Positions 1-64,000 of a stretch of 64,000 nt of DNA are shown in pieces. The stretch is from Thermodesulfobium narugense DSM 14796. Lineage in GTDB: Bacteria; Thermodesulfobiota; Thermodesulfobiia; Thermodesulfobiales; Thermodesulfobiaceae. Position 1 is the stretch's first letter. Every line of letters starts with the position of its first letter. Under the pieces are notes generated by a model, which saw nothing but the letters and a program-made list of their open reading frames with translations, was not told the origin of the DNA and made no database searches. The stretch covers positions 461,501 through 525,500 of the forward strand of contig NC_015499.1 in assembly GCF_000212395.1 (NCBI RefSeq), written 5' to 3'. The translations under genes and the position numbers were made by a program.

Positions 1-1
1 C

Positions 2-226
2 CAAGTGGCAACTGATGCAATTTTAATTTCTGAGAAAAATAAGCTTTTTGCTGAAATTAACTATGAACGGTTTTTAGATAAGATGCTTAAAGATTTGAGG
101 AATAGAAAAAGGTATAGAAACATTGTTTTTGGCACAAAGTTTAGGCTTTTTATAAAAATCTTTCTTTTAGTTCAGTTGATCGTGTTTAGAGACAAAATAC
201 TTGATTTTATTCACGAGCCCTCTTAA
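2..226 (+). CDS. C-terminal fragment of an unrecognised protein
   Basis: An open frame runs in from the left edge and ends at the TAA at 224-226, so this is probably the 3' end of a gene that starts outside the window. The visible 74 residues are rich in Lys, Arg and Phe, with one hydrophobic stretch near the end (FIKIFLLVQLIVF). No motif allows a family call. It meets the COG4705 gene tail to tail and the two overlap by about 20 bases. A GTG inside the fragment could start a 73-residue ORF, but no ribosome-binding site is visible. Confidence 0.5.
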   Translation, partial: QVATDAILISEKNKLFAEINYERFLDKMLKDLRNRKRYRNIVFGTKFRLFIKIFLLVQLIVFRDKILDFIHEPS

Positions 227-1001
227 GAAACTGGTTAGGATCATCAATTTTGAAGACAATTAAGAAAAGTATTACTACCAAAATTGCAAGGGTTAATATT
301 AGGCTTACTGTAAATGATCCAAAACCAAGTCCACCAAATCTTATAGGTTTATCGGCCCAATCAGCAAATGAGGCTCCAAGAGGTCTGGTCATTATATATG
401 CAATCCAAAATGCAGCTATTTCATTAAAATCAAACATGAAATATGCAATTATTGGAATGGAGAACATTACTGTAAAAAGCAACCCTGATTCAAAATATCC
501 AAGATTGAGAGTAAAGGCAGTCATATCTCCGGCTGCTGTTCCAAGGGCAAATGTTATAACAATGGTCGCCCAATAAAATGCTTCTCGTCGTGAGGTATAT
601 ATGCTGTGTATAGAAAGAGTTTTTTCTTTGGATTTCCAGGCTGCTAAAGTTAGAATTAGTGTTATGAGAAAAAATAGAGTAGAAAAACTGTATGGGACAC
701 CCAAAACTACATGTATTACGTCGGCTATTTGAGTTCCAAATATGCTAACCATTATTACTGCGAACCAATAGTAATGCGCATAATATCTATTGCTTTTCAT
801 TTGTAGCCATATTGAACCAACGAAGATTAAACTGCATGCAATTACTGCTAAATATGGATTTGTATGAAAAACCAAATAATCTGAAGTGGCTTCTCCCATA
901 GCAGTAGAGAGAAGTTTTGCAACCCAAAAGTAAATTGTTATTTTTGGTACTTTCAAGAGGTTGCTTTCATTAAAAAATATATTTTTTAGATCTTTTTCCA
1001 T
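207..1001 (-). CDS. COG4705-type integral membrane protein
   Basis: This 264-residue protein is almost entirely hydrophobic, with about seven to eight predicted membrane spans, and has no signal peptide or cofactor motif. Three repeated Gly/Asp-containing motifs, GEATSDY, LGTAAGD and TRPLGASFADW, are typical of the COG4705 'uncharacterised membrane-anchored protein' family, which looks like an internally repeated transporter-type fold. Its function is unknown. The ATG at 1001 has no clear Shine-Dalgarno sequence. It stands alone, with about 200 non-coding bases separating it from the divergent alcohol dehydrogenase. Confidence 0.8.
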   Translation of the reverse strand: MEKDLKNIFFNESNLLKVPKITIYFWVAKLLSTAMGEATSDYLVFHTNPYLAVIACSLIFVGSIWLQMKSNRYYAHYYWFAVIMVSIFGTQIADVIHVVLGVPYSFSTLFFLITLILTLAAWKSKEKTLSIHSIYTSRREAFYWATIVITFALGTAAGDMTAFTLNLGYFESGLLFTVMFSIPIIAYFMFDFNEIAAFWIAYIMTRPLGASFADWADKPIRFGGLGFGSFTVSLILTLAILVVILFLIVFKIDDPNQFLKRARE

Positions 1002-1199
1002 TTGTCAGCAAAAAACTTTAAAAGAGTTTGAATTTATTTTTATGACTTAATGATAGCTAAAAAAAATTAGGATAAATTTAAGGTTTTTTTAGAATATTAT
1101 TATACTTTACTTTGAGTTAACTCCAAGTGATATATTTTTTCTTAAAATATTTAGAATGAATTATGAAATAAATCTTAACGCAAAAAAGGAGGTTTGATT

Positions 1200-2369
1200 A
1201 TGTACAATTTTGTATTTCAGAACACAACAAAAGTTTACTTTGGACCAAATCAGCTTTCTCACTTAGGCGAGGAGTTAAAACAATTTGGTAAAAGAGTGCT
1301 TCTTACATATGGAGGAGGTACGATTAAGAAGATTGGCCTTTATGATAAGGTTATGGATGAGCTAAAAAAGGCTGATCTTACAGTGTTTGAGTTGTCTGGT
1401 ATTGAGCCAAACCCCAGACATACAACTGTCAACAAAGGCAGAGATATATGCAAAAAGGAAAAGATTGATGTACTGCTTGCTGTTGGTGGTGGTTCTACAA
1501 TAGACTGCACTAAGTTAATTGCAGCTGCAACTTTTTATGATGGAGATAGTTGGGATCTTGTAACCCACAAAGCGCCAGTTACAAAAGCTTTGCCAGTATG
1601 TACAATATTAACCCTAGCTGCTACAGGGTCTGAAATGAATTCGGGAGCTGTTATTAGTAATATACAAACCAATGAGAAATATGGCCTTATTCATCCATTG
1701 CTTCAACCAAAGGTTTCTTTTCTTGACCCTACAAATACGTATTCTGTAAGCGCATACCAAACTGCTTGCGGTAGTGCTGATATTTTGTCTCATGTTTTTG
1801 ATGTGTTTTATTTTAATAAAGCAGAAAAGATGGATATGGTAGAGCGAGTTATGGAAGACGTTATAAAAACTGTTATTAAATATGCTCCAATTGCAATAAA
1901 AGAGCCTACTAACTATCAGGCAAGAGCAAACCTAATGTGGGCATCAAGTTGGGCTTTGAATGGATTTTTGCAAACAGGCGGCGAATTTCATGCTCCCTGT
2001 CATGCAATGGAACATGAACTTTCTGCTTTTTATGACATTACTCATGGCTTGGGTCTTGCTATACTTACACCTCGTTGGATGGAATATATCCTTGATGAGT
2101 CAAATGTCTCACAATTTAAAAAATTTGGAATTAATGTCTTTGGAATCGATCCTAAACTGCCCGATATGGAAATTGCAAGAAAAGCAATATCATCATTGAG
2201 CGACTTTTTGTTTAATAAATTAGGTCTTAAAAGCACTCTTAGTGAAGTTGGCATCGATGATAAGAATTTCAAAATTATGGCACATAAAGCCTGTAGGGGT
2301 GGGGTTTTGAGCGGATATAAACCATTGACTGAAGAAGACGTTGAAAAAATATACAGGATGTGCTTGTAG
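1200..2369 (+). CDS. Iron-containing alcohol dehydrogenase
   Basis: A group III metal-dependent NAD(P)-linked alcohol dehydrogenase of the butanol dehydrogenase/YqhD type, interconverting short-chain alcohols and aldehydes in the cytosol. The N-terminal nucleotide-binding half has GGGSTIDCTK. The C-terminal half carries the metal ligands: an Asp and a His near residues 192-200, then FHAPCHAMEHELSAFYDITH with two further His. The 389-residue length is normal. A TTG at 1194 is in frame, but AGGAGG at 1187-1192 sits seven bases before the ATG at 1200, so I chose the ATG. Monocistronic, followed by a strong hairpin. The exact substrate cannot be told from sequence. Confidence 0.93.
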   Translation: MYNFVFQNTTKVYFGPNQLSHLGEELKQFGKRVLLTYGGGTIKKIGLYDKVMDELKKADLTVFELSGIEPNPRHTTVNKGRDICKKEKIDVLLAVGGGSTIDCTKLIAAATFYDGDSWDLVTHKAPVTKALPVCTILTLAATGSEMNSGAVISNIQTNEKYGLIHPLLQPKVSFLDPTNTYSVSAYQTACGSADILSHVFDVFYFNKAEKMDMVERVMEDVIKTVIKYAPIAIKEPTNYQARANLMWASSWALNGFLQTGGEFHAPCHAMEHELSAFYDITHGLGLAILTPRWMEYILDESNVSQFKKFGINVFGIDPKLPDMEIARKAISSLSDFLFNKLGLKSTLSEVGIDDKNFKIMAHKACRGGVLSGYKPLTEEDVEKIYRMCL

Positions 2370-2380
2370 GACCATACAAA

Positions 2381-2409
2381 GCCCCGTCTCTGGTATTTAG
2401 AGGCGGGGC
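2381..2409. terminator. GC-rich hairpin between convergent units
   Basis: An 11-bp stem (GCCCCGTCTCT with AGAGGCGGGGC, one G-U pair) closes a 7-base loop. It lies 11 bases after the alcohol dehydrogenase stop and 15 bases beyond the last dsrE stop on the other strand. T-tracts are poor on both sides, so termination strength is uncertain. Its position suggests a shared bidirectional terminator. Confidence 0.75.
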
Positions 2410-2424
2410 AGCGTTTAGAAAAAA

Positions 2425-2787
2425 TTAATAATTTAATACTGAATTAGCTTCTAATATTTCTTTGATAGCCTTTCCTGCCTTTGTTAGTTCGCAGCCATCA
2501 ACTATCATTTCTTTAGTAATTCCTCTTTCTTCACAACATGGAATGCAAAGGAATATCTTTCCTCCATTTGAAAGAAAATTCTCAACATGCTTTTTTATAG
2601 GATCGTGTCCGGGAGCTTTTATGTGTTCGTAAACACCTTTCGTTACTGTATATACGCCGCTTGCCTGCAAACAAACTATTACCTCAGCGTCCATTGCAAG
2701 GGCTGCGTTAGCCATTACGTATGCAAGAGTTGCCTTTTCTGGATCTTCAGGCCCACTTGTTGACATGACTACAACTTTTTCGTTCAT
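2425..2787 (-). CDS. DsrE-family sulfur carrier, copy 1
   Basis: A 120-residue DsrE/TusD-like protein. The family holds small oligomeric persulfide carriers that pass sulfur among TusA, rhodanese-type and Dsr/Hdr-type proteins. Candidate persulfide cysteines form CIPCC (C81, C84, C85) in the usual loop before the last helices. It is the last gene of the minus-strand hdr operon, 45 bases after copy 2 and with its own AGGAGG site. Copies 1 and 2 share two perfectly identical DNA blocks (2558-2640 and 2680-2742), while their ends diverge. A role in sulfur relay to the Hdr complex is inferred from context. Confidence 0.88.
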   Translation of the reverse strand: MNEKVVVMSTSGPEDPEKATLAYVMANAALAMDAEVIVCLQASGVYTVTKGVYEHIKAPGHDPIKKHVENFLSNGGKIFLCIPCCEERGITKEMIVDGCELTKAGKAIKEILEANSVLNY

Positions 2788-2832
2788 TTTGATCGTCCTC
2801 CTTAAAATTCTTCTTTGTTTGTGACGTAAAGA

Positions 2833-3195
2833 TTAATAATTTAATGTGGTTTTTGCTTCTAATATAGCTTTCATTGCTTTGCCAGATTTGGCCATCTCAC
2901 AGCCTTCAAGTATCTGATCTTGAGAAATGTCTCTTTCCTGGCAGCAAGGTATGCAAACGTAAAATTTTCCTCCATTTGAAAGAAAATTCTCAACATGCTT
3001 TTTTATAGGATCGTGTCCGGGAGCTTTTATGTGTTCGTAAACACCTTTTGTTACCGTGTAGACTCCATTTGATTGGAGAACCATTAATACCTCAGCGTCC
3101 ATTGCAAGGGCTGCGTTAGCCATTACGTATGCAAGAGTTGCCTTTTCTGGGTTTTCTGGTCCAGAAGATAAGGTAATTACAAGTTTTTCACTCAT
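2833..3195 (-). CDS. DsrE-family sulfur carrier, copy 2
   Basis: A 120-residue DsrE-like protein, colinear and very similar to copy 1, with the same cysteine cluster (CIPCC, C81/C84/C85). The central part is identical to copy 1 at the DNA level over 83 and 63 bases. The N-terminal 15 residues and the C-terminal third differ. Gaps to its neighbours are 34 and 45 bases, consistent with one transcript. It probably acts as a cytosolic persulfide carrier with TusA. A hetero-oligomer with copies 1 and 3, as in DsrEFH, is possible but unproven. Confidence 0.88.
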   Translation of the reverse strand: MSEKLVITLSSGPENPEKATLAYVMANAALAMDAEVLMVLQSNGVYTVTKGVYEHIKAPGHDPIKKHVENFLSNGGKFYVCIPCCQERDISQDQILEGCEMAKSGKAMKAILEAKTTLNY

Positions 3196-3229
3196 TTCTA
3201 CCTCCGATTAAATTTTTTTGAGTTGATAA

Positions 3230-3592
3230 TTAATAAAACATTACTAAGTCTGACTCTGAGATGTCTAACATTGCTCTTCCTGCTCCAACTATTTGTGCAT
3301 TACTAACAAGGTCTTTTTCAGTTATGTTTCTGGCTTTGCTTGCACAAACACACAAATAAAATTTACCGCCTTGTTCTATAAAATTTTTTACATAAATTTC
3401 TAATGGATCGTAATCTTTATATGTTATTCTTTCAAACATGCCCTTGACAGCTGTAAAAACTCCTCCGCTTTGAAGCCACATAGTTACTTCATAGTCCATT
3501 GCAAAAGCAGCGTTTGCCATAATAAAAGCACCTATGACTTTTTCTGGATTATCTGGACCTGACGTAAGGGCAATAAACGCCTTCTTTGCCAT
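3230..3592 (-). CDS. DsrE-family protein, copy 3 with altered cysteines
   Basis: The third 120-residue DsrE-like protein in tandem. The family fold is clear (SGPDNPEKV, then AAFAMDYEV, then GGKFYLC), but it is much more diverged than copies 1 and 2. It keeps C81, and the C84-C85 pair is replaced (CVCAS), leaving C81 and C83. By analogy with DsrEFH, where only some subunits carry the active cysteine, this may be the structural subunit of a hetero-oligomer. It follows the hdrB-like gene by 24 bases and has a GGAGG-type ribosome-binding site. Confidence 0.82.
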   Translation of the reverse strand: MAKKAFIALTSGPDNPEKVIGAFIMANAAFAMDYEVTMWLQSGGVFTAVKGMFERITYKDYDPLEIYVKNFIEQGGKFYLCVCASKARNITEKDLVSNAQIVGAGRAMLDISESDLVMFY

Positions 3593-3616
3593 CCTTTTCC
3601 TCCACTTTTATGGACT

Positions 3617-4579
3617 CTATAAATAAGCTTTCGCTAAAATTTCTGACAGATCCAAAAAACTATCCTTTAAAGGAGTGCTTTCTTTTAGGTTTAATAAACA
3701 AATTGGACACATTGTAGTTACTACGTTTGAACAGGTTAATAAATCGTTTGCTCTTTTTGAGGCAATTTCTTTTGCCTTTTTTGGGAAAAGCGATTCAATT
3801 GGGCCACCACAACAGTGAGTGAGCTTTCTTGAAAGTTCTGGTTCTACATAATTTATTCCTGCATTTTTTAAAAGAGCTCTTGGTTCTTCGATTACTTCTT
3901 CATATCTTGCCAGGACACAGGAATCGTGGATGGCTACAATCATGTCCAGTTTGTTTTGAGGTTTGATCTTTTTTTCATACAATACTTCGATGTAATTTTT
4001 CACCTCATAATCAAATTCTGGCAAGATTTTTTTATAAACCTTTCTAAGCATATGTGTGGTGTGAGGGTCAACTGTAATAATATTTTTTACGTTGTTTTCT
4101 TTAAGGATTTTATTTAATATCTTTGCCTGATTAATTAGGGGTTCATCTATGCCGTTGTCGTATAAAAGGGTACCGACATAGAGTTCATCTTCGTATAAAT
4201 ATCCTGCTTCTACTCCAGCATACTTTAAAAGCTTGTAGATATTTTGCAAGCATCTATTTGATCGTTCTTCTTCGCTTTTGTCAGGTTTTGCGGCAAATTT
4301 GGACATTGAAGATAGGTCAATAAACTTATTAACTATTCTTCCTACTGGAGCTAGTTTCATCAGAGTGGATTCTTCCAGGTTTTCATATAGATTGGTTGCT
4401 GACTTTGTGATTGGCATAAGTTGATACATATGCCCGGTATAAATTATTGTTTCTGTGCCCTTTTTTATGTTTAAATCCTTTGCCCATGAGACAAGGCTTT
4501 TTTCTGGAACGCTAAAGACAGTCTTTCTCTTTTCAAAGTTATCGTTTAATATCCCTAAAACAGCTCCTACTTTGCTCAT
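3617..4579 (-). CDS. hdrB: HdrB/HdrD-like CCG-domain iron-sulfur protein
   Basis: Related to the catalytic [4Fe-4S] subunit of heterodisulfide reductases (HdrB/HdrD) and to DsrK. The C-terminal half keeps a full CCG domain: an HDSC motif, then HCCGGP, then MCPICLLNL. The N-terminal half aligns with the family, but YTGHMYQL has His where Cys is common, so only one cysteine-rich cluster site looks intact. An in-frame ATG at 4609 exists, but the ATG at 4579 follows TTGGAGTG at a good distance and avoids overlap with hdrC, giving 320 residues. It probably reduces or oxidises a disulfide or persulfide with electrons from HdrC and HdrA. The substrate is unknown. Confidence 0.86.
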   Translation of the reverse strand: MSKVGAVLGILNDNFEKRKTVFSVPEKSLVSWAKDLNIKKGTETIIYTGHMYQLMPITKSATNLYENLEESTLMKLAPVGRIVNKFIDLSSMSKFAAKPDKSEEERSNRCLQNIYKLLKYAGVEAGYLYEDELYVGTLLYDNGIDEPLINQAKILNKILKENNVKNIITVDPHTTHMLRKVYKKILPEFDYEVKNYIEVLYEKKIKPQNKLDMIVAIHDSCVLARYEEVIEEPRALLKNAGINYVEPELSRKLTHCCGGPIESLFPKKAKEIASKRANDLLTCSNVVTTMCPICLLNLKESTPLKDSFLDLSEILAKAYL

Positions 4580-4583
4580 TTTT

Positions 4584-4886
4584 TCACACTCCAAGCTTGC
4601 TCTTGGCAAGATAATTTCTGATAAGTCTTATGTTTTCTGTTATGTTAACATCATGTGGGCATTGCTCTTCGCACATCCTACATAAAAGGCATGAAAATAT
4701 CTGATCGGTGCTCTCAAGAATTTTTTCCTCTTCGCCTAAGAGAACATATCTAAAAAGTTTTCTGGGTAAAATATCAAAGCCTACTGGGCACAGTGCCGAG
4801 CAAGTCCCACAGTTAAAGCATGCTGATGCGTTGAAATCCTCACTTATCTTAATTTTATCTATCAATCCAGAATTGACTTTTATCAT
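4584..4886 (-). CDS. hdrC: HdrC-like ferredoxin subunit
   Basis: A 100-residue protein with two classical [4Fe-4S] binding sets, C23-C26-C29-C33 and C66-C69-C72-C76, arranged as in HdrC, the electron wire between HdrA and HdrB. It sits four bases before the hdrB-like gene and one base after the small HTH gene, so translation is probably coupled. No membrane segment is seen, so the complex should be cytosolic, unlike QmoC or DsrMK complexes that reach the membrane. Confidence 0.92.
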   Translation of the reverse strand: MIKVNSGLIDKIKISEDFNASACFNCGTCSALCPVGFDILPRKLFRYVLLGEEEKILESTDQIFSCLLCRMCEEQCPHDVNITENIRLIRNYLAKSKLGV

Positions 4887-4887
4887 C

Positions 4888-5130
4888 TTATTTCTCCTTG
4901 AGAGCGTATTTGTAATAATCGTCTCGCCTCTTTTTCGGAAGCTCTTCTACAAGGTTGTATCTACGCATTGCCATTAGGTGCATGGTAGCCTCATAGGTTG
5001 GTATATTTAGCTCCTTTGAAATTTCTGGTATTGTTTTTGGTTCACTTTTGAGCAAAGAGATTATCTTTTCGTGGAAATACATTTCGCTTTTTATAACGTG
5101 TAAAGGTGGCTTAATAAATTTTTTTAGCAT
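4888..5130 (-). CDS. Small winged-helix-like protein within the hdr operon
   Basis: An 80-residue protein whose central part (IPEISKELNIPTYEATMHLM) reads like a helix-turn-helix, followed by a basic stretch (KKRRDDYYKY) that could be the wing. It lacks any sensing domain or cysteine. Its ATG overlaps the hdrA stop by one base and hdrC follows after one base, so it is made together with the complex. It could be a DNA-binding regulator, or a winged-helix subunit that packs against the enzyme. I cannot decide between these from sequence. Confidence 0.65.
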   Translation of the reverse strand: MLKKFIKPPLHVIKSEMYFHEKIISLLKSEPKTIPEISKELNIPTYEATMHLMAMRRYNLVEELPKKRRDDYYKYALKEK

Positions 5131-6851
5131 TATTTTGCCTCCAAAAGCATAGAATTTATCATGGAATTTATTTGAGCGTGAGTGTAGCCAAGAACTTCCA
5201 GAGCATCTTCAGGACAATCAGGAACACAGCCGCCACATCCTTTACAAATTGCAGGATTTATGCTTGCAATTACTTTATCGTTTCTGTTTACAAAAGATAT
5301 TGCTTCGTATGGGCATGAATTTTCGCATAGTTTGCAACCCGTACACTTTTCTTCTATTACGTGTGCAACAGTGGGCTCAATGTCTACATAGCCTTTAATA
5401 AGAAGTGATGCCGTTTTCGATGCAGCAGCCATTGAACTAGCTACGCTTTCTGAAATATTTTTTGGGCCTTGTGATGCTCCTGCAATAAATATGCCATCTA
5501 TTACAGTTTCTACAGGTCTTAGTTTTGGATGTATTTCGTTATAAAATTTGTCTTTACCAATTGGAGTTTTTAAAATATCGTTTAGTTCTGAGTTCTCATT
5601 TGCCACCATACCATTTACAAGCACAAGCAAGTCGCAGGGAATTAAGATATCTTCCTTGGCTAACAGTCTATCCTTTACAATAATTTTTATTCTTTCGCCT
5701 TTTAGACTAATATCTGGGGGGGTTTCTTCGTCATACTTGAAGTATAAAGCTCCGCGCCTGAGATTTTCTTCATAATATTCTTCATATTTTCCGTATGTTC
5801 TTATATCTCTGTAGATGTGATATTGCTTCAAATTCTTATCGATGTCAAATGCTAAAAGAGAAGCGTAGTTAACAGCGCTGCAGCAATATCTGGAACAGTA
5901 TTTGTTGCCGTTTTCTTTGTTATTTTCTCGTGAGCCAACACAGTAAATATAGGCTATCTCTCTAATTTTTTGACCATTAAAGACCAGTTCGCCCTTTTTA
6001 ACGTTATTGGCTAACAACTTCTTAAAATCTACCAAAGTTATTACATTTGGATGTCCATAACCAAATTCATTTGGTTTAGGAGTATAGGGTTTAAATCCTG
6101 TTGTTAAAATTATTGAACCGACGTTTAGAGTTAATTTTTCGTCTCCAGACATTATGTCACATTCAAAATTTCCCACGCTGCCTTGTTTTTTTATTAGTTT
6201 TGCATTGGTATAAATGTTGATGTTATTTCTTTTTTTGATCTCTTTTTCAAGTTCCTCTATTAGTTCAGAACCATTTTTGTTGTCAGGAAAGACAACGCCT
6301 ATGTCCTTTAGGTTACCACCTATTTTGGATTCTTTCTCTATTACGTGGGCAAAGATTCCCATATCGGATAATGCTAAAGCGCACCTTAAGCCTGATATGC
6401 CTCCTCCTACTATTAAAGCCTGATTAACAGTGTTTACCCTTAATGGAGTGAGTGGGACGGAATTTCTAGTTTTTGCAATACCTGCTCTTACTAAGTCAAT
6501 TGCCTTTGCAGTTGCTGCTTCTTTGTTGTGAGTGTGTGCCCATGAACACTGCTCTCTAATATTTACCTGAGTATATTGGTAAGGGTTAAGTCCTGCCCTC
6601 TGTGCCATATTTTGAAAGGTCTTCAAATGAAGTTTTGGAGAGCAAGAAGCTATTACAATTCCGTCTAGATTCTTTTCTTTTATTGCGTTTATCATTTCTG
6701 TCTGAGCGCTGTCAGAACACGTAAACATATTGGTCTTTGCATATGCTACGCCTTCATCATTTGCTACTGCATCTTTTACCTTCTCTACGTCCACATAGTC
6801 TGATATGTTTCCACCACAATAACATACAAAAACGCCAATTCTACCGCTCAT
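5130..6851 (-). CDS. hdrA: HdrA-like FAD/iron-sulfur flavoprotein
   Basis: A 573-residue HdrA, the flavoprotein core of heterodisulfide-reductase-like complexes. In order: an N-terminal domain beginning GVFVCYCGG with the conserved CSPKLH, an FAD-binding GGGISGLRCALAL near residue 150, the cysteine-containing CVGSRENN and YCSRYCCSAVNYA region, and a C-terminal two-cluster ferredoxin (CTGCKLCENSCP and CKGCGGCVPDCP) at about 505-555. The family can split electrons at the FAD (flavin-based bifurcation). Whether this one does is not visible. It overlaps the hdrA/gltD fusion gene by four bases (ATGA), implying coupled translation and probably a heterodimer of two HdrA-type subunits. Confidence 0.94.
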   Translation of the reverse strand: MSGRIGVFVCYCGGNISDYVDVEKVKDAVANDEGVAYAKTNMFTCSDSAQTEMINAIKEKNLDGIVIASCSPKLHLKTFQNMAQRAGLNPYQYTQVNIREQCSWAHTHNKEAATAKAIDLVRAGIAKTRNSVPLTPLRVNTVNQALIVGGGISGLRCALALSDMGIFAHVIEKESKIGGNLKDIGVVFPDNKNGSELIEELEKEIKKRNNINIYTNAKLIKKQGSVGNFECDIMSGDEKLTLNVGSIILTTGFKPYTPKPNEFGYGHPNVITLVDFKKLLANNVKKGELVFNGQKIREIAYIYCVGSRENNKENGNKYCSRYCCSAVNYASLLAFDIDKNLKQYHIYRDIRTYGKYEEYYEENLRRGALYFKYDEETPPDISLKGERIKIIVKDRLLAKEDILIPCDLLVLVNGMVANENSELNDILKTPIGKDKFYNEIHPKLRPVETVIDGIFIAGASQGPKNISESVASSMAAASKTASLLIKGYVDIEPTVAHVIEEKCTGCKLCENSCPYEAISFVNRNDKVIASINPAICKGCGGCVPDCPEDALEVLGYTHAQINSMINSMLLEAK

Positions 6852-9433
6852 AGCCCCCTCCTCATCTTAGTAATGTATCCTGCTGCTTGAGCTGCAGCAG
6901 CTCCAGCGTGTACAACAGAATCGGGGATATCCTTTATGGAACTTGAAGTGCCAGCAACAAATATTCCTTCTATTGAAGTCTTTGCCGGTTCTGTGTTCTC
7001 TTCTACTTCTCTTACGAACATGTGATTGTCCGAATCCAGTTTCATATCTTTGAACGGCTTGAATGCAGTTGTGTTTGACAATAGTCCGACTGATAGTATT
7101 ACCATATCGTGATTGGCAACCTTTATTTGTCCGTCTTCTTCCATGTCTTCGTAAAACAGATTTAGATTGTTTTCTTCGTCTTCTTCTATTCTTGCTACCT
7201 TCCCTTTTACAAATCTTATGCCCATTTCTTTAGCCTGGTGATAAAACTCTTCATATCCTTTGCCGAATGCCCTTATATCAATGTAATATATAGTCAGATC
7301 AGCAGTAGGTAGAGCCCCCATTATAAGTTGTGCCTGTTTTAGAGAATACATACAGCAAACTCTTGAACATATGTTGTTGTCTACCTTTCTATCTCGCGAG
7401 CCCACACACAATATCATTGCAATATTTGATGGCACCTTGCCATCAGATGGCCTTATTACAGCGTTGTATGGTCTGGTAGGAGCAAGTATTCTGTCCATTT
7501 GCATTGCATCGATAACGTTTGGGAATCTGCCAAACCCAAATATTTCCTTTTTGCTAGCGTTAAACAAATTGAATCCTGTAGAAACAATTACAGTATCTAC
7601 TTCTATTTCGTATCTTGTATCTCTAATTGAAAAATCTATTGCATTAGCAGGACAAATGTTTACACATTGGTGGCATTCGCTACAACCGCCACAATCCAGG
7701 CAACCTGTGGCATATTTCTTTACTTCTTCTTCTGAGATAGTTTGTTCTATTTCCTCAAAATTGAAATCTTTTGTTCTAAGATGTGGCTCAAATTTCATGT
7801 GTTTTGGAAAGTTTGAATTGTAGCGATCTTTTATTTCGTTTGGCTTTACAGCAGGAAGTCTGTCATCAAATTTTTCTGAGCCAAAATCCAAATTGTTTAA
7901 AAATAGATCAAGATAAAAAGCCGCTTTTTTTGCACTGGAAATAGCTTTAAGTATATTTGAGTGTCCGTGCACATTGTCGCCACAACTAAATACCCAAGGG
8001 ATTTGGGTCTGATAGAATTCATTAACTTTTAATTCAGATATGTTCGGGTTAGACTCATCAAAGACTAATTGCTCAGGCCTTGGATCCATTGCATAAATAA
8101 TAATATCTGCTTTATCTATTTCATCTAATTTTGAATTAAGAACCAATTTGACTCCTTCGTTTGTTGCATCATCGATTTCTTTTTTTGTAGCGCTCATGTC
8201 AACTCTGTCCTTTTCAAAATGTATTGAAACGTTTGCTTTGTATCTTAATGCTACTCTGGCGCAGTGCATAGCAATGTTGTTTCCACCAATTACAACGACG
8301 TTTTTCGAATTTAGAGTAGAGTGAATATCTTTGTCTTGCAGGAATTTGATAGCGTCAATGACATTCTTTTGCTTTAGAGTTTCTGGATAATCCTTCTCAT
8401 TATAGCTAGTTCCAGTTGACAGCAATACTGCGTCAAATCCGCTTTCTTTTAATGTATTTAGAGAAAAGATCTTCGTGTTTAGCTTTACTTCAATGTTTTG
8501 ATATGATGTTATTTCTTCAATGTCTCTGTCTAGTAAATTCTTTGGAAGCAAGTAACCAGGGATTAATCTAAGTTTGCCCCCCAGTTTATCTGATGATTCG
8601 AAAATAGTTACTCTGTAGCCCTTTTTGGCAAGATAGTACGCAGCGCTCAATCCTGATGGGCCAGAACCAACAATTGCAACTCTCTTGTCTGATAGGTCTT
8701 TTAGTTCTATTTTCTGAGGGGTAGGGGAATTTTCAAAGTGCTTGTCTGCAATGTATCGTTTTATGTTTCTGATAGGGATAGAACCTTCCAATTGGTTTCT
8801 GGTGCATCTTTTTTCGCAGGGGGCAGAACATATTCTGCTAAGAGTTGAGACGAAAGGAGAATCTTCAAGATGTAAGCGATATGCTTCTTCAAATTTTCCA
8901 GATCTTGAAAGCGAAACAAGCCCGTGTGCCTTTACGCCAACGGGGCATACAAAAGTACAAGGTGAGGTGCCAAACCTCTCTATTACTGCTTTTTTTGGAA
9001 CTGCTTGTGGAAATGCAATGTATGCTGCTCTTCTGGGAATAAGATCGCAATTGAACTGGTCAAGCAAAGGGACAGTGCAAGCAAGCTCGCACTGTCCGCA
9101 TCCTGTACACTTGGCTGGGTCAACAAATGTGGCCTTTTTAAGAATTTTAGCTATAAAAGAATTCTTTTCCTTCTTTATCTCTTCAACTTCGCTGTAATTT
9201 AATATTGTGATATTATTGTGAGCAGCTGTAGCAGCCATTTTAGGTGTGGATATGCAACTAGAACAATCAAGAGTGGGAAATACTTTGCTAAGTAGTATCA
9301 TTTTTCCGCCAATACTGGATTCTTTTTCTACAAGAAGCACTTTGAATCCCATATCACCAAGCAATATAGAAGATTCCATTCCAGCAATTCCGCCACCTAT
9401 TACTAATGCGTCAAACTTTTTATAGTCGCTCAT
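6848..9433 (-). CDS. HdrA-type flavoprotein with inserted GltD-like NAD(P)H module
   Basis: An 861-residue composite. Residues 1-120 are the HdrA FAD start (GGGIAGMESS, DCSSCISTPKM) and a [4Fe-4S] site at C109/C112/C115/C119. Residues about 155-530 match the glutamate synthase small subunit/NfnB type: cysteines 159, 163, 202, 206 and 210, then FAD-binding VGSGPSGLSAAYYLAKKGY and NAD(P)-binding VVVIGGNNIAMHCAR. A cysteine-rich stretch at 578-594 leads back into the HdrA body, with CVGSRDRK, CSRVCCMYS and a final GIFVAGTSSSIKDIP FAD motif. Such an insertion would let NAD(P)H exchange electrons with the Hdr core. It lies between mvhD and hdrA in one operon. The fold calls are firm; the electron path is inferred. 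Confidence 0.93.
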   Translation of the reverse strand: MSDYKKFDALVIGGGIAGMESSILLGDMGFKVLLVEKESSIGGKMILLSKVFPTLDCSSCISTPKMAATAAHNNITILNYSEVEEIKKEKNSFIAKILKKATFVDPAKCTGCGQCELACTVPLLDQFNCDLIPRRAAYIAFPQAVPKKAVIERFGTSPCTFVCPVGVKAHGLVSLSRSGKFEEAYRLHLEDSPFVSTLSRICSAPCEKRCTRNQLEGSIPIRNIKRYIADKHFENSPTPQKIELKDLSDKRVAIVGSGPSGLSAAYYLAKKGYRVTIFESSDKLGGKLRLIPGYLLPKNLLDRDIEEITSYQNIEVKLNTKIFSLNTLKESGFDAVLLSTGTSYNEKDYPETLKQKNVIDAIKFLQDKDIHSTLNSKNVVVIGGNNIAMHCARVALRYKANVSIHFEKDRVDMSATKKEIDDATNEGVKLVLNSKLDEIDKADIIIYAMDPRPEQLVFDESNPNISELKVNEFYQTQIPWVFSCGDNVHGHSNILKAISSAKKAAFYLDLFLNNLDFGSEKFDDRLPAVKPNEIKDRYNSNFPKHMKFEPHLRTKDFNFEEIEQTISEEEVKKYATGCLDCGGCSECHQCVNICPANAIDFSIRDTRYEIEVDTVIVSTGFNLFNASKKEIFGFGRFPNVIDAMQMDRILAPTRPYNAVIRPSDGKVPSNIAMILCVGSRDRKVDNNICSRVCCMYSLKQAQLIMGALPTADLTIYYIDIRAFGKGYEEFYHQAKEMGIRFVKGKVARIEEDEENNLNLFYEDMEEDGQIKVANHDMVILSVGLLSNTTAFKPFKDMKLDSDNHMFVREVEENTEPAKTSIEGIFVAGTSSSIKDIPDSVVHAGAAAAQAAGYITKMRRGL

Positions 9434-9450
9434 CGCCTGCTCCTTATAGT

Positions 9451-9846
9451 TTAGTTATTCAATTCGCTTAATGCTTTATGAAACTTTTTGATATGTGAGA
9501 CAAATGATTCAGCACATACGGAACATATTGCAGCCATTTTTACTCTTCTTGGATCTAGGTTGTTTGCTGTGAGGAGTTCTTGTGATTTCTCTACGACCTT
9601 TGCAGTTCTATCTGTGCAGTTAGTTAAATAAGGACAATCTGTTCCATCAGCAGCTATGAATACTCCATCAAAACCACTTTTTATTGCATTTAAAATCCAT
9701 TTTGGGCTTATGCCACTAGAACAAGGAACTGTTATAACTTTAACTGATTCTGGATAGTCCATATGAGACGCTCCCGCAAGGTCAATGCCAGGATCTGAGA
9801 TATTGTTCGTTGAAAAAACTAAGATTTTTGGATTATTAGCAGACAC
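9451..9846 (-). CDS. mvhD: MvhD-like [2Fe-2S] electron-transfer subunit
   Basis: A 131-residue protein of the MvhD/FrhD-delta family, which connects a hydrogenase or dehydrogenase to HdrA through a [2Fe-2S] cluster. Visible features are VPCSSGISPKWILNAI with C42, GTDCPYLTNC with C71 and C77, and ICSVC with C108 and C111. The usual GCHxGDCHY motif is changed to DGTDCPY. No hydrogenase large or small subunit is encoded nearby, so its partner here is more likely the NAD(P)H-linked HdrA/GltD protein. It lies 17 bases before that gene and one base after tusA. Confidence 0.87.
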   Translation of the reverse strand: MSANNPKILVFSTNNISDPGIDLAGASHMDYPESVKVITVPCSSGISPKWILNAIKSGFDGVFIAADGTDCPYLTNCTDRTAKVVEKSQELLTANNLDPRRVKMAAICSVCAESFVSHIKKFHKALSELNN

Positions 9847-9847
9847 T

Positions 9848-10099
9848 TTATTTTCCTCTTTTTACATAAAGTTTCCAATACCCAGCTTCTTCAATATTTC
9901 CCAAAAATTCGTGTCCAACCTTTTCTGCCCACAGCGGGAGGTCTTCGTTTGTCCCTTCATCAGAGGATAGAACTTCCATTATTCCCCCAATAGGTATTGA
10001 GACGATTTCCCTTTTGGCTGCAAGTAGTGGACCAGGGCAGGCACTTCCTCTTGCATCTACTGTTTTGTCTACTTTCAAATTTTTCAGGTCTAAACTCAT
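9848..10099 (-). CDS. tusA: TusA-type sulfur carrier protein
   Basis: An 83-residue TusA/SirA-family protein with the diagnostic VDARGSACPGPLL motif. C21 in the CPGP box is the expected persulfide cysteine. TusA proteins move sulfur from cysteine desulfurases or rhodaneses to DsrE-type acceptors. The three dsrE genes in the same operon make that relay very likely here. It is the second gene of the operon, 19 bases after arsR and one base before mvhD. An upstream AGGAGG supports the ATG at 10099. Confidence 0.93.
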   Translation of the reverse strand: MSLDLKNLKVDKTVDARGSACPGPLLAAKREIVSIPIGGIMEVLSSDEGTNEDLPLWAEKVGHEFLGNIEEAGYWKLYVKRGK

Positions 10100-10118
10100 G
10101 ATACATCCTCCTAAATAT

Positions 10119-10472
10119 TTAATTTTTTATTTTAAAGCAAAGCAGATTGCTTTCTAAACTCATTTCCTTTGCAAAATTGCCCTTCTTTTTCATTGTTTCA
10201 TAGAGGATTTGTCTAATAAGATTGCAGGCTTCACCTAATCTTTTGTCTGAGAGCGAGTAGTAAATTGTTTTGCCCTCTTTTCTGGTTTCTACTAAATTGT
10301 GTGCTCTAAGAAGAGCTAGGTGCTGGCTAACTGTTGATGGCCTAGCGTCAATTGTCTTTGCAATTTCTGTTACGTTTGCCTCTCCTTCAGCAAGCATTGC
10401 TATTATCATAAGCCTTTTTGGGTTGGAAAGGCTTTTGCAAAGCTCTGCATGGGCTTCAAAGAGCTGCAGCAA
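10119..10472 (-). CDS. ArsR/SmtB-family transcriptional repressor
   Basis: A winged-helix regulator of the ArsR family, about 117 residues. The recognition helix region is TIDARPSTVSQHLALLRAHN, followed by the wing (RKEGKTIYYSL). There is no ArsR metal box (CVC). Cysteines lie at the N-terminal helix (ELCKSL), in EACNLI and near the C-terminus (LLCF), so a thiol or persulfide sensor is conceivable. It is the first gene of the hdr operon, behind a promoter with a TTCGAA repeat, so it probably represses its own operon. The start is unclear: a GTG at 10487 lies inside the ribosome-binding site, TTG at 10472 is 14 bases away, and an ATT at 10478 has the best spacing. Confidence 0.88.
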   Translation of the reverse strand: MLQLFEAHAELCKSLSNPKRLMIIAMLAEGEANVTEIAKTIDARPSTVSQHLALLRAHNLVETRKEGKTIYYSLSDKRLGEACNLIRQILYETMKKKGNFAKEMSLESNLLCFKIKN

Positions 10473-10501
10473 ATTAATTATAATCACCTCTTTTTATACA
10501 T

Positions 10502-10522
10502 ATATTCGAACATTCGAAAATA
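10502..10522. promoter_or_regulatory. Probable ArsR operator (TTCGAA repeat)
   Basis: The 14-base core TTCGAACATTCGAA at 10505-10518 is two palindromic TTCGAA units separated by two bases, so it is both a direct and an imperfect inverted repeat. It begins right after the -10 box of the hdr-operon promoter and covers the expected start of transcription, a typical place for a repressor to block. Binding by the ArsR protein is inferred from position. Confidence 0.7.
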
Positions 10523-10551
10523 AGTATATATATTTTTTTCGATTTTGTCAA
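10523..10551 (-). promoter_or_regulatory. Consensus promoter of the arsR-tusA-hdr-dsrE operon
   Basis: On the minus strand, TTGACA (10551-10546), a 17-base spacer and TATACT (10528-10523) form a near-perfect housekeeping promoter. Transcription should start near 10516, about 40 bases before arsR. No other promoter of this quality was seen inside the operon. Confidence 0.85.
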
Positions 10552-10871
10552 TTTAGGAAATTTTAAAGATAACTGAATTGCTTCTGTTACAAATTTTATC
10601 TAATTTTGTTTTTCAATTTATCCTTTAATTTGCTTATTTTTTTTTACAATTTTTTTAGAAAAGGATAATATAAATAGTTTATACGACAAAAATGTTTGAC
10701 ATATTTCTCTTAAATAACTATACTTTTGAAGTTGTTTGAGATCTAATTTAATTTAAATCTAATGAAATTAATTTATTTTTCTAATGAGTTTTAAAAGGGG
10801 TAAAGGGTAAGGATCTTTTTTAGGAGGTAAAAGATATGATTGTACTTTTAAAGGTGATTGAAGTCTTTAAG
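10552..10871. other. AT-rich intergenic stretch with a strong plus-strand promoter
   Basis: Together with the arsR promoter and operator (10502-10551) this fills the gap between arsR and tRNA-Arg. It is very AT-rich. Besides the plus-strand promoter and short ORF listed separately, I see no gene or repeat here. Confidence 0.6.
10696..10724 (+). promoter_or_regulatory. Consensus plus-strand promoter
   Basis: TTGACA (10696-10701), a 17-base spacer and TATACT (10719-10724) match the housekeeping consensus. The transcript would begin near 10731, pass a good ribosome-binding site and a 21-codon ORF, then read antisense through tRNA-Arg toward the LysM/M23 gene at 11014. Confidence 0.75.
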
Positions 10872-10901
10872 TGGCGTGCCCGACAGGATTCGAACCTGTG
10901 A
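10836..10901 (+). CDS. Possible 21-residue leader ORF overlapping antisense tRNA-Arg
   Basis: An ATG preceded by AGGAGG at a good distance, and by a consensus promoter, opens 21 codons that stop at the TGA at 10899-10901. The last nine codons (WRARQDSNL) are the antisense of tRNA-Arg, a classic spurious peptide. The start region is well formed, but the product looks meaningless. It may be a leader, or the remaining 5' end of a gene cut off by the tRNA. Confidence 0.3.
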
Positions 10902-10948
10902 CCTTTGGATTCGTAGTCCAACGCTCTATCCAACTGAGCTACGGGCAC
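10872..10948 (-). tRNA. tRNA-Arg (anticodon ACG)
   Basis: The minus strand folds as a full cloverleaf: acceptor GTGCCCG/CGGGCAC, D-loop AGCTCAGTTGGATAGAGC, anticodon stem TTGGA/TCCAA around loop CTACGAA (anticodon ACG), T-arm GGTTCGAATCC, discriminator G and an encoded CCA (10872-10874). The A at position 34 would be deaminated to inosine to read CGN codons. A TATAAT box at 10959-10964 on the same strand could be its -10. Confidence 0.97.
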
Positions 10949-10958
10949 AACGTATTTG

Positions 10959-10964
10959 ATTATA
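10959..10964 (-). promoter_or_regulatory. Probable -10 box for tRNA-Arg
   Basis: TATAAT on the minus strand ends 11 bases before the tRNA 5' end, a suitable distance. The -35 region (TTAATT, 17 bases upstream) is a weak match. An 11-bp AT-only inverted repeat (10969-10979 with 10983-10993) lies between this box and the divergent M23 gene. Confidence 0.5.
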
Positions 10965-11013
10965 TCATAAATTTTTAATCAAATTAAAAATTTGACTTTG
11001 AGAGGTGATTTTA

Positions 11014-12021
11014 TTGGGTAATTTTTTTAAAAAATTTAAATTAGGCTCTATCAAGCAATTTTTAGTGAGATACAAAAAAGAAATTTGCTACTTTTTTCCC
11101 ATTATTCCTCTGATTGTAGGGGGGTTAATAATTACAAATAGTGCTAATTTAAATCCAAAAAACGCTAATTTTTCAATTTATCCTGTTCAAAATGTTTCTA
11201 AAGAAGATGTCAAAAAGGTTTCAAGTGAACCAAAATTTCAGATTCAGGATTACACTGTTCAGCCAGGAGATACACTTGAAAGCATAGCTCAAAAGTTCAG
11301 CATTAGTTATCAGACTATTAAGTTGCTGAATGGTATTAAGGATGAAAGCTATCTTAAAATTGGTCAAAAGTTAAAAATTCCTAACATGAACGGCGTTATT
11401 TACACTGTTCAACCCGGAGACACGTTGAGTGAGATCTGTGAAATATATGGAGTTAGTCAGGAAAGAATTTTGAAGTCCAATAATATACCCAATCCTCAAG
11501 AACTTCAGATAGGGCAGGATATATTTATACCTGGGCTTGATGTAGTGTCTGAAGTAGTAAATAAGTGGACTTCAGACAGTAGCAACAATGGATATGAACG
11601 TATTGCTCTATCTTATAGAGGTAGAGGATTTCCTGGTAACTTTATATGGCCTGTAGATGGTCCTATTACTTCTGGCTTTGGTTGGAGAATTCATCCAATT
11701 TTCGGTACTCCCGAGTTTCATACAGGAATTGATATTGGAGTGCCCTATGGTACTCCAGTTAGGGCTGCAGATAGGGGAATAGTTACCTATGCTGGTTGGG
11801 AACACGGTTATGGTGAAATTGTTACCATTAATCATGGAGATGGCATTAGTACTTCCTATTCACATAATAGCTCAATAGTTGTCTCTGTGGGGCAAAGAGT
11901 TAGTCAGGGTCAAGTAATAGCTTATGCTGGTAGCACTGGTTGGTCTACAGGACCACACGTGCTCTTTGAAGTAAAAGTTGACGGAAGATATGTAAACCCT
12001 CTAAATTATTTGCCTAGATAG
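11014..12021 (+). CDS. LysM-LysM-M23 (LytM-like) envelope protein, probably inactive peptidase
   Basis: A 335-residue protein with an N-terminal membrane anchor (about residues 24-45), two LysM peptidoglycan-binding repeats (each starting YTVQPGDTL), and a C-terminal M23 domain. The M23 Zn motif FHTGIDIG and the following YSHNS His are kept, but the usual HxH near the end (GPHLHFE) reads GPHVLFE, losing a zinc ligand. It may therefore be a non-catalytic amidase activator like EnvC/NlpD. The TTG at 11014 lies eight bases after the GAGG of AGAGGTG. The upstream GTG at 11005 sits inside that site. Confidence 0.9.
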   Translation: MGNFFKKFKLGSIKQFLVRYKKEICYFFPIIPLIVGGLIITNSANLNPKNANFSIYPVQNVSKEDVKKVSSEPKFQIQDYTVQPGDTLESIAQKFSISYQTIKLLNGIKDESYLKIGQKLKIPNMNGVIYTVQPGDTLSEICEIYGVSQERILKSNNIPNPQELQIGQDIFIPGLDVVSEVVNKWTSDSSNNGYERIALSYRGRGFPGNFIWPVDGPITSGFGWRIHPIFGTPEFHTGIDIGVPYGTPVRAADRGIVTYAGWEHGYGEIVTINHGDGISTSYSHNSSIVVSVGQRVSQGQVIAYAGSTGWSTGPHVLFEVKVDGRYVNPLNYLPR

Positions 12022-12097
12022 AACTTCTAATTGTATTATTTTATATTATCTGCAACAATGGTTTATAATGATTAAATCATTTTTGGAGGTATAAAAG

Positions 12098-13012
12098 TTG
12101 AGATATGATGTAATTATTTTGGGAGCAGGACCTGCTGGTTTATCTGCTGCGGTTTATATAGCGAGAGCTAATATTTCATCTCTTGTGATAGGTTTGCCTG
12201 ATGGCTCAAGGGCTTCTTGGGCTCACAACATTGAAAACTATCTGGGATTTCCTGAGGGAATTTCTGGTAAAGAATTTAAAGAAAGGTCTGTGGCTCAAGC
12301 AAAAAAATTTGGCGCAATAATTTTAGAAGAAGAAGTTATTGCGGCTAACTATTCTGAAAATGGCGGTTACTACGTTGAAACTAACAAAGAAAATCGTTTT
12401 GAGGCTGATTATTTGATTCTGGCACTGGGCTTGAACGTAAAGCCCTCTGGGGTAAAAAATGAAGTAGAGTATATTGGAAAAGGAGTTTCTTACTGCAGCA
12501 CTTGTGATGGGTTTTTTTATAAAGATAGGCCTGTAGTGGTGATAGGCAACAAAGATTTAGCTGCAAGAGAAACTCTTGACCTTGTTGAATTCGCTTCGAA
12601 AATAACTTTGATTTCTCATGCAAAGGATTTTGAGATCTCTGAAAACTTTCTGAATAAGCTGAAACAAAATAACGTTGAATTGAGAACGGGAAAGGCAATT
12701 GAAGTGCTTGGCGATGGAGAAAAAGTTACAGGAGTTTTGCTGGATGATGGAAGTAAGATAACTACCGACGGCGTTTTCTTTGCTTTGGGAAATATGGGGT
12801 CGCTTGACATAGCTAGATTTTTAGGGTTAGAAATTAACGAAAAGACAAAATCGATTGTGGTAGACAGATCAATGAAGACTAACATCCCAGGAATATATGC
12901 CGCTGGCGATTGCACCGGTGAACCTTATCAGGTTTCTACTGCTGTAGGAGAGGGCGCAATTGCTGCCCTTGAAATTATTCATGAAATAAGAAATAGAAAG
13001 GACAGAAGATGA
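12098..13012 (+). CDS. trxB: Thioredoxin reductase-like flavoprotein
   Basis: A 304-residue class II pyridine nucleotide-disulfide oxidoreductase. FAD binding: ILGAGPAGLSAAVYIARA at the N-terminus and IPGIYAAGDCTGEPYQV at the C-terminus. The redox-active CSTCDG lies near residue 135, between the two nucleotide-binding halves, as in thioredoxin reductase. The NAD(P)H domain starts VVVIGNKDLAARETLDLV, where GNKDLA replaces the usual GGGNSA, so cofactor preference is uncertain; a ferredoxin-linked or NADH enzyme is possible. The TTG start has GGAGGT seven bases upstream. It overlaps the next gene by four bases. Confidence 0.88.
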   Translation: MRYDVIILGAGPAGLSAAVYIARANISSLVIGLPDGSRASWAHNIENYLGFPEGISGKEFKERSVAQAKKFGAIILEEEVIAANYSENGGYYVETNKENRFEADYLILALGLNVKPSGVKNEVEYIGKGVSYCSTCDGFFYKDRPVVVIGNKDLAARETLDLVEFASKITLISHAKDFEISENFLNKLKQNNVELRTGKAIEVLGDGEKVTGVLLDDGSKITTDGVFFALGNMGSLDIARFLGLEINEKTKSIVVDRSMKTNIPGIYAAGDCTGEPYQVSTAVGEGAIAALEIIHEIRNRKDRR

Positions 13013-14355
13013 CTAACATGATCAATATTAAAAGGATTATTCTATTTTTAGCATTGTGGGTATTTTTGGTTTCTAGTGCATATGCAGCTGCTTTTACTCC
13101 TGATGGGAATCTTGTAGGAAATAATATACCAGTAAGGGATGGTCCTGGTACAAGTTTTAAGATCATCAAAATAATTAACCAGACTACACCCATTCAATCG
13201 GTAGAAAAGCAGGGAGATTGGTATAAAGTAAAATTTCAGGATAATTCAGAGGGTTGGGTTATAGGTTACTTTGTGGCTCTAACCAAGCAAGCACCTGGCT
13301 CTATTATAACTTTTGATAAGTTAAAAGATATTAAAGCTCTAGGTATTCAAGATGACAACGACGTCTGGGCTGCTACAAGCTTTGGAATCTTTTTAATAGA
13401 ATCTGCTACGAAAGTTATACCTTACAACGACGGATATCCTTTGGGATATGAGGTTGAAAAATTTTATTTTGATAACAAAAACGTCTATGCCCTCTTCAAA
13501 AAAGGTGATAACGATAGAAAAATTATGTACTTGAAAGACAAAAAGTGGGTAGGTCTAGATACAAAATTTGAATACAGTACTGTGTACTATCAAGGCGATT
13601 CTTACTTTTGGCTTGGCGGAAAGAATGGAATTGAACTCTGGGATCTTAAAGGACCAAAGTTAGTTTCCTCTTTCCCAGAAAAGGAATACCACGCTTTTAG
13701 TTCGGTTCTTAGCATTTACAGGGATTCTAATGATCTTTGGGTTGGAACCGAAAAGGGACTTTATATGCTAGACCTTAAGACAAACAAGATTATTACTTAT
13801 TCGGAAAAGAATCATTTAATAATGGGTGCTTTTACCCTAATACTTGGTGATAAAGACAGAATTTATGCTGTTTCCAGAGAAACTAATATGCTGGGTTTAA
13901 ACATTTCTTGTGCTTTGAATATTTATGATAAGAAAACTCATAAGTGGATAAACTATCTGCCTGCTGATTATCCGCCGGGGATAACCTCTTATCCATGGAT
14001 AGAAAAGGGCATAGTAACCGATGACGGGGCATGGTTTAGCGTGTTTCAGGATCAGTCCACTCTCATAACGGGATATGGTGTAGTTCACTACATCAGTAAG
14101 GGCAACAAATTTCAAGATTATTATGTGCCAAAAATCTATTCAGACTCAATATATGGCTTTGCTTACCAAAATGGTAAGCTATATATGATGAGTCCTAAAG
14201 GCGTATTGACCTATAACGAAGCTACAGGCGATTTTGGAAAGATTACAAAAGCGGATGGCTTGTTAGATAACGATATCAAAGCTCTTGCAGTATATGGCAA
14301 TACCCTATGGATTGGTGGTCCTCAAGGTATAACCAGATACAATGTAGGAAAGTAA
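13009..14355 (+). CDS. Secreted SH3b plus beta-propeller protein
   Basis: A 448-residue exported protein. A signal peptide (about residues 8-27, ending SSAYAAA) is followed by a bacterial SH3 domain (about 33-92: NIPVRDGPGTSFKII, GWVIGYF), a cell-wall-binding fold. The remainder contains repeated Trp/Gly blades such as DLWVGTEKGLYMLDL and TLWIGGPQGITRYN, resembling the periplasmic propeller of hybrid two-component sensors, but with no membrane span or kinase behind it. It probably binds peptidoglycan or another envelope ligand. It starts at ATGA, overlapping the reductase gene. Confidence 0.8.
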   Translation: MTNMINIKRIILFLALWVFLVSSAYAAAFTPDGNLVGNNIPVRDGPGTSFKIIKIINQTTPIQSVEKQGDWYKVKFQDNSEGWVIGYFVALTKQAPGSIITFDKLKDIKALGIQDDNDVWAATSFGIFLIESATKVIPYNDGYPLGYEVEKFYFDNKNVYALFKKGDNDRKIMYLKDKKWVGLDTKFEYSTVYYQGDSYFWLGGKNGIELWDLKGPKLVSSFPEKEYHAFSSVLSIYRDSNDLWVGTEKGLYMLDLKTNKIITYSEKNHLIMGAFTLILGDKDRIYAVSRETNMLGLNISCALNIYDKKTHKWINYLPADYPPGITSYPWIEKGIVTDDGAWFSVFQDQSTLITGYGVVHYISKGNKFQDYYVPKIYSDSIYGFAYQNGKLYMMSPKGVLTYNEATGDFGKITKADGLLDNDIKALAVYGNTLWIGGPQGITRYNVGK

Positions 14356-14413
14356 AATTTAGTTGTTAAGATGAAATTAGAAAATTTATTTAAAAATAAG
14401 GCAGGAGTTTCTC

Positions 14414-15262
14414 TTGAAAATTAGGTTAGACATCCTTAAGTTTGACGTGTCAGGTTATGTTGATAACATAAGCGTGCATCCTGTAGTGGTTGAGAAGTTG
14501 GAGTGCTTTTTCTCAAATTTAGTTAGTGAAAATGAAGTTCTTGACTACAACGTATTGGCTCTTGCGAACAAAGTTTTAATAATAGTGGTTACGGATGCCG
14601 AAAGGTTCAAAGAAGCCAATGACATTGATAAGATTTTGTACAGTGTAATAGAAAATATAGAAAAGGCTGATTTTAATTTTACGCTTGAAAAATCTAGCAT
14701 TAAACAATTTAAAAATTTCTTTTTCACAGAAAGAAAAAATGAGGGTATATTAATATTCTTTTCAACTAATGTTGAAGTTGTATCTCACAATATAGCAATA
14801 TTGAAGCTATTGTTCGATCCTTTTACAAATGTGAATATCTTTAAAGCTGATATTTCTAAACTATATACCATCAATTTGCAATTTAATGAGCGCTTGAAAT
14901 CTTATATTCAATTTAAAGATCTTTTTAAATTAGTAAAGGATATGAAGAAATCGAATTTAAAATTTTTTGTTCAATCAATTGAGAGTCAAAATTCTGAGCC
15001 CGTGATGGCATCTCTTGAAGATGGAAGCGTTTCCTTGTGGAGGGTGTCTGAGCCATTTTTTCATATAAACCTTATTTTAAGAGCTTTAGTTGAAAATACT
15101 TTGCCTGTGACTTTCTATGATTCATCTAACGCTTTAGCTTTTCCCAAGTCATTGGCTGTGGGTTTCACTCTCCAAAATGGAAAACTTTTTGGCCCTGTTG
15201 ATCTATTTGATGACTCTTTTTACGAATCTTTAAGAAGTAAATTCTATGAAAAAAATTATTGA
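14414..15262 (+). CDS. Degenerate FBP aldolase/phosphatase-like protein
   Basis: A 282-residue protein I relate to the archaeal-type fructose-1,6-bisphosphate aldolase/phosphatase. The N-terminus follows the family pattern (IKADVGSYVGHxxxHP becomes LKFDVSGYVDNISVHP). A middle segment has FDPF, and the C-terminus gives LAVGFTLQNGKLFGPVDLFD, close to the family's ALGFQLxxGxLxGPxDxFDD. Active-site features are lost: GH becomes DN, the GDD metal motif (about 51-53) becomes ANK, and the DDP and lysine regions are absent. It is also about 80 residues shorter than the enzyme. Probably a pseudoenzyme of unknown role. The TTG start follows AGGAG by about seven bases. Confidence 0.68.
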   Translation: MKIRLDILKFDVSGYVDNISVHPVVVEKLECFFSNLVSENEVLDYNVLALANKVLIIVVTDAERFKEANDIDKILYSVIENIEKADFNFTLEKSSIKQFKNFFFTERKNEGILIFFSTNVEVVSHNIAILKLLFDPFTNVNIFKADISKLYTINLQFNERLKSYIQFKDLFKLVKDMKKSNLKFFVQSIESQNSEPVMASLEDGSVSLWRVSEPFFHINLILRALVENTLPVTFYDSSNALAFPKSLAVGFTLQNGKLFGPVDLFDDSFYESLRSKFYEKNY

Positions 15263-15277
15263 TAGGAGGTTTTCATA

Positions 15278-15532
15278 ATGCCTTTTTATGAGTATAAGTG
15301 CGGCGATTGTAATAATGTGTTCACTCTATTAAGAAGCGTTGATAAAAAGGATGAGGCAGCAAGTTGTCCGAAGTGTGGTTCTTCAAATGTAAAGAGAGTA
15401 ATTTCAAGACCTATGGTATCAAGGCCAAAATCATCCAGTAATAGCGATAACTCGATTGATATTAGTTCAACTGCTTCTAGCTCTTCTTGCGCAGGGTGTT
15501 CTGGAGGAGATTGTAGCTCTTGTGGTTTTTAA
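15278..15532 (+). CDS. FmdB-type zinc-ribbon protein
   Basis: An 84-residue FmdB-family protein. The N-terminal zinc ribbon is MPFYEYKCGDCNNVF then CPKCG, giving four cysteines in two CxxC pairs. The tail is low-complexity Ser followed by a Cys/Gly-rich end (SSCAGCSGGDCSSCGF). It was first seen as a regulator of formamidase operons, but the role of most members is unknown. GGAGG lies directly upstream of the ATG. The 3' end overlaps the next gene by 13 bases. Confidence 0.88.
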   Translation: MPFYEYKCGDCNNVFTLLRSVDKKDEAASCPKCGSSNVKRVISRPMVSRPKSSSNSDNSIDISSTASSSSCAGCSGGDCSSCGF

Positions 15533-16107
15533 ACAAAAATTTCTTTTTAATAGTAGCGCTTTTTTTTGCAACTTTTGTAGGTGTTTTTTATTTGAACAAT
15601 CTTGAGGTTTCTAACAAAAGACATACTTTTGATCTGGAAAAGAAACAATTAACACCTAAAAGTATCTTTAACTTCAACTTTGATGGTTTAAAAGTTGATA
15701 GTGGGGGTGGGGGACTGGGAAAATTAGATCTTAGCGATCTGATTTCTTTTAAAAAGACTAATGTAATTTTAGACAATAACGTTCACATCAGCGATAAGGA
15801 CTTTAATCTATATACAAAAGAGATTGAATATAACCCTTTTGAAAAAACAGCCCATGCAAGGGGCGAAGTTCTTGTAGAGGGAAGAGATTTCTTCTTTCTT
15901 GGAAAGGATGCAGATCTTGAAAGAACTTCTTCTGGAATGGTTTTAAATTTGCAGGATATAGATGGAGTGGCACTTGGAAGCCCATTTACTGCTAATAAGA
16001 TTTCATACAACATAAATACAAAGCAACTCTCCGTTGAGAACTCTGTGATTCACATCTGGAAAATCCCTGTTATGTGGTTGCCTACAGTATCAATTGAAAT
16101 TAATTAA
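15520..16107 (+). CDS. LptA/OstA-like lipopolysaccharide-transport protein
   Basis: A 195-residue protein with a single N-terminal anchor (FFLIVALFFATFVGVFYL), a Gly-rich linker, and beta-strand sequence (about 90-160) of the OstA/LptA type, alternating short strands such as VHISDKDFNLYTKEIEYN and AHARGEVLVEGRDFFFL. It ends with KIPVMWLPTVSIEIN, which recalls the segment after the OstA domain of LptD. Such proteins carry lipopolysaccharide between membranes, so the host probably has an outer membrane. The TTG start overlaps fmdB and GGAGG is 12 bases away. It could also be called LptC-like. Confidence 0.68.
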   Translation: MWFLNKNFFLIVALFFATFVGVFYLNNLEVSNKRHTFDLEKKQLTPKSIFNFNFDGLKVDSGGGGLGKLDLSDLISFKKTNVILDNNVHISDKDFNLYTKEIEYNPFEKTAHARGEVLVEGRDFFFLGKDADLERTSSGMVLNLQDIDGVALGSPFTANKISYNINTKQLSVENSVIHIWKIPVMWLPTVSIEIN

Positions 16108-16579
16108 TGTTTTTATTAATCCATATTCTTCCTGTAGCAGTACCTATTATAATATCTATTTCTTTGTTAATCTGTTTGCATAACAGAGAAATTTTTCCGC
16201 CGCCTTCATTAGGAACTCCATGGATACTAAAACTACATCTATTAGATGATCCACAATAGGCATTCTTAAAGGTTATTTTGTTTGGAAGATCAAATTTTGA
16301 GGATTGTTTGCCATTATTGGAAAAGATATAATATGAATTTTGACCGATATCAAATAAAATTGAATTATTAGTTTCTCCGTTGAAAGCCGAATTTCTTATA
16401 ATCCTTAGATCTTCGGCAATTAAATCGGCCTGATTTTCTAATTGCCAATTTAATATAATGTTCTCTATGTATGCTGGTAATAAAGAAAATAGACAAATAG
16501 AAACAATTAGTATAGTAATTATAACTTCGAAAAAAGTTATGCCTTGTCTATTCTTTGTGTTTTTTGATCTGACTTTCAA
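16100..16579 (-). CDS. Type IV pilin-like protein (GspH/FimT-type pseudopilin)
   Basis: A 159-residue protein with a class III signal peptide. A basic leader is followed by QGITFFEV, where prepilin peptidase would cut after the Gly and the Glu at +5 of the mature protein is kept, then a hydrophobic helix (IITILIVSICLFSLLPAY). The body has two Cys (YCGSSNRC) that may form a disulfide, and a C-terminal GTATGRIWI typical of GspH-like minor pseudopilins. It overlaps the pckA 3' end by 32 bases and probably relies on that transcript. No other pilus gene is in the window. Confidence 0.85.
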   Translation of the reverse strand: MKVRSKNTKNRQGITFFEVIITILIVSICLFSLLPAYIENIILNWQLENQADLIAEDLRIIRNSAFNGETNNSILFDIGQNSYYIFSNNGKQSSKFDLPNKITFKNAYCGSSNRCSFSIHGVPNEGGGKISLLCKQINKEIDIIIGTATGRIWINKNIN

Positions 16580-18068
16580 TCTTTTTGGCTAATTCAAGAG
16601 CCTTTTTTGCATATTCGTCTTTGTTTTCCCAAGAGTTTATTGGATTTAAGATTTCTGCTGGGATACCTTCGAGATATTCTGGTATAGTAAGTCCAAAATA
16701 TTTGTCTTTTATAAATTTTGAGTTTTCAATTGTTCCTTCGATTATATGTTTTACTATTCTTCTTGTGGTTTTGATATCTATTCTTTTTCCAATGCCAAAC
16801 GATCCACCAATCCAGCCAGTATTCAAAAGGTATATTCTCACATTTTGCTCTTTTATTTTTCTTTCCAAAAGTGAGGCATACTCTATTGGTTTTCTTGGCA
16901 TAAAGGGAGCTCCAAAGCAATATGAAAAGGTAGCTTGAGGTTCAATTATTCCTCTTTCTGTTCCAGCCAATTTGCTAGTATAACCGCACAGGAAGTAATC
17001 TCTAGCATCTTGGGGGCTTAATTTTGCAACTGGCGGCATAACACCGAAAGCGTCTGCTGTGAGAAAAACAATACATTTTGGATGTGGACCATATAGTTTA
17101 TCGTGAGCTATACTGACTGCTTTCATGGGATATGCAGCCCTTGTATTTTCTGTAATAGACGAATCTGTGTAGTCTGGAGTTCTATCTTTGGTAAGGATTA
17201 CGTTTTCCAATAAACTGCCAAATTTGATTGAGTTGTAGATTATAGGTTCGTTTTCACGAGATAGGTTAATGCACTTTGCATAACAACCACCTTCAAAATT
17301 GAAAATTCCGTTTTCAGACCATCCATGTTCATCGTCACCGATTAACCTTCTTTCTGGATCGTTAGATAGGGTAGTTTTTCCTGTGCCTGAAAGTCCAAAA
17401 AAAAGTGCTACGTCGTTGTTTTTCCCAATATTTGCGCTGCAATGCATTGGAAGAACTTCTTTTTCTGGCAAAAAATAGTTCATACAAGTAAATATTGCCT
17501 TTTTTATTTCACCGCAATACATACTTCCAGAAATTATTATTGTTTTTTCTTTTAGGTTAAGAATTATTGCTGCGTCGGAATTGGTTTTGTCTGTTTCTGG
17601 GTCTACAGAAAAGCCTGGCAAGACGAACATTGTGAAAGAATTTTTCGTTATCTTGTTTTCACTGTTTATAAACAAAAATTTTGAAAAAAGGGCTGAAAAT
17701 GCATATTCACAAAAAACGCGAACGTTAAACTGATAATCTGGATCTGATCCTACACAGCCGCTAAACTCTAAAATATCTTTATTTTGCATGTAAGCTAAAG
17801 CTTTTGACTTTATAATTTTGTAGTTTTCTTCTGGTAGAGGTAGGTTTATTTTTCCCCAATCTACAGTATCTTTAGATATATCGTCATAAACTATAAATCT
17901 ATCATTTGGCGACCTTCCTGTAAACTTACCCGTTCTAACACAAAGAGAACCCTTGCTGGTTAATACCCCCTCACCATTCTTTATGGCTATTTCTATTAGT
18001 TCTGGAACGCTAAGGTTTTTTTTGATACTTCTAACATTTTTTGGAATAAAGTTTGACATCGTTTTCAA
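16548..18068 (-). CDS. pckA: Phosphoenolpyruvate carboxykinase (ATP)
   Basis: Converts oxaloacetate and ATP to PEP, CO2 and ADP, linking C4 and C3 pools, here plausibly for gluconeogenesis or CO2 fixation. Diagnostic motifs: RTGKFTGRSPNDRF (substrate loop), the kinase-1a P-loop GLSGTGKTTLS and RLIGDDEHGW (metal and nucleotide). The length of about 506 residues is normal for the ATP-type enzyme. An in-frame TTG at 18083 lies before the GGGGTGA site and an ATG at 18059 lies 16 bases after it. The TTG at 18068 has seven-base spacing, so I chose it. Divergent from xseA. Confidence 0.97.
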   Translation of the reverse strand: MKTMSNFIPKNVRSIKKNLSVPELIEIAIKNGEGVLTSKGSLCVRTGKFTGRSPNDRFIVYDDISKDTVDWGKINLPLPEENYKIIKSKALAYMQNKDILEFSGCVGSDPDYQFNVRVFCEYAFSALFSKFLFINSENKITKNSFTMFVLPGFSVDPETDKTNSDAAIILNLKEKTIIISGSMYCGEIKKAIFTCMNYFLPEKEVLPMHCSANIGKNNDVALFFGLSGTGKTTLSNDPERRLIGDDEHGWSENGIFNFEGGCYAKCINLSRENEPIIYNSIKFGSLLENVILTKDRTPDYTDSSITENTRAAYPMKAVSIAHDKLYGPHPKCIVFLTADAFGVMPPVAKLSPQDARDYFLCGYTSKLAGTERGIIEPQATFSYCFGAPFMPRKPIEYASLLERKIKEQNVRIYLLNTGWIGGSFGIGKRIDIKTTRRIVKHIIEGTIENSKFIKDKYFGLTIPEYLEGIPAEILNPINSWENKDEYAKKALELAKKIESQIKKHKE

Positions 18069-18153
18069 TTCGTCACCCCGCAATTATCTAAATGAACGAT
18101 TTAATTTTAACACAATTGTTATAAAATTATTAAAAAAATAGCGAGGTTTTTTA

Positions 18154-19533
18154 ATGAACAATAATAGGTTCCTTACCTTATATGAACTTAATCTTTTGAT
18201 ACAAAACGTCATTAAAGATAATTTTGAGAGTGATATACTTTTGACTGCTGAAATATCAAGAATAGTTTATAATGCTAGCGGTTTTGTGAGTATTGAGTTA
18301 ATAGAAAAAAAAGATGATCAAATAATTGCCAAAAATCGTGCTCTTATTTGGAATGATAAGAAATTTATAATAGATGTTTTTGAAACGATAGTGGGCGAGA
18401 AGCTTTCAGAGGGGATGAAGATTCTTGCGAAGGTAAAAGTTTTGTATCATCCATCCTATGGTTTGACTTTGAATATTTTAAACATAGATCCGTCATATAC
18501 AATTGGTGAAATGCAATTAAAAAAGAATAATATACTAAGTAAACTTAAGAATGAAGGTTTGCTTGAGTTGAACAAAGCTCTTGAACTTTCAATTGCTCCC
18601 CAAAATATTGCGCTTATCTCATCTGAGAGTGCGGCTGGTTACGAAGACTTTATAAGACATCTTATTTATAACGAAAAGGGATATGCTTTTAACGTTAAGC
18701 TATTTCCATCTGTGATGCAGGGTAAGGATGTTGAAAGTTCAATAATAAGATCGTTGGATGCTATAGCAGAATACAGAAATTTTGAGGTGGTAGTTATTGT
18801 GAGAGGAGGAGGATCGGTAGGAGAGCTAGATTGTTTCAACAGTTATAATCTGGCAAAAAAGATTGCAAAATTTCCTATTCCAGTTCTTGTAGGAATCGGA
18901 CACGACAGAGATAAAACAATTTTAGATTTTGTTGCCTATGAAGGATTTAAAAATCCTACTGCTGTAGCGCACTTTTTGATAAATAGGGTAGAAGACTTTG
19001 AAAACGATCTTAAAGACAGACTCTATAAGATATTTAGTTTGAGTTCTGAAAAAGTAGACAAAGAAACAAAAATAGTAGAAAGGATATCTATCAGAATCAA
19101 AGAAAAGGCACTTGAAAGTTTGAGCGTTTCAAAATCAAGTATTAACTATATAGGTAATAGAATTTTTCCTGACTTTTTGAGAAGAATTGGTCAAGAAAAA
19201 AGAAAGAACGACAAAATTCTTTTCAATATCTTTTCGAAACTAAATGAAAAAGTAAGAAATGAGTATTCATTTTTACAAGGAAAGGAATATAGGTTAAAGA
19301 ACGAAGCTTTTGCAAAGCTTCAAGAAAATAAAAATTTGGTTACGAATTTTGAAAAGGAAATAAGGTTAAAGGATCCCAGAGAAATCTTGAAAAGAGGTTT
19401 TTCTATTACAACCCTAAATGGGAAAACAATTAAAAATTATGAGGATGTTAAAGAAGGCTCAAATATTTTGACGCATTTTTTAAACTTTGACCTTTTTAGT
19501 ACAGTAGAAAGGAAGGTAAAAACCGATGAGTGA
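18154..19533 (+). CDS. xseA: Exodeoxyribonuclease VII large subunit
   Basis: The catalytic subunit of a single-strand-specific exonuclease. An N-terminal OB-fold (residues 1-110) binds DNA. The catalytic core contains AAGYEDF, then VVIVRGGGSVGELDCFN, VLVGIGHDRDKTILDFVA and NPTAVAHFL. A long coiled-coil region (270-410) then binds XseB copies. The 459-residue length is normal. The ATG is close to AGCGAGG. It overlaps xseB by eight bases, the usual arrangement. Confidence 0.97.
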   Translation: MNNNRFLTLYELNLLIQNVIKDNFESDILLTAEISRIVYNASGFVSIELIEKKDDQIIAKNRALIWNDKKFIIDVFETIVGEKLSEGMKILAKVKVLYHPSYGLTLNILNIDPSYTIGEMQLKKNNILSKLKNEGLLELNKALELSIAPQNIALISSESAAGYEDFIRHLIYNEKGYAFNVKLFPSVMQGKDVESSIIRSLDAIAEYRNFEVVVIVRGGGSVGELDCFNSYNLAKKIAKFPIPVLVGIGHDRDKTILDFVAYEGFKNPTAVAHFLINRVEDFENDLKDRLYKIFSLSSEKVDKETKIVERISIRIKEKALESLSVSKSSINYIGNRIFPDFLRRIGQEKRKNDKILFNIFSKLNEKVRNEYSFLQGKEYRLKNEAFAKLQENKNLVTNFEKEIRLKDPREILKRGFSITTLNGKTIKNYEDVKEGSNILTHFLNFDLFSTVERKVKTDE

Positions 19534-19723
19534 AGAATTAAGTTATAAAGAAGCTTTAGATGAATTGAATTCTATTATTCAAAAGATTGAATCTGACGAG
19601 ATTGATATGGATGAGCTCTCTAATATTGTGAAAAGGGCTTTGTTTTTAGTAAATCTTTGTAAAAGTAAGTTAAAAAAAACAGAAGATGAACTCCAAGGGA
19701 TGTTCAACGAACTAAACTCCTGA
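19526..19723 (+). CDS. xseB: Exodeoxyribonuclease VII small subunit
   Basis: A 65-residue, highly charged two-helix protein (YKEALDELNSIIQKIESDE, then VNLCKSKLKKTEDEL) that matches XseB, several copies of which bind the XseA coiled coil. It starts inside the xseA 3' end with GGAAGG upstream, so the two are coupled. A short A-rich/T-rich palindrome (AAAAAGCTTTTT) just downstream may end the transcript weakly. Confidence 0.94.
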   Translation: MSEELSYKEALDELNSIIQKIESDEIDMDELSNIVKRALFLVNLCKSKLKKTEDELQGMFNELNS

Positions 19724-19833
19724 TTGCCATATAAAAAAAGCTTTTTAATATATAAATATTTATTAAATTCAATGCTGAGCTTTTGTGATAGTATCAATGT
19801 TGATCTGAATATAATACCTAAGAAAGGGGGTTG

Positions 19834-19862
19834 TTGAATTTAGATATAAATTTTGTTATACT
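19834..19862 (+). promoter_or_regulatory. Promoter of the pyrophosphatase gene
   Basis: TTGAAT (19834-19839), a 17-base spacer and TATACT (19857-19862) lie 42 bases before the ppaC ATG. It is a good sigma-70-type match in a 180-base intergenic region with no other signal. Confidence 0.7.
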
Positions 19863-19903
19863 ATCCATAAGTCAAAATTATATCTTAAGGGGGTATTTAC
19901 TTA

Positions 19904-20806
19904 ATGTCAGATGTTTATGTAGTTGGTCACAAGGCACCAGATACCGACAGCGTTTGCTCTGCTATTGTCTATGCTGAATTGAAGGGTTACAATAGCGCAA
20001 GAGCAGGTGAACTAAACGATGAGACAAAGTTTGTTTTAAACAAGTTTGGGTTTAAAGAACCTGAACTACTTGAAAACGTTGAAGGGAAAAAGCTTGTTTT
20101 AGTGGATCACAATGAATCTTCACAAAGGGTTTGTGGCGAAGATTCATCGATGGTTATAGAAATAATCGACCATCACAAGTTTAACTTTGTAAACAACACC
20201 CCAATTTACATCTTAAATGAACCTCTTGGTTCAACCTGTACAATTTTGGCCAAGCATTATATGGACAAGATCAAGGACAAACCTAAATTGGCAGGTCTTT
20301 TGTTGAGTGCACTTCTCTCCGATACTGTTATTTTTAAGTCGCCAACAACAACAGAAGAAGATAAAAAGATCGCTCAAGAGCTTGCAAAGATTGCTGGCAT
20401 AGATGATATTAATGCTTTTGGTATAGAGATAAAGAAAGTGCAGGGCAGCATTATTGGCAAGCCAATTGATAGCGTAGTTAAGAAAGATTATAAAGACTTT
20501 GATTTTGGTGGGAAAAAGGTTGGCATTGGCCAGACTGAAATTCTTGATATCAATGAAGCTTATGATAGAAAGAATGAAATAATTAAGTTTATAGAAGAGT
20601 TAAAGAATTCTGGTGGATATGAAATGGTAGCCTTTGCTGCAACAGATATTATGAAAGAAGGATCGGAGCTATTCTTTGCTGGAGATCCAGGGATAATTGA
20701 AAAGGCTTTTGGAAAGAAACCAGAAGGGAATTCTTTGTGGCTTCCTGGAGTGATGTCAAGAAAGAAACAAATTGCACCACCTCTTGAAAAAGCTTTTAAA
20801 TCCTAA
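19904..20806 (+). CDS. ppaC: Manganese-dependent inorganic pyrophosphatase (family II)
   Basis: Hydrolyses pyrophosphate in the cytosol, pulling biosynthetic reactions and, in sulfate reducers, sulfate activation forward. DHH-family metal motifs are complete: GHKAPDTDSVCSA, then VDHNE, then IIDHHKFNF. The C-terminal DHHA2 domain ends SRKKQIAPPL, the substrate-binding arginine and lysines. The 300-residue length is normal, without the CBS/DRTGG regulatory insert of some clostridial forms. Monocistronic, with its own promoter and a strong terminator. Confidence 0.96.
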   Translation: MSDVYVVGHKAPDTDSVCSAIVYAELKGYNSARAGELNDETKFVLNKFGFKEPELLENVEGKKLVLVDHNESSQRVCGEDSSMVIEIIDHHKFNFVNNTPIYILNEPLGSTCTILAKHYMDKIKDKPKLAGLLLSALLSDTVIFKSPTTTEEDKKIAQELAKIAGIDDINAFGIEIKKVQGSIIGKPIDSVVKKDYKDFDFGGKKVGIGQTEILDINEAYDRKNEIIKFIEELKNSGGYEMVAFAATDIMKEGSELFFAGDPGIIEKAFGKKPEGNSLWLPGVMSRKKQIAPPLEKAFKS

Positions 20807-20828
20807 TTTAGGGATTATAAAAATATTT

Positions 20829-20864
20829 CCCCCTCACTTTTTAGAGGGGGTTTTATTTTTTTTT
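20829..20864 (+). terminator. Rho-independent terminator after ppaC
   Basis: A 7-bp stem CCCCCTC/GAGGGGG with an 8-base loop is followed directly by a T-rich run of 14 bases (one A). This is a textbook intrinsic terminator, 22 bases after the ppaC stop. Confidence 0.95.
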
Positions 20865-20877
20865 CTTATATTTTTGT

Positions 20878-20883
20878 TATAAT
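20878..20883 (+). promoter_or_regulatory. -10 box for the foldase-mazG cluster
   Basis: TATAAT lies just after the ppaC terminator. The start of transcription would fall near 20890, downstream of the ATG at 20886. That rules out this ATG and supports a start at 20910-20916. The -35 region is not a clear match. Confidence 0.55.
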
Positions 20884-20915
20884 TAATGCAAATTTTTGAG
20901 GAGGTAATAATTTCA

Positions 20916-22145
20916 TTGTTTTCAATCAGAAAATTGTTTTCGATTAGAAAAAGGAAAGAGATTAGCAATCTAGAACAAGAGAGCCCACAAAATGTGAAGA
21001 AAGGTAAAAGATTTGGGTTTGGTTTTCTAAAGAACATAAAATTTTGGCTAGGGGTGTTGATCGTTGTTTTGGCTGTTTCGGGTGCATATACCCTATTTGA
21101 ATTTCAACCTGTTGCAACTGTTAATGGTGAGCCCATAAGAAGATATGAATATGAGAAGACTTTAGGCGATGCTGTTAGTTATTATGAGCAATATGGAATA
21201 AATCTTTATGATCCGAAGGAGGCTTCTTTTTTCCTTGAGTTAAAAAAGCAAGTATTAAATCATATGATAGATAATAAGATAATTACTCAAGAGGCTAAAA
21301 AGGAAAATATAAAAATCACTCCTTCTGAAGTAGATGCAAGAATTGATGAAATAAAAAAGAGTTTTCCTTCAGAGAAAGACTTTTATGAGGCTTTAGCTAA
21401 ACAAAAAATATCAATGGGCGAGCTGAGAAATATCATTGAGCAACAACTGACTGCTGAAGCACTCTTTAAGAAATTAACTTCTAATGTTACCATATCAGAA
21501 GCTGAGGTAAAGGCTTATTATGAAGAACACAAAAAGGAATTTGTACAGCCTGAACAGATACACTTGAGACATATTTTAGTCAAAACCGAACAAGAAGCTA
21601 ATAATATTTATGAGCAACTTAAGCAGGGTAAAGATTTTGCTACTCTTGCAAAAGAGTATTCAATTGATACACCTACAAAAGATAAGGGAGGAGACCTTGG
21701 CTGGATATCAAAAGCAAGTCTAGTTCCGGATTTAGCTAAGGCAGCAGATGAACTCAAGGATAACGAATTCTCTAAACCAATAAAAAGTCCTTTTGGGTAT
21801 CATATAATTGAGAAGCTGGGTACCAGACCATCAAAGGAGCTCTCATTTGATGAGGTTAAGAACACATTAACTGCTCAACTTCTCAGAAATAAACAGGCTC
21901 AAAGTTTGGAAAAGTGGTTTAAGGAAAAGAAAGAGCAATCAAAGATTACCCCTAATCCAATAGTTGCACCTATGGATAACCCAGTGATAACAGCATGGGA
22001 GAGGTTTAAGTTTTGGTTGGTTTCTTTGTTGAACAAGACAAGAGAGGGAAAACCAATTCAGGGGCCGCAGCCAACAACGAATCCTAGCACGAATTCTCAA
22101 AGTGAAGGTCAAAGCTCTCAGGGTCAACAAAACTCCCAAAAATAA
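20916..22145 (+). CDS. Membrane-anchored PrsA/SurA-like peptidyl-prolyl isomerase
   Basis: A foldase of about 409 residues acting outside the cytoplasmic membrane. A basic N-terminus is followed by one membrane span (FWLGVLIVVLAVSGAYTLF), then a SurA-N-like helical chaperone region with VNGEPIRRYEYEKTL. A parvulin domain (about 215-310) has LRHILVKTEQEA, GGDLGWI and SPFGYHIIEKL, and the tail is Gln/Ser/Asn-rich. An upstream ATG at 20886 precedes the GAGGAGG site and the predicted transcript start. I use the TTG at 20916; an ATT at 20910 has better spacing. Confidence 0.9.
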   Translation: MFSIRKLFSIRKRKEISNLEQESPQNVKKGKRFGFGFLKNIKFWLGVLIVVLAVSGAYTLFEFQPVATVNGEPIRRYEYEKTLGDAVSYYEQYGINLYDPKEASFFLELKKQVLNHMIDNKIITQEAKKENIKITPSEVDARIDEIKKSFPSEKDFYEALAKQKISMGELRNIIEQQLTAEALFKKLTSNVTISEAEVKAYYEEHKKEFVQPEQIHLRHILVKTEQEANNIYEQLKQGKDFATLAKEYSIDTPTKDKGGDLGWISKASLVPDLAKAADELKDNEFSKPIKSPFGYHIIEKLGTRPSKELSFDEVKNTLTAQLLRNKQAQSLEKWFKEKKEQSKITPNPIVAPMDNPVITAWERFKFWLVSLLNKTREGKPIQGPQPTTNPSTNSQSEGQSSQGQQNSQK

Positions 22146-22167
22146 ATAAAATAAAAAAGTAAAAAAT

Positions 22168-22971
22168 ATGGATGATTTTTTGTCGAAAGAGCGTTATAAC
22201 TTTTCTGATCTGATCGAGATTGTAAAAATTCTTCGATCGGATAAGGGGTGTCCCTGGGACAAAAAGCAAACGCACGAAAGCATAAAATCGAACTTGATTG
22301 AAGAAGCCTATGAAGTAATAGATGCGATTGACAAAAAAAATATGTCTTCCTTAAAAGAAGAACTAGGGGATTTGCTTTTGCAAGTGGTTTTTCACTCGCA
22401 GATGGAGGCTGAAAGAAATGTTTTTGACATTAATGACGTTATAGACTACTTAGTAAAGAAATTAATTTACAGACATCCTCATGTTTTTGGGGATGTCTGT
22501 GTTAAAGATTCTGAAGAAGTGTTAAAAAGATGGGAAAATTTGAAACTAAAGTCTAAGAATAATACTGGTGAGGAAAGCATTTTTTCGGGCTTTACTACGG
22601 CTCTTCCAGCTCTTATACTGGCTTACAAGGCCCAAAGAAAAGCTAAAAATGTTGGCTTTGATTGGGACAGCCATGAGGGCATAGTTGAAAAAATTAAAGA
22701 AGAGATTGATGAATTTAAAAATGCTGTAAATTCTAATAATAGAGATAAAATGATAGATGAGATGGGAGATATTCTCTTTAGCGTGGTAAATTTGGCTAGG
22801 TTTTTTGATATATATCCAGAAGATGCATTGAGACTTTCAACTTTGAAGTTTATAAAAAGATTTGCTTTAATGGAAAGGATTATTAGAGACGATAATTTGA
22901 AGATTTCGGATCTCAACATTGAAAAACTAGATTTTTACTGGGAAAAAGCAAAAAAATTTGAGACTAGATAA
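22168..22971 (+). CDS. mazG: Nucleoside triphosphate pyrophosphohydrolase MazG
   Basis: A 267-residue two-domain MazG that hydrolyses NTPs and dNTPs to monophosphates as housecleaning. The signature GCPWDKKQTHESIKSNLIEE and EExxE/ExxD metal motifs (EEAYEVIDAI, EELGDLLLQV) appear in the first domain and again more weakly in the second (DEMGDILFSV). It overlaps the S4-domain gene by 14 bases. This mirrors yabN at the start of the Bacillus yabN-yabO cluster. No clear Shine-Dalgarno is seen before the ATG. Confidence 0.95.
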   Translation: MDDFLSKERYNFSDLIEIVKILRSDKGCPWDKKQTHESIKSNLIEEAYEVIDAIDKKNMSSLKEELGDLLLQVVFHSQMEAERNVFDINDVIDYLVKKLIYRHPHVFGDVCVKDSEEVLKRWENLKLKSKNNTGEESIFSGFTTALPALILAYKAQRKAKNVGFDWDSHEGIVEKIKEEIDEFKNAVNSNNRDKMIDEMGDILFSVVNLARFFDIYPEDALRLSTLKFIKRFALMERIIRDDNLKISDLNIEKLDFYWEKAKKFETR

Positions 22972-23182
22972 GTGGCTTAAGGTAACAGGTTTGATAAAGA
23001 GAAGAGCAATAGCTAAAGAAATGTGCGAATCTGGATTTGTTCTGGTTAATGGAAGGATTGGAAAGCCAGATTATAGCGTAAGGGTAGGAGATAAAATTGA
23101 AATTGTTTCCCCAAAGTTAGTAACTGTAATTGTTGAGGATGAATTACCGAAAAGAGGTTTCGGATACAAGATTTCGACCTAG
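22958..23182 (+). CDS. rqcP: RqcP/YabO-type S4 RNA-binding protein
   Basis: A 74-residue single S4 domain protein: MRLDKWLKVTGLIKRRAIAK, then GFVLVNGR and YSVRVGDKIEI. In Firmicutes RqcP (YabO) acts with RqcH on stalled large ribosomal subunits, adding alanine tails. Its place between mazG and divIC supports this assignment over heat-shock protein Hsp15. The TTG start lies inside mazG, and the 3' end overlaps the next ORF by up to 53 bases. Confidence 0.87.
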   Translation: MRLDKWLKVTGLIKRRAIAKEMCESGFVLVNGRIGKPDYSVRVGDKIEIVSPKLVTVIVEDELPKRGFGYKIST

Positions 23183-23480
23183 AGCAAGGCCTAATAAATA
23201 CGGGCCTTTAAGGACTTTGTGGTTTTTTATACTAATAATACTATTAGTTATATTGACTTTGTGGGTTATAGATGGACTGAATAAAGTTGCTATTTTAAAT
23301 AAAGAAAAGGCCTCTTTTTTAGAGAAAAAGAAGAGATTAGAAAATGAAATAAACGTTCTTGATAAAAGAATTAAGCAGTTTAACGATCCAGTATGGCTAG
23401 ACTTTTATTTGAGGAAAAACTATTCTTTTTTGTATAAAGACGAGAAACTAATAATAATAAAAAAAGATGGAGGTAGCTAA
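23130..23480 (+). CDS. divIC: DivIC/FtsB-like septum-formation protein
   Basis: A bitopic protein of up to 116 residues: a basic N-terminus, one membrane span (LWFFILIILLVILTLWVI), then a coiled coil outside (KEKASFLEKKKRLENEINVL) and a short end. This is the layout of DivIC/FtsB, part of the divisome with FtsL and DivIB/FtsQ. Sequence identity in this family is low, so the call rests on topology and synteny. The start is uncertain: TTG at 23130 and ATG at 23136 both lie within rqcP without a good ribosome-binding site. Confidence 0.75.
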   Translation: MLRMNYRKEVSDTRFRPRARPNKYGPLRTLWFFILIILLVILTLWVIDGLNKVAILNKEKASFLEKKKRLENEINVLDKRIKQFNDPVWLDFYLRKNYSFLYKDEKLIIIKKDGGS

Positions 23481-23486
23481 GACTTT

Positions 23487-23828
23487 ATGGTTCACATCAT
23501 GCCCGGGGAATTTTATGAGGGTGTAGTAATTGGAACGGCAAAATTTGGAGCTTTTGTTGAACTTCCTTCTGGCGAAGTAGGTCTTGTGCACATTTCAGAG
23601 GTGTCAGATGATTATGTAAAAGATGTCGATACGGTAATAAAAAAAGGTGACAAAATAAGGGTAAAGGTATTATCTATCAAAAATGATGGCAAAATTGAAC
23701 TTTCGATCAAACAGGCTGCAATAAGTTTTGAAGACAAAATGAATATCTTTAAAAAGCAAAGTGAAGAGAGACTTCTTGATTTGAAAAGAAGTTTAGAATC
23801 AAAACGAAAAGGAAAAAGGCAAAAATAG
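23487..23828 (+). CDS. S1-domain RNA-binding protein (YabR/GSP13-like)
   Basis: A 113-residue protein, mostly one S1 domain: GEFYEGVVIGTAKFGAFVEL, then GLVHISEVS and VKVLSIKNDGKIELSIKQ, with a basic tail (RSLESKRKGKRQK). It resembles YabR and general stress protein 13, which associate with ribosomes or RNA. It follows divIC as in Bacillus. GGAGG lies about 14 bases before the ATG, longer than ideal. Confidence 0.87.
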   Translation: MVHIMPGEFYEGVVIGTAKFGAFVELPSGEVGLVHISEVSDDYVKDVDTVIKKGDKIRVKVLSIKNDGKIELSIKQAAISFEDKMNIFKKQSEERLLDLKRSLESKRKGKRQK

Positions 23829-23837
23829 GAGGTCATT

Positions 23838-25040
23838 GTGAAGAAAAAAGTAGTATTGGCTTACTCTGGTGGATTGGACACATCTGTAGCTATAAAGTGG
23901 CTGCAGGAAAAATACGATTCTGAAGTTATAACCCTCACAGTGGATATCGGGCAGGGTGAGGAAATTGAACCAATTGTTGAAAAGGCAAGAAATGTTGGTG
24001 CTATAAAAGCAATTGCTTTAGATTTAAGGCGCGAGTTTTTAACTGATTATGCGTTTAAGGCACTTAGAGCTAATTGTACCTATGAATACAATTATCATCT
24101 TTCTGCGGCTCTCTCCAGACCGCTGATCGCATCATACCTTGTAAAGCTCGCTAAGGAAAACAATGCCTCTGCAGTATCCCATGGATGTACTGCTAAGGGA
24201 AACGATCAGGTAAGATTCGATTTGACAATAAAAACCCTTAAAGAAGACCTTGCGATATGGGCGCCAATGAGAGAATGGGTTATGACAAGAGAAGAAGAAA
24301 TTGATTATGCTCAAAGAAATAATATTCCAGTACCAGTTGGCAAAAAAAGTCCCTTTTCTATTGATTTGAATCTGTGGGGCAGGAGTATAGAAGCTGGTCC
24401 AATAGAAGATATTGAAAAGGAACCTCCTGAAGAAGCGTTTCAATTAGTCGTATCTCCTGAAAAGGCACCTGATAGACCAGAATACGTTGAAATTGAGTTT
24501 GAAAACAATGTTCCAGTAGGACTCAACTCTAATAGGATGAACCCAGAAGATCTTGTAGAAAGACTTAATAAGATTGCAGGTTCTCATGGGGTTGGTCGTT
24601 CTGATATGGTTGAAAATAGATTGGTGGGCATAAAAACAAGAGAAGTTTATGAAGCTCCTGCAGCTACAGTTTTGGTAAAGGCGCACAGAGATCTGGAATC
24701 CCTTGTTTTGCCAAGGGACTTGTTTCACTTTAAATCTTTAATTGATGAAAAATATTCTTGTTTGATATATGATGGCCTTTGGTTTTCGCCTTTAAAGAAA
24801 GCTCTTGACTCTTTTATAGACTCTTTTAGCGAAAGAGTAACAGGCAAGGTAAAAATAAAACTCTTTAAAGGGAATTTGACTGTGGTTGGAAGAAGCTCGC
24901 CTTTTAGTATGTATCAACATGATCTGGCAACTTATGGTCAAAACGACTCATTTTTACACAACAGCGCAGTAGGCTTTATAGACATATTTAGTTTGCCAAA
25001 CAGGGTTTATCATAGGGTAGGACATGGGAAAAAGTTTTAG
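23838..25040 (+). CDS. argG: Argininosuccinate synthase
   Basis: Joins citrulline and aspartate with ATP in arginine synthesis. The N-terminal PP-loop VLAYSGGLDTSVAIKWLQE binds ATP. SHGCTAKGNDQVRF and SPFSIDLNLWGRS mark the substrate sites. The 400-residue length is normal. The GTG start has GGAGGT six bases upstream. The 3' end overlaps argH by 17 bases. Confidence 0.98.
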   Translation: MKKKVVLAYSGGLDTSVAIKWLQEKYDSEVITLTVDIGQGEEIEPIVEKARNVGAIKAIALDLRREFLTDYAFKALRANCTYEYNYHLSAALSRPLIASYLVKLAKENNASAVSHGCTAKGNDQVRFDLTIKTLKEDLAIWAPMREWVMTREEEIDYAQRNNIPVPVGKKSPFSIDLNLWGRSIEAGPIEDIEKEPPEEAFQLVVSPEKAPDRPEYVEIEFENNVPVGLNSNRMNPEDLVERLNKIAGSHGVGRSDMVENRLVGIKTREVYEAPAATVLVKAHRDLESLVLPRDLFHFKSLIDEKYSCLIYDGLWFSPLKKALDSFIDSFSERVTGKVKIKLFKGNLTVVGRSSPFSMYQHDLATYGQNDSFLHNSAVGFIDIFSLPNRVYHRVGHGKKF

Positions 25041-26484
25041 AGCCTGGCAGGGAAGACTTCCTGATACTAAAAGAGAACTTATAGAGTTTAGTTCTTCTTT
25101 AGAACTCGATAGGAGATTTTTTTTACAGGATTCATGTTTGAACTCTGTGTACTCGGAAGAGCTCTCTTTGATAGGACTTATTTCTAAAGAGGAGCTTAAA
25201 GTTATAAAGTCTGGCATTAAAGATCTTGTCAAGGCTTATTTGAATAACGATGTTGAATTTTCCAGTCTGGATGAAGATATTCACATGGCTATAGAAAGAC
25301 TGCTTTCTGAAAGAATTGGCGAGGTTGCTTTTAAGATGCATGCAGGAAAAAGCAGGAACGATCAAGTTATAACAGACTTTAAGATGTTTTTAAGAATTGA
25401 AATTCTAAACATCTTAACTAAGCTAAACAATCTCTTTGATTCGCTCCTTGAGATTTCTCAAAAATATGAAGATGTAATAATGCCAGCATATACTCATACT
25501 CAACAAGCTCAACCAATTATTTTTTCTCACTGGGTCTTTGCCCATCTATACGGCTTATTTGAGTGTGTGAAAAAATTAATAGAAGTTTATGAATCTTGTA
25601 AGATGTTACCCTTAGGTTCAGCAGCTATTGCTGGGAGCGCATTCAATCTGGATAGGTTCAGACTTGCAAAAAAGCTTGGCTTTGAAGCGCCAACTTTTAA
25701 CAGTATGGAAACGATTTCATCCAGGGACTTTGCGCTTGATTTCCTTTATGTTTTGACAATGATTTCAATTAAGCTTTCTTCTTTCTCACAAGATCTTATT
25801 ACTTTTTCTACTTCAGAATATGGTTTTGTAAGCTTGCCTGATGAATTTTGTACAGGTTCATCAATAATGCCACAGAAAAAAAATCCTGATTTTCTCGAAC
25901 TTATAAGGGGAAGGAGTTCAATAGTTATTGGAAATCTTATTTCGCTTTTAGCGCTTATGAAAGGGCTTTCAATAGGATACCACAGAGATCTTCAAGAAGA
26001 TAAAACTGTTGTATTTAGCTCACTAGATATTGTTTCTTCTATTCTTACACTTTTGCCTGAGTTTGTTTTAAAAATAAGTTTAAACTTTGGAAAAATAAAA
26101 CAAAGCCTTAACCAGGGTTTGCTTGCTACAGATATTGCTGATTATCTTGCTAAAAATGGTGTTCCATTCAGAGAAGCCCACTCTAGAGTAGGATCTCTTG
26201 TTAGGTTAGCTGAGGAGAAAGGCGTTAATATTTTTGAGCTGGATTTTGAGGACGTCAAGAAAGTTCTTAAAGATATTGATCCTGACGTATACAAAAAATT
26301 TGATTTTGTATCCTCAGTAAATGCAAGGAACATTTATGGAGGTACATCAAATAGTTCTGTGAAGTGTCAGAGGGATCAGTTTATTGAAATAAAGAAAGAT
26401 TTTAATTCTTTTATTGAAACCCAAAAGAAAAAAGAGGCTTATATTTATCTTCAAGCTATCGATGCGAACCCTTTTGATTTCTGA
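25024..26484 (+). CDS. argH: Argininosuccinate lyase
   Basis: Splits argininosuccinate into arginine and fumarate. The fumarase-superfamily signature GSSIMPQKKNPDFLEL contains the catalytic serine loop. MHAGKSRNDQV and PAYTHTQQAQPIIFSHW are the other two conserved regions. The ATG lies within argG, so the pair is coupled. At 486 residues it is slightly longer than the usual 460 or so because of a C-terminal extension (about 25 residues, Lys-rich) that overlaps the next gene. Confidence 0.97.
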   Translation: MGKSFRAWQGRLPDTKRELIEFSSSLELDRRFFLQDSCLNSVYSEELSLIGLISKEELKVIKSGIKDLVKAYLNNDVEFSSLDEDIHMAIERLLSERIGEVAFKMHAGKSRNDQVITDFKMFLRIEILNILTKLNNLFDSLLEISQKYEDVIMPAYTHTQQAQPIIFSHWVFAHLYGLFECVKKLIEVYESCKMLPLGSAAIAGSAFNLDRFRLAKKLGFEAPTFNSMETISSRDFALDFLYVLTMISIKLSSFSQDLITFSTSEYGFVSLPDEFCTGSSIMPQKKNPDFLELIRGRSSIVIGNLISLLALMKGLSIGYHRDLQEDKTVVFSSLDIVSSILTLLPEFVLKISLNFGKIKQSLNQGLLATDIADYLAKNGVPFREAHSRVGSLVRLAEEKGVNIFELDFEDVKKVLKDIDPDVYKKFDFVSSVNARNIYGGTSNSSVKCQRDQFIEIKKDFNSFIETQKKKEAYIYLQAIDANPFDF

Positions 26485-27589
26485 TTTAAGGCCTGTCTAC
26501 AAGAAAATCAATTTTGTTTCGCAGTTTGATACTGTAGGCAGGCTTATATTGTTCTTTAGAACTCACGGTTGTGAAATCTTTTTGACGTATACAAACGATG
26601 GTTACTGGGCAATATCGAATGAAGACGTTATTGGCTTTGGATGGGACGATTTGGTTAGCGAACTTTTGCTTAGAAAAAGTATATCACCTTTGATGTTTGT
26701 TTCTGAAAGCGATTCTATAGATAAATTTTTTCAGTTGTCTCTAAAATATAAAAGACCTGTTGTTGTGTTAGGTCACGGAAACATTCCTGTAGGAATATTG
26801 TATTATCAGGATGTAATGGCCTTTTTAAACGGTTATCCTATGCCGACAAGGGTGTCTGGGATATCTACCCCGTTTGGGATTTTTTTCTCAAACTCTCTTG
26901 CAAGAGGTGGAATAAGCGATATAAAACTGTTTCTTACTGGAAGTCTCTTTTCTTTCTTTGCAATTATAATGTTTTTAGCAGGCGACTTTTTCTATGAAAT
27001 ATTAAAATATATTTTTGTAGATTTTGATCCCTATACAGTTTCACTTCTTTCTATAGTTTTACCCCTTATAATTTTTTTGTTTTTAATAAAATTTACTGGG
27101 CTATCAAAGTTACATGGTGCAGAGCATAAAGTTGCACATGCTATTGAATCTGGTGACATTCTTTCTAGTCATTCGGTAGGTTTTTATTCAAGAGTTCATA
27201 AAAGGTGTGGCACAAACTTATTAATATTATTACTTCTTTTACAGGTAATGGTTATTTATATTAATCCGATCCTGGCTTGTGTTATTGCACTTTTTGCCTG
27301 GAGGGCTTTGGGCAATAAGATCCAATTTTATATCACTACTTCAGAACCAGGTGAGAAGGAAATAAACAATGCACTTTTTGCTGGTAGAGACTTTATGAAA
27401 AATTATTTTGATGTTGTTGTAAATAATGTTAAGGTCAGCTCTTTTAGGAAAATATATAATTCAGGAATATTTCAAATATTGAGTGGTTACTTTTTTGTAA
27501 TTTTTGTAATTAATTTTCTTGCGTGGAGCCTGTTATGGCTTGGTATATTGCCAAGAGATTATTATCAACTATTGCGCTTGTTTTTATAA
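26462..27589 (+). CDS. DUF1385 (YqhQ-like) membrane protein with CBS-like N-terminus
   Basis: A 375-residue protein. The C-terminal two thirds match the DUF1385/COG3872 family, with membrane spans around a predicted metal site GAEHKVAHAIESG and HKRCGTNLL. Its biochemical role is unknown. The N-terminal 120 residues replace the usual GGQAVIEGVMMR start with sequence that looks like a CBS pair (FVSESDSIDKFFQLSLKYKR, PVGILYYQDVMAFL). An in-frame ATG at 26414 would extend it 16 residues further into argH; I took the ATG at 26462. It overlaps the permease gene. Confidence 0.75.
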   Translation: MRTLLISDLRPVYKKINFVSQFDTVGRLILFFRTHGCEIFLTYTNDGYWAISNEDVIGFGWDDLVSELLLRKSISPLMFVSESDSIDKFFQLSLKYKRPVVVLGHGNIPVGILYYQDVMAFLNGYPMPTRVSGISTPFGIFFSNSLARGGISDIKLFLTGSLFSFFAIIMFLAGDFFYEILKYIFVDFDPYTVSLLSIVLPLIIFLFLIKFTGLSKLHGAEHKVAHAIESGDILSSHSVGFYSRVHKRCGTNLLILLLLLQVMVIYINPILACVIALFAWRALGNKIQFYITTSEPGEKEINNALFAGRDFMKNYFDVVVNNVKVSSFRKIYNSGIFQILSGYFFVIFVINFLAWSLLWLGILPRDYYQLLRLFL

Positions 27590-28491
27590 TTTCTGCTGTA
27601 AGCTTTTTTATTATCCATCTTGCTCCTGGCGATCCTAGCACTCTTTTGATAGATCCCAGAGTAAAGCCAGAAGATCTTGTTAGAATCAGAAATAATTTAG
27701 GTTTGAACCAGAGTATTTATGTACAGTTTTTAATCTGGTTCAAAAACGTTTTATCTCTAAATTTTGGCAGGTCATTTGTAGATTCGAGGCCTGTTTTGGA
27801 TTTGATATTGGAGCGCCTGCCTGCAACTCTTGAATTAATGGGTTCTGCTTATTTAATTGGTTTTTCGCTTGGCATTTTGTGGGGAATTATGTCAGCTTTG
27901 TTTAGATATAAGTTTGATATTATTTCAAGTATAATTTCCTTTTTTGGACTTTCTGTTCCATCATTCTTTCTTGCGCTTATTTTGATTAGAGTTTTTGCTG
28001 TAAGTTTGAAATGGTTTCCAGTAAATGGCTATGTTTCTGTAGGTATTCCCTATCCTAGTTTAGAATTCTTTTCAAATCACATAGCCCATCTTGTTCTTCC
28101 AGTTCTTACTATTTCGCTTGGCATTATCTTTTCTGTAATGAGGTATCAAAGAAATGCAGCAATAGAAGTGTTCCAAGAAGAATATATTCAGTTTGCAATA
28201 GCGAAAGGTTTACCAAAAAAAAGGATTGTCTTTCACGTTTTAAGGGTTGCTATAATACCCCTAATTACTCTCTTAGGGTTATCTCTTCCTGACATATTGG
28301 GTGGGGCTTTCATTATAGAAACAATTTTTGCCTGGCCGGGTATAGGAAGACTTGGTGTTAATGCAATATTTGCTAGAGATTATCCTGTTATTATGGGTAT
28401 AGTTGTTTTTTCTTCTGTTTTAGTAATTCTTTCTAATTTGATAGCTGATGTGATAAATAAGTTACTTGATCCAAGAACAACAGAAGACTAA
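27535..28491 (+). CDS. DppB/OppB-type ABC transporter permease
   Basis: A 318-residue inner-membrane permease of the dipeptide/oligopeptide/nickel class. It opens with the standard first span (YIAKRLLSTIALVFIISAVS) and HLAPGDP, and has about six spans. The EAA loop that contacts the ATPase is seen in EYIQFAIAKGLPKKRIVFHV with the following LPDILGGAFIIET. It has no partner permease, ATPase or binding protein beside it, so it is an orphan. The ATG at 27535 has GGAG six bases before it. A GTG at 27523 is also in frame. Confidence 0.88.
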   Translation: MAWYIAKRLLSTIALVFIISAVSFFIIHLAPGDPSTLLIDPRVKPEDLVRIRNNLGLNQSIYVQFLIWFKNVLSLNFGRSFVDSRPVLDLILERLPATLELMGSAYLIGFSLGILWGIMSALFRYKFDIISSIISFFGLSVPSFFLALILIRVFAVSLKWFPVNGYVSVGIPYPSLEFFSNHIAHLVLPVLTISLGIIFSVMRYQRNAAIEVFQEEYIQFAIAKGLPKKRIVFHVLRVAIIPLITLLGLSLPDILGGAFIIETIFAWPGIGRLGVNAIFARDYPVIMGIVVFSSVLVILSNLIADVINKLLDPRTTED

Positions 28492-28869
28492 AAAATATTC
28501 TATAATTTAACAACTCCTCTAGTTTGCTTAGCTTGTTAAACTTGATCATATCCTCATAAGAAATAAGCCAAATTGTGTTATCCACATAATGTTGATTAAG
28601 AGTAATATATTACATGTTGATAGAATTTGGCAATTTATAGGTTTAGAAAAAAATTTGTTTTAGAAAATCTTACAAATTTTAGATTTTGAAAGTATTAAAG
28701 AAATTTGATAATATAAATTAAATATAAATTAAATAATTTACTTAATCCAAGGGCAAAAGAAGATTAAAAATTTTCTGCTTTTATTTAAGAAAAGTATGGT
28801 AAAATCTTTTACAATAATAGATAGTTAAGGTTTTTAACTAAACAATTACTTAAAGGAGGATTTATTAAA
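28492..28869. other. Intergenic region with decayed coding sequence
   Basis: These 378 bases hold no intact gene. A TTTAACAA/TTGTTAAA inverted repeat (28506-28513 with 28533-28540) may be a weak terminator for the permease. A duplicate of the permease 3' end lies at 28730-28776. On the minus strand about 35 codons near 28500-28610 are open but lack a start. The last 60 bases should contain the promoter of the AMIN-domain gene, but no clear consensus stands out. Confidence 0.6.
28730..28776 (+). pseudogene. Remnant of a second permease 3' end
   Basis: These 47 bases match the last codons and stop of the upstream permease gene (28454-28501) at about 40 positions with one gap. They still read NNLLNPRAKED-stop, against NKLLDPRTTED-stop in the intact gene. 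Upstream of it the frame is lost. It looks like the end of a duplicated or sister permease gene (dppC-like or a dppB copy) whose body has been deleted. Confidence 0.55.
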
Positions 28870-29787
28870 TTGTATAAAGTTAAGGGTTTTGTGGTACTAC
28901 TATTTCTTCTTACCTTTACTTTATTTTCTACTAGTTTAGCAAACGCCTCTATATTTTCACAAATATTTGGTTCTAAAGATACAAAGTCCAGTAGTATACA
29001 AACACAAAATACTACATCTACTGATAGTTCTAATGCTGATTTTCAAAAGTGGAACAGTGAAGTAGATAATCTTTTGAATTCTCTTTCTTCTAATAATCAA
29101 ACTAGCACAAATAATTCTAGTAAAGCTGCTTCTACAAATGTTAAGTCCAATTCATCTGCTTCAATCCCAACCAATACTTCAAACAAACAAGAAGAAACTA
29201 AACAAAATACGAGTGTCAAAGCGGTTAATAATCCAACTTCTACAGGAGCACAGAATAATAATTCAAGTTCTACTGGAGTACCTTTGAATTCTGCGGGATG
29301 TGTTAAAATTACTGATGGAGAATATCCACCAGTAAATCTAATGAAAGATCAATTTATCGATAATGTGAAACTATTTAATGATGGTACAAAAGTTGTGCTT
29401 CTTTTAGAAAGTACGGTTCCTTTTACACAAGCTGATATTAAGCAGTATGCATTTCCAGATCAAGTTATTATAGATATTCCAAATATCTTTCTAGATAAAT
29501 CTGTTAAGACAGGTCAATTTAATCCTCAGGGGTTAAACTATGTAAACATGGTAAGAATTCAAAATTTTGATTCTGATATACTAAAATCTTCAAGAATTGT
29601 CTTGACTTTTCCAGATGCCCCAAAGTATACAGTTTTGAAAACTGATGACCCCAAAAAGTTAGAAATAGCTTTTGAAGTTCCTTCTCTTGAATCTACCCTG
29701 AAAAAGAATGAAAAGACTAGTCAAGATACAAATGTTAATAGTTTAAACACTGCAGCTAATACTTCAGTCAGTAGTGGCAAAAATTGA
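28870..29787 (+). CDS. Secreted protein with Ser/Asn-rich linker and AMIN-like domain
   Basis: A 305-residue exported protein. A signal peptide (to about residue 27, ending ANAS) is followed by about 115 residues of Ser/Thr/Asn-rich low complexity. A beta-rich region (about 160-275) then resembles an AMIN domain, including KVVLLLESTVPFTQADI, QVIIDIPNIFL and IVLTFPDAPKYTVL. AMIN domains anchor amidases and secretins to peptidoglycan, but no enzyme domain is attached here. TTG at 28870 is the first usable start; GGAGG is ten bases before it. Monocistronic. Confidence 0.7.
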   Translation: MYKVKGFVVLLFLLTFTLFSTSLANASIFSQIFGSKDTKSSSIQTQNTTSTDSSNADFQKWNSEVDNLLNSLSSNNQTSTNNSSKAASTNVKSNSSASIPTNTSNKQEETKQNTSVKAVNNPTSTGAQNNNSSSTGVPLNSAGCVKITDGEYPPVNLMKDQFIDNVKLFNDGTKVVLLLESTVPFTQADIKQYAFPDQVIIDIPNIFLDKSVKTGQFNPQGLNYVNMVRIQNFDSDILKSSRIVLTFPDAPKYTVLKTDDPKKLEIAFEVPSLESTLKKNEKTSQDTNVNSLNTAANTSVSSGKN

Positions 29788-29829
29788 TATATATAATATA
29801 ATTATTCTATAATAGTTTGGAGAGGTGAA

Positions 29830-30846
29830 ATTAAAACGAGTGTAAATGTTGCTGTAATTGGTGCAGGAGATTGGGGTATAAACTTAATTAGAAATTTTTT
29901 CGAATTAGGTTATCTCCATAGTGTGTGTGATCTGGATCCCGAAAAGCTGATAAAAGTAGAGAGTCAGTATAAAGGTGTAAACTGTGTGACAAATCCAGAT
30001 GAAATATTTTCTTCTAAGGATATAGATGCTGTTGTGATCTCTACCCCTTCGTCTTTTCATTATTCATTGGCGAAAAAAGCTCTTAATAGTGGAAAACATG
30101 TCTTTGTAGAGAAACCAATGGCTTTGAATGCAAAGGAAGGCGAGGAGTTAGTTGAGTTAGCTAGAGCTAAGGATTTGAGATTGTTGGTAGGTCACGTCCT
30201 TTTATATCATCCTGCCGTTCAAACTCTTCACCGATTAGTTATGGAAGGCGAGCTTGGAGATATACACTATATCCATTCGAGCAGATTGAATTTGGGAAAG
30301 GTTTCTTTTGATGAGTCAGTTTTGTGGAATTTGGCTCCGCATGACTTGTCGATATTCTTCTACTTGCTTGGACTTGAAGGGGATATTGTAGTATCTAGTA
30401 CAGGACACAGTTTTTTGAGCGAAGATAGGGTAGACATTGCCCATGTAACACTTGAATTTAAAGATATTTTTGGAAATATTTTTGTTTCTTGGTTGCATCC
30501 TCGAAAAATTCAACAAACAGTAGTTATAGGGACTAAGAAAATGGCTATATTTGATGACAGGGCTCCTCATAAACTGATTCTCTACAATAAAGGAGCTAAA
30601 ATCATTAATGGTAAACCGTTTTTAAATTCTGGTGGAGAGAAGATAGTCGACTTTGAACAAAGTGAACCGTTGAAAAACGAGTGTAGGTCTTTCATCGAGT
30701 CAATTATATACAAAAAGGATCCTATAACTGAGGGTATGCAGGGTTTAAGAATTCTTGAAATTCTTGAGGCTGCAGAGGAATCAATATTAAAGAAAGGCGC
30801 TCCTGTTAAGTTGTCCTACAAATCTAAAAAGGGCGTTCTAATATAA
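29830..30846 (+). CDS. Gfo/Idh/MocA-family oxidoreductase, apparent ATT start
   Basis: An NAD(P)-dependent sugar or inositol dehydrogenase-like protein of about 338 residues. The Rossmann start VAVIGAGDWGINLIRNF, VVISTPSSFHY, and the EKP motif (FVEKPMA) with the later GHVLLYHPAV are all typical. The first standard in-frame start, GTG at 29923, falls after the Rossmann motif. Between the upstream stop (29794-29796) and this GTG there is no ATG, GTG or TTG in frame. An ATT at 29830 follows GGAGAGGTG closely and restores the full N-terminus. The substrate is unknown; family members often modify nucleotide sugars. Confidence 0.85.
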   Translation: MKTSVNVAVIGAGDWGINLIRNFFELGYLHSVCDLDPEKLIKVESQYKGVNCVTNPDEIFSSKDIDAVVISTPSSFHYSLAKKALNSGKHVFVEKPMALNAKEGEELVELARAKDLRLLVGHVLLYHPAVQTLHRLVMEGELGDIHYIHSSRLNLGKVSFDESVLWNLAPHDLSIFFYLLGLEGDIVVSSTGHSFLSEDRVDIAHVTLEFKDIFGNIFVSWLHPRKIQQTVVIGTKKMAIFDDRAPHKLILYNKGAKIINGKPFLNSGGEKIVDFEQSEPLKNECRSFIESIIYKKDPITEGMQGLRILEILEAAEESILKKGAPVKLSYKSKKGVLI

Positions 30847-30847
30847 A

Positions 30848-32002
30848 GTGTTTTTTCATGCTTTAAGTCCTAGTGAAGCTATCTTAAACAACATCAAAAT
30901 TGTTGATTCGACTTTGAGAGATGGGGAACAAACAGCGGGGGTTATTTTCAATAAACAGGATAAAGTTAAAATTGCCAAAGAATTAAGTGATTTAGGCGTT
31001 TATCAAATTGAAGCGGGAATACCTGCTATGATGGGGGAGGAGTTTGAAGCCGTTTCGGCTATTGCTAAACTTGGTTTGAAATCAAGGATAATGTCCTGGA
31101 ATAGACCTGTTTTGTCTGATATTGACACGTCTTTGAAAGCAGGTGTGGATTCTGTTGGAATTTCCTGTCCAATCTCTCCTATTCACCTTCACTTTAAACT
31201 GGGGTTAGAGTTTGATGAGGCTCTAAAATTAACTGATAAAGCAATAAATTATGCAAAAAAACATGGTCTTTATGTTTCTACTCACATGGAAGATGCGGGG
31301 AGGGCTCCAAGAAATTTTTTGGTAAGATTTGCTCTTATGGCAAAGGAATCCGGCTCTGATAGGCTTAGAATTTGTGACACTTCGAGCGTAATGGACCCGT
31401 TTAAAGTTTATGAAACGGTAACTTATTTGTCTGAAAGAGTAGGTATACCTTTAGAAGTCCACATGCATAACGACTTTGGTATGGCTACGGCAAATACCCT
31501 TGTTGGTGTTGCGTCAGGCAGCGAATTTGCAAGCGTTACTGTCTTAGGATTGGGAAAAATGGCTGGAAACGCATCTTTGGAAGAAGTTATTGCGGCGCTG
31601 AAGTTTCTATGGGGAGTAGACCTGGGATTCGACTTCAAAAAGATGATTTCTTTGTCAAATTATGTAAGTAAGAAATCTGGCGTCGAAATACCTGATTTTA
31701 GACCCATAATTGGCAAGAAGCTTTTTAGTACTGAATCTGGAATTTCATTGGATGCTAGAAAGATGGGCAAAAAGATTTCAGCTTTTTCAGCTCAAGATCT
31801 TGGGTTGGTAGAGCAACTAGTAATTGGTAAACATTCTGGTCCTAAAGCAGTGAAAAATAAATTTGAAGAATTTGGCATTCAACTGAATGACGAACAGATA
31901 AATATTATCTTGCCGAAAATTAAAAGTAAAGTTTCAGAATTATCAAGACCTCTTTTTGACAAAGAATTAATGTTGATCTACAAGGAAACTTTTAATAGTT
32001 AA
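30848..32002 (+). CDS. Homocitrate synthase (NifV)-like enzyme
   Basis: A DRE-TIM metallolyase of 384 residues that condenses acetyl-CoA with a 2-oxo acid. Motifs: IVDSTLRDGEQTAG at the N-terminus, the metal-binding VHMHNDFGMATANTL, and GLGKMAGNASLEEV. Overall it is closest to NifV-type homocitrate synthases, and the LeuA-type C-terminal regulatory domain is absent. No nif genes are in the window, so the product could instead feed lysine, citramalate or citrate (Re-type) synthesis. It starts at GTG one base after the oxidoreductase gene, so the two are coupled. Confidence 0.82.
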   Translation: MFFHALSPSEAILNNIKIVDSTLRDGEQTAGVIFNKQDKVKIAKELSDLGVYQIEAGIPAMMGEEFEAVSAIAKLGLKSRIMSWNRPVLSDIDTSLKAGVDSVGISCPISPIHLHFKLGLEFDEALKLTDKAINYAKKHGLYVSTHMEDAGRAPRNFLVRFALMAKESGSDRLRICDTSSVMDPFKVYETVTYLSERVGIPLEVHMHNDFGMATANTLVGVASGSEFASVTVLGLGKMAGNASLEEVIAALKFLWGVDLGFDFKKMISLSNYVSKKSGVEIPDFRPIIGKKLFSTESGISLDARKMGKKISAFSAQDLGLVEQLVIGKHSGPKAVKNKFEEFGIQLNDEQINIILPKIKSKVSELSRPLFDKELMLIYKETFNS

Positions 32003-32062
32003 TATTTCTTCAACTTTTTGTGAGCGTTTGGTTATTAATTTAATTTAAATATTTGATTTATT

Positions 32063-32089
32063 CTGACATTTCAAAACATTTGGTATACT
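32063..32089 (+). promoter_or_regulatory. Likely promoter of the por operon
   Basis: TATACT at 32084-32089 lies about 109 bases before porC in a 195-base gap. A CTGACA at 32063-32068 is the best -35 match, with a short 15-base spacer; TTCTGA at 32061 would give 17. The long leader has no obvious riboswitch. Confidence 0.5.
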
Positions 32090-32197
32090 TGTTTTTTTAA
32101 AAAATTGAATACAATACATTTATAATGTTTATAGGTTATTCTTAAGTATTTAGCTTAGTTTTTTAAATTGTTTTCACATATAAAAGGAGGTCTGATA

Positions 32198-32773
32198 ATG
32201 AAAAGTTATTGGGAAATTCGTTGGCATGCAAGAGGAGGACAGGGGGCATGGACAGCCTCTCAATTTCTGGCATCAGCTGCACTAAGCGTTAATAAATATT
32301 TTCAATCCTTTCCTGAATTTGGAGCCGAAAGAGAAGGAGCTCCCATTGTAGCGTATACTAAAATTTCTGATATGCCAATAAAAAATTATTCCCAAATAGA
32401 GGAACCAGATGCTGTGGTAGTTCTCGATCCTACTTTATTTTCCCAGGTAAACTTTTTAAACGGTCTTAAGAGTGACGGATATTTAATAGTCAATTATCCT
32501 GGTGATCCTAAGCAGCTTAGGGAAGAGTTAAAAATTCCTCCCGGGATAAAAGTTTTTACGGTTGATGCAACAAAGATAGCTTTGGAAACATTAAAGAGGC
32601 CTATAACCAATACCACTATGGCAGGTGCACTGGTTAAGGCGACAGGAATACTCAATTTTGAAGATGTTGTGAATGAAATGATAAGAAGCTTTAGCGGTAA
32701 GTTCAAGCAAGAAATTATTGATGCCAACGTTAATGCTATTAGAAGAGCATATGAGGAGGTGAAGCAGGGATGA
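32198..32773 (+). CDS. porC: Pyruvate:ferredoxin oxidoreductase, gamma subunit
   Basis: A 191-residue catalytic-gamma domain protein with the hallmark RWHARGGQGAWTASQ and PEFGAEREGAP. Part of the four-subunit pyruvate:ferredoxin oxidoreductase, which makes acetyl-CoA, CO2 and reduced ferredoxin, or runs backward in autotrophs. The ATG at 32198 follows AAAAGGAGG; an upstream in-frame ATG at 32168 is rejected. The order gamma-delta-alpha-beta and four-base overlap with porD are typical. Confidence 0.95.
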   Translation: MKSYWEIRWHARGGQGAWTASQFLASAALSVNKYFQSFPEFGAEREGAPIVAYTKISDMPIKNYSQIEEPDAVVVLDPTLFSQVNFLNGLKSDGYLIVNYPGDPKQLREELKIPPGIKVFTVDATKIALETLKRPITNTTMAGALVKATGILNFEDVVNEMIRSFSGKFKQEIIDANVNAIRRAYEEVKQG

Positions 32774-33129
32774 ACAAAGATATAAAGAGAATTGAAGTGC
32801 CATGTGAAGAGAAGTTAGTTTGGGAAGAGATGCCCCTTGGAAATACTTTAGTAGGGGGTGCTAACTCTGAGTGTTTGAAAACAGGCACCTGGAGAGTTCA
32901 ACATCCTACAGTAAATAAGGAGAAATGTACAAATTGCATGACTTGTTGGCTCTTTTGTCCAGATATGTCAATTGTTGTCGAAAAAAAGAACAATAAATAT
33001 GAGATGCTTGGATTTGATCCTGTGCACTGTAAGGGTTGTGGAGTTTGTAGTAAGGTTTGTCCTGTAAATGCTATTGAAATGGTATTAGGATCTGATTTTG
33101 AAAATACTGAAAAGCCATTTTTGAGATAA
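32770..33129 (+). CDS. porD: Pyruvate:ferredoxin oxidoreductase, delta subunit
   Basis: A 119-residue ferredoxin-like subunit. Two [4Fe-4S] sites, CTNCMTCWLFCP and CKGCGVCSKVCP, carry electrons from the TPP centre to external ferredoxin. The N-terminal 50 residues contain WRVQHPTVN, usual in delta subunits. It overlaps porC by four bases. Confidence 0.95.
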   Translation: MNKDIKRIEVPCEEKLVWEEMPLGNTLVGGANSECLKTGTWRVQHPTVNKEKCTNCMTCWLFCPDMSIVVEKKNNKYEMLGFDPVHCKGCGVCSKVCPVNAIEMVLGSDFENTEKPFLR

Positions 33130-33140
33130 TGGAGGGTCAT

Positions 33141-34328
33141 ATGGCGAGAAAAAGTGTTGGTTTAACTGGAGATTATGCAGTAGCAGAAGCAATGAGACAA
33201 ATTGATCCAGATGTAGTTGCAGTCTATCCTATTACGCCTCAGACTTTGATAGTTGAAAAGTTTGGAGAATTTGTGGCTGACGGTATTGTTCATACTGAAT
33301 TTGTTCCTGTAGAATCAGAACATTCAGCACTTTCAGCATGTTGTGGAGCGTCGGCTGCTGGAGCTAGAACAATGACTTGTACATCTTCACAGGGTCTTGC
33401 TCTTATGCATGAAATTTTATATATAGCAGCAGGAAATAGACATCCAATCGTAATGGTAGATGTCAATAGAGCACTTTCTGCTCCTATTAACATTCACGGC
33501 GATCACAGCGATACTATGGGTTCAAGAGATGCTGGCTGGATTCATCTTTATTGTTTCAACGGCCAAGAGGCATACGATTCAACTATTATAGCAACAAGAA
33601 TTGCTGAAAATCCAAATGTTTACCTGCCAGTTATTGTAGGTCTTGATGCTTTTAACATTTCTCATAACACTGAAAGGATAGAACTTTTAGATGATCAAGA
33701 GGTAAAAGACTTTGTTGGAGAGTTTAATCCACCTTATTCGCTTTTGGATTTGAAATATCCAGTAAGTGTGGGTGCTTACTTTTTGCCAGATTACTATATG
33801 GAGGCAAGAAGAAAACTTCAGGAGGTTATCCAAAATTCAAAAAAGGTAATTGTAGAAATTCATGAAGAGTATAACAAGAAGTTTGGAAGAAATGTTCCTG
33901 CTATTATGGAAACTTATAAGATGGAAGATGCCGAGTATGCTATATTGGCTATGTCATCAATAACGGGCGTTGCAATGCTTGCAGCTGATGAACTGAGATC
34001 TAAGGGGATTAAAGCAGGTGTTATAAGACTTAGACTCTTTAGACCATTTCCCGCTGATGAATTATATGAGGCTATTTCTAATTTGAAAGGTTTAGCTGTT
34101 GTAGAAAGGGCAGATGCCTATGGAGCAGCATGTGCACCTATTTTTTCAGAATTGTCTGGTGCTTGTGCAAATAAAAAGAAGATGCCTCTAATGGCCAACT
34201 ATGTAATTGGTTTGGGCGGAAGAGACGTAAAAATCAAAGATATGAAAAGTATTTTTGAGGATATAGTGGCTAAAGTTAATAAAGGAGAGGTAAAAGATTT
34301 GAGACAGTATATAGGCGTGAAAGGATAA
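33141..34328 (+). CDS. porA: Pyruvate:ferredoxin oxidoreductase, alpha subunit
   Basis: A 395-residue alpha subunit. It starts KSVGLTGDYAVAEAM with VYPITPQT, which binds the pyrimidine end of TPP, and has VPVESEHSALSAC and the C-terminal transketolase-like domain. An ATG at 33129 overlaps the porD stop, but GGAGG lies between it and the ATG at 33141, so the latter is the start. The overall pattern fits pyruvate over 2-oxoglutarate or 2-oxoisovalerate, though this is not certain. Confidence 0.95.
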   Translation: MARKSVGLTGDYAVAEAMRQIDPDVVAVYPITPQTLIVEKFGEFVADGIVHTEFVPVESEHSALSACCGASAAGARTMTCTSSQGLALMHEILYIAAGNRHPIVMVDVNRALSAPINIHGDHSDTMGSRDAGWIHLYCFNGQEAYDSTIIATRIAENPNVYLPVIVGLDAFNISHNTERIELLDDQEVKDFVGEFNPPYSLLDLKYPVSVGAYFLPDYYMEARRKLQEVIQNSKKVIVEIHEEYNKKFGRNVPAIMETYKMEDAEYAILAMSSITGVAMLAADELRSKGIKAGVIRLRLFRPFPADELYEAISNLKGLAVVERADAYGAACAPIFSELSGACANKKKMPLMANYVIGLGGRDVKIKDMKSIFEDIVAKVNKGEVKDLRQYIGVKG

Positions 34329-34343
34329 AGGAGGGATAATTAT

Positions 34344-35327
34344 ATGGCCTTAAAGTTAACTGAATTACCAAGCAAAGAGTTGCCAATAACTTCAGGACAT
34401 AGAGTTTGTGCTGGTTGTCCTGAACCCATGATAATAAAACAAGCTATATTAGCGTCAAATGAACCAGTTGTCGTTGGTGAGGCTACAGGTTGCTTTGAAG
34501 TTTCATCTTGTATTTTCCCATATACGTCTTGGAACGTAAACTGGTATCATAATGCTTTTGAAAACGCTGCTGCTATTACCTCAGGTATGGAAGCAGCTTA
34601 TAAAGCGCTTTCTAAAAGAGGTAAGGTTACGGAACCAATCAACTTTATAGCCTTTGGTGGCGATGGTGGAACATATGATATAGGCTTTCAGGCGCTTTCT
34701 GGTGCTATGGAAAGAGGACACAGAATGCTTTATATTTGCATGGACAACCAAGCATACATGAACACAGGAATTCAAAGGTCAGGCGCTACTCCATTGGGAG
34801 CTTGGACAACAACCTGTCATGTAGGAAAGGTAAGACCTGGTAACGTGCGTGCAAGCTTAAGGAAAGATATAGTAGCTATAATGGCTGCTCATGATATTGC
34901 GTATGCTGCTCAGGCTTCTTTGTCGCACTGGAATGATTTTATGAGAAAAGTACAAAAGGCTCTTTCTTATGATGGACCAAGTTTTATTACAGTACTTGCG
35001 CCTTGCCCAAGGGGTTGGAGATTTCCTGCCTCAGAGACAGTAAACATTGCAAAACTTGCAGTAGAAACAGGCTTTTGGCCACTTTATGAAGTAGACAATG
35101 GTCAATGGAATGTTACCTTTAAGCCAAGAGAACTTAAGCCCTTGGAAGAATTTTTGAAGACTCAGGGAAGATATGCTCATTTGTTTAAATCAGAAGAAGG
35201 GAAACAAGTTATTGAACACATTAAAGAACTTGTACAATACAAACTTAATTATATTAATCATATGGCAGAAGCTACAAAGGGTTGTGAGATGAACATTTTT
35301 GGTCGCTGTGCATTGCCGGAAGTATAA
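34344..35327 (+). CDS. porB: Pyruvate:ferredoxin oxidoreductase, beta subunit
   Basis: A 327-residue TPP-binding beta subunit: GHRVCAGCPEP at the N-terminus gives cluster ligands, and FGGDGGTYDIGFQALSGAME with NQAYMNTGIQRSGATP binds TPP and Mg. A further Cys in the C-terminal region (GCEMNIFGRCALP) may complete a [4Fe-4S] site, as in archaeal-type enzymes. AAAGGAGGG lies upstream of the ATG. It is the last gene of the operon and is followed by a strong terminator. Confidence 0.95.
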   Translation: MALKLTELPSKELPITSGHRVCAGCPEPMIIKQAILASNEPVVVGEATGCFEVSSCIFPYTSWNVNWYHNAFENAAAITSGMEAAYKALSKRGKVTEPINFIAFGGDGGTYDIGFQALSGAMERGHRMLYICMDNQAYMNTGIQRSGATPLGAWTTTCHVGKVRPGNVRASLRKDIVAIMAAHDIAYAAQASLSHWNDFMRKVQKALSYDGPSFITVLAPCPRGWRFPASETVNIAKLAVETGFWPLYEVDNGQWNVTFKPRELKPLEEFLKTQGRYAHLFKSEEGKQVIEHIKELVQYKLNYINHMAEATKGCEMNIFGRCALPEV

Positions 35328-35358
35328 CTTATTTTAATTTACTAAAAGTTTTAAAGTT

Positions 35359-35390
35359 AAAGGGAACTGAGAGAATCAGTTCCCTTTTTT
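35359..35390 (+). terminator. Rho-independent terminator after porB
   Basis: A perfect 12-bp stem, AAAGGGAACTGA/TCAGTTCCCTTT, with a 5-base loop and a T-run, lies 31 bases past the porB stop. Confidence 0.95.
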
Positions 35391-35525
35391 ATATATATAT
35401 TTCTATATGTTCGAATATAAAACTTTTATGAGTTTGTCTAGAGTTTGTAATTTGTATTTTTCTTATAATTTGTTTAAAATATATTTTAGTTATAAAAAAA
35501 TGAGTTTTGTTTAACTGAATAAATT
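35391..35525. other. AT-rich gap before the TPP riboswitch
   Basis: This stretch separates the porB terminator from the thi leader. It must hold the thi promoter. TATAAT at 35464-35469 is the best -10 candidate, but its -35 region is poor. A 21-base sequence at 35398-35418 matches the arsR operator at 17 positions. No ORF of note. Confidence 0.5.
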
Positions 35526-35640
35526 TTCCCGGGGAGCTCGAAAGGGCTGAGAAAGGCTATATGCCTGACCCGCTGAACCTGAATCGGGTAATACCGACGA
35601 AGGGAGAGAAATTAATAACTCCCAAGGTCGGGAGTTTTTT
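35526..35640 (+). promoter_or_regulatory. TPP riboswitch with transcription terminator
   Basis: The THI-box aptamer is complete: GGGGAGC, the conserved GGGCTGAGA (35544-35552), TGCCTGACCCGCTGAACCTG, and ATCGGGTAATACCGACGAAGG. P1 pairs TTCCC (35526-35530) with the GGGAG region at 35602-35606. Downstream, ACTCCC/GGGAGT (35618-35635) with a T-run is an intrinsic terminator. The CTCCC of the terminator can also pair with the GGGAG of P1, giving an antiterminator. TPP binding should therefore stop transcription of thiE-thiC-thiL. Confidence 0.97.
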
Positions 35641-35671
35641 ATTTTATTAAATATTTAGAGAGGTAAGGAAA

Positions 35672-36679
35672 ATGTTTTTTAAAACTGAGATTGATAGGGT
35701 TATAGATGCTAATCGCAATAGGTGTATTGAAGGTTTAAGGGTTGTTGAAGATTATTTAAGATTTATAAGAAATGACTCAATTAATGCTTCTGCAATTAGA
35801 GATATCAGACACGAAATATCAAAAATTTTGGATTTTGACATAGTTGGTGCAAGAGATGTAAATTCTGATATAGGAAAAAATAATTTACATAACTCCTATA
35901 CTCGAATAGATCAAGTTTTAAGAGCCAATTTATCAAGGACTAAGGAAAGCCTGAGGGTTTTAGAAGAGTTTACAAGATATATTGATACTTCAATTAGCGA
36001 TCGCATAATGAATATAAGATTTAGGTTTTATGAAGTAGAAAAGAGGCTATTATCTAATAAAGATCTTGAAAAAATCTATATATTAGCAGATGTAGGTCTA
36101 GTAGAAAGTGAATCGGACCTTTTTGACGGTTTAAAAATTCTCTTAGATAATAATGTGAGAATAGTTCAACTAAGAGCAAAAAAATTTTCTACCAAAAAGC
36201 TCTACGAACTAGGACTTAAGATAATTGAGTTTTTTCCGCATCTAAAGCTGATAATTAACGATAAAGTTGAAGTAGCACTTGCATTAAAGTCTTACGGCGT
36301 TCATGTTGGAGAGGACGAATTGCCATTTGATGTTGTGAGAGATTTAATGAGAAATAATGTAGTGGGAGCTACAGTTCATAACGTTGAAGATCTTAGACTA
36401 TCTCAGATAGCTGGAGTAGACTATATTGGTGTTGGCGCTATATATCCTTCTACTACTAAACCAGATTGTCAATTAAACGGTATAGAATTCTTAAAAAAAA
36501 TAAGAGCTTTAACTACGACTTTCATATATGCTATTGGCGGTATAAACTCAAAAAATGCTAAAGAAGTTTTTAATGCTGGTGCTGATGGAATTTGTGTGGG
36601 AAGCGGTTTTTGGCATGCTAAGGATAGAATTGAAGAGATAAAAAGATTAATTCACATTTCGAGTGAGGAGGAAAATTAG
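35672..36679 (+). CDS. thiE: Thiamine-phosphate synthase with N-terminal ThiD2 domain
   Basis: A 335-residue fusion. Residues 1-125 form the helical ThiD2 domain (VIDANRNRCIEGLRVVEDYL and RHEISKIL, with a second RTKESLRVLEEFTRYI), a proposed HMP-phosphate kinase. Residues 130-335 are ThiE, joining HMP-PP and thiazole phosphate: IVQLRAKK, LIINDKVEVAL, GVHVGEDELP, GATVHN, GVGAIYPSTTKP and YAIGGI. The fusion could cover both the kinase and the coupling step, as in cyanobacteria and Aquifex. First gene under the TPP riboswitch, with AGAGAGG upstream of the ATG. Confidence 0.94.
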   Translation: MFFKTEIDRVIDANRNRCIEGLRVVEDYLRFIRNDSINASAIRDIRHEISKILDFDIVGARDVNSDIGKNNLHNSYTRIDQVLRANLSRTKESLRVLEEFTRYIDTSISDRIMNIRFRFYEVEKRLLSNKDLEKIYILADVGLVESESDLFDGLKILLDNNVRIVQLRAKKFSTKKLYELGLKIIEFFPHLKLIINDKVEVALALKSYGVHVGEDELPFDVVRDLMRNNVVGATVHNVEDLRLSQIAGVDYIGVGAIYPSTTKPDCQLNGIEFLKKIRALTTTFIYAIGGINSKNAKEVFNAGADGICVGSGFWHAKDRIEEIKRLIHISSEEEN

Positions 36680-37978
36680 ATGACCCAGAGGGAGTTTGCT
36701 ATAAAAGGTATTGCTACTGATGCTATAAAATGCGTGTCAGAGTATGAAGGCTTAAGCGTTGAATATATTATGGAACAACTTATTTTAGGAACAGTTTGTA
36801 TTCCTGCAAACATAAATCACAAGTCTATGTCTTATAGAGGAATTGGAAAAGGTTTAAAAACAAAAATAAATGCTAATATAGGAACTTCAAGTGATTATCC
36901 AAATATAGATGAAGAACTTGCAAAACTAGAAGTTGCTATTAAAAGTGGTGCAGATGCGGTAATGGATCTTTCAACTGGTGGCGATCTGACAAAAATTAGA
37001 GAAAGACTTTTGGCAAAGTGCAGAGTGCCATTTGGTACTGTGCCTATATATGAAGTTGCTGTTAATGCTCTTGAGAAATATGGTGCAATTGTAAAGATGA
37101 AAGTTGATGACATTTTTGAAGTTATAGAAAAACAAGGCGAGCAAGGAGTCGATTTTATAACAGTTCACGTCGGCGTTACCAGGTCTTCTATTGAGAGGTT
37201 AAAAAAACAAAAAAGGATAGCAGATATAGTAAGTAGAGGCGGGTCATTTTTAACCGCTTGGATTTTACACAATGACAGAGAAAATCCTCTTTATGAAAAT
37301 TATGATAGATTATTGGAAATTGCAAAGAAATATGACATGACGCTTTCTTTGGGAGATGGAATGAGACCGGGAGCCCTTGCAGACGCAACCGACAGGTGTC
37401 AGATTGAAGAATTGATAACTTTGGGAGAGCTAACAAAAACAGCTCTTGACAATGGGGTTCAAGTAATGGTAGAAGGACCTGGTCATGTTCCAATTGACCA
37501 AATAGAAACCAATATAAAGATCCAGAAGTCCCTGTGCCAGGGAGCTCCATTTTATGTACTAGGGCCTTTAGTAACTGACGTTGCTCCAGGTTACGATCAC
37601 ATAACTTCAGCAATTGGTGGGGCAATTGCAGGTATGTATGGAGCTGACTTTTTGTGTTATGTAACTCCTGCAGAACACCTTGGTTTGCCAACCTTAGAAG
37701 ACGTAAAGGAAGGAGTGATTGCATCAAAAATAGCTGCGCACGCAGCTGACATTGCGAAAGGGGTCAAAGGGTCTCTTGACTGGGATATAAAAATGGCTAA
37801 GGCAAGGAAAGCTCTTGATTGGAAACAGCAAATTGAACTTTCTGTAGATCCAGAAAAGTCTTCTAAGATTTATAACAGCAGAAAATCATCTGAGGAACAG
37901 GGTTGTAGTATGTGTGGCAAGTATTGTGCAATGAAGATTGTCTCTGAATATTTAGATGTAGAAGTTAACAAATGCTAA
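36680..37978 (+). CDS. thiC: HMP-phosphate synthase ThiC
   Basis: The radical SAM enzyme that rearranges aminoimidazole ribotide into the thiamine pyrimidine. Conserved elements: VCIPANINHKS, NANIGTSSDY, DLSTGGDL, GDGMRPGALADATD, MVEGPGHVP, and the C-terminal CSMCGKYCAMK cluster motif (CxxCxxxxC), whose three cysteines hold the [4Fe-4S]. At 432 residues this is the short bacterial/archaeal form without the long N-terminal extension of E. coli ThiC. It directly abuts thiE and overlaps thiL by seven bases. Confidence 0.98.
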   Translation: MTQREFAIKGIATDAIKCVSEYEGLSVEYIMEQLILGTVCIPANINHKSMSYRGIGKGLKTKINANIGTSSDYPNIDEELAKLEVAIKSGADAVMDLSTGGDLTKIRERLLAKCRVPFGTVPIYEVAVNALEKYGAIVKMKVDDIFEVIEKQGEQGVDFITVHVGVTRSSIERLKKQKRIADIVSRGGSFLTAWILHNDRENPLYENYDRLLEIAKKYDMTLSLGDGMRPGALADATDRCQIEELITLGELTKTALDNGVQVMVEGPGHVPIDQIETNIKIQKSLCQGAPFYVLGPLVTDVAPGYDHITSAIGGAIAGMYGADFLCYVTPAEHLGLPTLEDVKEGVIASKIAAHAADIAKGVKGSLDWDIKMAKARKALDWKQQIELSVDPEKSSKIYNSRKSSEEQGCSMCGKYCAMKIVSEYLDVEVNKC

Positions 37979-38955
37979 AGATAAAAGAGCTTGGAGAATT
38001 TGGCTTTATAGATAGTATAAAGCTAGGAAAAACAGTAGACGATCTCAAAGTAGGCATTGGAGATGATGCTGCAATAATTTCTCCCCATGAGGAATTCGAC
38101 ATAGCTGTTACCACAGATATTTTGGTAGAAGGCTCTCACTTTTTTGCTGATACTGATCCTTTTGCTATTGGATACAGATCTATGTGTGCAAATTTATCTG
38201 ATATTGCAGCAATGGGAGCTATACCGAAATTTTATTTTGTATCTCTTGGCATAAACCCCGAAAGAGATTTTGGTTATGTGAAAGATATATATAGAGGTTT
38301 GAACTATCTTGCTGAACAATTTGATACTAATCTAGCTGGTGGAGATACAATTAAATCTGATAAAACAATTATATCTATTACATTGATAGGTTATGTTGAG
38401 AAATCTGTTGCAATAAAGAGAGAGGGAAAGATAGAAGATAGGGACCTTATTGTTTCTGTAGGACCCCTTGGTTATTCTGGAGCAGGATTGGAGGTAATTA
38501 AAAATAAGCTTGACGGCTTTGATGAACAGGCAAAAGTTTTTCTTTACCCTTATCCTCAGGTTGTTGCAGGACGTATTTTAGCACACTCAAAATTAGTTCG
38601 CGTAATGATGGATAATTCTGACGGTCTAGCTAGTTGTATTGAAAATTTGGTTATTAAGAACGGCTTTGGAGCTATTCTTTTTGAAGAAGAGCTTTTTGAC
38701 GAAAAACTAAAGGCTATTGCAGAAATTACAAATAGAGATTATCTTGATTTTGTGTTTAATGGGGGGGAAGATTTTGGACTTGTAGCAGTTGTAAGAAGAG
38801 ATGGCTTTTTAGATTTGTCTACTTTTTTAGAAAAATCGCTGATTAATAATAATGTAAAGATAATAGGAGAAATAACTCAGGAAAGGAAGATAGTTCTTAG
38901 GAGATTGGATAATAGTTTTCTTGAAATAAAAAAAACAGGCTATGTTCAATTTTAA
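37972..38955 (+). CDS. thiL: Thiamine-monophosphate kinase
   Basis: A 327-residue PurM/ThiL-fold kinase making TPP from TMP: VGIGDDAAIISP at the N-terminus (metal and ATP), TDILVEGSHFF, SMCANLSDIAAMGA, LAGGDTIKSD, and the C-terminal NGGEDFGLV. It starts within thiC and closes the TPP-controlled operon, so the cell's own TPP pool regulates its synthesis. Confidence 0.96.
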   Translation: MLKIKELGEFGFIDSIKLGKTVDDLKVGIGDDAAIISPHEEFDIAVTTDILVEGSHFFADTDPFAIGYRSMCANLSDIAAMGAIPKFYFVSLGINPERDFGYVKDIYRGLNYLAEQFDTNLAGGDTIKSDKTIISITLIGYVEKSVAIKREGKIEDRDLIVSVGPLGYSGAGLEVIKNKLDGFDEQAKVFLYPYPQVVAGRILAHSKLVRVMMDNSDGLASCIENLVIKNGFGAILFEEELFDEKLKAIAEITNRDYLDFVFNGGEDFGLVAVVRRDGFLDLSTFLEKSLINNNVKIIGEITQERKIVLRRLDNSFLEIKKTGYVQF

Positions 38956-39014
38956 AAATTAAAAGTAGAATTAAAAGATTAAGATAAAATTATCTTTTAC
39001 AAATGATTAAGTAT

Positions 39015-39043
39015 TTGACAGATATTTTATTTATTGGTATGAT
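39015..39043 (+). promoter_or_regulatory. Consensus promoter of the ribosomal superoperon
   Basis: TTGACA (39015-39020), a 17-base spacer and TATGAT (39038-39043), 66 bases before rpsL. It has the strength expected for a ribosomal protein operon. Confidence 0.85.
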
Positions 39044-39108
39044 AGCATTTTGTCTATAATTTAAAAATTTTTTATTAGGAGGTGAACCTCTAAAAGAGGG
39101 ACTATAGT

Positions 39109-39483
39109 ATGCCCACAATTAATCAATTAGTTCGATATGAACGAGAAAAACTAGTTAAAAAATCAAAATCACCAGCTTTGCAATCTTGTCCTCAAAGAAG
39201 AGGGGTTTGTACAAGGGTTTACACTACCACGCCAAAAAAACCTAACTCTGCACTAAGAAAGGTCGCACGTGTAAAACTTACTAATGGTTACGAAGTAACG
39301 GCTTACATACCTGGTATTGGACATAATTTACAAGAACATTCCGTTGTTTTGGTAAGGGGAGGTCGTGTAAAAGATCTTCCTGGTGTTCGTTACCATATTG
39401 TAAGAGGGGCTTTAGATGCAGCCGGTGTTCAAAATAGAGCTCAGGGCCGTTCAAAATATGGCTCTAAAAAACCTAAGAAATAA
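39109..39483 (+). CDS. rpsL: 30S ribosomal protein S12
   Basis: A 124-residue decoding-centre protein. The streptomycin loop [17 protein letters not shown] and the second loop near [13 protein letters not shown] are both wild-type in appearance, so no resistance change is visible. It is the first gene of the superoperon, with AGGAGG upstream. The gene before it is thiL, not rpoC, so the common rpoBC-rpsL linkage is broken here. Confidence 0.98.
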
Positions 39484-39505
39484 GCTAAAAAGGAGATAAA
39501 AAGTT

Positions 39506-39976
39506 ATGCCTAGACGTGGAGGAGTAAAAGTTAGGCAAGTTATGCCCGATCCTGTTACCGGTAGTACAGTTGTAACTAAAATTATTAATAAAATAATGTG
39601 GGATGGGAAAAAGAGCAAAGCGGAAAGTATAATGTATGGAGCACTTGATATAGTAGAAAAAACTATTGGAGAACCTGGAGTACAGGTTTTAGAAAAAGCA
39701 ATACAAAATATTACCCCGATCTTAGAGGTACGACCAAGGCGTGTTGGCGGTGCTGTATATCAAATACCTATTGAAGTAGAACCGAGAAGAGGTTTGGCTC
39801 TTGCAATTAGATGGATTGTGGATGCTGCAAGAGCAAGAACAGGTAAGTCTATGAAGGAAAATCTTGCTCAAGAGATTATAGACGGATATAGAGGTACCGG
39901 TACAGGTATTAAAAAGAGAGAAGATATGCATAAGATGGCAGAAGCAAACAGGGCTTTTGCACATTATAGGTGGTAA
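39506..39976 (+). CDS. rpsG: 30S ribosomal protein S7
   Basis: A 156-residue primary 16S rRNA-binding protein that nucleates the 30S head. It shows [20 protein letters not shown], then [17 protein letters not shown] and RALALRW-like LALAIRWIV, with [10 protein letters not shown] at the end. Twenty-two bases after rpsL, with AAAAGGAG upstream of the ATG. Confidence 0.98.
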
Positions 39977-40005
39977 TAAATTAACAAATTAAGGATGGAG
40001 TGTTT

Positions 40006-42084
40006 ATGAAACGAGGTTTTTCTATTGAACAATTAAGAAATATTGGTATTGCAGCGCATATAGATGCGGGCAAAACTACTACAACTGAAAGGATTCTGTT
40101 TTATTCTGGCAGAATCCACAAGGTTGGTGAAGTTCATGAAGGTACTGCAACTATGGACTGGATGCCCCAGGAGAGAGAAAGAGGAATAACGATAACTTCG
40201 GCAGTAACTACTGTGGAATGGAAGGGTTGTAGAATTAATATTATTGACACTCCAGGCCACGTGGACTTTACCATCGAAGTAGAACGTTCACTAAGAGTAT
40301 TAGACGGAGTCGTAGTTGTACTGTCTGCTGTTGAGGGCGTTCAACCCCAATCTGAAACTGTATGGAGACAAGCTACTAGATATGAAGTCCCAAGAATCGT
40401 ATTTGTAAACAAGATGGATAGGGTAGGAGCGGATTTTTTCAGAGTGGTAGCTGACATGAGAGAAAAGCTTAGGGCTCCAGTGGTTCCTATTCAAGTTCCG
40501 ATGGGAGCAGAGGATAATTTCTTAGGAGTAATAGATATAATTGAAAGAAAGGCATATATGTGGATTGGAGATAAAAGTGGAAGAGATTATGAAGTTTCCG
40601 ATGTGCCTGATGAATACAAAAAAATAGTAGAAGATTGTAGAGAAAAACTTGTTGAACACGTTGTGGAAAACGACGAGGCTCTTCTGGACAAATATATGAA
40701 CGGTGAAGAGATTTCCCTTGAGGAGATTAAAACTGGTATCAGAAAATCTACAATTGAAAATAAGCTTATACCAGTTTTATGTGGAACTGCGTTTAAGAAT
40801 AAAGGCATTCAGCAGCTTATGGATGCTGTAGTTGACTACTTGCCATCTCCAAGTGATATACCTCCTGTCAAGGGAATCAATCCAAAAACTGAAGAAACCG
40901 AAATAAGACTTCCATCGGAAGATGAGCCAATAGCAGCTCTTGCTTTCAAGATTGTGTCGGATCCGTATGTTGGCAGGTTAACATATATAAGGGTATACTC
41001 TGGCGAAATAAAAGCAGGTTCTTACATTTACAATGTTAACAAAAGGTCTAAAGAAAGGGTCGCAAGGCTTCTTCAGATGCACGCGAACCATCGAGAAGAG
41101 ATACCTGCAGTTTATGCTGGAGACCTTTGTGCGGTAGTGGGTCTTAGGGATACTGTTACCGGTGATACACTTGCCCAAGAAGATAAGCCAATAATTTTGG
41201 AATCAATTCATGTACCAGAACCTGTTATATCGGTAGCTATAGAGCCCAAGACTAAAGCAGATCAAGAAAAGCTTTCCGTAGCTCTCCAAAAGTTATCCGA
41301 AGAAGATCCTACCTTTAGGGTGAGCATTGATCATGAGACGGGTCAAACTATTATTCAGGGAATGGGAGAATTACACCTTGAAATAATTATCGATAGGCTC
41401 TTAAGAGAATTCAAAGTAGAAGCAAAGATTGGAAAACCGCAAGTTTCTTATAGGGAAACTATTAGGCAGCCCGTCAAAGCTGAAGGAAAATTTATACGTC
41501 AGTCTGGCGGTAGAGGTCAATATGGGCATGTTTGGATAGAACTAACTCCTACTGAGCAGGGTTCTGAATTTGTATGTGAGAACAAGATTGTTGGCGGAGC
41601 GATTCCAAAGGAATACATTCCTGCGGTAGAGGCTGGAATAAGAGAAGCTATGCAATCTGGAGTCTTGGCGGGATATCCTGTTGTAGATTTCAAGGTTACA
41701 ATTTTTGATGGTTCATATCACGATGTAGACTCTTCTGAAATGGCATTCAAGATTGCTGGTTCAATGGCATTTAAAGAAGCTATGTCAAAAGCAAAACCAG
41801 TTTTGCTTGAGCCAATTATGAGCATTGAAATTGTAGTTCCAGATGATTATCTTGGTGAAGTTCTTGGAGATATTAATTCTCGAAGAGGTAGGATTGACGG
41901 TATGACTACTAGAAATGGCGTACATATTATCAACGCACTTGTACCTCTTTCTGAAATGTTTGGCTATGCAACTGATTTGAGATCCAAGACCCAGGGTAGA
42001 GGAACATATACTATGGAATTCGATCACTACGAAGAGGTTCCCAAGAACGTAGCCGAAGCAATTATTGCATCAAAAAAGGGATAG
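40006..42084 (+). CDS. fusA: Elongation factor G
   Basis: The 692-residue translocase GTPase. G1 is [16 protein letters not shown]2 lies in [11 protein letters not shown]3 is DTPGHVDF and G4 is [10 protein letters not shown]. Domains II-V follow to the normal length, with [11 protein letters not shown] in domain IV. A GTG at 40000 is also in frame, but GGATGGAG ends there, so the ATG at 40006 is chosen. It follows rpsG in the classic str order. Confidence 0.98.
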
Positions 42085-42162
42085 TTTTTAAGTTTTTTAA
42101 TGTGTGGAGTTTCAAATTACTTAAATAAAAATTAATAAAAAAAGTTTTTGGAGGGTAAAGAA

Positions 42163-43380
42163 ATGGCAAAAGCGAAATTTGACCGAACAAAGACACACCT
42201 TAACGTTGGTACCATTGGTCATATTGATCATGGAAAAACTACTTTGACTGCAGCTCTTACAATGACTCTTGCTGCTGCAGGAAAGGCTCAGGCAAAGAGA
42301 TATGAGGATATTGACTCTGCTCCTGAGGAAAAGGCAAGAGGCATTACGATTAACATTGCTCACGTTGAGTATGAAACAGAAAAGAGACACTATGCACACG
42401 TAGACTGCCCAGGACACGTGGACTACATCAAGAACATGATTACTGGTGCAGCCCAGATGGACGGAGCAGTTCTTGTAGTAGCAGCAAACGATGGGCCAAT
42501 GCCTCAGACAAGAGAACATATTCTTCTTGCAAGACAGGTAGGAGTGCCATCTATTATAGTCTTTATGAACAAGATTGATATGGTAGATGACCCTGAACTC
42601 CTTGATCTAGTAGAGATGGAAACAAGAGACCTTCTCTCTTCTTATGAATTTCCTGGAGACGAAATACCTATAATAAGAGGTTCTGCACTAAAAGCTATTG
42701 AAGCCCTTCAAGCAAACAGCTCTCTTCAAAGAGGACAAAATGAATGGGTAGACAAGATATGGGAGCTTGCAGATGCTCTAGACTCCTACATCCCAGACCC
42801 ACAAAGAGACATAGATAAGCCATTCATCATGGCAATTGAAGACGTCTTCACAATCACAGGTAGAGGAACAGTAGTAACAGGCCGTATTGAAAGAGGCCGC
42901 ATAAAGCCAGGAGATGAAGTAGAGATAGTAGGATTTTCCATGCAACCAAAAAAGACAGTCTGTACATCTGTAGAGATGTTTAGAAAGATATTAGACGAAG
43001 GCATAGCAGGAGACAATGTAGGGTGTCTTCTAAGAGGTATTGACAAGGACGAGGTAGAAAGGGGACAAGTCCTTGCAAAGCCAGGTTCAATCAAGCCCTT
43101 CACAAAGTTTAACGCAGAGGTATACGTCCTTAAAAAGGAAGAAGGCGGACGTCATACCCCATTCTTCAACGGATATCGTCCACAGTTCTACTTCAGAACC
43201 ACAGACGTAACAGGTACAATAAAACTTCCAGAAGGCGTAGAGATGGTAATGCCTGGAGACAACATAAACATGCTTGTAGAGCTTATATCTCCAGTAGCAA
43301 TTGAAGAAGGACTTCGTTTTGCAATACGTGAAGGCGGCAGAACTGTAGGTGCTGGCGTTGTCACTAAGACACTCGAATAG
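42163..43380 (+). CDS. tuf: Elongation factor Tu
   Basis: The 405-residue aminoacyl-tRNA-delivering GTPase: [40 protein letters not shown] and [21 protein letters not shown] precedes the ATG at 42163; an in-frame TTG at 42148 lies within that site. The codon choice in the last two thirds (AGA, ending A or C) is more biased than in neighbouring genes, as expected for the most abundant protein. Confidence 0.98.
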
Positions 43381-43392
43381 TTGGTGATGATA

Positions 43393-43698
43393 ATGCGTCA
43401 AAAAATTAGAGTTAAGATAAAGTCATACGATCACAGAACGTTGGACCAGTCGGTAAAAAGGATTGTTGATACTGTTCAAAGAACAGGAGCTGTAGTGCAT
43501 GGTCCAATTCCGCTTCCTACAAGGCGCGAGCTGTTTTGTGTGATTAGATCTCCTCATATAGACAAGGATTCACAAGAACACTTCGAAATTTTAACTCACA
43601 AAAGACTAATCGATATAGTTGATCCTACACCTAGGACTATGGACGCTTTAAGAGACCTAGATCTACCCGCAGGAGTTGATATAGAGGTTAAGGTGTAA
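43393..43698 (+). CDS. rpsJ: 30S ribosomal protein S10
   Basis: A 101-residue S10/NusE, part of the 30S head and of transcription antitermination complexes. Motifs: [28 protein letters not shown] and [10 protein letters not shown]. The ATG at 43393 follows GGTG by six bases; upstream in-frame TTG, GTG and ATG codons (43381-43389) overlap that site. It directly follows tuf, so the str and S10 operons are joined. Confidence 0.97.
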
Positions 43699-43717
43699 GA
43701 GAGGAGGAAAACTCGCA

Positions 43718-44344
43718 ATGGGTAAGATGTTTATGGGTTTAGTTGGAAAGAAAATAGGCATGACGAGTTATATTACACCATCAGGCGTAATACCGGTGAC
43801 AGTTGTGCAGGCTATAAAGGGAACCGTTGCTGACAAAAGAACGATTGAAAAGGATGGATATGAGGCAATTAGAGTAGCTTTTCAAGAGTGCTCTGAAAGA
43901 AAAATAAATAAACCTGAGCTTGGACTTTTTAAAAAAGCTTCTATAAAACCTCATAAAAAGATTGTAGAATTCCAGAACAGCAATTTGAATGTTGGAGATA
44001 CCTTAGATATATCTATGTTTTCAGTTGGTGACAGCATTAACGTTACAGGAATTACAAGAGGTTTCGGTACTGCTGGTACTATCAAAAGGTGGAAGTTCCA
44101 AAGAGGGCCAATGAGCCACGGTTCGAAGAACATTAGGAAAATCGGTTCAACAGGAGTAGGGACAGGAATGAGCAAGATAATAAAAGGAAAGAAAATGCCA
44201 GGTCATATGGGCAATGTTAAAAGAACTGTTAAGAACATATCAGTAGTTGATCTTATGCCTGAAGACTATCTGGTAATTCTTAAAGGCTCTATTCCTGGAC
44301 ACAAAAACTCCTTTGTTATTCTGTACAAAGGAGGAAATGCATGA
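43718..44344 (+). CDS. rplC: 50S ribosomal protein L3
   Basis: A 208-residue 23S rRNA-binding protein whose long loop reaches the peptidyl-transferase centre. It shows GLVGKKIGMTSYI at the start, GFGTAGTIKRWKFQRGPMSH in the loop, and GKKMPGHMGN. GAGGAGG lies upstream. It overlaps rplD by four bases. Confidence 0.97.
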   Translation: MGKMFMGLVGKKIGMTSYITPSGVIPVTVVQAIKGTVADKRTIEKDGYEAIRVAFQECSERKINKPELGLFKKASIKPHKKIVEFQNSNLNVGDTLDISMFSVGDSINVTGITRGFGTAGTIKRWKFQRGPMSHGSKNIRKIGSTGVGTGMSKIIKGKKMPGHMGNVKRTVKNISVVDLMPEDYLVILKGSIPGHKNSFVILYKGGNA

Positions 44345-44952
44345 TTTCTGTATATGATTTAGAGGGAAATAAAGTTAAAGAAATTGAATCCAATTTAACT
44401 GGTATTAAAGACAATTCGCACGTTGTTTATATGCAGGTTGTAAGAGAATTGGCAGGAATGAGATCTGGCAGCGCTTGCACCAAGACGCGCGGAGAGGTAA
44501 GAGGCGGAGGGAAAAAACCTTATGCACAAAAACATACCGGTAGAGCCAGACATGGATCAATTCGATCTCCGATATGGAGAAAGGGCGGAATTACATTTGG
44601 GCCAAAACCCAGAAAATATAGTTTTTCCCTGCCTAAAAAAGTTATAAAGCTTTCCAGAAACATTGCACTTAAAAATCTTATTGATCAAGATAGATTTATT
44701 GTAGTGGAGAATCTTTCAAATATTGAACCAAAAGCGAAGTTTGCTTCTAATTTTGTAAAAAAACTTCCTGGAGAAAATTGTAAAAGTTTAATAGTTATAG
44801 ACGATTACTTCGAAAACGTTATGCGCGCTTTTGCAAACCTCCCTAATTTTAAAATAGTTGACGTCAATAATTTAAAGGTAGCCGACATTCTTTGGTCTCA
44901 AAGAGTAATTTTGACTCCCGAGGCTTTAGAGTGCCTAGAGACCTGGAGGTGA
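44341..44952 (+). CDS. rplD: 50S ribosomal protein L4
   Basis: A 203-residue exit-tunnel protein with the extended loop TRGEVRGGGKKPYAQKHTGR and RHGSIRSPIWRKGG. In E. coli it also represses the S10 operon. The start ATGA overlaps rplC. Confidence 0.97.
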   Translation: MISVYDLEGNKVKEIESNLTGIKDNSHVVYMQVVRELAGMRSGSACTKTRGEVRGGGKKPYAQKHTGRARHGSIRSPIWRKGGITFGPKPRKYSFSLPKKVIKLSRNIALKNLIDQDRFIVVENLSNIEPKAKFASNFVKKLPGENCKSLIVIDDYFENVMRAFANLPNFKIVDVNNLKVADILWSQRVILTPEALECLETWR

Positions 44953-44958
44953 TAAGAG

Positions 44959-45252
44959 ATGTTTGACCCATATCGCTATGTAATTAAGCCTGTTGTTACC
45001 GAAAAGAGCACGGATTTGGCTGGAAAATACAATCAATATACTTTTATTGTTAGTAAAGATGCTAATAAAACGTCTATTAAGATGTCTATAGAAGAAATTT
45101 TCAAGGTTAAGGTAAAGGATCTTAAAATAATTAACGTCAAGGGTAAACCTAAAAGAATGGGAAGAAATGTCGGTTTAACCTCTTCTTTTAAGAAAGCCAT
45201 AATAACTTTGATGCCGGGAAATAAGATTGAGATCTTTGAAGGCGTTCAATAG
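44959..45252 (+). CDS. rplW: 50S ribosomal protein L23
   Basis: A 97-residue exit-site protein that docks trigger factor and SRP. It shows [30 protein letters not shown] and [23 protein letters not shown] overlaps the rplD end, six bases before it. Confidence 0.97.
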
Positions 45253-45266
45253 GGAGGTTAAGGAAT

Positions 45267-46097
45267 ATGCCTGTTAAGAGTTATAAACCATATACAGCAA
45301 GCAGAAGATTCATGACTGTTTCTTCTTTTGATGACCTATCAAAAGATAGACCAGAGAAATCGCTTATAAAGGGTTTGACCAAAACCGGAGGGAGAAATAA
45401 TTTTGGAAGAATTACATCAAGGTTCCGTGGTGGCGGTCATAAACGTTTGTATAGGCAGATCGATTTTAAAAGAGATAAAGATGGAATAGAGGCAAAGGTA
45501 GTTTCTATAGAATACGATCCGAACAGAAGTGCAAGGATTGCTCTTCTGAGTTATAAAGATGGTGAAAAGAGATATATTATATCTCCTGAGGGTCTAAAAG
45601 TAGGACAAACTGTGCTTTCTGGTCCTGAAGCAGATATAACAGTAGGATCTTGTCTTCCGCTGAAATATATCCCACTTGGTACTATTGTTCATAATGTGGA
45701 AATTTATCCCGGGAAAGGCGCTCAGCTAGTTCGTTCTGCAGGAGCAGGTGCACAAATTATGTCTAAAGAAGGTAATCTAGTTAGCTTAAGGATGCCTTCG
45801 GGTGAAGTAAGATTTGTCAATAGCAATTGTAAAGCTACTATTGGACAAGTTGGTAATTTGGATCATGAAAACGTTTCTATTGGCAAAGCAGGAAGAAAAA
45901 GATGGTTAGGAAGAAGACCTCATAATAGAGGATCGGCAATGAACCCAGTAGATCACCCACATGGTGGTGGAGAAGGCAAGGCTCCTATTGGGCATCCAGG
46001 TCCATTAACTCCATGGGGCAAGCCAACTTTGGGCCATAAGACAAGAAAAAGACATAAACCATCAGACAAATATATCCTTCGCAGGAGAAATAAATAA
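45267..46097 (+). CDS. rplB: 50S ribosomal protein L2
   Basis: A 276-residue core protein near the peptidyl-transferase centre: [36 protein letters not shown], then [18 protein letters not shown], whose histidine is the functionally important one. Basic tail [21 protein letters not shown] lies upstream. Confidence 0.98.
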
Positions 46098-46122
46098 TGT
46101 TTTATATAAGGAGAGGATAGTT

Positions 46123-46401
46123 ATGGGACGTTCAAGTAAAAAAGGTCCTTATGTCCACCCAAAGCTTTTGAAGAAAGTGGATGAGATGAACAGAACAGGA
46201 GAAAAAAAGGTTATAAAAGTGTGGTCAAGAGCTTCTGTTATTATTCCAGAAATGGTTGGTCATACTTTTGCAGTTCATAATGGAAAGAAACACGTTCCGA
46301 TTTATCTGACTGAGGCTATGGTTGGTCATCGTTTGGGAGAATTTGTCCCAACAAGAACTTTTAAAGGTCATCCTGGTCATAGTGCAGCAGAACGTTCTTG
46401 A
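46123..46401 (+). CDS. rpsS: 30S ribosomal protein S19
   Basis: A 92-residue 30S-head protein that forms a pair with S13: [49 protein letters not shown]. Usual position between rplB and rplV. Confidence 0.98.
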
Positions 46402-46423
46402 TATTTAGGTATAGGAGGAAATT

Positions 46424-46783
46424 ATGGAAGTTCGAGCTGTATCAAAATATGTTCGAATATCACCAAAGAAGGTACAAGAAATTATTCATCTGCTTCCTGG
46501 CAAGCAAGTTGACGTTGCTTTGAATAGTTTGAGTGTTATGCCTCATAAAGCTGCACGTATTCTTTATAAGGTTACAAAATCCGCTGTAGCAAATGCAGAG
46601 AATAATTTCAATCTGGATAGGAAAGATTTAATAGTTTCTAAAGCTTTTGCTGATAAAGGGCCAAGCATGAAAAGATTTACCCCAAGAGCATATGGGCGTG
46701 CTTTTCCAATATTGAAAAGAACCTCACATATTACTGTAGTAGTAGCTACTGCTGAATCTAAACAAAAAGGAGGCAAACAATAA
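46424..46783 (+). CDS. rplV: 50S ribosomal protein L22
   Basis: A 119-residue tunnel-constriction protein: SKYVRISPKKVQEIIHLLPG, ANAENNFNLD, and the loop FTPRAYGRAFPILKRTSHIT, which looks unaltered. Directly abuts rpsC with no gap. Confidence 0.97.
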   Translation: MEVRAVSKYVRISPKKVQEIIHLLPGKQVDVALNSLSVMPHKAARILYKVTKSAVANAENNFNLDRKDLIVSKAFADKGPSMKRFTPRAYGRAFPILKRTSHITVVVATAESKQKGGKQ

Positions 46784-47521
46784 GTGGGTCAAAAGGTACA
46801 TCCAAATGGGTTAAGAGTTGGAATAACAAAGGATCATATTACACATTGGTTTGCCCCAAAATCTAATTTTGGTCCTGATCTTGTACAAGATTTTAAAATA
46901 AGACAATTTATAAAAAAAGAGCTTAGCTCTGCCTTTGTTTCTAAAGTATTGATTGAGAGAAGAGGCTCTAAGGGTCAAGAAAAAATAAAGGTAATAGTAA
47001 GAACAGCAAGACCAGGTATGGTAATTGGTCGTGGAGGACAGGGCAGAGAAATATTGAGAAAAAAGCTTGTTGACGAATTCAAGTCTAACATAGAAGTAGA
47101 CGTGGAGGATATTCCAGTACCAGATCTTGATGCACAGCTAATTGCTGAGAATGTAGCTTCACAAATAGAAAAGCGTGTAACTTTTCGAAGGGCAATGAAA
47201 CAGGCTATTTTTAGAGCAAGGCGTTCTGGTGCCAAAGGAATAAAGATAATGGTAGGCGGTAGATTAGGCGGAGCTGAAGTGGCAAGAAGTGAGTGGCTTA
47301 GAGAAGGAAGAGTGCCCCTTCAGACGCTAAGGGCTGATATAGATTACGGTTTTGCTGAGGCGCACACCATATATGGCATAATTGGAGTTAAGGTATGGCT
47401 TTATGTTAACGATTTTGCTGAACACGCAAAATTTGCCTCGCCTATAATACCTGTTCCTGCAAGTGTAAAACATGAGAATTTGCCCTTAGAGGAAGGAGAA
47501 ATTGGCCATGATGATGCCTAA
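46784..47521 (+). CDS. rpsC: 30S ribosomal protein S3
   Basis: A 245-residue KH-domain protein at the mRNA entry site: GQKVHPNGLRVGI, RPGMVIGRGGQGREILRKKL (KH GxxG loop), SGAKGIKIMVGGRLGGAEVAR and REGRVPLQTLRADIDYGFA. The C-terminal 20 residues are acidic and variable. GTG start, with AAAAGGAGG in the end of rplV. Confidence 0.97.
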   Translation: MGQKVHPNGLRVGITKDHITHWFAPKSNFGPDLVQDFKIRQFIKKELSSAFVSKVLIERRGSKGQEKIKVIVRTARPGMVIGRGGQGREILRKKLVDEFKSNIEVDVEDIPVPDLDAQLIAENVASQIEKRVTFRRAMKQAIFRARRSGAKGIKIMVGGRLGGAEVARSEWLREGRVPLQTLRADIDYGFAEAHTIYGIIGVKVWLYVNDFAEHAKFASPIIPVPASVKHENLPLEEGEIGHDDA

Positions 47522-47936
47522 AAGGACAAAATGGAGAAAACCTCATCTTTTTCACCCTAGAAGAGTGGCTAAAAGAGGCAAAACATTGTTGCACGGTGAT
47601 TATGGTTTGGTTGCTTTAGAAGGTGGTTTTATCACTGCTAACCAAATTGAGGCAACTCGTAGGGTTTTAGCTAGAAGCTTTAAAAAAGTAGGTAAGGTTT
47701 GGATTAGAATATTTCCTCAGTTGGCAGTTACCTCTAAACCAGAAGAAGTCAGGATGGGCGGAGGAAAAGGTTCTCCTGAAACTTGGGTAGCTGTAGTAGA
47801 TCCTGGTAAAGTTATGTTTGAAGTGGGTGGAGGAGTTGAACCATCTGTTGCTAAAGAAGCTCTTAAACAAGCTCAATATAAATTATCTATAAGGACTAAG
47901 ATTATAGAGGCAGATAAAGGTGGTGACAACTCATGA
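47508..47936 (+). CDS. rplP: 50S ribosomal protein L16
   Basis: A 142-residue A-site protein: MPKRTKWRKPHLF, GDYGLVALEGGFITANQIEA, RMGGGKGSPETWVAVV. Three consecutive ATG codons (47508, 47511, 47514) could start it, and an in-frame TTG lies at 47502. GGAG upstream favours 47508. It overlaps rpsC by 14 bases and rpmC by four. Confidence 0.97.
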   Translation: MMMPKRTKWRKPHLFHPRRVAKRGKTLLHGDYGLVALEGGFITANQIEATRRVLARSFKKVGKVWIRIFPQLAVTSKPEEVRMGGGKGSPETWVAVVDPGKVMFEVGGGVEPSVAKEALKQAQYKLSIRTKIIEADKGGDNS

Positions 47937-48148
47937 GCTATAAAGAATCTGAAGAAATTAAAGAACTCTCTTCTATGGATGTTGAGACTTTGGAGAAAAA
48001 ACTTTTAGAGGCAAGACGTGAGTTGTTTAACTTTAGATTTCAACAAGCAACCAGACAATTGACTAGCACTTCTAAAATAAAAGACGTAAAAAGAAGAATT
48101 GCAAGAATTTTAACCCTCTTGGCCGAAAAGAAAAGAGGTGTCAGATAA
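47933..48148 (+). CDS. rpmC: 50S ribosomal protein L29
   Basis: A 71-residue two-helix protein beside L23 at the tunnel exit: [54 protein letters not shown]. It has a few more N-terminal acidic residues than usual. Overlaps the genes on both sides. Confidence 0.96.
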
Positions 48149-48423
48149 TGAAAAAACGTTTAAAAGGTGAAGTAATTTCAGATAAAATGGACAAAACTGT
48201 AATAGTAAAAGTAATCGAAAATGAGAAACACCCACTTTATAAGAAAACCATTAAAGTATTTGCTAAATTCAAAGCACACGATGAGACTAATGCTTGCAAA
48301 GTTGGAGATACAGTTGTAATAGAGGAATGTAGGCCAATTAGTAAGGAAAAACATTGGCGTGTCGTTGAAATTGTTTCGAGCAAGGAGGAAAATAACGATG
48401 CTTTGCGTTCAATCGAGACTTAA
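48148..48423 (+). CDS. rpsQ: 30S ribosomal protein S17
   Basis: A 91-residue OB-fold protein: [56 protein letters not shown]. Its C-terminal tail overlaps the first 26 bases of rplN, and the ATG shares one base with the rpmC stop. Confidence 0.97.
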
Positions 48424-48766
48424 TGTAGCTGATAATACAGGTGCCAAGAAGGTTATGATTATAAGAATAATGGGAAAGAGTTTGGGAAAATATGCTGGAG
48501 TAGGAGATGTAGTAGTTGGTGTGGTAAAAGTTGCTCAACCTCATGGTATGGTTAAAAAGTCTGATATTGTTAAGGCTGTTATTGTGAGGACTCATAAAGA
48601 GATTAAAAGACCTGATGGTTCTGTAATAAGATTTGATGATAATGCTGCTGTGATAATAGATAACCAAGGAAATCCCCGAGGCACTAGAGTGTTTGGTCCT
48701 GTAGCAAGAGAGCTAAGAGACAAAAACTTTATGAAAATTATATCTTTGGCTCCGGAGGTTTTATGA
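48398..48766 (+). CDS. rplN: 50S ribosomal protein L14
   Basis: A 122-residue intersubunit-bridge protein: [54 protein letters not shown]. The ATG at 48398 follows AGGAGG inside rpsQ; an ORF start at 48359 is too early. Overlaps rplX by four bases. Confidence 0.98.
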
Positions 48767-49101
48767 AAAACAAATTGGTGGAAAAGAGTAAATTGAGCGT
48801 AATAAAGGGCGATAACGTTTTAATAATATCTGGCAAAGATAAAGGCAAACAAGGTAAAATTATCAAATCTATACCAGATAAAAAGATGGTAGTTGTAGAG
48901 GGAGCAAATATTGTAACAAGGCACACAAAACCCAGTGCAAAAGGGCGTGGTGGTATCCAAAAAATTCCTGCTCCCCTTTTTGTTTCCAAGGTTATGTTGA
49001 TTTGTCCTAAATGTAAGAAACCAACAAGGGTCAAACATAAAATTGATTCTGAAGGCAATAAGCATCGTTACTGCTCGCATTGTAATGAAGTGTTTGATTA
49101 G
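48763..49101 (+). CDS. rplX: 50S ribosomal protein L24
   Basis: A 112-residue assembly-initiator protein with a KOW motif: [20 protein letters not shown]. It ends with a zinc-ribbon-like pair ([13 protein letters not shown] and CSHC), a variant seen in many thermophiles. GGAGG lies in the end of rplN. Confidence 0.97.
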
Positions 49102-49110
49102 GAGGTTTTT

Positions 49111-49656
49111 ATGAAAGCAAGGTTGAAAGAATTATATGATACGAAAGTAGTACCCTATTTAAAGGATAAATTTTCATATAAGAATGTTATGGAAGTGCCA
49201 AAGCCTGTGAAGGTAGTTATTAATATTGGTTTAGGTGAAGCTGTTCAAAACGCTAAAGCAGTAGATGCTGCCACAGAAGATCTTAAAGTGATTAGTGGTC
49301 AAAAACCTATAATTAGAAGAGCAAAGAAATCTATTGCTGCCTTTAAAATTAGGCAGGGAATGCCTATTGGGTTAAAGGTGACTTTACGCGGGCAAAGAAT
49401 GTACTACTTTCTTGATAAACTTTTTAACATTGCTCTTCCAAGGATAAGAGATTTCAAAGGGTTTTCTGATGATCACTTTGACGGAAGAGGGAATATAACA
49501 ATAGGTTTAAGCGAACAGCTTGTTTTTCCTGAAATAGAATATGATAAGATTGATAAGGTTAGAGGAATGAACGTTACTATTGTAACAACTGCAAAAACTG
49601 ATAAAGAAGCCAAAGAATTGCTGGGTGCACTTGGTTTTCCTTTTAGAAAAAGCTGA
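49111..49656 (+). CDS. rplE: 50S ribosomal protein L5
   Basis: A 181-residue 5S rRNA-binding protein: [68 protein letters not shown] lies upstream. About 50 bases separate it from rpsN. Confidence 0.98.
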
Positions 49657-49708
49657 TTTTAAAGGTTTTTTGGAATTAAAAGTTTACCTTAAAGAAGGAG
49701 TGAAATAG

Positions 49709-49894
49709 TTGGCACGAAAAGGTTTGCTAGAAACATGGAAAAAGCCACCAAAATATTCTTCGCGACAAAAGAATCGTTGCCTTTTGTGTGGGAGACCGCA
49801 TGCATATTATCGTAAATTTGGTTTGTGTAGGATTTGTTTGAGAAAAATGGCTTATGAAGGTGTAATACCTGGTCTTAGGAAAGCGAGCTGGTAA
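49709..49894 (+). CDS. rpsZ: 30S ribosomal protein S14, zinc-binding type
   Basis: A 61-residue short S14 with two CxxC pairs ([13 protein letters not shown] and [12 protein letters not shown]) that bind one zinc. This is the type seen in Firmicutes, Thermus and archaea-like forms. TTG start with AAGGAG about nine bases before it. Confidence 0.97.
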
Positions 49895-49905
49895 AGGAGG
49901 TTTAT

Positions 49906-50298
49906 ATGCATACTGATCCAATATCCGATATGTTAATAAGGTTAAAAAATGCTAATAATGCAAAACAAGATGTTTTTACGCTTCCTGCTTCTAAGGAAAA
50001 AGAGTCAATATTGCAAATCCTAAAGCAGGAAAACTTTATTGAAGATTTCGAAAGAATTAAATCTAATCCACAAGATATTTTAAAAGTAAAACTTAAATAT
50101 ATCAACGGAAAAAGAGTTATCAGAGATGTAAAAAAAGTTAGCAAACCAGGACTTAGAATTTATGTAGGAAAAAACGATATTCCAAGAGTTTTAGGTGGCT
50201 TTGGATTAGCAATTCTCTCGACCCCTAAAGGCATAATGAGCGATCGTAGGGCCAGAAAAGAAGGAATTGGTGGAGAATTGCTGTGTATGGTCTGGTAA
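49906..50298 (+). CDS. rpsH: 30S ribosomal protein S8
   Basis: A 130-residue central-domain assembly protein: TDPISDMLIRLKNANNAKQD, KPGLRIYVGKNDIPRVLGGF, GIAILSTPKG-like LAILSTPKGIMSDRRARKEG. AAAGGAGG lies upstream of the ATG. Confidence 0.98.
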   Translation: MHTDPISDMLIRLKNANNAKQDVFTLPASKEKESILQILKQENFIEDFERIKSNPQDILKVKLKYINGKRVIRDVKKVSKPGLRIYVGKNDIPRVLGGFGLAILSTPKGIMSDRRARKEGIGGELLCMVW

Positions 50299-50363
50299 AA
50301 AATTGAATAATTTATGAGTTTAAAAGTTTTAGTTTCATTTATTTATAAGGTAGGTGATTAATT

Positions 50364-50906
50364 TTGTCTCGAATAGGGAAAAAACCTATAGCGATCCCAA
50401 AAGGAGTGAATGTTGAATTAGACACAAATTTAATAAAGATAAAGGGACCCTTAGGAGAACTAAGCCAGAATTTACCACCAGAAATAGATGTAAAGATCGT
50501 TGATAACAAGATTGAGGTAGAAAGGAAAAGCGATTCTAAAAGAGCAAGGGCATTTCATGGGCTTTTTAGAACTCTAATTGCAAATATGGTTACAGGCGTT
50601 TCTGAGGGATTTAAGAAGGGCTTAGAATTAGTAGGAACTGGTTATAGAGCACAATTACAGGGTAACAAGCTCGTAATGCAGTTGAGACACTCTCATCCGG
50701 TGGAGTTTGTCCCTCCTCAAGAGATTAAATTTGAGCTTGAAGGAAACAATAAGATCTGGGTGAAGGGCATTAGTAAGGAGCTTGTAGGTCAAATTGCTGC
50801 AAACGTACGTAAATCACTTCCTCCTGATTCTTATAAAGGCAAGGGTATCCGTTATATAGGTGAAGTCTTGCATCTCAAACCTGGAAAAGCTGGAACTAAG
50901 AAGTAG
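50364..50906 (+). CDS. rplF: 50S ribosomal protein L6
   Basis: A 180-residue two-domain protein near the GTPase centre: SRIGKKPIAIPKGVNVEL, ANMVTGVSEGFKKGLELVGT, PPDSYKGKGIRYIGEVLHLK. The TTG start is preceded by AGGTGA and lies 65 bases after rpsH. Confidence 0.97.
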   Translation: MSRIGKKPIAIPKGVNVELDTNLIKIKGPLGELSQNLPPEIDVKIVDNKIEVERKSDSKRARAFHGLFRTLIANMVTGVSEGFKKGLELVGTGYRAQLQGNKLVMQLRHSHPVEFVPPQEIKFELEGNNKIWVKGISKELVGQIAANVRKSLPPDSYKGKGIRYIGEVLHLKPGKAGTKK

Positions 50907-50918
50907 AGGAGGCTAATT

Positions 50919-51284
50919 GTGATAAAAGAGAAAACAAGATTAGAAGGCAGAAAAATAAGACAAAAGAGAACTAGAAAAAAGGTTTTCGGTACTAAGGATA
51001 GACCTAGATTGTCTATTTTTAGGAGTTTAAATCATATTTATGCACAGATTATTGATGATACAGAGGGTAAAACTCTTGCACATGCATCTTCATTGGACCC
51101 TGAGATCAGAAATTCTTTATCTGGCAGCAAGAAAGATAAATCAAAAGCGGTTGGTGCTCTTATTGCCAAAAGAGCTTTAGAGAAAGGAATAGATAAAGTA
51201 GTTTTTGATAGAGCAGGGTATAAATATCATGGCCGCGTTGCAATGCTTGCTGAAGCTGCAAGAGAAGCAGGATTAAAGTTCTAA
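50919..51284 (+). CDS. rplR: 50S ribosomal protein L18
   Basis: A 121-residue 5S rRNA-binding protein: [62 protein letters not shown] start after AGAGGAGG. Confidence 0.97.
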
Positions 51285-51297
51285 TGAGGAGGAAAAT

Positions 51298-51801
51298 ATG
51301 CTAAATAAATCTCAACACCCTTTGGAAGATGTTACTCTTCAAGAGCGTGTTATTGAAGTGAGAAGGGTAGCCAGAGTAGTTGCTGGTGGTAAAAGATTAA
51401 GATTTAGAGTAATTGTAATAGTAGGCAATGGTGAAGGAAAAGTTGGGGTTGGAGTCGGAAAGGCTCAAGAAGTACCTTCAGCAGTTAGAAAGGCTGTAGA
51501 AAAAGCAAAGAAAAACCTTATAGATGTCCCTATGAGAGGGGATACTATACCTGTTTTTGTTCAGTCTAAATTTGGTTCTTCCAGTGTAATATTAAGACCT
51601 GCTGTTCCTGGAACTGGAATTATTGCTGGTACAACTGTTCGTGCAATACTTGAATTAGCCGGGTATAAAGATGTTTTGACAAAGGTAATTGGCTCTACTA
51701 ATGCTCTTAATACTGTCTTGGCTACTATAAAAGGTTTACAAGAAATCAATAACTCTATTCTCCTTTCAAAGATGAGGAAGGGAGTGATTAGTAATGATTA
51801 G
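51298..51801 (+). CDS. rpsE: 30S ribosomal protein S5
   Basis: A 167-residue fidelity protein: LQERVIEVRRVARVVAGGKR, FRVIVIVGNGEGKVGVGVGK, IPVFVQSKFGSSSVILRPAV. It overlaps rplO by eight bases. The usual rpmD (L30) gene between rpsE and rplO is absent. Confidence 0.98.
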   Translation: MLNKSQHPLEDVTLQERVIEVRRVARVVAGGKRLRFRVIVIVGNGEGKVGVGVGKAQEVPSAVRKAVEKAKKNLIDVPMRGDTIPVFVQSKFGSSSVILRPAVPGTGIIAGTTVRAILELAGYKDVLTKVIGSTNALNTVLATIKGLQEINNSILLSKMRKGVISND

Positions 51802-52243
51802 TCTCTCAAACCTTAAACCGAGTGCTGGCGCTATAAAGGAGCCTAAAAGGCTAGGAAGAGGCAGGAGTTCTGGGCATGGTAGGACATGTGGAAGAGGGCA
51901 AGCCGGTCAAAATTCACGTTCTGGTGGCGGAGTAAGGCCTGGTTTTGAAGGTGGTCAAATTCCTATTTATAGAAGACTTCCAAAGTGGAAAGGGTTTAAG
52001 AACGTATTATTCAAGAAAATTTACGACGTTGTAAACGTTTCAAGGCTTGCTAAGTTAGAACCAGGTACAATTGTAACTCCAGAATTTTTAGAAGATAAAG
52101 GCTGGGTAAAAAAAGGTGCTTTGATAAAAATTTTAGGCAATGGCGAAATTTCTATTCCATTGACTGTGAAGGCTCATAAATTTAGTTCCTCTGCTAAAGA
52201 AAAAATTGAAAAATGTGGTGGAACCGTAGAGGTGTTATCGTGA
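51794..52243 (+). CDS. rplO: 50S ribosomal protein L15
   Basis: A 149-residue 23S assembly protein: LKPSAGAIKEPKRLGRGRSS, GHGRTCGRGQAGQNSRSGGG, VRPGFEGGQIPIYRRLPKWK. The ATG follows GGAAGGGAGTG within rpsE. Confidence 0.97.
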   Translation: MISLSNLKPSAGAIKEPKRLGRGRSSGHGRTCGRGQAGQNSRSGGGVRPGFEGGQIPIYRRLPKWKGFKNVLFKKIYDVVNVSRLAKLEPGTIVTPEFLEDKGWVKKGALIKILGNGEISIPLTVKAHKFSSSAKEKIEKCGGTVEVLS

Positions 52244-53514
52244 TAGACAGTTTAATGGGAGCAATGAACTTTGGGGATTTGCGAAACAAGGTAATTTTCA
52301 CAATACTTATGATCGTTTTGTTTAGATTTGGTACCCATATTCCTGTTCCCGGAGTTAATCACGAAATGATTTCGAGAATTATTGAACAAACAGGTATATT
52401 GGGATTTCTTGATCTGTTTGCTGGTGGTGCACTTGCAAAGTTTTCAATCTTTGCTATGGGCATCACTCCATATATTAACGCTTCAATTATCATTCAGTTG
52501 TTGACTCCTATTGTACCGAGAATGCAAGCTATGCAGAAAGAGAGTGAATCTGGCAGAAAGGCCTTAGCTCAATATACAAGATATTTGACTGTTGTACTTG
52601 CTGCTCTTCAAGGTGTAGCTATGAGCTTCGTTCTCTCTTCTGCAATTCCTGTATTTACCTTTTTCAACATTGTGACCACTGTGATAGTTTTAACTGCTGG
52701 CTCTGTTTTCCTAATGTGGATGGGTGAATTGATAACAGAGAAAGGAATCGGAAATGGCGCATCGCTTTTAATTTTTATAGGCATTATTTCCAGATTGCCT
52801 ATGTATTTTGGACAAACATTTTCTCTTCTTATGATAGGAGATATAAACATATTGCAAGTTATAGCTTTGTTTGCGATTTTTTGTCTGGCTATTGTTGCAA
52901 TTGTATGGATCCAGTTGGCAGAAAGAAAGATTCCAATACACTATGCAAAAAAGGTCGTAGGCAGAAAAGTTTATGGTGGACAAACCTCTTATTTACCATT
53001 AAGGCTTAATACTGCTGGCGTTTTGCCTATTATATTTGCAGTATCAATTTTGATGCTTCCTAACACAATTTTTGGATTCTTAAGAGGTGTGCCATCTGTA
53101 CAAAATCTTGCTATCTATCTTTCTGCTCTTTTTTCTCCTGAATCAGTTTTGTACAATATTATTGAATTTTTCCTAATTATATTTTTTGCTTTTTTCTACA
53201 CTGCAATTATTTACAATCCTGTTGAACTGGCGAGCAACTTGAAGAAATATGGTGGTTTTATTCCGGGAATTAGACCTGGGAAGCCAACTTCTGAGTACTT
53301 TGACAGAGTTTTGACAAGAATTACAACTCTGGGAGGCTTGTTTTTGGGCTTTATTGCTTTAATTCCTGCACTATCAGAACTTTTGACAAAGGTTACAACA
53401 TTTAGGGGCTTAGGAGCAACTGCTCTTCTTATTGTGGTAGGCGTGGCGCTTGACACAATAAGACAAATCCAGGCGCAGTTGATGGCAAAACAATATGAGC
53501 ATCTTATTAAATAG
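52240..53514 (+). CDS. secY: Protein translocase subunit SecY
   Basis: The 424-residue ten-span channel of the Sec translocon: FRFGTHIPVPGV (plug and first span), GGALAKFSIFAMGITPYINA, TEKGIGNGASLLIF, AERKIPIHYAKKVVGRKVYG, LPLRLNTAGVLPIIFAVSIL. An ATG at 52213 is in frame, but AGAGGTG ends seven bases before the GTG at 52240, which overlaps the rplO stop by four bases. This is the usual spc position. Confidence 0.97.
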   Translation: MIDSLMGAMNFGDLRNKVIFTILMIVLFRFGTHIPVPGVNHEMISRIIEQTGILGFLDLFAGGALAKFSIFAMGITPYINASIIIQLLTPIVPRMQAMQKESESGRKALAQYTRYLTVVLAALQGVAMSFVLSSAIPVFTFFNIVTTVIVLTAGSVFLMWMGELITEKGIGNGASLLIFIGIISRLPMYFGQTFSLLMIGDINILQVIALFAIFCLAIVAIVWIQLAERKIPIHYAKKVVGRKVYGGQTSYLPLRLNTAGVLPIIFAVSILMLPNTIFGFLRGVPSVQNLAIYLSALFSPESVLYNIIEFFLIIFFAFFYTAIIYNPVELASNLKKYGGFIPGIRPGKPTSEYFDRVLTRITTLGGLFLGFIALIPALSELLTKVTTFRGLGATALLIVVGVALDTIRQIQAQLMAKQYEHLIK

Positions 53515-54307
53515 AAATAGAAAGATTTCAATCAAATCAAATGAAGAAATAATGGCCTTGAAAAAGGCTGGCCGTGTGGTAGGGAAGCTTTTGTATGAAA
53601 TTGCTGAAATAATTAAACCTGGCATTTCTACATACGAACTTGAGAAGTTTGCAGAAATGTTTTTTGAAAAGGAAAAGGCTATACCCGCTTTTAAAAATTA
53701 TAAACCCAATTTTTCTGCAAAGCCTTTCCCTGCTATACTTTGTACTTCAATAAATGATGAGGTCGTACACGGTATCCCTTCCAAAAAAAGAATACTCCAA
53801 GAAGGGGATATTTTAAAAATTGATGTGGGTTCTATAGTGGATGGTTGGTGCGGAGATAGTGCCAGGACTTATCCTGTAGGAAATATTTCATCTGATGCCA
53901 AGCTTCTTGTAGAAGTTACAGAGAAATCTTTATATGCTGGAATTGATCAAGCTGTTGTTGGAGGTCATGTTTCGGATATTGGTGCAGCTGTCCAAAGATT
54001 TGTTGAAGCTTTTGGATTTTCTCCTGTTAGAGAGCTTTCAGGTCATGGGATTGGTAGGAACGTCCACGAAGAACCCTGTGTTCCAAATTTTGGTAACTAT
54101 GGTCAAGGGCCAAAGCTGTTAGAAGGTATGACTATTTGTATTGAGCCAATGATTAATGCAGGGAGTTATGAGGTAACTTTGGCAAAGGACGGTTGGACAG
54201 TAACTACTAAGGACAAATCCCTTTCAGCTCATTTTGAGCATATGGTAGCTATAACAAAGGACGGACCTGTAATCCTCTCTTCATGGGGAGGTGATGAAAC
54301 TGGCTAA
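53495..54307 (+). CDS. map: Methionine aminopeptidase
   Basis: A 270-residue type I enzyme removing initiator Met. Metal ligands lie in [16 protein letters not shown] (two Asp), [14 protein letters not shown] (His), CIEPMIN (Glu) and HFEHMVAIT (Glu). It directly follows secY with a 20-base overlap. The adk gene that normally stands between the two is missing. The 3' end overlaps infA. Confidence 0.97.
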
Positions 54308-54518
54308 AGAAGAGGCTATTGAAGTCGAGGGAGTGATACTAGAAGCATTGCCAAACGCAATGTTTAGAGTGGAACTTGAGACTGGCCATGTAATTTTGGC
54401 TTATGTTTCTGGTAAAATGAGAATGAATTTTATCAAGATAGTCCCTGGCGATCGCGTTAAAGTAGAGTTATCACCTTACGATCTTACGAGAGGTCGTATT
54501 ATTTATAGAATGAAATAG
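54300..54518 (+). CDS. infA: Translation initiation factor IF-1, probable CTG start
   Basis: An S1/OB-fold initiation factor: [59 protein letters not shown] (54291) and ATG (54294) lie inside or two bases after the GGAGG. The CTG at 54300 is eight bases after it and gives the normal IF-1 start (M-A-K-E-E) and the standard length of 72 residues. CTG is the start I favour; ATG at 54294 is the conventional choice. Confidence 0.95.
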
Positions 54519-54542
54519 AATTTTGCTATTAGGAGGGCCAAT

Positions 54543-54656
54543 ATGAAGGTTCGTGCATCAGTAAAAAAAATATGTGAAAAGTGTAAGATCATCAAGCGTA
54601 AAGGGATAGTAAGGGTAATCTGTGAAAACCCTCGCCATAAACAGCGACAAGGATAA
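54543..54656 (+). CDS. rpmJ: 50S ribosomal protein L36
   Basis: A 37-residue protein read directly from the [23 protein letters not shown], ending in [11 protein letters not shown]. The zinc ligands C11, C14, C27 and H32 are present, so this is the zinc-binding form. AGGAGG lies nine bases before the ATG. The infA-rpmJ-rpsM order is standard. Confidence 0.97.
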
Positions 54657-54668
54657 GGAGGTTAGTTG

Positions 54669-55040
54669 ATGGCTAGAATTGCTGGAGTAGACCTAGCTGA
54701 GAACAAGAAAGCCTGGGTTGCTTTAACTTATATTTATGGTATAGGAAAGCCCCTGGCTTTTAAAATTCTTAATGCTACCGGAGTAGATCCTGAAAAGAGA
54801 ATAAAAGAGTTATCCGAAGATGAAATTATAAAATTAAGGGATGAAGTAGAGAAAAATTATAAGGTTGAAGGCGATCTAAGAAGAGAAGTTGCTCAGAATA
54901 TACGTAGATTAATTGACCTTGGTACTTATAGAGGACTAAGGCACAGAAGAGGGCTTCCAGTCAGAGGACAGAGAACAAGGACAAATGCGAGAACTAGAAA
55001 AGGACCCAAGCGCTTGATTGGTGCTAAAAAGAAGAAATAA
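54669..55040 (+). CDS. rpsM: 30S ribosomal protein S13
   Basis: A 123-residue 30S-head protein: [73 protein letters not shown] lies before the ATG at 54669; a TTG at 54666 is also in frame. Confidence 0.98.
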
Positions 55041-55073
55041 AAATTTTTTAATTAACTTTAAGGAGGTATTGAG

Positions 55074-55478
55074 TTGGCAAGAAAGGGTAAATCTCAAACA
55101 CAAACCCGAGTGAAGAAAAAAGAAAAGAAAAACGTATTGTATGGAATAGCTCATATTCATTCAACTTTCAATAATACTATTATAGCAATTTCAGATAAGC
55201 AAGGCGCCTTGATTTCGTGGGGCAGTGGAGGAACTGCGGGATTTAAGGGAACTAAAAAAGGCACACCTTATGCTGCCCAGCTTGCTGCGGAAGTAGTTGC
55301 AAAAAAGGCAATGGATCATGGAATGAAACAGGTGGATGTATACGTTAAGGGCCCTGGACCAGGCAGAGAGACTGCAATTCGTTCCTTGTTAGCAGCAGGC
55401 CTTTCAATTGAAATGATTAAGGATGTTACGCCTATTCCTCATAATGGGTGTCGTCCACCTAAACGCAGAAGAGTGTAG
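55074..55478 (+). CDS. rpsK: 30S ribosomal protein S11
   Basis: A 134-residue platform protein: [59 protein letters not shown] start after AAGGAGG. Confidence 0.98.
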
Positions 55479-55492
55479 GAGGTAAAACAATA

Positions 55493-56119
55493 ATGAGCAG
55501 ATATACTGGCCCTGTATGTAGACTTTGTAGAAGAGAGGGCATGAAACTTTTTCTAAAAGGCGACAGATGCTTGTCTGAAAAATGCTCTTTCGATAAGCGT
55601 CCAACTCCACCAGGAATGCATATCAACACGAGAACAAAGACTTCAGAGTACGGGTTGCGTTTGAGGGAAAAACAGAAGATGAAGCGTTTTTATGGTTTGA
55701 TTGGTGAAAGACAGTTTAGAAGATATGTTGAACTTGCTGAAAAAATGGGTGGTGTTACAGGAGACAACCTTTATTTTTTGTTGGAAAGAAGACTGGATAA
55801 CGTTTTGTACAGATCAGGCTTCGCTTCAAGTCGTCAAGAGGCAAGACAGATGATCTCTCATGGGCACTTTAACGTTAACTCTCGTAGAGTAAGCATCCCT
55901 TCTTATAGTGTTAAACCAGGAGATGTTATTTCTGTAAGGGAAAATAGTAAAGGACTTTTTAGTCCTGAATATGTTGAGGTTATCAAAGAGAGAACTCCTG
56001 CCCCATGGATTTATGTGGATTATGACAAATTAGAGATCAAGTTTGATAGACTTCCTCAGCGTGAAGAACTTGATGTGCCTATCAGAGAAAATCTAATTAT
56101 CGAGTTCTACTCTCGATAG
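55493..56119 (+). CDS. rpsD: 30S ribosomal protein S4
   Basis: A 208-residue assembly initiator with an S4 domain (LDNVLYRSGFASSRQEARQM). It is the zinc form, with four cysteines near the N-terminus (CRLCRREG, then C31 and C36). AGGAGG precedes the ATG. Confidence 0.98.
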   Translation: MSRYTGPVCRLCRREGMKLFLKGDRCLSEKCSFDKRPTPPGMHINTRTKTSEYGLRLREKQKMKRFYGLIGERQFRRYVELAEKMGGVTGDNLYFLLERRLDNVLYRSGFASSRQEARQMISHGHFNVNSRRVSIPSYSVKPGDVISVRENSKGLFSPEYVEVIKERTPAPWIYVDYDKLEIKFDRLPQREELDVPIRENLIIEFYSR

Positions 56120-56134
56120 AAGAGGAGGAGTCCT

Positions 56135-57160
56135 TTGTTTGGGTCAAAGGAAAATTATAAATTAGAAATTAAAGAACAATTAGAAATTGAAAATGGCGGT
56201 AAATATAGTAAATTTGTTTTAGAGCCATTACCACCTGGTTATGGTGCTACCATAGGCAATGCATTAAGAAGAGTGCTTCTTACATCAATTCCTGGAAGTG
56301 CTGTTATTGCAGTTAGGGTTGACGATGCGCCTCATGAATATATGACTTTGCCTGGTATGGTAGAAGACATATTGGAATTTCATTTGAATCTAAAAAAATT
56401 AGTCGTTGTCGTTTCGCCTGATATTTCTGAAGAGGAAACAAGGAAACTGATTCTTGATGTTAAGGGGCCAAAGATAGTTAAGGCTTCAGATATTCAACCA
56501 AACGCTGAAGTACAGATTATTAATAAAGACCTTTATCTAGCTACTCTGGAAGAAAACGGCGAATTAAGAGCAGAAATAACTGTGAAAAAGGGAAAAGGAT
56601 ATATTTCTATTGAAAAGATGAAGGAGAATACTCGTTGGTTATCTCCAGGTAGTATTCCTTTGGATGCCAATTTCTTGCCAATTACAAGAGTAAATTATTC
56701 TGTTGAGTCGACTCGTGTTGGTCAAGAAACTGATTGGGATAAACTTATATTTGAAATTTGGACTAATGGTGCTATTGAACCTGTTAACGCCCTGAGAATT
56801 GCAGCTGAAGATCTGATATCACATTTTAGAATTTTTGCTGAGTATGGTACCTTTTTGGATTCTGAAAAGCCAGTTTCTGATTATAAAGAGACGAAAAAGG
56901 ATTCTTACTTAAGATCTCAGGCAAAAATGGATTTAGAACAGTCAATAGAAGAAATTGGCCTTCAAACCAGAATAGCAAACGTTCTTAAAAGATCTGGTAT
57001 ATCAACTTTAGGGGATCTTATTTCAAAGACTCGAGAAGACATTCTAAACGTTCCAAGTTTTGGAAAAAAATCATTAGACGAACTTGAAGAAATTTTACAT
57101 GCTAAGGGTTATCGTCTAAAATCTAGCGATGAAAATGGAGGTGACGATTTTGAGACATAG
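56135..57160 (+). CDS. rpoA: RNA polymerase alpha subunit
   Basis: A 341-residue subunit: the N-terminal dimerisation domain (LEPLPPGYGATIGNALRRVL, LTSIPGSAV) and the C-terminal DNA-binding domain (GLQTRIANVLKRSGISTLGD, VPSFGKKSLDELEEIL). TTG start after AGGAGGAG. The 3' end overlaps rplQ by 11 bases. Confidence 0.98.
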   Translation: MFGSKENYKLEIKEQLEIENGGKYSKFVLEPLPPGYGATIGNALRRVLLTSIPGSAVIAVRVDDAPHEYMTLPGMVEDILEFHLNLKKLVVVVSPDISEEETRKLILDVKGPKIVKASDIQPNAEVQIINKDLYLATLEENGELRAEITVKKGKGYISIEKMKENTRWLSPGSIPLDANFLPITRVNYSVESTRVGQETDWDKLIFEIWTNGAIEPVNALRIAAEDLISHFRIFAEYGTFLDSEKPVSDYKETKKDSYLRSQAKMDLEQSIEEIGLQTRIANVLKRSGISTLGDLISKTREDILNVPSFGKKSLDELEEILHAKGYRLKSSDENGGDDFET

Positions 57161-57503
57161 AATAGCACATAGAAAACTTAATATGCCAATTTCTAACAGA
57201 AAGGCATTATTAAAAGGTTTGGCTTGTAGTCTTTTTATCAACAAAAGGATTACCACCACATTAGCTCGCGCTAAAGAAGCTCAGAAAATTATTGAACGCG
57301 TTATAACTATTTCAAAAAAAGACAATACCGCTAATAGAAGGTTGGCTTTTTCTTATTTGCAATCTAAAGATGCTGTAAAGGCTTTATATAGCGAAGAGCT
57401 TAATCCTGTGAGAGAAAGAAATGGTGGTTATACTAGAATTGTCAAAATTGGTCCCAGGAAAGGTGACGGGGCTGAGATGGCGGTTCTAGAAATTGTTTTC
57501 TAG
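57150..57503 (+). CDS. rplQ: 50S ribosomal protein L17
   Basis: A 117-residue exit-region protein: RHRIAHRKLNMPISNRKALL, TTLARAKEAQKIIERVITIS, RKGDGAEMAVLEIVF. In-frame ATGs at 57129 and 57135 are too early. GGAGGTG precedes the TTG at 57150, which gives the family-standard start M-R-H-R. Confidence 0.96.
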   Translation: MRHRIAHRKLNMPISNRKALLKGLACSLFINKRITTTLARAKEAQKIIERVITISKKDNTANRRLAFSYLQSKDAVKALYSEELNPVRERNGGYTRIVKIGPRKGDGAEMAVLEIVF

Positions 57504-57551
57504 TAAGATTGGAAATTTTGAAAAGGGACATATTAATGGGTCGGGGCCTAT

Positions 57552-58403
57552 ATGCCTCGATCTTTCTCTTTAAAGATGGATATTGCGGCTATAATTTCTT
57601 ATGATGGCACTAACTTTCATGGATTCCAGATGCAAAATCAGTCTAGAACTGTTCAATTAGTAATTGAACAAAAACTTGAAAAGATATTTAAAGAAAGAGT
57701 TTGTGTAGTACCTGCTGGCAGAACAGATGCTGGAGTACATGCTATAGGTCAGGTTATTTCTTTTAGATTAGCGAAGTGCCCATTTGACGTTGAAAAATTG
57801 CAAAATATTTTGAATTATCATCTACCAGATGATATTAGAATTAGTGAAATGAGACTAATGCCTGCGGATTTTAACAGTAGGTTTTCAGCAAAATCAAGAG
57901 TATATGTTTATGCTATAAGTGCCAAAAAAGATATATGTGCTCATCTAAACAGGTATTTTTGGAATTTAGACATTTCTCTTGAAGATCTTAAGGCAACATT
58001 GAATTTAATCCCTAACAGGTTTTGTTTTAGGTCTTTTTCAAGAGTTTCTAAGGACAGAAAATTGAATTTTGGTACTGTAACTTTCTCTAAATGTGTTGTT
58101 TTTGAGGATTTTTTGTATTTTATAATTGAAGCTCCTTCTTTTTTGTGGCATACAGTAAGATTTTTGTTTGGTGAGGCTGTGGCAGTAGCGAAAGGCAAAA
58201 GAACTTTAGAGGATTACAAAGAGGCTTTAGAAGGAAAAAAAAGATTGGTTCTTTATAAGGCTCCCCCAAAAGGGTTACATCTTTGGGGAGTAAGCTATTT
58301 TGAACAGGCGCTTGGAACTCTTTGTGAAAAAAATATAATTAAAGATGGGTTATGTGGTTTTTTTAAGCCCCCATCTTTCGTTGACATTGTAAAATGTCCG
58401 TAA
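57552..58403 (+). CDS. truA: tRNA pseudouridine(38-40) synthase
   Basis: A 283-residue TruA. The catalytic motif CVVPAGRTDAGVHAIGQVIS contains the nucleophilic Asp, and IISYDGTNFHGFQMQNQSRT opens the fold. FLWHTVRFLFGEAV is the C-terminal signature. The C-terminal 30 residues are encoded across a long hairpin and the next promoter's -35 box. Confidence 0.95.
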   Translation: MPRSFSLKMDIAAIISYDGTNFHGFQMQNQSRTVQLVIEQKLEKIFKERVCVVPAGRTDAGVHAIGQVISFRLAKCPFDVEKLQNILNYHLPDDIRISEMRLMPADFNSRFSAKSRVYVYAISAKKDICAHLNRYFWNLDISLEDLKATLNLIPNRFCFRSFSRVSKDRKLNFGTVTFSKCVVFEDFLYFIIEAPSFLWHTVRFLFGEAVAVAKGKRTLEDYKEALEGKKRLVLYKAPPKGLHLWGVSYFEQALGTLCEKNIIKDGLCGFFKPPSFVDIVKCP

Positions 58404-58409
58404 TATAAT
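58381..58409 (+). promoter_or_regulatory. Consensus promoter of rplM-rpsI, inside the truA end
   Basis: TTGACA (58381-58386), a 17-base spacer and TATAAT (58404-58409) match the consensus at all twelve positions. The promoter begins within the last codons of truA. An inverted repeat, AAAGATGGG (58341-58349) with CCCATCTTT (58370-58378), lies just upstream and may attenuate read-through. Confidence 0.9.
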
Positions 58410-58441
58410 GAGTTTTCTAAAATGTATTTAGGAGGAAGGAT

Positions 58442-58876
58442 ATGAAAACTGAGTTCCCAAATATATCTAATTCTGATAAAAAATGGTGGCTTATTGACGC
58501 AAAGGGGCAAACTTTAGGTCGTTTGGCTAGTAAAGTTGCAACAATCTTAAGAGGTAAACACAAACCAACCTACTGTCCGAATTTTGATAATGGAGATTAT
58601 GTAATTTTAATAAATGCGAGTAAGATTGTTGTTACTGGAAACAAAGAGAATGAGAAAATGTATTACAGGCATTCTCAATATCTTGGAAATCTAAAATCAA
58701 TTAACCTTAAAAAAATGAGAGCTCAAAAGCCAGAGTTTATTTTGTTTCATGCTGTAAAAGGAATGTTGCCAAAGGGATCGCTTGGTAGAACTATGCTTGG
58801 CAAACTCAAGATTTACAAAGATGAAAATTATAAAGAAAAGGCTCAAAAGCCGGTTCTTTTGAATTTTGAGAATTAA
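58442..58876 (+). CDS. rplM: 50S ribosomal protein L13
   Basis: A 144-residue early-assembly protein: WWLIDAKGQTLGRLASKVAT, ILRGKHKPTYCPNFDNGD, KGMLPKGSLGRTMLGKLKIY. GGAGGAAGG precedes the ATG. Confidence 0.98.
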   Translation: MKTEFPNISNSDKKWWLIDAKGQTLGRLASKVATILRGKHKPTYCPNFDNGDYVILINASKIVVTGNKENEKMYYRHSQYLGNLKSINLKKMRAQKPEFILFHAVKGMLPKGSLGRTMLGKLKIYKDENYKEKAQKPVLLNFEN

Positions 58877-58947
58877 AATAAATATGGCAGTAAATATATG
58901 TTTCTAGGACAATTATATTTTTACTTAACAATTTAAGGAGGAAGTTG

Positions 58948-59352
58948 ATGAATCTTAAGGAGCAAGCTTTTGTTTGGGGATTAGGAAGAAGGAAGACTTC
59001 TGTTGCAAGAGTAAGAATATATCCTACAGATAATGGCAAGATAATAGTCAATGGCAAAGACTACTTAGAATACTTTCCGAGAAAAACTTTGCAAATAATT
59101 GTAGAAGAACCACTTATAACAGCTGGAGTTTTTGGTAAAGTTGAAGTAAGGGCAAAGATTATTGGAGGAGGAATTTCTTCTCAGGCAGGAGCTCTTTCTC
59201 ATGGAATTGCAAGGGCACTTTTCTCTCTTAATCCAGAACTGAAGATGTTGTTGAAGTCTAAGGGACTTTTGACAAGGGATTCAAGAATGAAAGAAAGAAG
59301 AAAATATGGTTTACAGAAGGCAAGAAAAGCACCTCAATACTCTAAGAGATAA
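58948..59352 (+). CDS. rpsI: 30S ribosomal protein S9
   Basis: A 134-residue protein whose C-terminal tail touches P-site tRNA: WGLGRRKTSVARVRIYP, GGGISSQAGALSHGIARALF, RKYGLQKARKAPQYSKR. Start ATG at 58948 after AAGGAGGAAG; a TTG at 58945 is in frame. Confidence 0.98.
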   Translation: MNLKEQAFVWGLGRRKTSVARVRIYPTDNGKIIVNGKDYLEYFPRKTLQIIVEEPLITAGVFGKVEVRAKIIGGGISSQAGALSHGIARALFSLNPELKMLLKSKGLLTRDSRMKERRKYGLQKARKAPQYSKR

Positions 59353-59365
59353 TCGGGAGGAATAG

Positions 59366-60535
59366 ATGGACCGCTTCTTAAATGACAATCATATGTTAAT
59401 GATTCCAGGACCAATTACTGTTCCACCTCGAATTTTAAGAGTAAACTCAAGGCCAATGATAAATCACAGAGGGCCGATCTTTCAAAAAATTCACGAATAT
59501 TGTGTTGATGGTTTGAAAAAGATTTTTAAAACTGATGAAGGGGAAGTTTATATCTTTGCTTCTGTTGGAACTGGCGCTATGGAGGCTTGTGTTTCTAACT
59601 TTTTCAACAGAGATGATAGGGTTTTGGTTTTGGTTAATGGCAATTTTGGTCAACGCTTTGTTCAAATTGCAAACGCATATGGCTTAAATGTAGATGCTTT
59701 GGAATTTGTGTGGGGTCAATATGCAGATCCTGAAAAGGTAAAGGATCACCTATCAAAATATCCAAAGGGCACATATAAAGGAGTTTTGGTTCAGCACAAC
59801 GAAACTTCAACGGCTATATTAAATGATCTTGAAAAGCTTTCTCCAATCATAAAAGAACATGGGGCTCTGTTTGTAGTAGATTCAATTAGTGGCATGGTTG
59901 CAGCACCCTTTGAGATGGACAAGTGGAAGGTAGATGTAGTAGCTGCAGCTTCTCAAAAGGCTTTTGGTTGTCCTCCTGGAATTAGCCTTCTTGGAGTATC
60001 TAAAGAAGCTCTTAATAGAGCAAATAATGCTAACTTACCAAGATTTTATTTTGATGTTAGAAAATATCATGAATCATATAAAAAGGGACAACCTCCTTTT
60101 ACCGCGCCTATTTCGCTTTACTTTTCACTTGAAGAGTCTATAAAGATGATTTTTGAAGAGGGTCTTGATAACTTCCAGAAAAGACATATTGTTTTAAGAG
60201 ATTCAGTGAGAAGTGCAGTAAAGGCCCTTGGTCTGAAACTTGTGTCGGATGACAGTTGTGCAAGTCCTGTTGTTACGGGAGTTTTTTCTCCTGAAGGAAT
60301 TAGTCCTCAAGATATTATTAATACAATGAGAAAGGATTTTGGTATAGTTCTTGCGGGTGGTCAATCGCAGTTTAAAGGCAAAATATTTAGGATTGGTCAT
60401 TTAGGTTTTATAGGAGCTACAGAAATATTTTCGACCTTTGCAGCCCTGGAATTAACACTTGATAAGTTAGGATATAAATTTGAAAAGGGCGCATCAGTTA
60501 AGGCGGCACAGAAAGTTTTTGAGGAGAATATGTAA
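59366..60535 (+). CDS. Class V aminotransferase (phosphoserine/serine-glyoxylate type)
   Basis: A 389-residue PLP enzyme of the alanine-glyoxylate/serine-pyruvate aminotransferase group. The PLP lysine lies in AAASQKAFGCPPG, with VVDSISGMVAAPFEMD before it. The N-terminal MLMIPGPITVPPRILR is typical. In several thermophiles and archaea this group replaces SerC. Directly followed by serA (no gap), so the likely role is 3-phosphohydroxypyruvate transamination in serine synthesis. GGGAGG precedes the ATG. Confidence 0.88.
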   Translation: MDRFLNDNHMLMIPGPITVPPRILRVNSRPMINHRGPIFQKIHEYCVDGLKKIFKTDEGEVYIFASVGTGAMEACVSNFFNRDDRVLVLVNGNFGQRFVQIANAYGLNVDALEFVWGQYADPEKVKDHLSKYPKGTYKGVLVQHNETSTAILNDLEKLSPIIKEHGALFVVDSISGMVAAPFEMDKWKVDVVAAASQKAFGCPPGISLLGVSKEALNRANNANLPRFYFDVRKYHESYKKGQPPFTAPISLYFSLEESIKMIFEEGLDNFQKRHIVLRDSVRSAVKALGLKLVSDDSCASPVVTGVFSPEGISPQDIINTMRKDFGIVLAGGQSQFKGKIFRIGHLGFIGATEIFSTFAALELTLDKLGYKFEKGASVKAAQKVFEENM

Positions 60536-62122
60536 ATGAACGAAAAGATATTGGTAGCTGATGAAGTTTCACAACTTGGTATAAGGAGGTTGGAATCTGC
60601 AGGTTTTCAGGTAGACATTAAAACTGGTCTTTCAGAAGATGAGCTTACTGAGACTATAGTAGACTATAACGCTATTATTATAAGATCATCGACAAGAATT
60701 ACTGAAAAGATTCTTTCTAATGCCAAAAATCTTAAAATAATAGGTAGAGCTGGCGTTGGAGTTGATAATATAAACGTTGAAGCTGCGACGAAATATGGCA
60801 TAGTTGTAGTTAATTCTCCCGAAGGTAACATCATTTCAGCTGCCGAACATACTTTTGGTTTGATAATTTCTCTACTTAGGAATATTCCTCAGGCAGATAG
60901 ATCTGTCAGAAATCTTGAGTGGAAGAGGAATAAATTTACTGGGCATGAGCTTTACAGGAAAACAATTGGAATTATTGGTCTAGGAAAAGTTGGAAGCAAC
61001 GTCGCAAAATATGCTAAAGCATTCGGGATGAAAGTTATAGGATACGATCCGTATGTAACTCTTGATAGGGCAAAGGAAATGGGCATTACACTTATGCCTC
61101 TTGATGAAGTTTTTAAGGAGGCTGATATTATAACTATACATGTTCCAAAAACAAAAGAGACATATCACCTAGTTAGCAAAGAAAGAATTAATCTAATGAA
61201 AAAAGGGTCTTATATTATTAATGCTGCTAGAGGTGGAGTTGTTGATGAAGTTGCTGTTGCTGACGCCCTTAAGTCGGGCCATCTAGCAGGTGCTGCTTCT
61301 GATGTTTTTGAAACTGAACCTATCTCAGCGGATAATCCATATATTTCTATAAAAAATACCGTTTTGACTCCACATATAGGTGCTGCTACAAAAGAAGCTC
61401 AAGTGAACGTTATACTTGACGTAGTAGATCAGATTATTGCTTTTTTCGATGGAAGGATTCCTCATGGTGCGGTTAATTTGCCAGCTTTTAGAGGGGTTTC
61501 TGATGATCTTTTGCCATGGATTGATTTGGCAGAACGACTAGGGAAATTTATAAAAGATTTGGTTTCTGAAAGAGTAAATAAAATTGAAATTGTATATTAT
61601 GGAGATATTGCTAAGAAAAATGTTAATTCGGTGTCAATTAGCGTTCTTAAAGGTTATCTAATAAAAATAAAAGGTAATTATGTTAGCTTTGTTAATGCAC
61701 TATCACTTGCAAATGAACTTGGAATCAAGTATACAGAGATAAAAGAGTCACAGGATGTGGACTTTAAGAGCTTGATTACAGTTAGAGTTTTGACTGATTC
61801 GGGAGTTAGATCGGTTTCTGGAACGATACTGTCTGATCAAAAACCAAGAATAATAGAAATAGATTCTTATCGAGTTGATGCCTTCCCCGAAGGCTATCTT
61901 TTGGTGTCCAGACATAGGGATAAGCCTGGCATAATAGGACGATTTGGGACAATTTTAGGAAAGAACAACATTAACATTGCAGGAATGCAACTTGGAAGAA
62001 ATTTGACCAGTGGTTTAGCTGTAATGATTTTAAGCGTTGATTCTGAGGTAAACGATGATGTGCTTAGGGAATTAATAAGCGGAGGGGATATTGAAGAACT
62101 TAGGTCAATTTTCCTTTCATGA
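60536..62122 (+). CDS. serA: D-3-phosphoglycerate dehydrogenase
   Basis: A 528-residue enzyme starting serine synthesis. NAD-binding GIIGLGKVGSNVAKYAKAFG, INAARGGVVDEVAVADAL (Arg), the Glu in DVFETEPI, and LTPHIGAATKEAQ (His) are complete. An ASB domain (about 315-445) and a C-terminal ACT domain (ISRHRDKPGIIGRFG-like VSRHRDKPGIIGRFGTILGK) allow feedback control by serine. Four-base overlap with the phosphatase gene. Confidence 0.98.
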   Translation: MNEKILVADEVSQLGIRRLESAGFQVDIKTGLSEDELTETIVDYNAIIIRSSTRITEKILSNAKNLKIIGRAGVGVDNINVEAATKYGIVVVNSPEGNIISAAEHTFGLIISLLRNIPQADRSVRNLEWKRNKFTGHELYRKTIGIIGLGKVGSNVAKYAKAFGMKVIGYDPYVTLDRAKEMGITLMPLDEVFKEADIITIHVPKTKETYHLVSKERINLMKKGSYIINAARGGVVDEVAVADALKSGHLAGAASDVFETEPISADNPYISIKNTVLTPHIGAATKEAQVNVILDVVDQIIAFFDGRIPHGAVNLPAFRGVSDDLLPWIDLAERLGKFIKDLVSERVNKIEIVYYGDIAKKNVNSVSISVLKGYLIKIKGNYVSFVNALSLANELGIKYTEIKESQDVDFKSLITVRVLTDSGVRSVSGTILSDQKPRIIEIDSYRVDAFPEGYLLVSRHRDKPGIIGRFGTILGKNNINIAGMQLGRNLTSGLAVMILSVDSEVNDDVLRELISGGDIEELRSIFLS

Positions 62123-62748
62123 AAATATATTTAATTAGACACGGCGAGACAAAATGGAATAAGGAAAGTAGATATCAAGGAGTAAAAGACATACCCCTTT
62201 CTGAAAAAGGTATAGAACAAGTAAAAAAGCTTGGGATGTATTTTTCTAATTTGCCTTTAGATATAATAGTTTCCTCTCCGTTAAGCAGGACAAAAGAAAC
62301 GGCGGATTCTATTGTTGAATTTTATCCAAAGAAATTAAAGGTTTTTTATGATGATAGATTTTTAGAGATATCACATGGTTTATGGGAAGGGAAAGTTGTA
62401 GCTGAAGTAAAAGAAGAGTTTAAAGAAATTTATAATTTTTGGAAATTAAAGCCTTATGAGGCAAAAATGCCTGAAGGCGAAGGTTTACACGATGTGTCCT
62501 TGAGAGCTACCAGTGCTTTCAGGGAATGGGTAAATAAATATAGAGAAAGAGATATAGCTTTTGTTACGCATGACGTAGTAATAAGAGTTATTTTGATGGA
62601 CATATTTTCTCTCCCTTATGATTTCTTTTGGAAATTCAAACTCGCAAATGCTGGCATAAACGTTCTTGAATACGATGGAGAATTTAAATTATTGTCGATA
62701 AACCTTATCTGTCATTTAAATGAATTTAGCGCAGAGGGCGTGATTTAA
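62119..62748 (+). CDS. Histidine phosphatase, candidate phosphoserine phosphatase
   Basis: A 209-residue phosphoglycerate-mutase-like phosphatase: IYLIRHGETKWNKES (catalytic His), SSPLSRTKETAD, EISHGLWEGK and FVTHDVVIRVILM (second His). The family includes cofactor-independent phosphatases for several substrates. The coupled serA and aminotransferase genes suggest phosphoserine, as in the metal-independent PspA of Hydrogenobacter. Alternatives are alpha-ribazole phosphate or a general sugar phosphatase. Confidence 0.85.
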   Translation: MKIYLIRHGETKWNKESRYQGVKDIPLSEKGIEQVKKLGMYFSNLPLDIIVSSPLSRTKETADSIVEFYPKKLKVFYDDRFLEISHGLWEGKVVAEVKEEFKEIYNFWKLKPYEAKMPEGEGLHDVSLRATSAFREWVNKYRERDIAFVTHDVVIRVILMDIFSLPYDFFWKFKLANAGINVLEYDGEFKLLSINLICHLNEFSAEGVI

Positions 62749-62775
62749 TTAAGACTTCACAGAAATTTACTACTT

Positions 62776-63432
62776 TTGGGTGAAGATTGTATTGAGAAGA
62801 TAAGAAAATCAAGAATTGTAATCTGTGGTCTTGGAGGGGTTGGGGGGTTTGTGTTAGAAGCTCTTGCAAGATTGGGTGTTGGAAGCTTCTTTCTGGTTGA
62901 TGATGATAGGTTTGAGATAACAAATCTAAACAGGCAAATTTTGTCGAACTTTAACAATATTGGTAAATTAAAGGTTGAAGAAGCAATTGATAGATTGAAA
63001 CTAATAAGCGACTGTGACGTTCTTGTTTCGAAGAATAAAGTTCAAGATGCTATCCTTGAGATTGAAAAATTTGAACCAAATGTAATCATTGATGCTATAG
63101 ATGACTTAGAAGCAAAAATACTATTAATCGGACATTTTTATAAAAAGTCTAACATTGTGGTTAGTGCAGGAGCGGGAAACAGAATAGATCCCACAATGGT
63201 AACCTATGCAGATCTCTCAAAAACTTCAAATTGTTCTATTGCTAGAATCCTTAGGAAGAGGCTTAAGAGTTTTGGAATTGTTTCTGGAATAGACGTTGTC
63301 TTTTCTAAAGAAACCCCAAAAAAAGAATTTAATAATTCGAATATTGTTTCAAGCGCAGTTTTTGTGCCTATGGCTTTTGGCGCTTTGATCTCTTATCTAA
63401 CTTATAGACTTATTTGCAATAGTATAGATTAA
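62776..63432 (+). CDS. tcdA: TcdA/YgdL-like tRNA t6A dehydratase
   Basis: An E1-like ATP-dependent enzyme of 218 residues, cyclising t6A37 in tRNA. The ATP motif IVICGLGGVGGFVLEALARL, DDDRFEITNLNRQ and VIDAIDDLEAKI match the family. The C-terminal cysteine is in KTSNCSIAR. Upstream of the TTG, nine in-frame codons after the previous stop read LRLHRNLLL, matching the family's RFxRxxLL start, yet there is no start codon for them. The true N-terminus is therefore unsure. Confidence 0.88.
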   Translation: MGEDCIEKIRKSRIVICGLGGVGGFVLEALARLGVGSFFLVDDDRFEITNLNRQILSNFNNIGKLKVEEAIDRLKLISDCDVLVSKNKVQDAILEIEKFEPNVIIDAIDDLEAKILLIGHFYKKSNIVVSAGAGNRIDPTMVTYADLSKTSNCSIARILRKRLKSFGIVSGIDVVFSKETPKKEFNNSNIVSSAVFVPMAFGALISYLTYRLICNSID

Positions 63433-63443
63433 ACTATTTTTTT

Positions 63444-63462
63444 TATAATGTGATATAATCAC
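63444..63462 (+). promoter_or_regulatory. speH promoter with palindrome over the -10
   Basis: Two TATAAT boxes (63444-63449 and 63454-63459) lie before speH. The second has a TG one base upstream (extended -10). It is embedded in the perfect palindrome GTGATATAATCAC (63450-63462), and another GTGAT half-site follows at 63468. A regulator could bind here. Confidence 0.55.
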
Positions 63463-63492
63463 TTCTTGTGATTTGATTTAGGAGGTAAAGAA

Positions 63493-63897
63493 TTGGAAGC
63501 AATAGGAATGCATTACATTGTTGAAGCTTCTGGATGTGACCCTGCTATTATAGGGGATCCAGTAAGAGCAAGAGAAATTTTTTTGGCGGCTGCTAAGGTT
63601 GCGAATATGGACGTAAAGGCTGTTCATTTTTACAAGTTCTTTCCGTCAGGGACCAGTGGTGTTGTAGTAGTATCCGAGTCACATATTTCGGTACATACCT
63701 GGCCTGAAAATGGTTATGCGGCACTAGATGTATATACTTGTGGTGAGAAAGCGCAACCTGAAAAAGCTGTTGAATTTATTTTGCAGGCTTTTCGAGTTAG
63801 ACATGCTCACATTACAGAAGTTCAACGAGGCGTAAAGGATGAGGATACCTATACGCATACCACAATGACGTGGGAGGAAGATTATTCGGAAGATTAG
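63493..63897 (+). CDS. speH: S-adenosylmethionine decarboxylase proenzyme
   Basis: A 134-residue bacterial class 1B enzyme providing aminopropyl groups for spermidine. Self-cleavage at the Glu-Ser bond in VVVSESHISVHTWPENGYAA turns the Ser into the pyruvoyl cofactor. The His and Cys catalytic residues lie in ISVHTWP and DVYTCGEKA. The tail (after about residue 120) is longer and acidic. TTG start after AGGAGG. Confidence 0.96.
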   Translation: MEAIGMHYIVEASGCDPAIIGDPVRAREIFLAAAKVANMDVKAVHFYKFFPSGTSGVVVVSESHISVHTWPENGYAALDVYTCGEKAQPEKAVEFILQAFRVRHAHITEVQRGVKDEDTYTHTTMTWEEDYSED

Positions 63898-63925
63898 TTT
63901 TATTAATTTAATATCTAGTTGCTTT

Positions 63926-63951
63926 CAAAGAGTAATACTCTTTGATTTTTT
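63926..63951 (+). terminator. Rho-independent terminator after speH
   Basis: An 8-bp perfect stem CAAAGAGT/ACTCTTTG with loop AAT is followed by ATTTTTT, 29 bases after the speH stop. The last 50 bases of the window contain no gene I can support. Confidence 0.9.
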
Positions 63952-64000
63952 GATTTATATATTTTTTTCAGAAAAATCAAAGAGAAGGTATTCTTTTACT

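Follow-up and report, generated by a model that had tools for sequence, protein, structure and literature searches.

Thermodesulfobium narugense is a heat-loving sulfate reducer, and a 64,000-nucleotide stretch of its genome (NC_015499.1, positions 461,501 to 525,500; hereafter the window, whose numbering is used throughout) raises the question of what an operon combining sulfur-carrier proteins with subunits of the heterodisulfide reductase (Hdr) type might do. Eleven genes lie on the minus strand within positions 2425-10487, and in profile searches each matches the family for which it is named: arsR, tusA, an mvhD-like gene, an HdrA–GltD fusion (hdrAG), a second HdrA (hdrA2), a small winged-HTH gene (wHTH), hdrC, hdrB and three dsrE genes (Table 1). 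Coordinates, profile matches and gaps bear out the original prediction of an eleven-gene minus-strand operon in its genes, families and order. From arsR to dsrE3 the intergenic gaps are +19, +1, +17, -4, -1, +1, +4, +24, +34 and +45 nt, and this compact layout, with a promoter and a terminator-like hairpin, upholds the further claim of a single transcription unit; read from the sequence, the genes make up a single unit on the minus strand, with one strong promoter, a putative ArsR-type operator and a terminator. Because promoter-like sites occur in the region only at chance number, support for the promoter comes from its position and conservation, and a sequence similar to the promoter and palindrome stretch precedes arsR in three congeneric genomes. 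The palindrome overlaps the -10 region and is probably the ArsR operator. The TTG start of arsR at 10472 is the likelier one, since the ORF-opening GTG at 10487 overlaps an apparent ribosome-binding site, and for hdrB the most likely start is the ATG at 4579 (320 aa), not the TTG at 4609.

Table 1. Genes and sequence elements of the operon, in window positions and listed from promoter to terminator.
Feature	Position	Strand	Evidence
Sigma-70-type promoter TTGACA-17-TATACT	10523..10551	-	Consensus scan, 11/12 matches; top site on that strand
Palindrome TATACATATATTCGAA-CA-TTCGAAAATAAGTATA	10495..10528	.	Repeat search; 16-bp arms, 88% complementary, 2-nt spacer
arsR, ArsR/SmtB repressor	10119..10472	-	PF01022, 48 bits; HTH_metalloreg NF033788, 91 bits, above cut-off
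tusA, CPGP sulfur-carrier motif	9848..10099	-	PF01206, 73 bits
MvhD/FlpD-like subunit, TusA-linked subtype	9451..9846	-	PF02662, 104 bits
hdrAG, HdrA with GltD/NfnL-type insertion	6848..9433	-	HdrA profile in three stretches; GltD-type matches
Degenerate NAD(P)H-binding half of GltD module (hdrAG residues 378-447)	8093..8302	-	Alignments with 66 homologs, NfnA, NfnABC, StnABC
hdrA2	5130..6851	-	phmmer to HdrA structures
Small winged-helix-like protein, 80 aa	4888..5130	-	Weak TrmB/HTH_5 matches, below cut-off
hdrC, two [4Fe-4S] ligand sets	4584..4886	-	Fer4_17, 45 bits; TIGR03290, 60 bits, below cut-off
hdrB, two-CCG-domain fold	3617..4579	-	PF02754
dsrE1	3230..3592	-	PF02635, 56 bits
dsrE2, CxxCC motif	2833..3195	-	PF02635, 67 bits
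dsrE3, tandem duplicate of dsrE2	2425..2787	-	PF02635, 69 bits
Terminator-like hairpin 3' of dsrE3	2381..2409	-	RNA fold, -20.1 kcal/mol; z -3.68 vs shuffles

Relatives were sought by MvhD alone, which recovered at least 449, and gene neighborhoods were taken from the best 80 of these. Among these best 80, the gene set recurs, in the order seen here, across 17 named bacterial phyla and Thermoplasmatota; the module is not restricted to Thermodesulfobium and is found in bacteria and archaea. At loci picked by MvhD only, tusA adjoins mvhD in 77 of 78 (median gap among relatives, -1 nt), with corresponding counts of 65/65 for hdrAG, 58/60 for hdrA2, 50/52 for hdrC/hdrB and 44/45 for a DsrE gene. 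The small wHTH gene, supported by a 50-sequence alignment, lies between hdrA2 and hdrC at 46/59 loci under strict counting and at 60/60 under loose counting, where loose counts of wHTH, hdrA2 and hdrC may contain homolog cross-matches and the strict ones are preferred. Since unrelated phyla share this order, with proteins about 50% identical, the gene set lies far beyond chance. The full set of eleven holds locally, but the conserved core is smaller: tusA-mvhD-hdrAG-hdrA2-wHTH-hdrC-hdrB with at least one dsrE; relatives differ in arsR and in dsrE copy number. The window operon fits this module by gene content and order and by the clades of its hdrAG and hdrA2. Some relatives lie near DUF2173 genes. 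A search of plasmids for relatives returned one distant HdrA only, and a literature search, mostly of openly readable papers, found the gene set nowhere described and no function assigned to it.

The sulfur-carrier components retain their characteristic residues, with the TusA CPxP motif kept in 78/78 homologous loci. The adjoining MvhD-like protein, when aligned with 5odc_D, has no counterpart of MvhD's N-terminal CxxC, and its C-terminal CxxC is invariant; across seven sequences C42, C71, C77, C108 and C111 are all invariant. The duplicate dsrE3 shares 80% nucleotide identity with dsrE2, and stretches of 63 and 83 nt are identical between them.

The two HdrA-type proteins differ in architecture and in the cofactor sites they retain. 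hdrAG comprises Pyr_redox_2, Fer4_20 and HdrA domains without the HdrA N-terminal domain, and its nearest solved relatives are HdrA (9sfi/8rvu/5odc) and NfnA/NfnABC (9n5u/9bov/4ylf). hdrA2 has the N-terminal, FAD and C-terminal two-cluster ferredoxin domains, without the inserted ferredoxin and without the DCSxC motif; where hdrAG retains LDCSSC, hdrA2 reads NKNGS. The original prediction had placed an NAD(P)H module in this operon: a GltD-type insertion is indeed present, but its sequence does not support a working module here, as the nucleotide motif reads GGNNIAMH in place of GGGNxAxD (GGGN to GGNN), the RR pair is EK, and about 37-42 residues are gone near residue 439. All four congeneric genomes show this half in degenerate form. 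In the structural model, whose confidence is low at residues 455-466, the degenerate Rossmann half still folds and may bind nucleotide weakly. Most relatives, Desulfotomaculum copahuensis for example, keep the NAD(P)H module intact, and the domain is wholly lost at six Desulfobacterota-type loci; DsrA is present in 10/10 genomes with a degenerate or lost NAD(P)H half. In HdrB, a complete site (C221, C256, C257, C291, C294) occurs only in the second CCG domain, its five cysteines are invariant in 29 sequences, and it is predicted to bind a single noncubane [4Fe-4S] cluster; the HdrB model (pLDDT 87.6) matches EtfD 9ojn and HdrB 5odc/8rvu.

We compared this operon with known systems that share parts of its composition. 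In a quick tree with SH-aLRT support only, hdrAG (support 100) and hdrA2 (99) formed separate clades, apart from the sampled sHdr, Qmo and Mvh–Hdr proteins, and this tree together with locus content upholds the claimed difference from sHdr and Qmo. QmoABC and QmoAB-HdrBC likewise carry two unlike HdrA-type proteins per operon, but no aprAB or sat adjoins the window operon, whereas the Qmo of the same genome sits with sat and aprBA elsewhere and branches apart. MvhADG-HdrABC and FdhAB-HdrABC (5odc, 7bkb, 8rvu, 9sfi) share the HdrA FAD and Fe-S domains, MvhD, HdrC and the HdrB fold; in contrast, no MvhA/MvhG or formate dehydrogenase genes lie within the operon span, HdrA is spread over two unlike proteins, and there is one CCG site rather than the two of MvhADG-HdrABC. 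A copy of either Qmo or Mvh-Hdr is ruled out, as the genome has its own Qmo and MvhADG-HdrABC (L192) loci elsewhere. The YTD cluster, or DsrEFH type II, described from cable bacteria and disproportionators (PMC12998232, PMC13293266), also brings TusA and DsrE-family genes together; however, it is without Hdr subunits, and identity with it is ruled out because the YeeE/YedE importer gene (PF04143) was found neither in the window operon nor in the four genomes of the genus.

The TusA, DsrE and Hdr families and their conserved neighborhood support the predicted sulfur-relay and Hdr electron-transfer set at the level of sequence. We consider it somewhat probable that the operon encodes one soluble cytoplasmic Hdr-type complex exchanging electrons with persulfide sulfane sulfur on TusA/DsrE. 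That no YeeE/YedE importer turned up in the genus as a source of such sulfur counts against this reading. Because hdrAG and hdrA2 each retain cofactor sites missing from the other, we infer that they pair, and this heterodimer would replace the HdrA homodimer. HdrC would relay electrons from the flavins to HdrB, whose noncubane cluster would cleave or form a persulfide, trisulfide or mixed disulfide bound to a protein and offered by TusA/DsrE. In most lineages NAD(P)H would enter via the GltD module; in Thermodesulfobium it probably does not, and electrons would therefore pass in or out via the MvhD-like subunit and/or the hdrA2 ferredoxin domain. In this sulfate reducer a net reductive direction (persulfide to sulfide) appears likelier than an oxidative one. 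ArsR would repress the operon until reactive sulfur modifies its cysteines, one in the N-terminal helix (AELCK) and one near the C-terminus (EACNLIR), both retained in most relatives in the alignment; these conserved cysteines and the operator-like palindrome fit such a switch.

The closest competing explanation takes its model from sHdr, in which Hdr-type A, B and C proteins, a DsrE-family protein and often an ArsR-type regulator occur in one cluster, as here. Under it, sulfane sulfur from TusA/DsrE would be oxidized towards sulfite without lipoate, electrons passing to NAD(P)+ and/or ferredoxin; the shared carrier proteins, Hdr subunits and regulator speak for it. However, sHdr of the Hyphomicrobium type is LbpA-dependent (PMC6067878), and the four sHdr loci compared are arranged as DsrE-HdrC1-HdrB1-HdrA(350 aa, without ferredoxin domain)-Hyp(287 aa)-HdrC2-HdrB2-Hyp-LbpA. 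The window operon instead has two large Fe-S HdrA types, MvhD, the GltD insertion and wHTH, with one HdrB, one HdrC and no LbpA; sHdrA, hdrAG and hdrA2 fall in separate supported groups (quick tree, SH-aLRT only). Content and clades thus rule out an assignment to sHdr as represented by these four loci. As originally predicted, the operon has no lipoate protein, and one supplied from elsewhere in the genome is ruled out, the sole GCV_H protein being the glycine-cleavage GcvH of a gcvT-gcvH-gcvP operon 0.72 Mb off. A GCV_H domain beside hdrB in a related locus (G301/L067) is part of a NuoG-like Fe-S protein with no evident lipoyl lysine.

The genomic context of the module bears on the same choice. 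DsrA occurs in 27 of 53 module genomes outside the genus against 28 of 382 background bacteria, an approximately sevenfold over-representation, but is absent from many that carry the module (Dehalococcoidia, Aminicenantes, Thermoplasmata, Actinomycetes). The role of the module is accordingly not tied to sulfite or sulfate reduction. DsrD is a reductive marker that oxidative or chimeric Dsr systems are expected to lack; DsrA-positive carriers of the module include genomes with DsrD (15/33) and without it (18/33), and context therefore does not set the direction. Nor is the marker decisive for Thermodesulfobium, which itself lacks DsrD. The DsrD-negative genomes and the DUF2173 neighbors suit an oxidative role, but the missing lipoate protein, the single hdrB with one complete CCG site as against two HdrB in sHdr, and the presence among carriers of both DsrA-negative anaerobes and DsrD-positive sulfate reducers all count against it, and we regard it as unlikely.

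HdrL, a heterodisulfide reductase/glutamate synthase fusion found with MvhD in the sulfate reducer Desulfobacterium autotrophicum (PMC2702500), resembles the HdrA–GltD fusion adjoining mvhD in the window. On this model the operon would encode a general HdrL-type electron-bifurcating or confurcating module whose substrate is some other thiol pair (e.g. DsrC trisulfide or a small disulfide), with TusA/DsrE only regulating or supplying it, and the one-CCG-site HdrB does resemble DsrK/TmcB-type proteins. However, no TusA, DsrE, second HdrA, wHTH or hdrCB is reported with HdrL (PMC2702500), and the NAD(P)H half in the window is degenerate. The near-universal, tight TusA–MvhD pairing exceeds accessory-gene linkage, and three sampled HdrA–GltD proteins unlinked to TusA fall outside the hdrAG clade, in a tree from which Desulfobacterium HdrL1-3 are absent; this explanation is improbable. 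A further possibility is a role in sulfur assimilation or protection, in which the complex would hold cytoplasmic persulfides at a low level or provide sulfide for the thiolation of cofactors and tRNA. This role would suit small-genome anaerobes without Dsr and a stress-induced ArsR with conserved cysteines, but so large a multi-flavin, multi-cluster complex would be costly for such a task and DsrA-bearing genomes are over-represented, making it very improbable.

Returning to the persulfide-exchanging complex, we tentatively propose, at somewhat less than even confidence, that it belongs to a third class of Hdr complexes linked to sulfur in bacteria and archaea, one that is lipoate-independent, directly reads and writes TusA/DsrE persulfides, and has a modular NAD(P)H inlet that sulfate reducers have lost on more than one occasion. 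How anaerobes bring sulfane sulfur into cytoplasmic redox chemistry, notably in the initial step of elemental-sulfur disproportionation, is called open in PMC8780430 and PMC12998232. If the proposal is true, such a complex might supply the cytoplasmic step still missing from anaerobic sulfane-sulfur reduction or disproportionation, for which an operon of TusA/DsrE and flavin/Fe-S Hdr proteins, found in at least 449 genome stretches, is a specific candidate whose reaction can be tested. Lineages that bear DsrA have repeatedly lost the NAD(P)H part, which provides a natural experiment on the electron source of the complex.

All eleven genes, arsR, tusA, mvhD-like, hdrAG (HdrA with a GltD/NfnL-type insertion), hdrA2 (a second HdrA), wHTH (a small winged-helix-like protein), hdrC, hdrB and dsrE1-3, lie on the minus strand with intergenic gaps of -4 to +45 nt, bearing out the original prediction of a single operon and of its families. 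The operon carries an upstream promoter and palindrome (see table) and ends in a strong hairpin. Persulfide-responsive switches are known among the sHdr regulators, and by analogy the conserved cysteines of the ArsR protein suggest such a switch here. The dsrE2 and dsrE3 genes are 80% identical in DNA, yet contain two blocks, of 63 and 83 nt, without a single mismatch; these blocks are also long in one congener (49 and 95 nt), a pattern that suggests gene conversion.

Coordinates and loci of the operon, its control elements and other features
Feature	Location	Strand	Remark
Operon	2425-10487	minus	eleven genes
dsrE2 and dsrE3	2425-3195
Near-consensus promoter	10551-10523	minus	overlaps palindrome
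Palindrome	10495-10528		recognisable 5' of arsR in three congeners
Membrane protein	207-1001	minus	four DUF347 repeats
TPP riboswitch	35520-35623	plus	gathering score reached; 5' of gene pair at 35672 and 36680
NuoG-like Fe-S protein with GCV_H domain, and NuoF-like protein	L067 2002-6058 (G301, Fermentibacteria)		NuoG-like gene directly 3' of hdrB
Second TusA-like protein	L001, G000 C1:226279-226488		CPMH for CPxP; cysteine desulfurase gene directly after
Long hdrC (355-426 aa)	L076, L081, L090, L104, L108, L110, L114, L115, L121, L122, L124, L125, L127, L128, L130, L140, L141, L147		18 loci, strict count

The whole operon is present in three congeneric genomes (hdrB identity 89-91%), with dsrE1 missing from that of G001. 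Far outside the genus, three genomes (G123, G301, G200) retain the order dsrE-tusA-mvhD-hdrAG-hdrA2-wHTH-hdrC-hdrB, with hdrAG identity of about 50%. Using an alignment of MvhD proteins alone as query against 84,980 species genomes, we recovered at least 449 relatives, the best 80 of which span 17 named bacterial phyla and Thermoplasmatota according to their record labels. Since these loci were picked by MvhD without regard to neighbours, the neighbour counts constitute a fair test of the predicted co-occurrence, and the gene set indeed recurs across phyla. Among the best 80, counting strictly (best hits, only loci with enough contig), we found hdrAG in 65/65, hdrA2 in 58/60, hdrC or an hdrC-hdrB fusion in 50/52, wHTH in 46/59, dsrE in 42/45 and arsR in 17/45; looser counts gave tusA in 77/78, dsrE in 44/45 and arsR in 29/65. 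This MvhD type was detected in 2 of 382 other bacterial genomes in a broad sample. The long hdrC proteins appear to be hdrC-hdrB fusions; in the one run against Pfam, the Fe-S part alone was confirmed.

Beyond this core, at least one DsrE gene is nearly always there across L071-L149, upstream or downstream of the module, its type differing by lineage (short CxPCxxxR, DrsE_2 and others). A DUF2173 gene lies nearby in six loci (L075, L080, L081, L086, L097, L109) and a sigma-54-type regulator in about 13. Pyridine nucleotide-disulfide oxidoreductases of a family resembling CoA-disulfide/persulfide reductases are encoded near nine loci (L084, L097, L137 and six others), in part on the opposite strand. 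In L067, a NuoF-like protein is encoded further 3' of the NuoG-like gene, and the two are perhaps a separate NADH inlet.

The two HdrA proteins are complementary: hdrAG is without the HdrA N-terminal domain and keeps the LDCSSC motif and the inserted ferredoxin cysteines, and it contains a GltD/NfnL-type insertion; hdrA2 has the N-terminal domain and the C-terminal ferredoxin domain and is devoid of the inserted ferredoxin and DCSxC motif. We infer an hdrAG-hdrA2 heterodimer in place of the HdrA homodimer of other systems. HdrB has a single complete CCG site, unchanged across 29 sequences, and its structure model resembles EtfD and HdrB. The N-terminal CxxC of MvhD has disappeared from this MvhD type, and an invariant CxxC has arisen C-terminally. 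A quick maximum-likelihood tree built from 49 HdrA-type sequences, with many weak inner branches, placed 18/18 hdrAG in one group and 18/18 hdrA2 in another (SH-aLRT 100 and 99). Both branch apart from the four sHdrA included, QmoA/B of this genome and canonical HdrA; five HdrA-type proteins of HdrA-GltD loci without TusA also fall outside them. Inside, the two groups branch in a similar way, pairing Bacillota with Actinomycetota and Dehalococcoidia with Thermoplasmata, which is consistent with the genes having been inherited together.

By sequence resemblance, the single 1,898,865-base contig also encodes a sat-aprBA-qmoAB locus (L193) and a separate MvhADG-HdrABC locus (L192). The sHdr loci compared here, from Hyphomicrobiales, feature the lipoate-binding protein LbpA, two HdrB and a 350-aa HdrA. 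An HdrA-GltD fusion beside mvhD, as in this operon, is already known as HdrL (PMC2702500). A limited literature search, with key reviews outside its reach, returned no description of the module's gene combination; given this and the HdrL precedent, we rate the module a variation on known Hdr-type systems, not categorically new.

The predicted NAD(P)H module fared less evenly: the GltD-type insertion is present, but its nucleotide site is degenerate. Where relatives have a full-length insertion, it almost always carries GGGNxAxD; alignments of the window genus show GGNNIAMH, no RR pair of the kind that follows in NfnA and NfnABC, and a following segment of 56 residues versus 92-98. Six Desulfobacterota-type loci (L089, L093, L095, L099, L101, L113) have lost the nucleotide domain, their hdrAG measuring 705-750 aa with the second FAD motif altered as well. 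Because the GltD Fe-S cysteines are kept in the window genus and all six loci, what is left of the insertion could act as an electron wire. A reduced Rossmann unit persists in the structure model (455-466 poorly predicted), whose nearest Foldseek matches are still Nfn-type proteins and HdrA. With motif and segment degraded but this fold kept, NAD(P)H use by this hdrAG appears doubtful.

DsrA scored above the curated cut-off in the window genome and in 31/57 module genomes (27/53 outside the genus) versus 28/382 background bacteria, an association only, as the samples are unmatched for lineage or completeness. The module is absent from all 28 of those, and Dsr metabolism thus does not require it. 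DsrD, which marks reductive Dsr, occurs in 15/33 DsrA-bearing carriers and in 6/6 Desulfobacterota-type genomes lacking the nucleotide domain, the loss events being few; a search of the window genus found none.

Disulfide cleavage by HdrB takes place at noncubane clusters (5odc complex). TusA and DsrE proteins hand persulfide between cysteines, as shown for those of cable bacteria (PMC13293266). The operon would thus encode an Hdr-type oxidoreductase acting on TusA/DsrE-bound sulfane sulfur. Oxidation in the way of sHdr is a less likely alternative; we favour reduction to sulfide because the host is a sulfate reducer and many DsrA-less carriers would lack an obvious way to process sulfite further.
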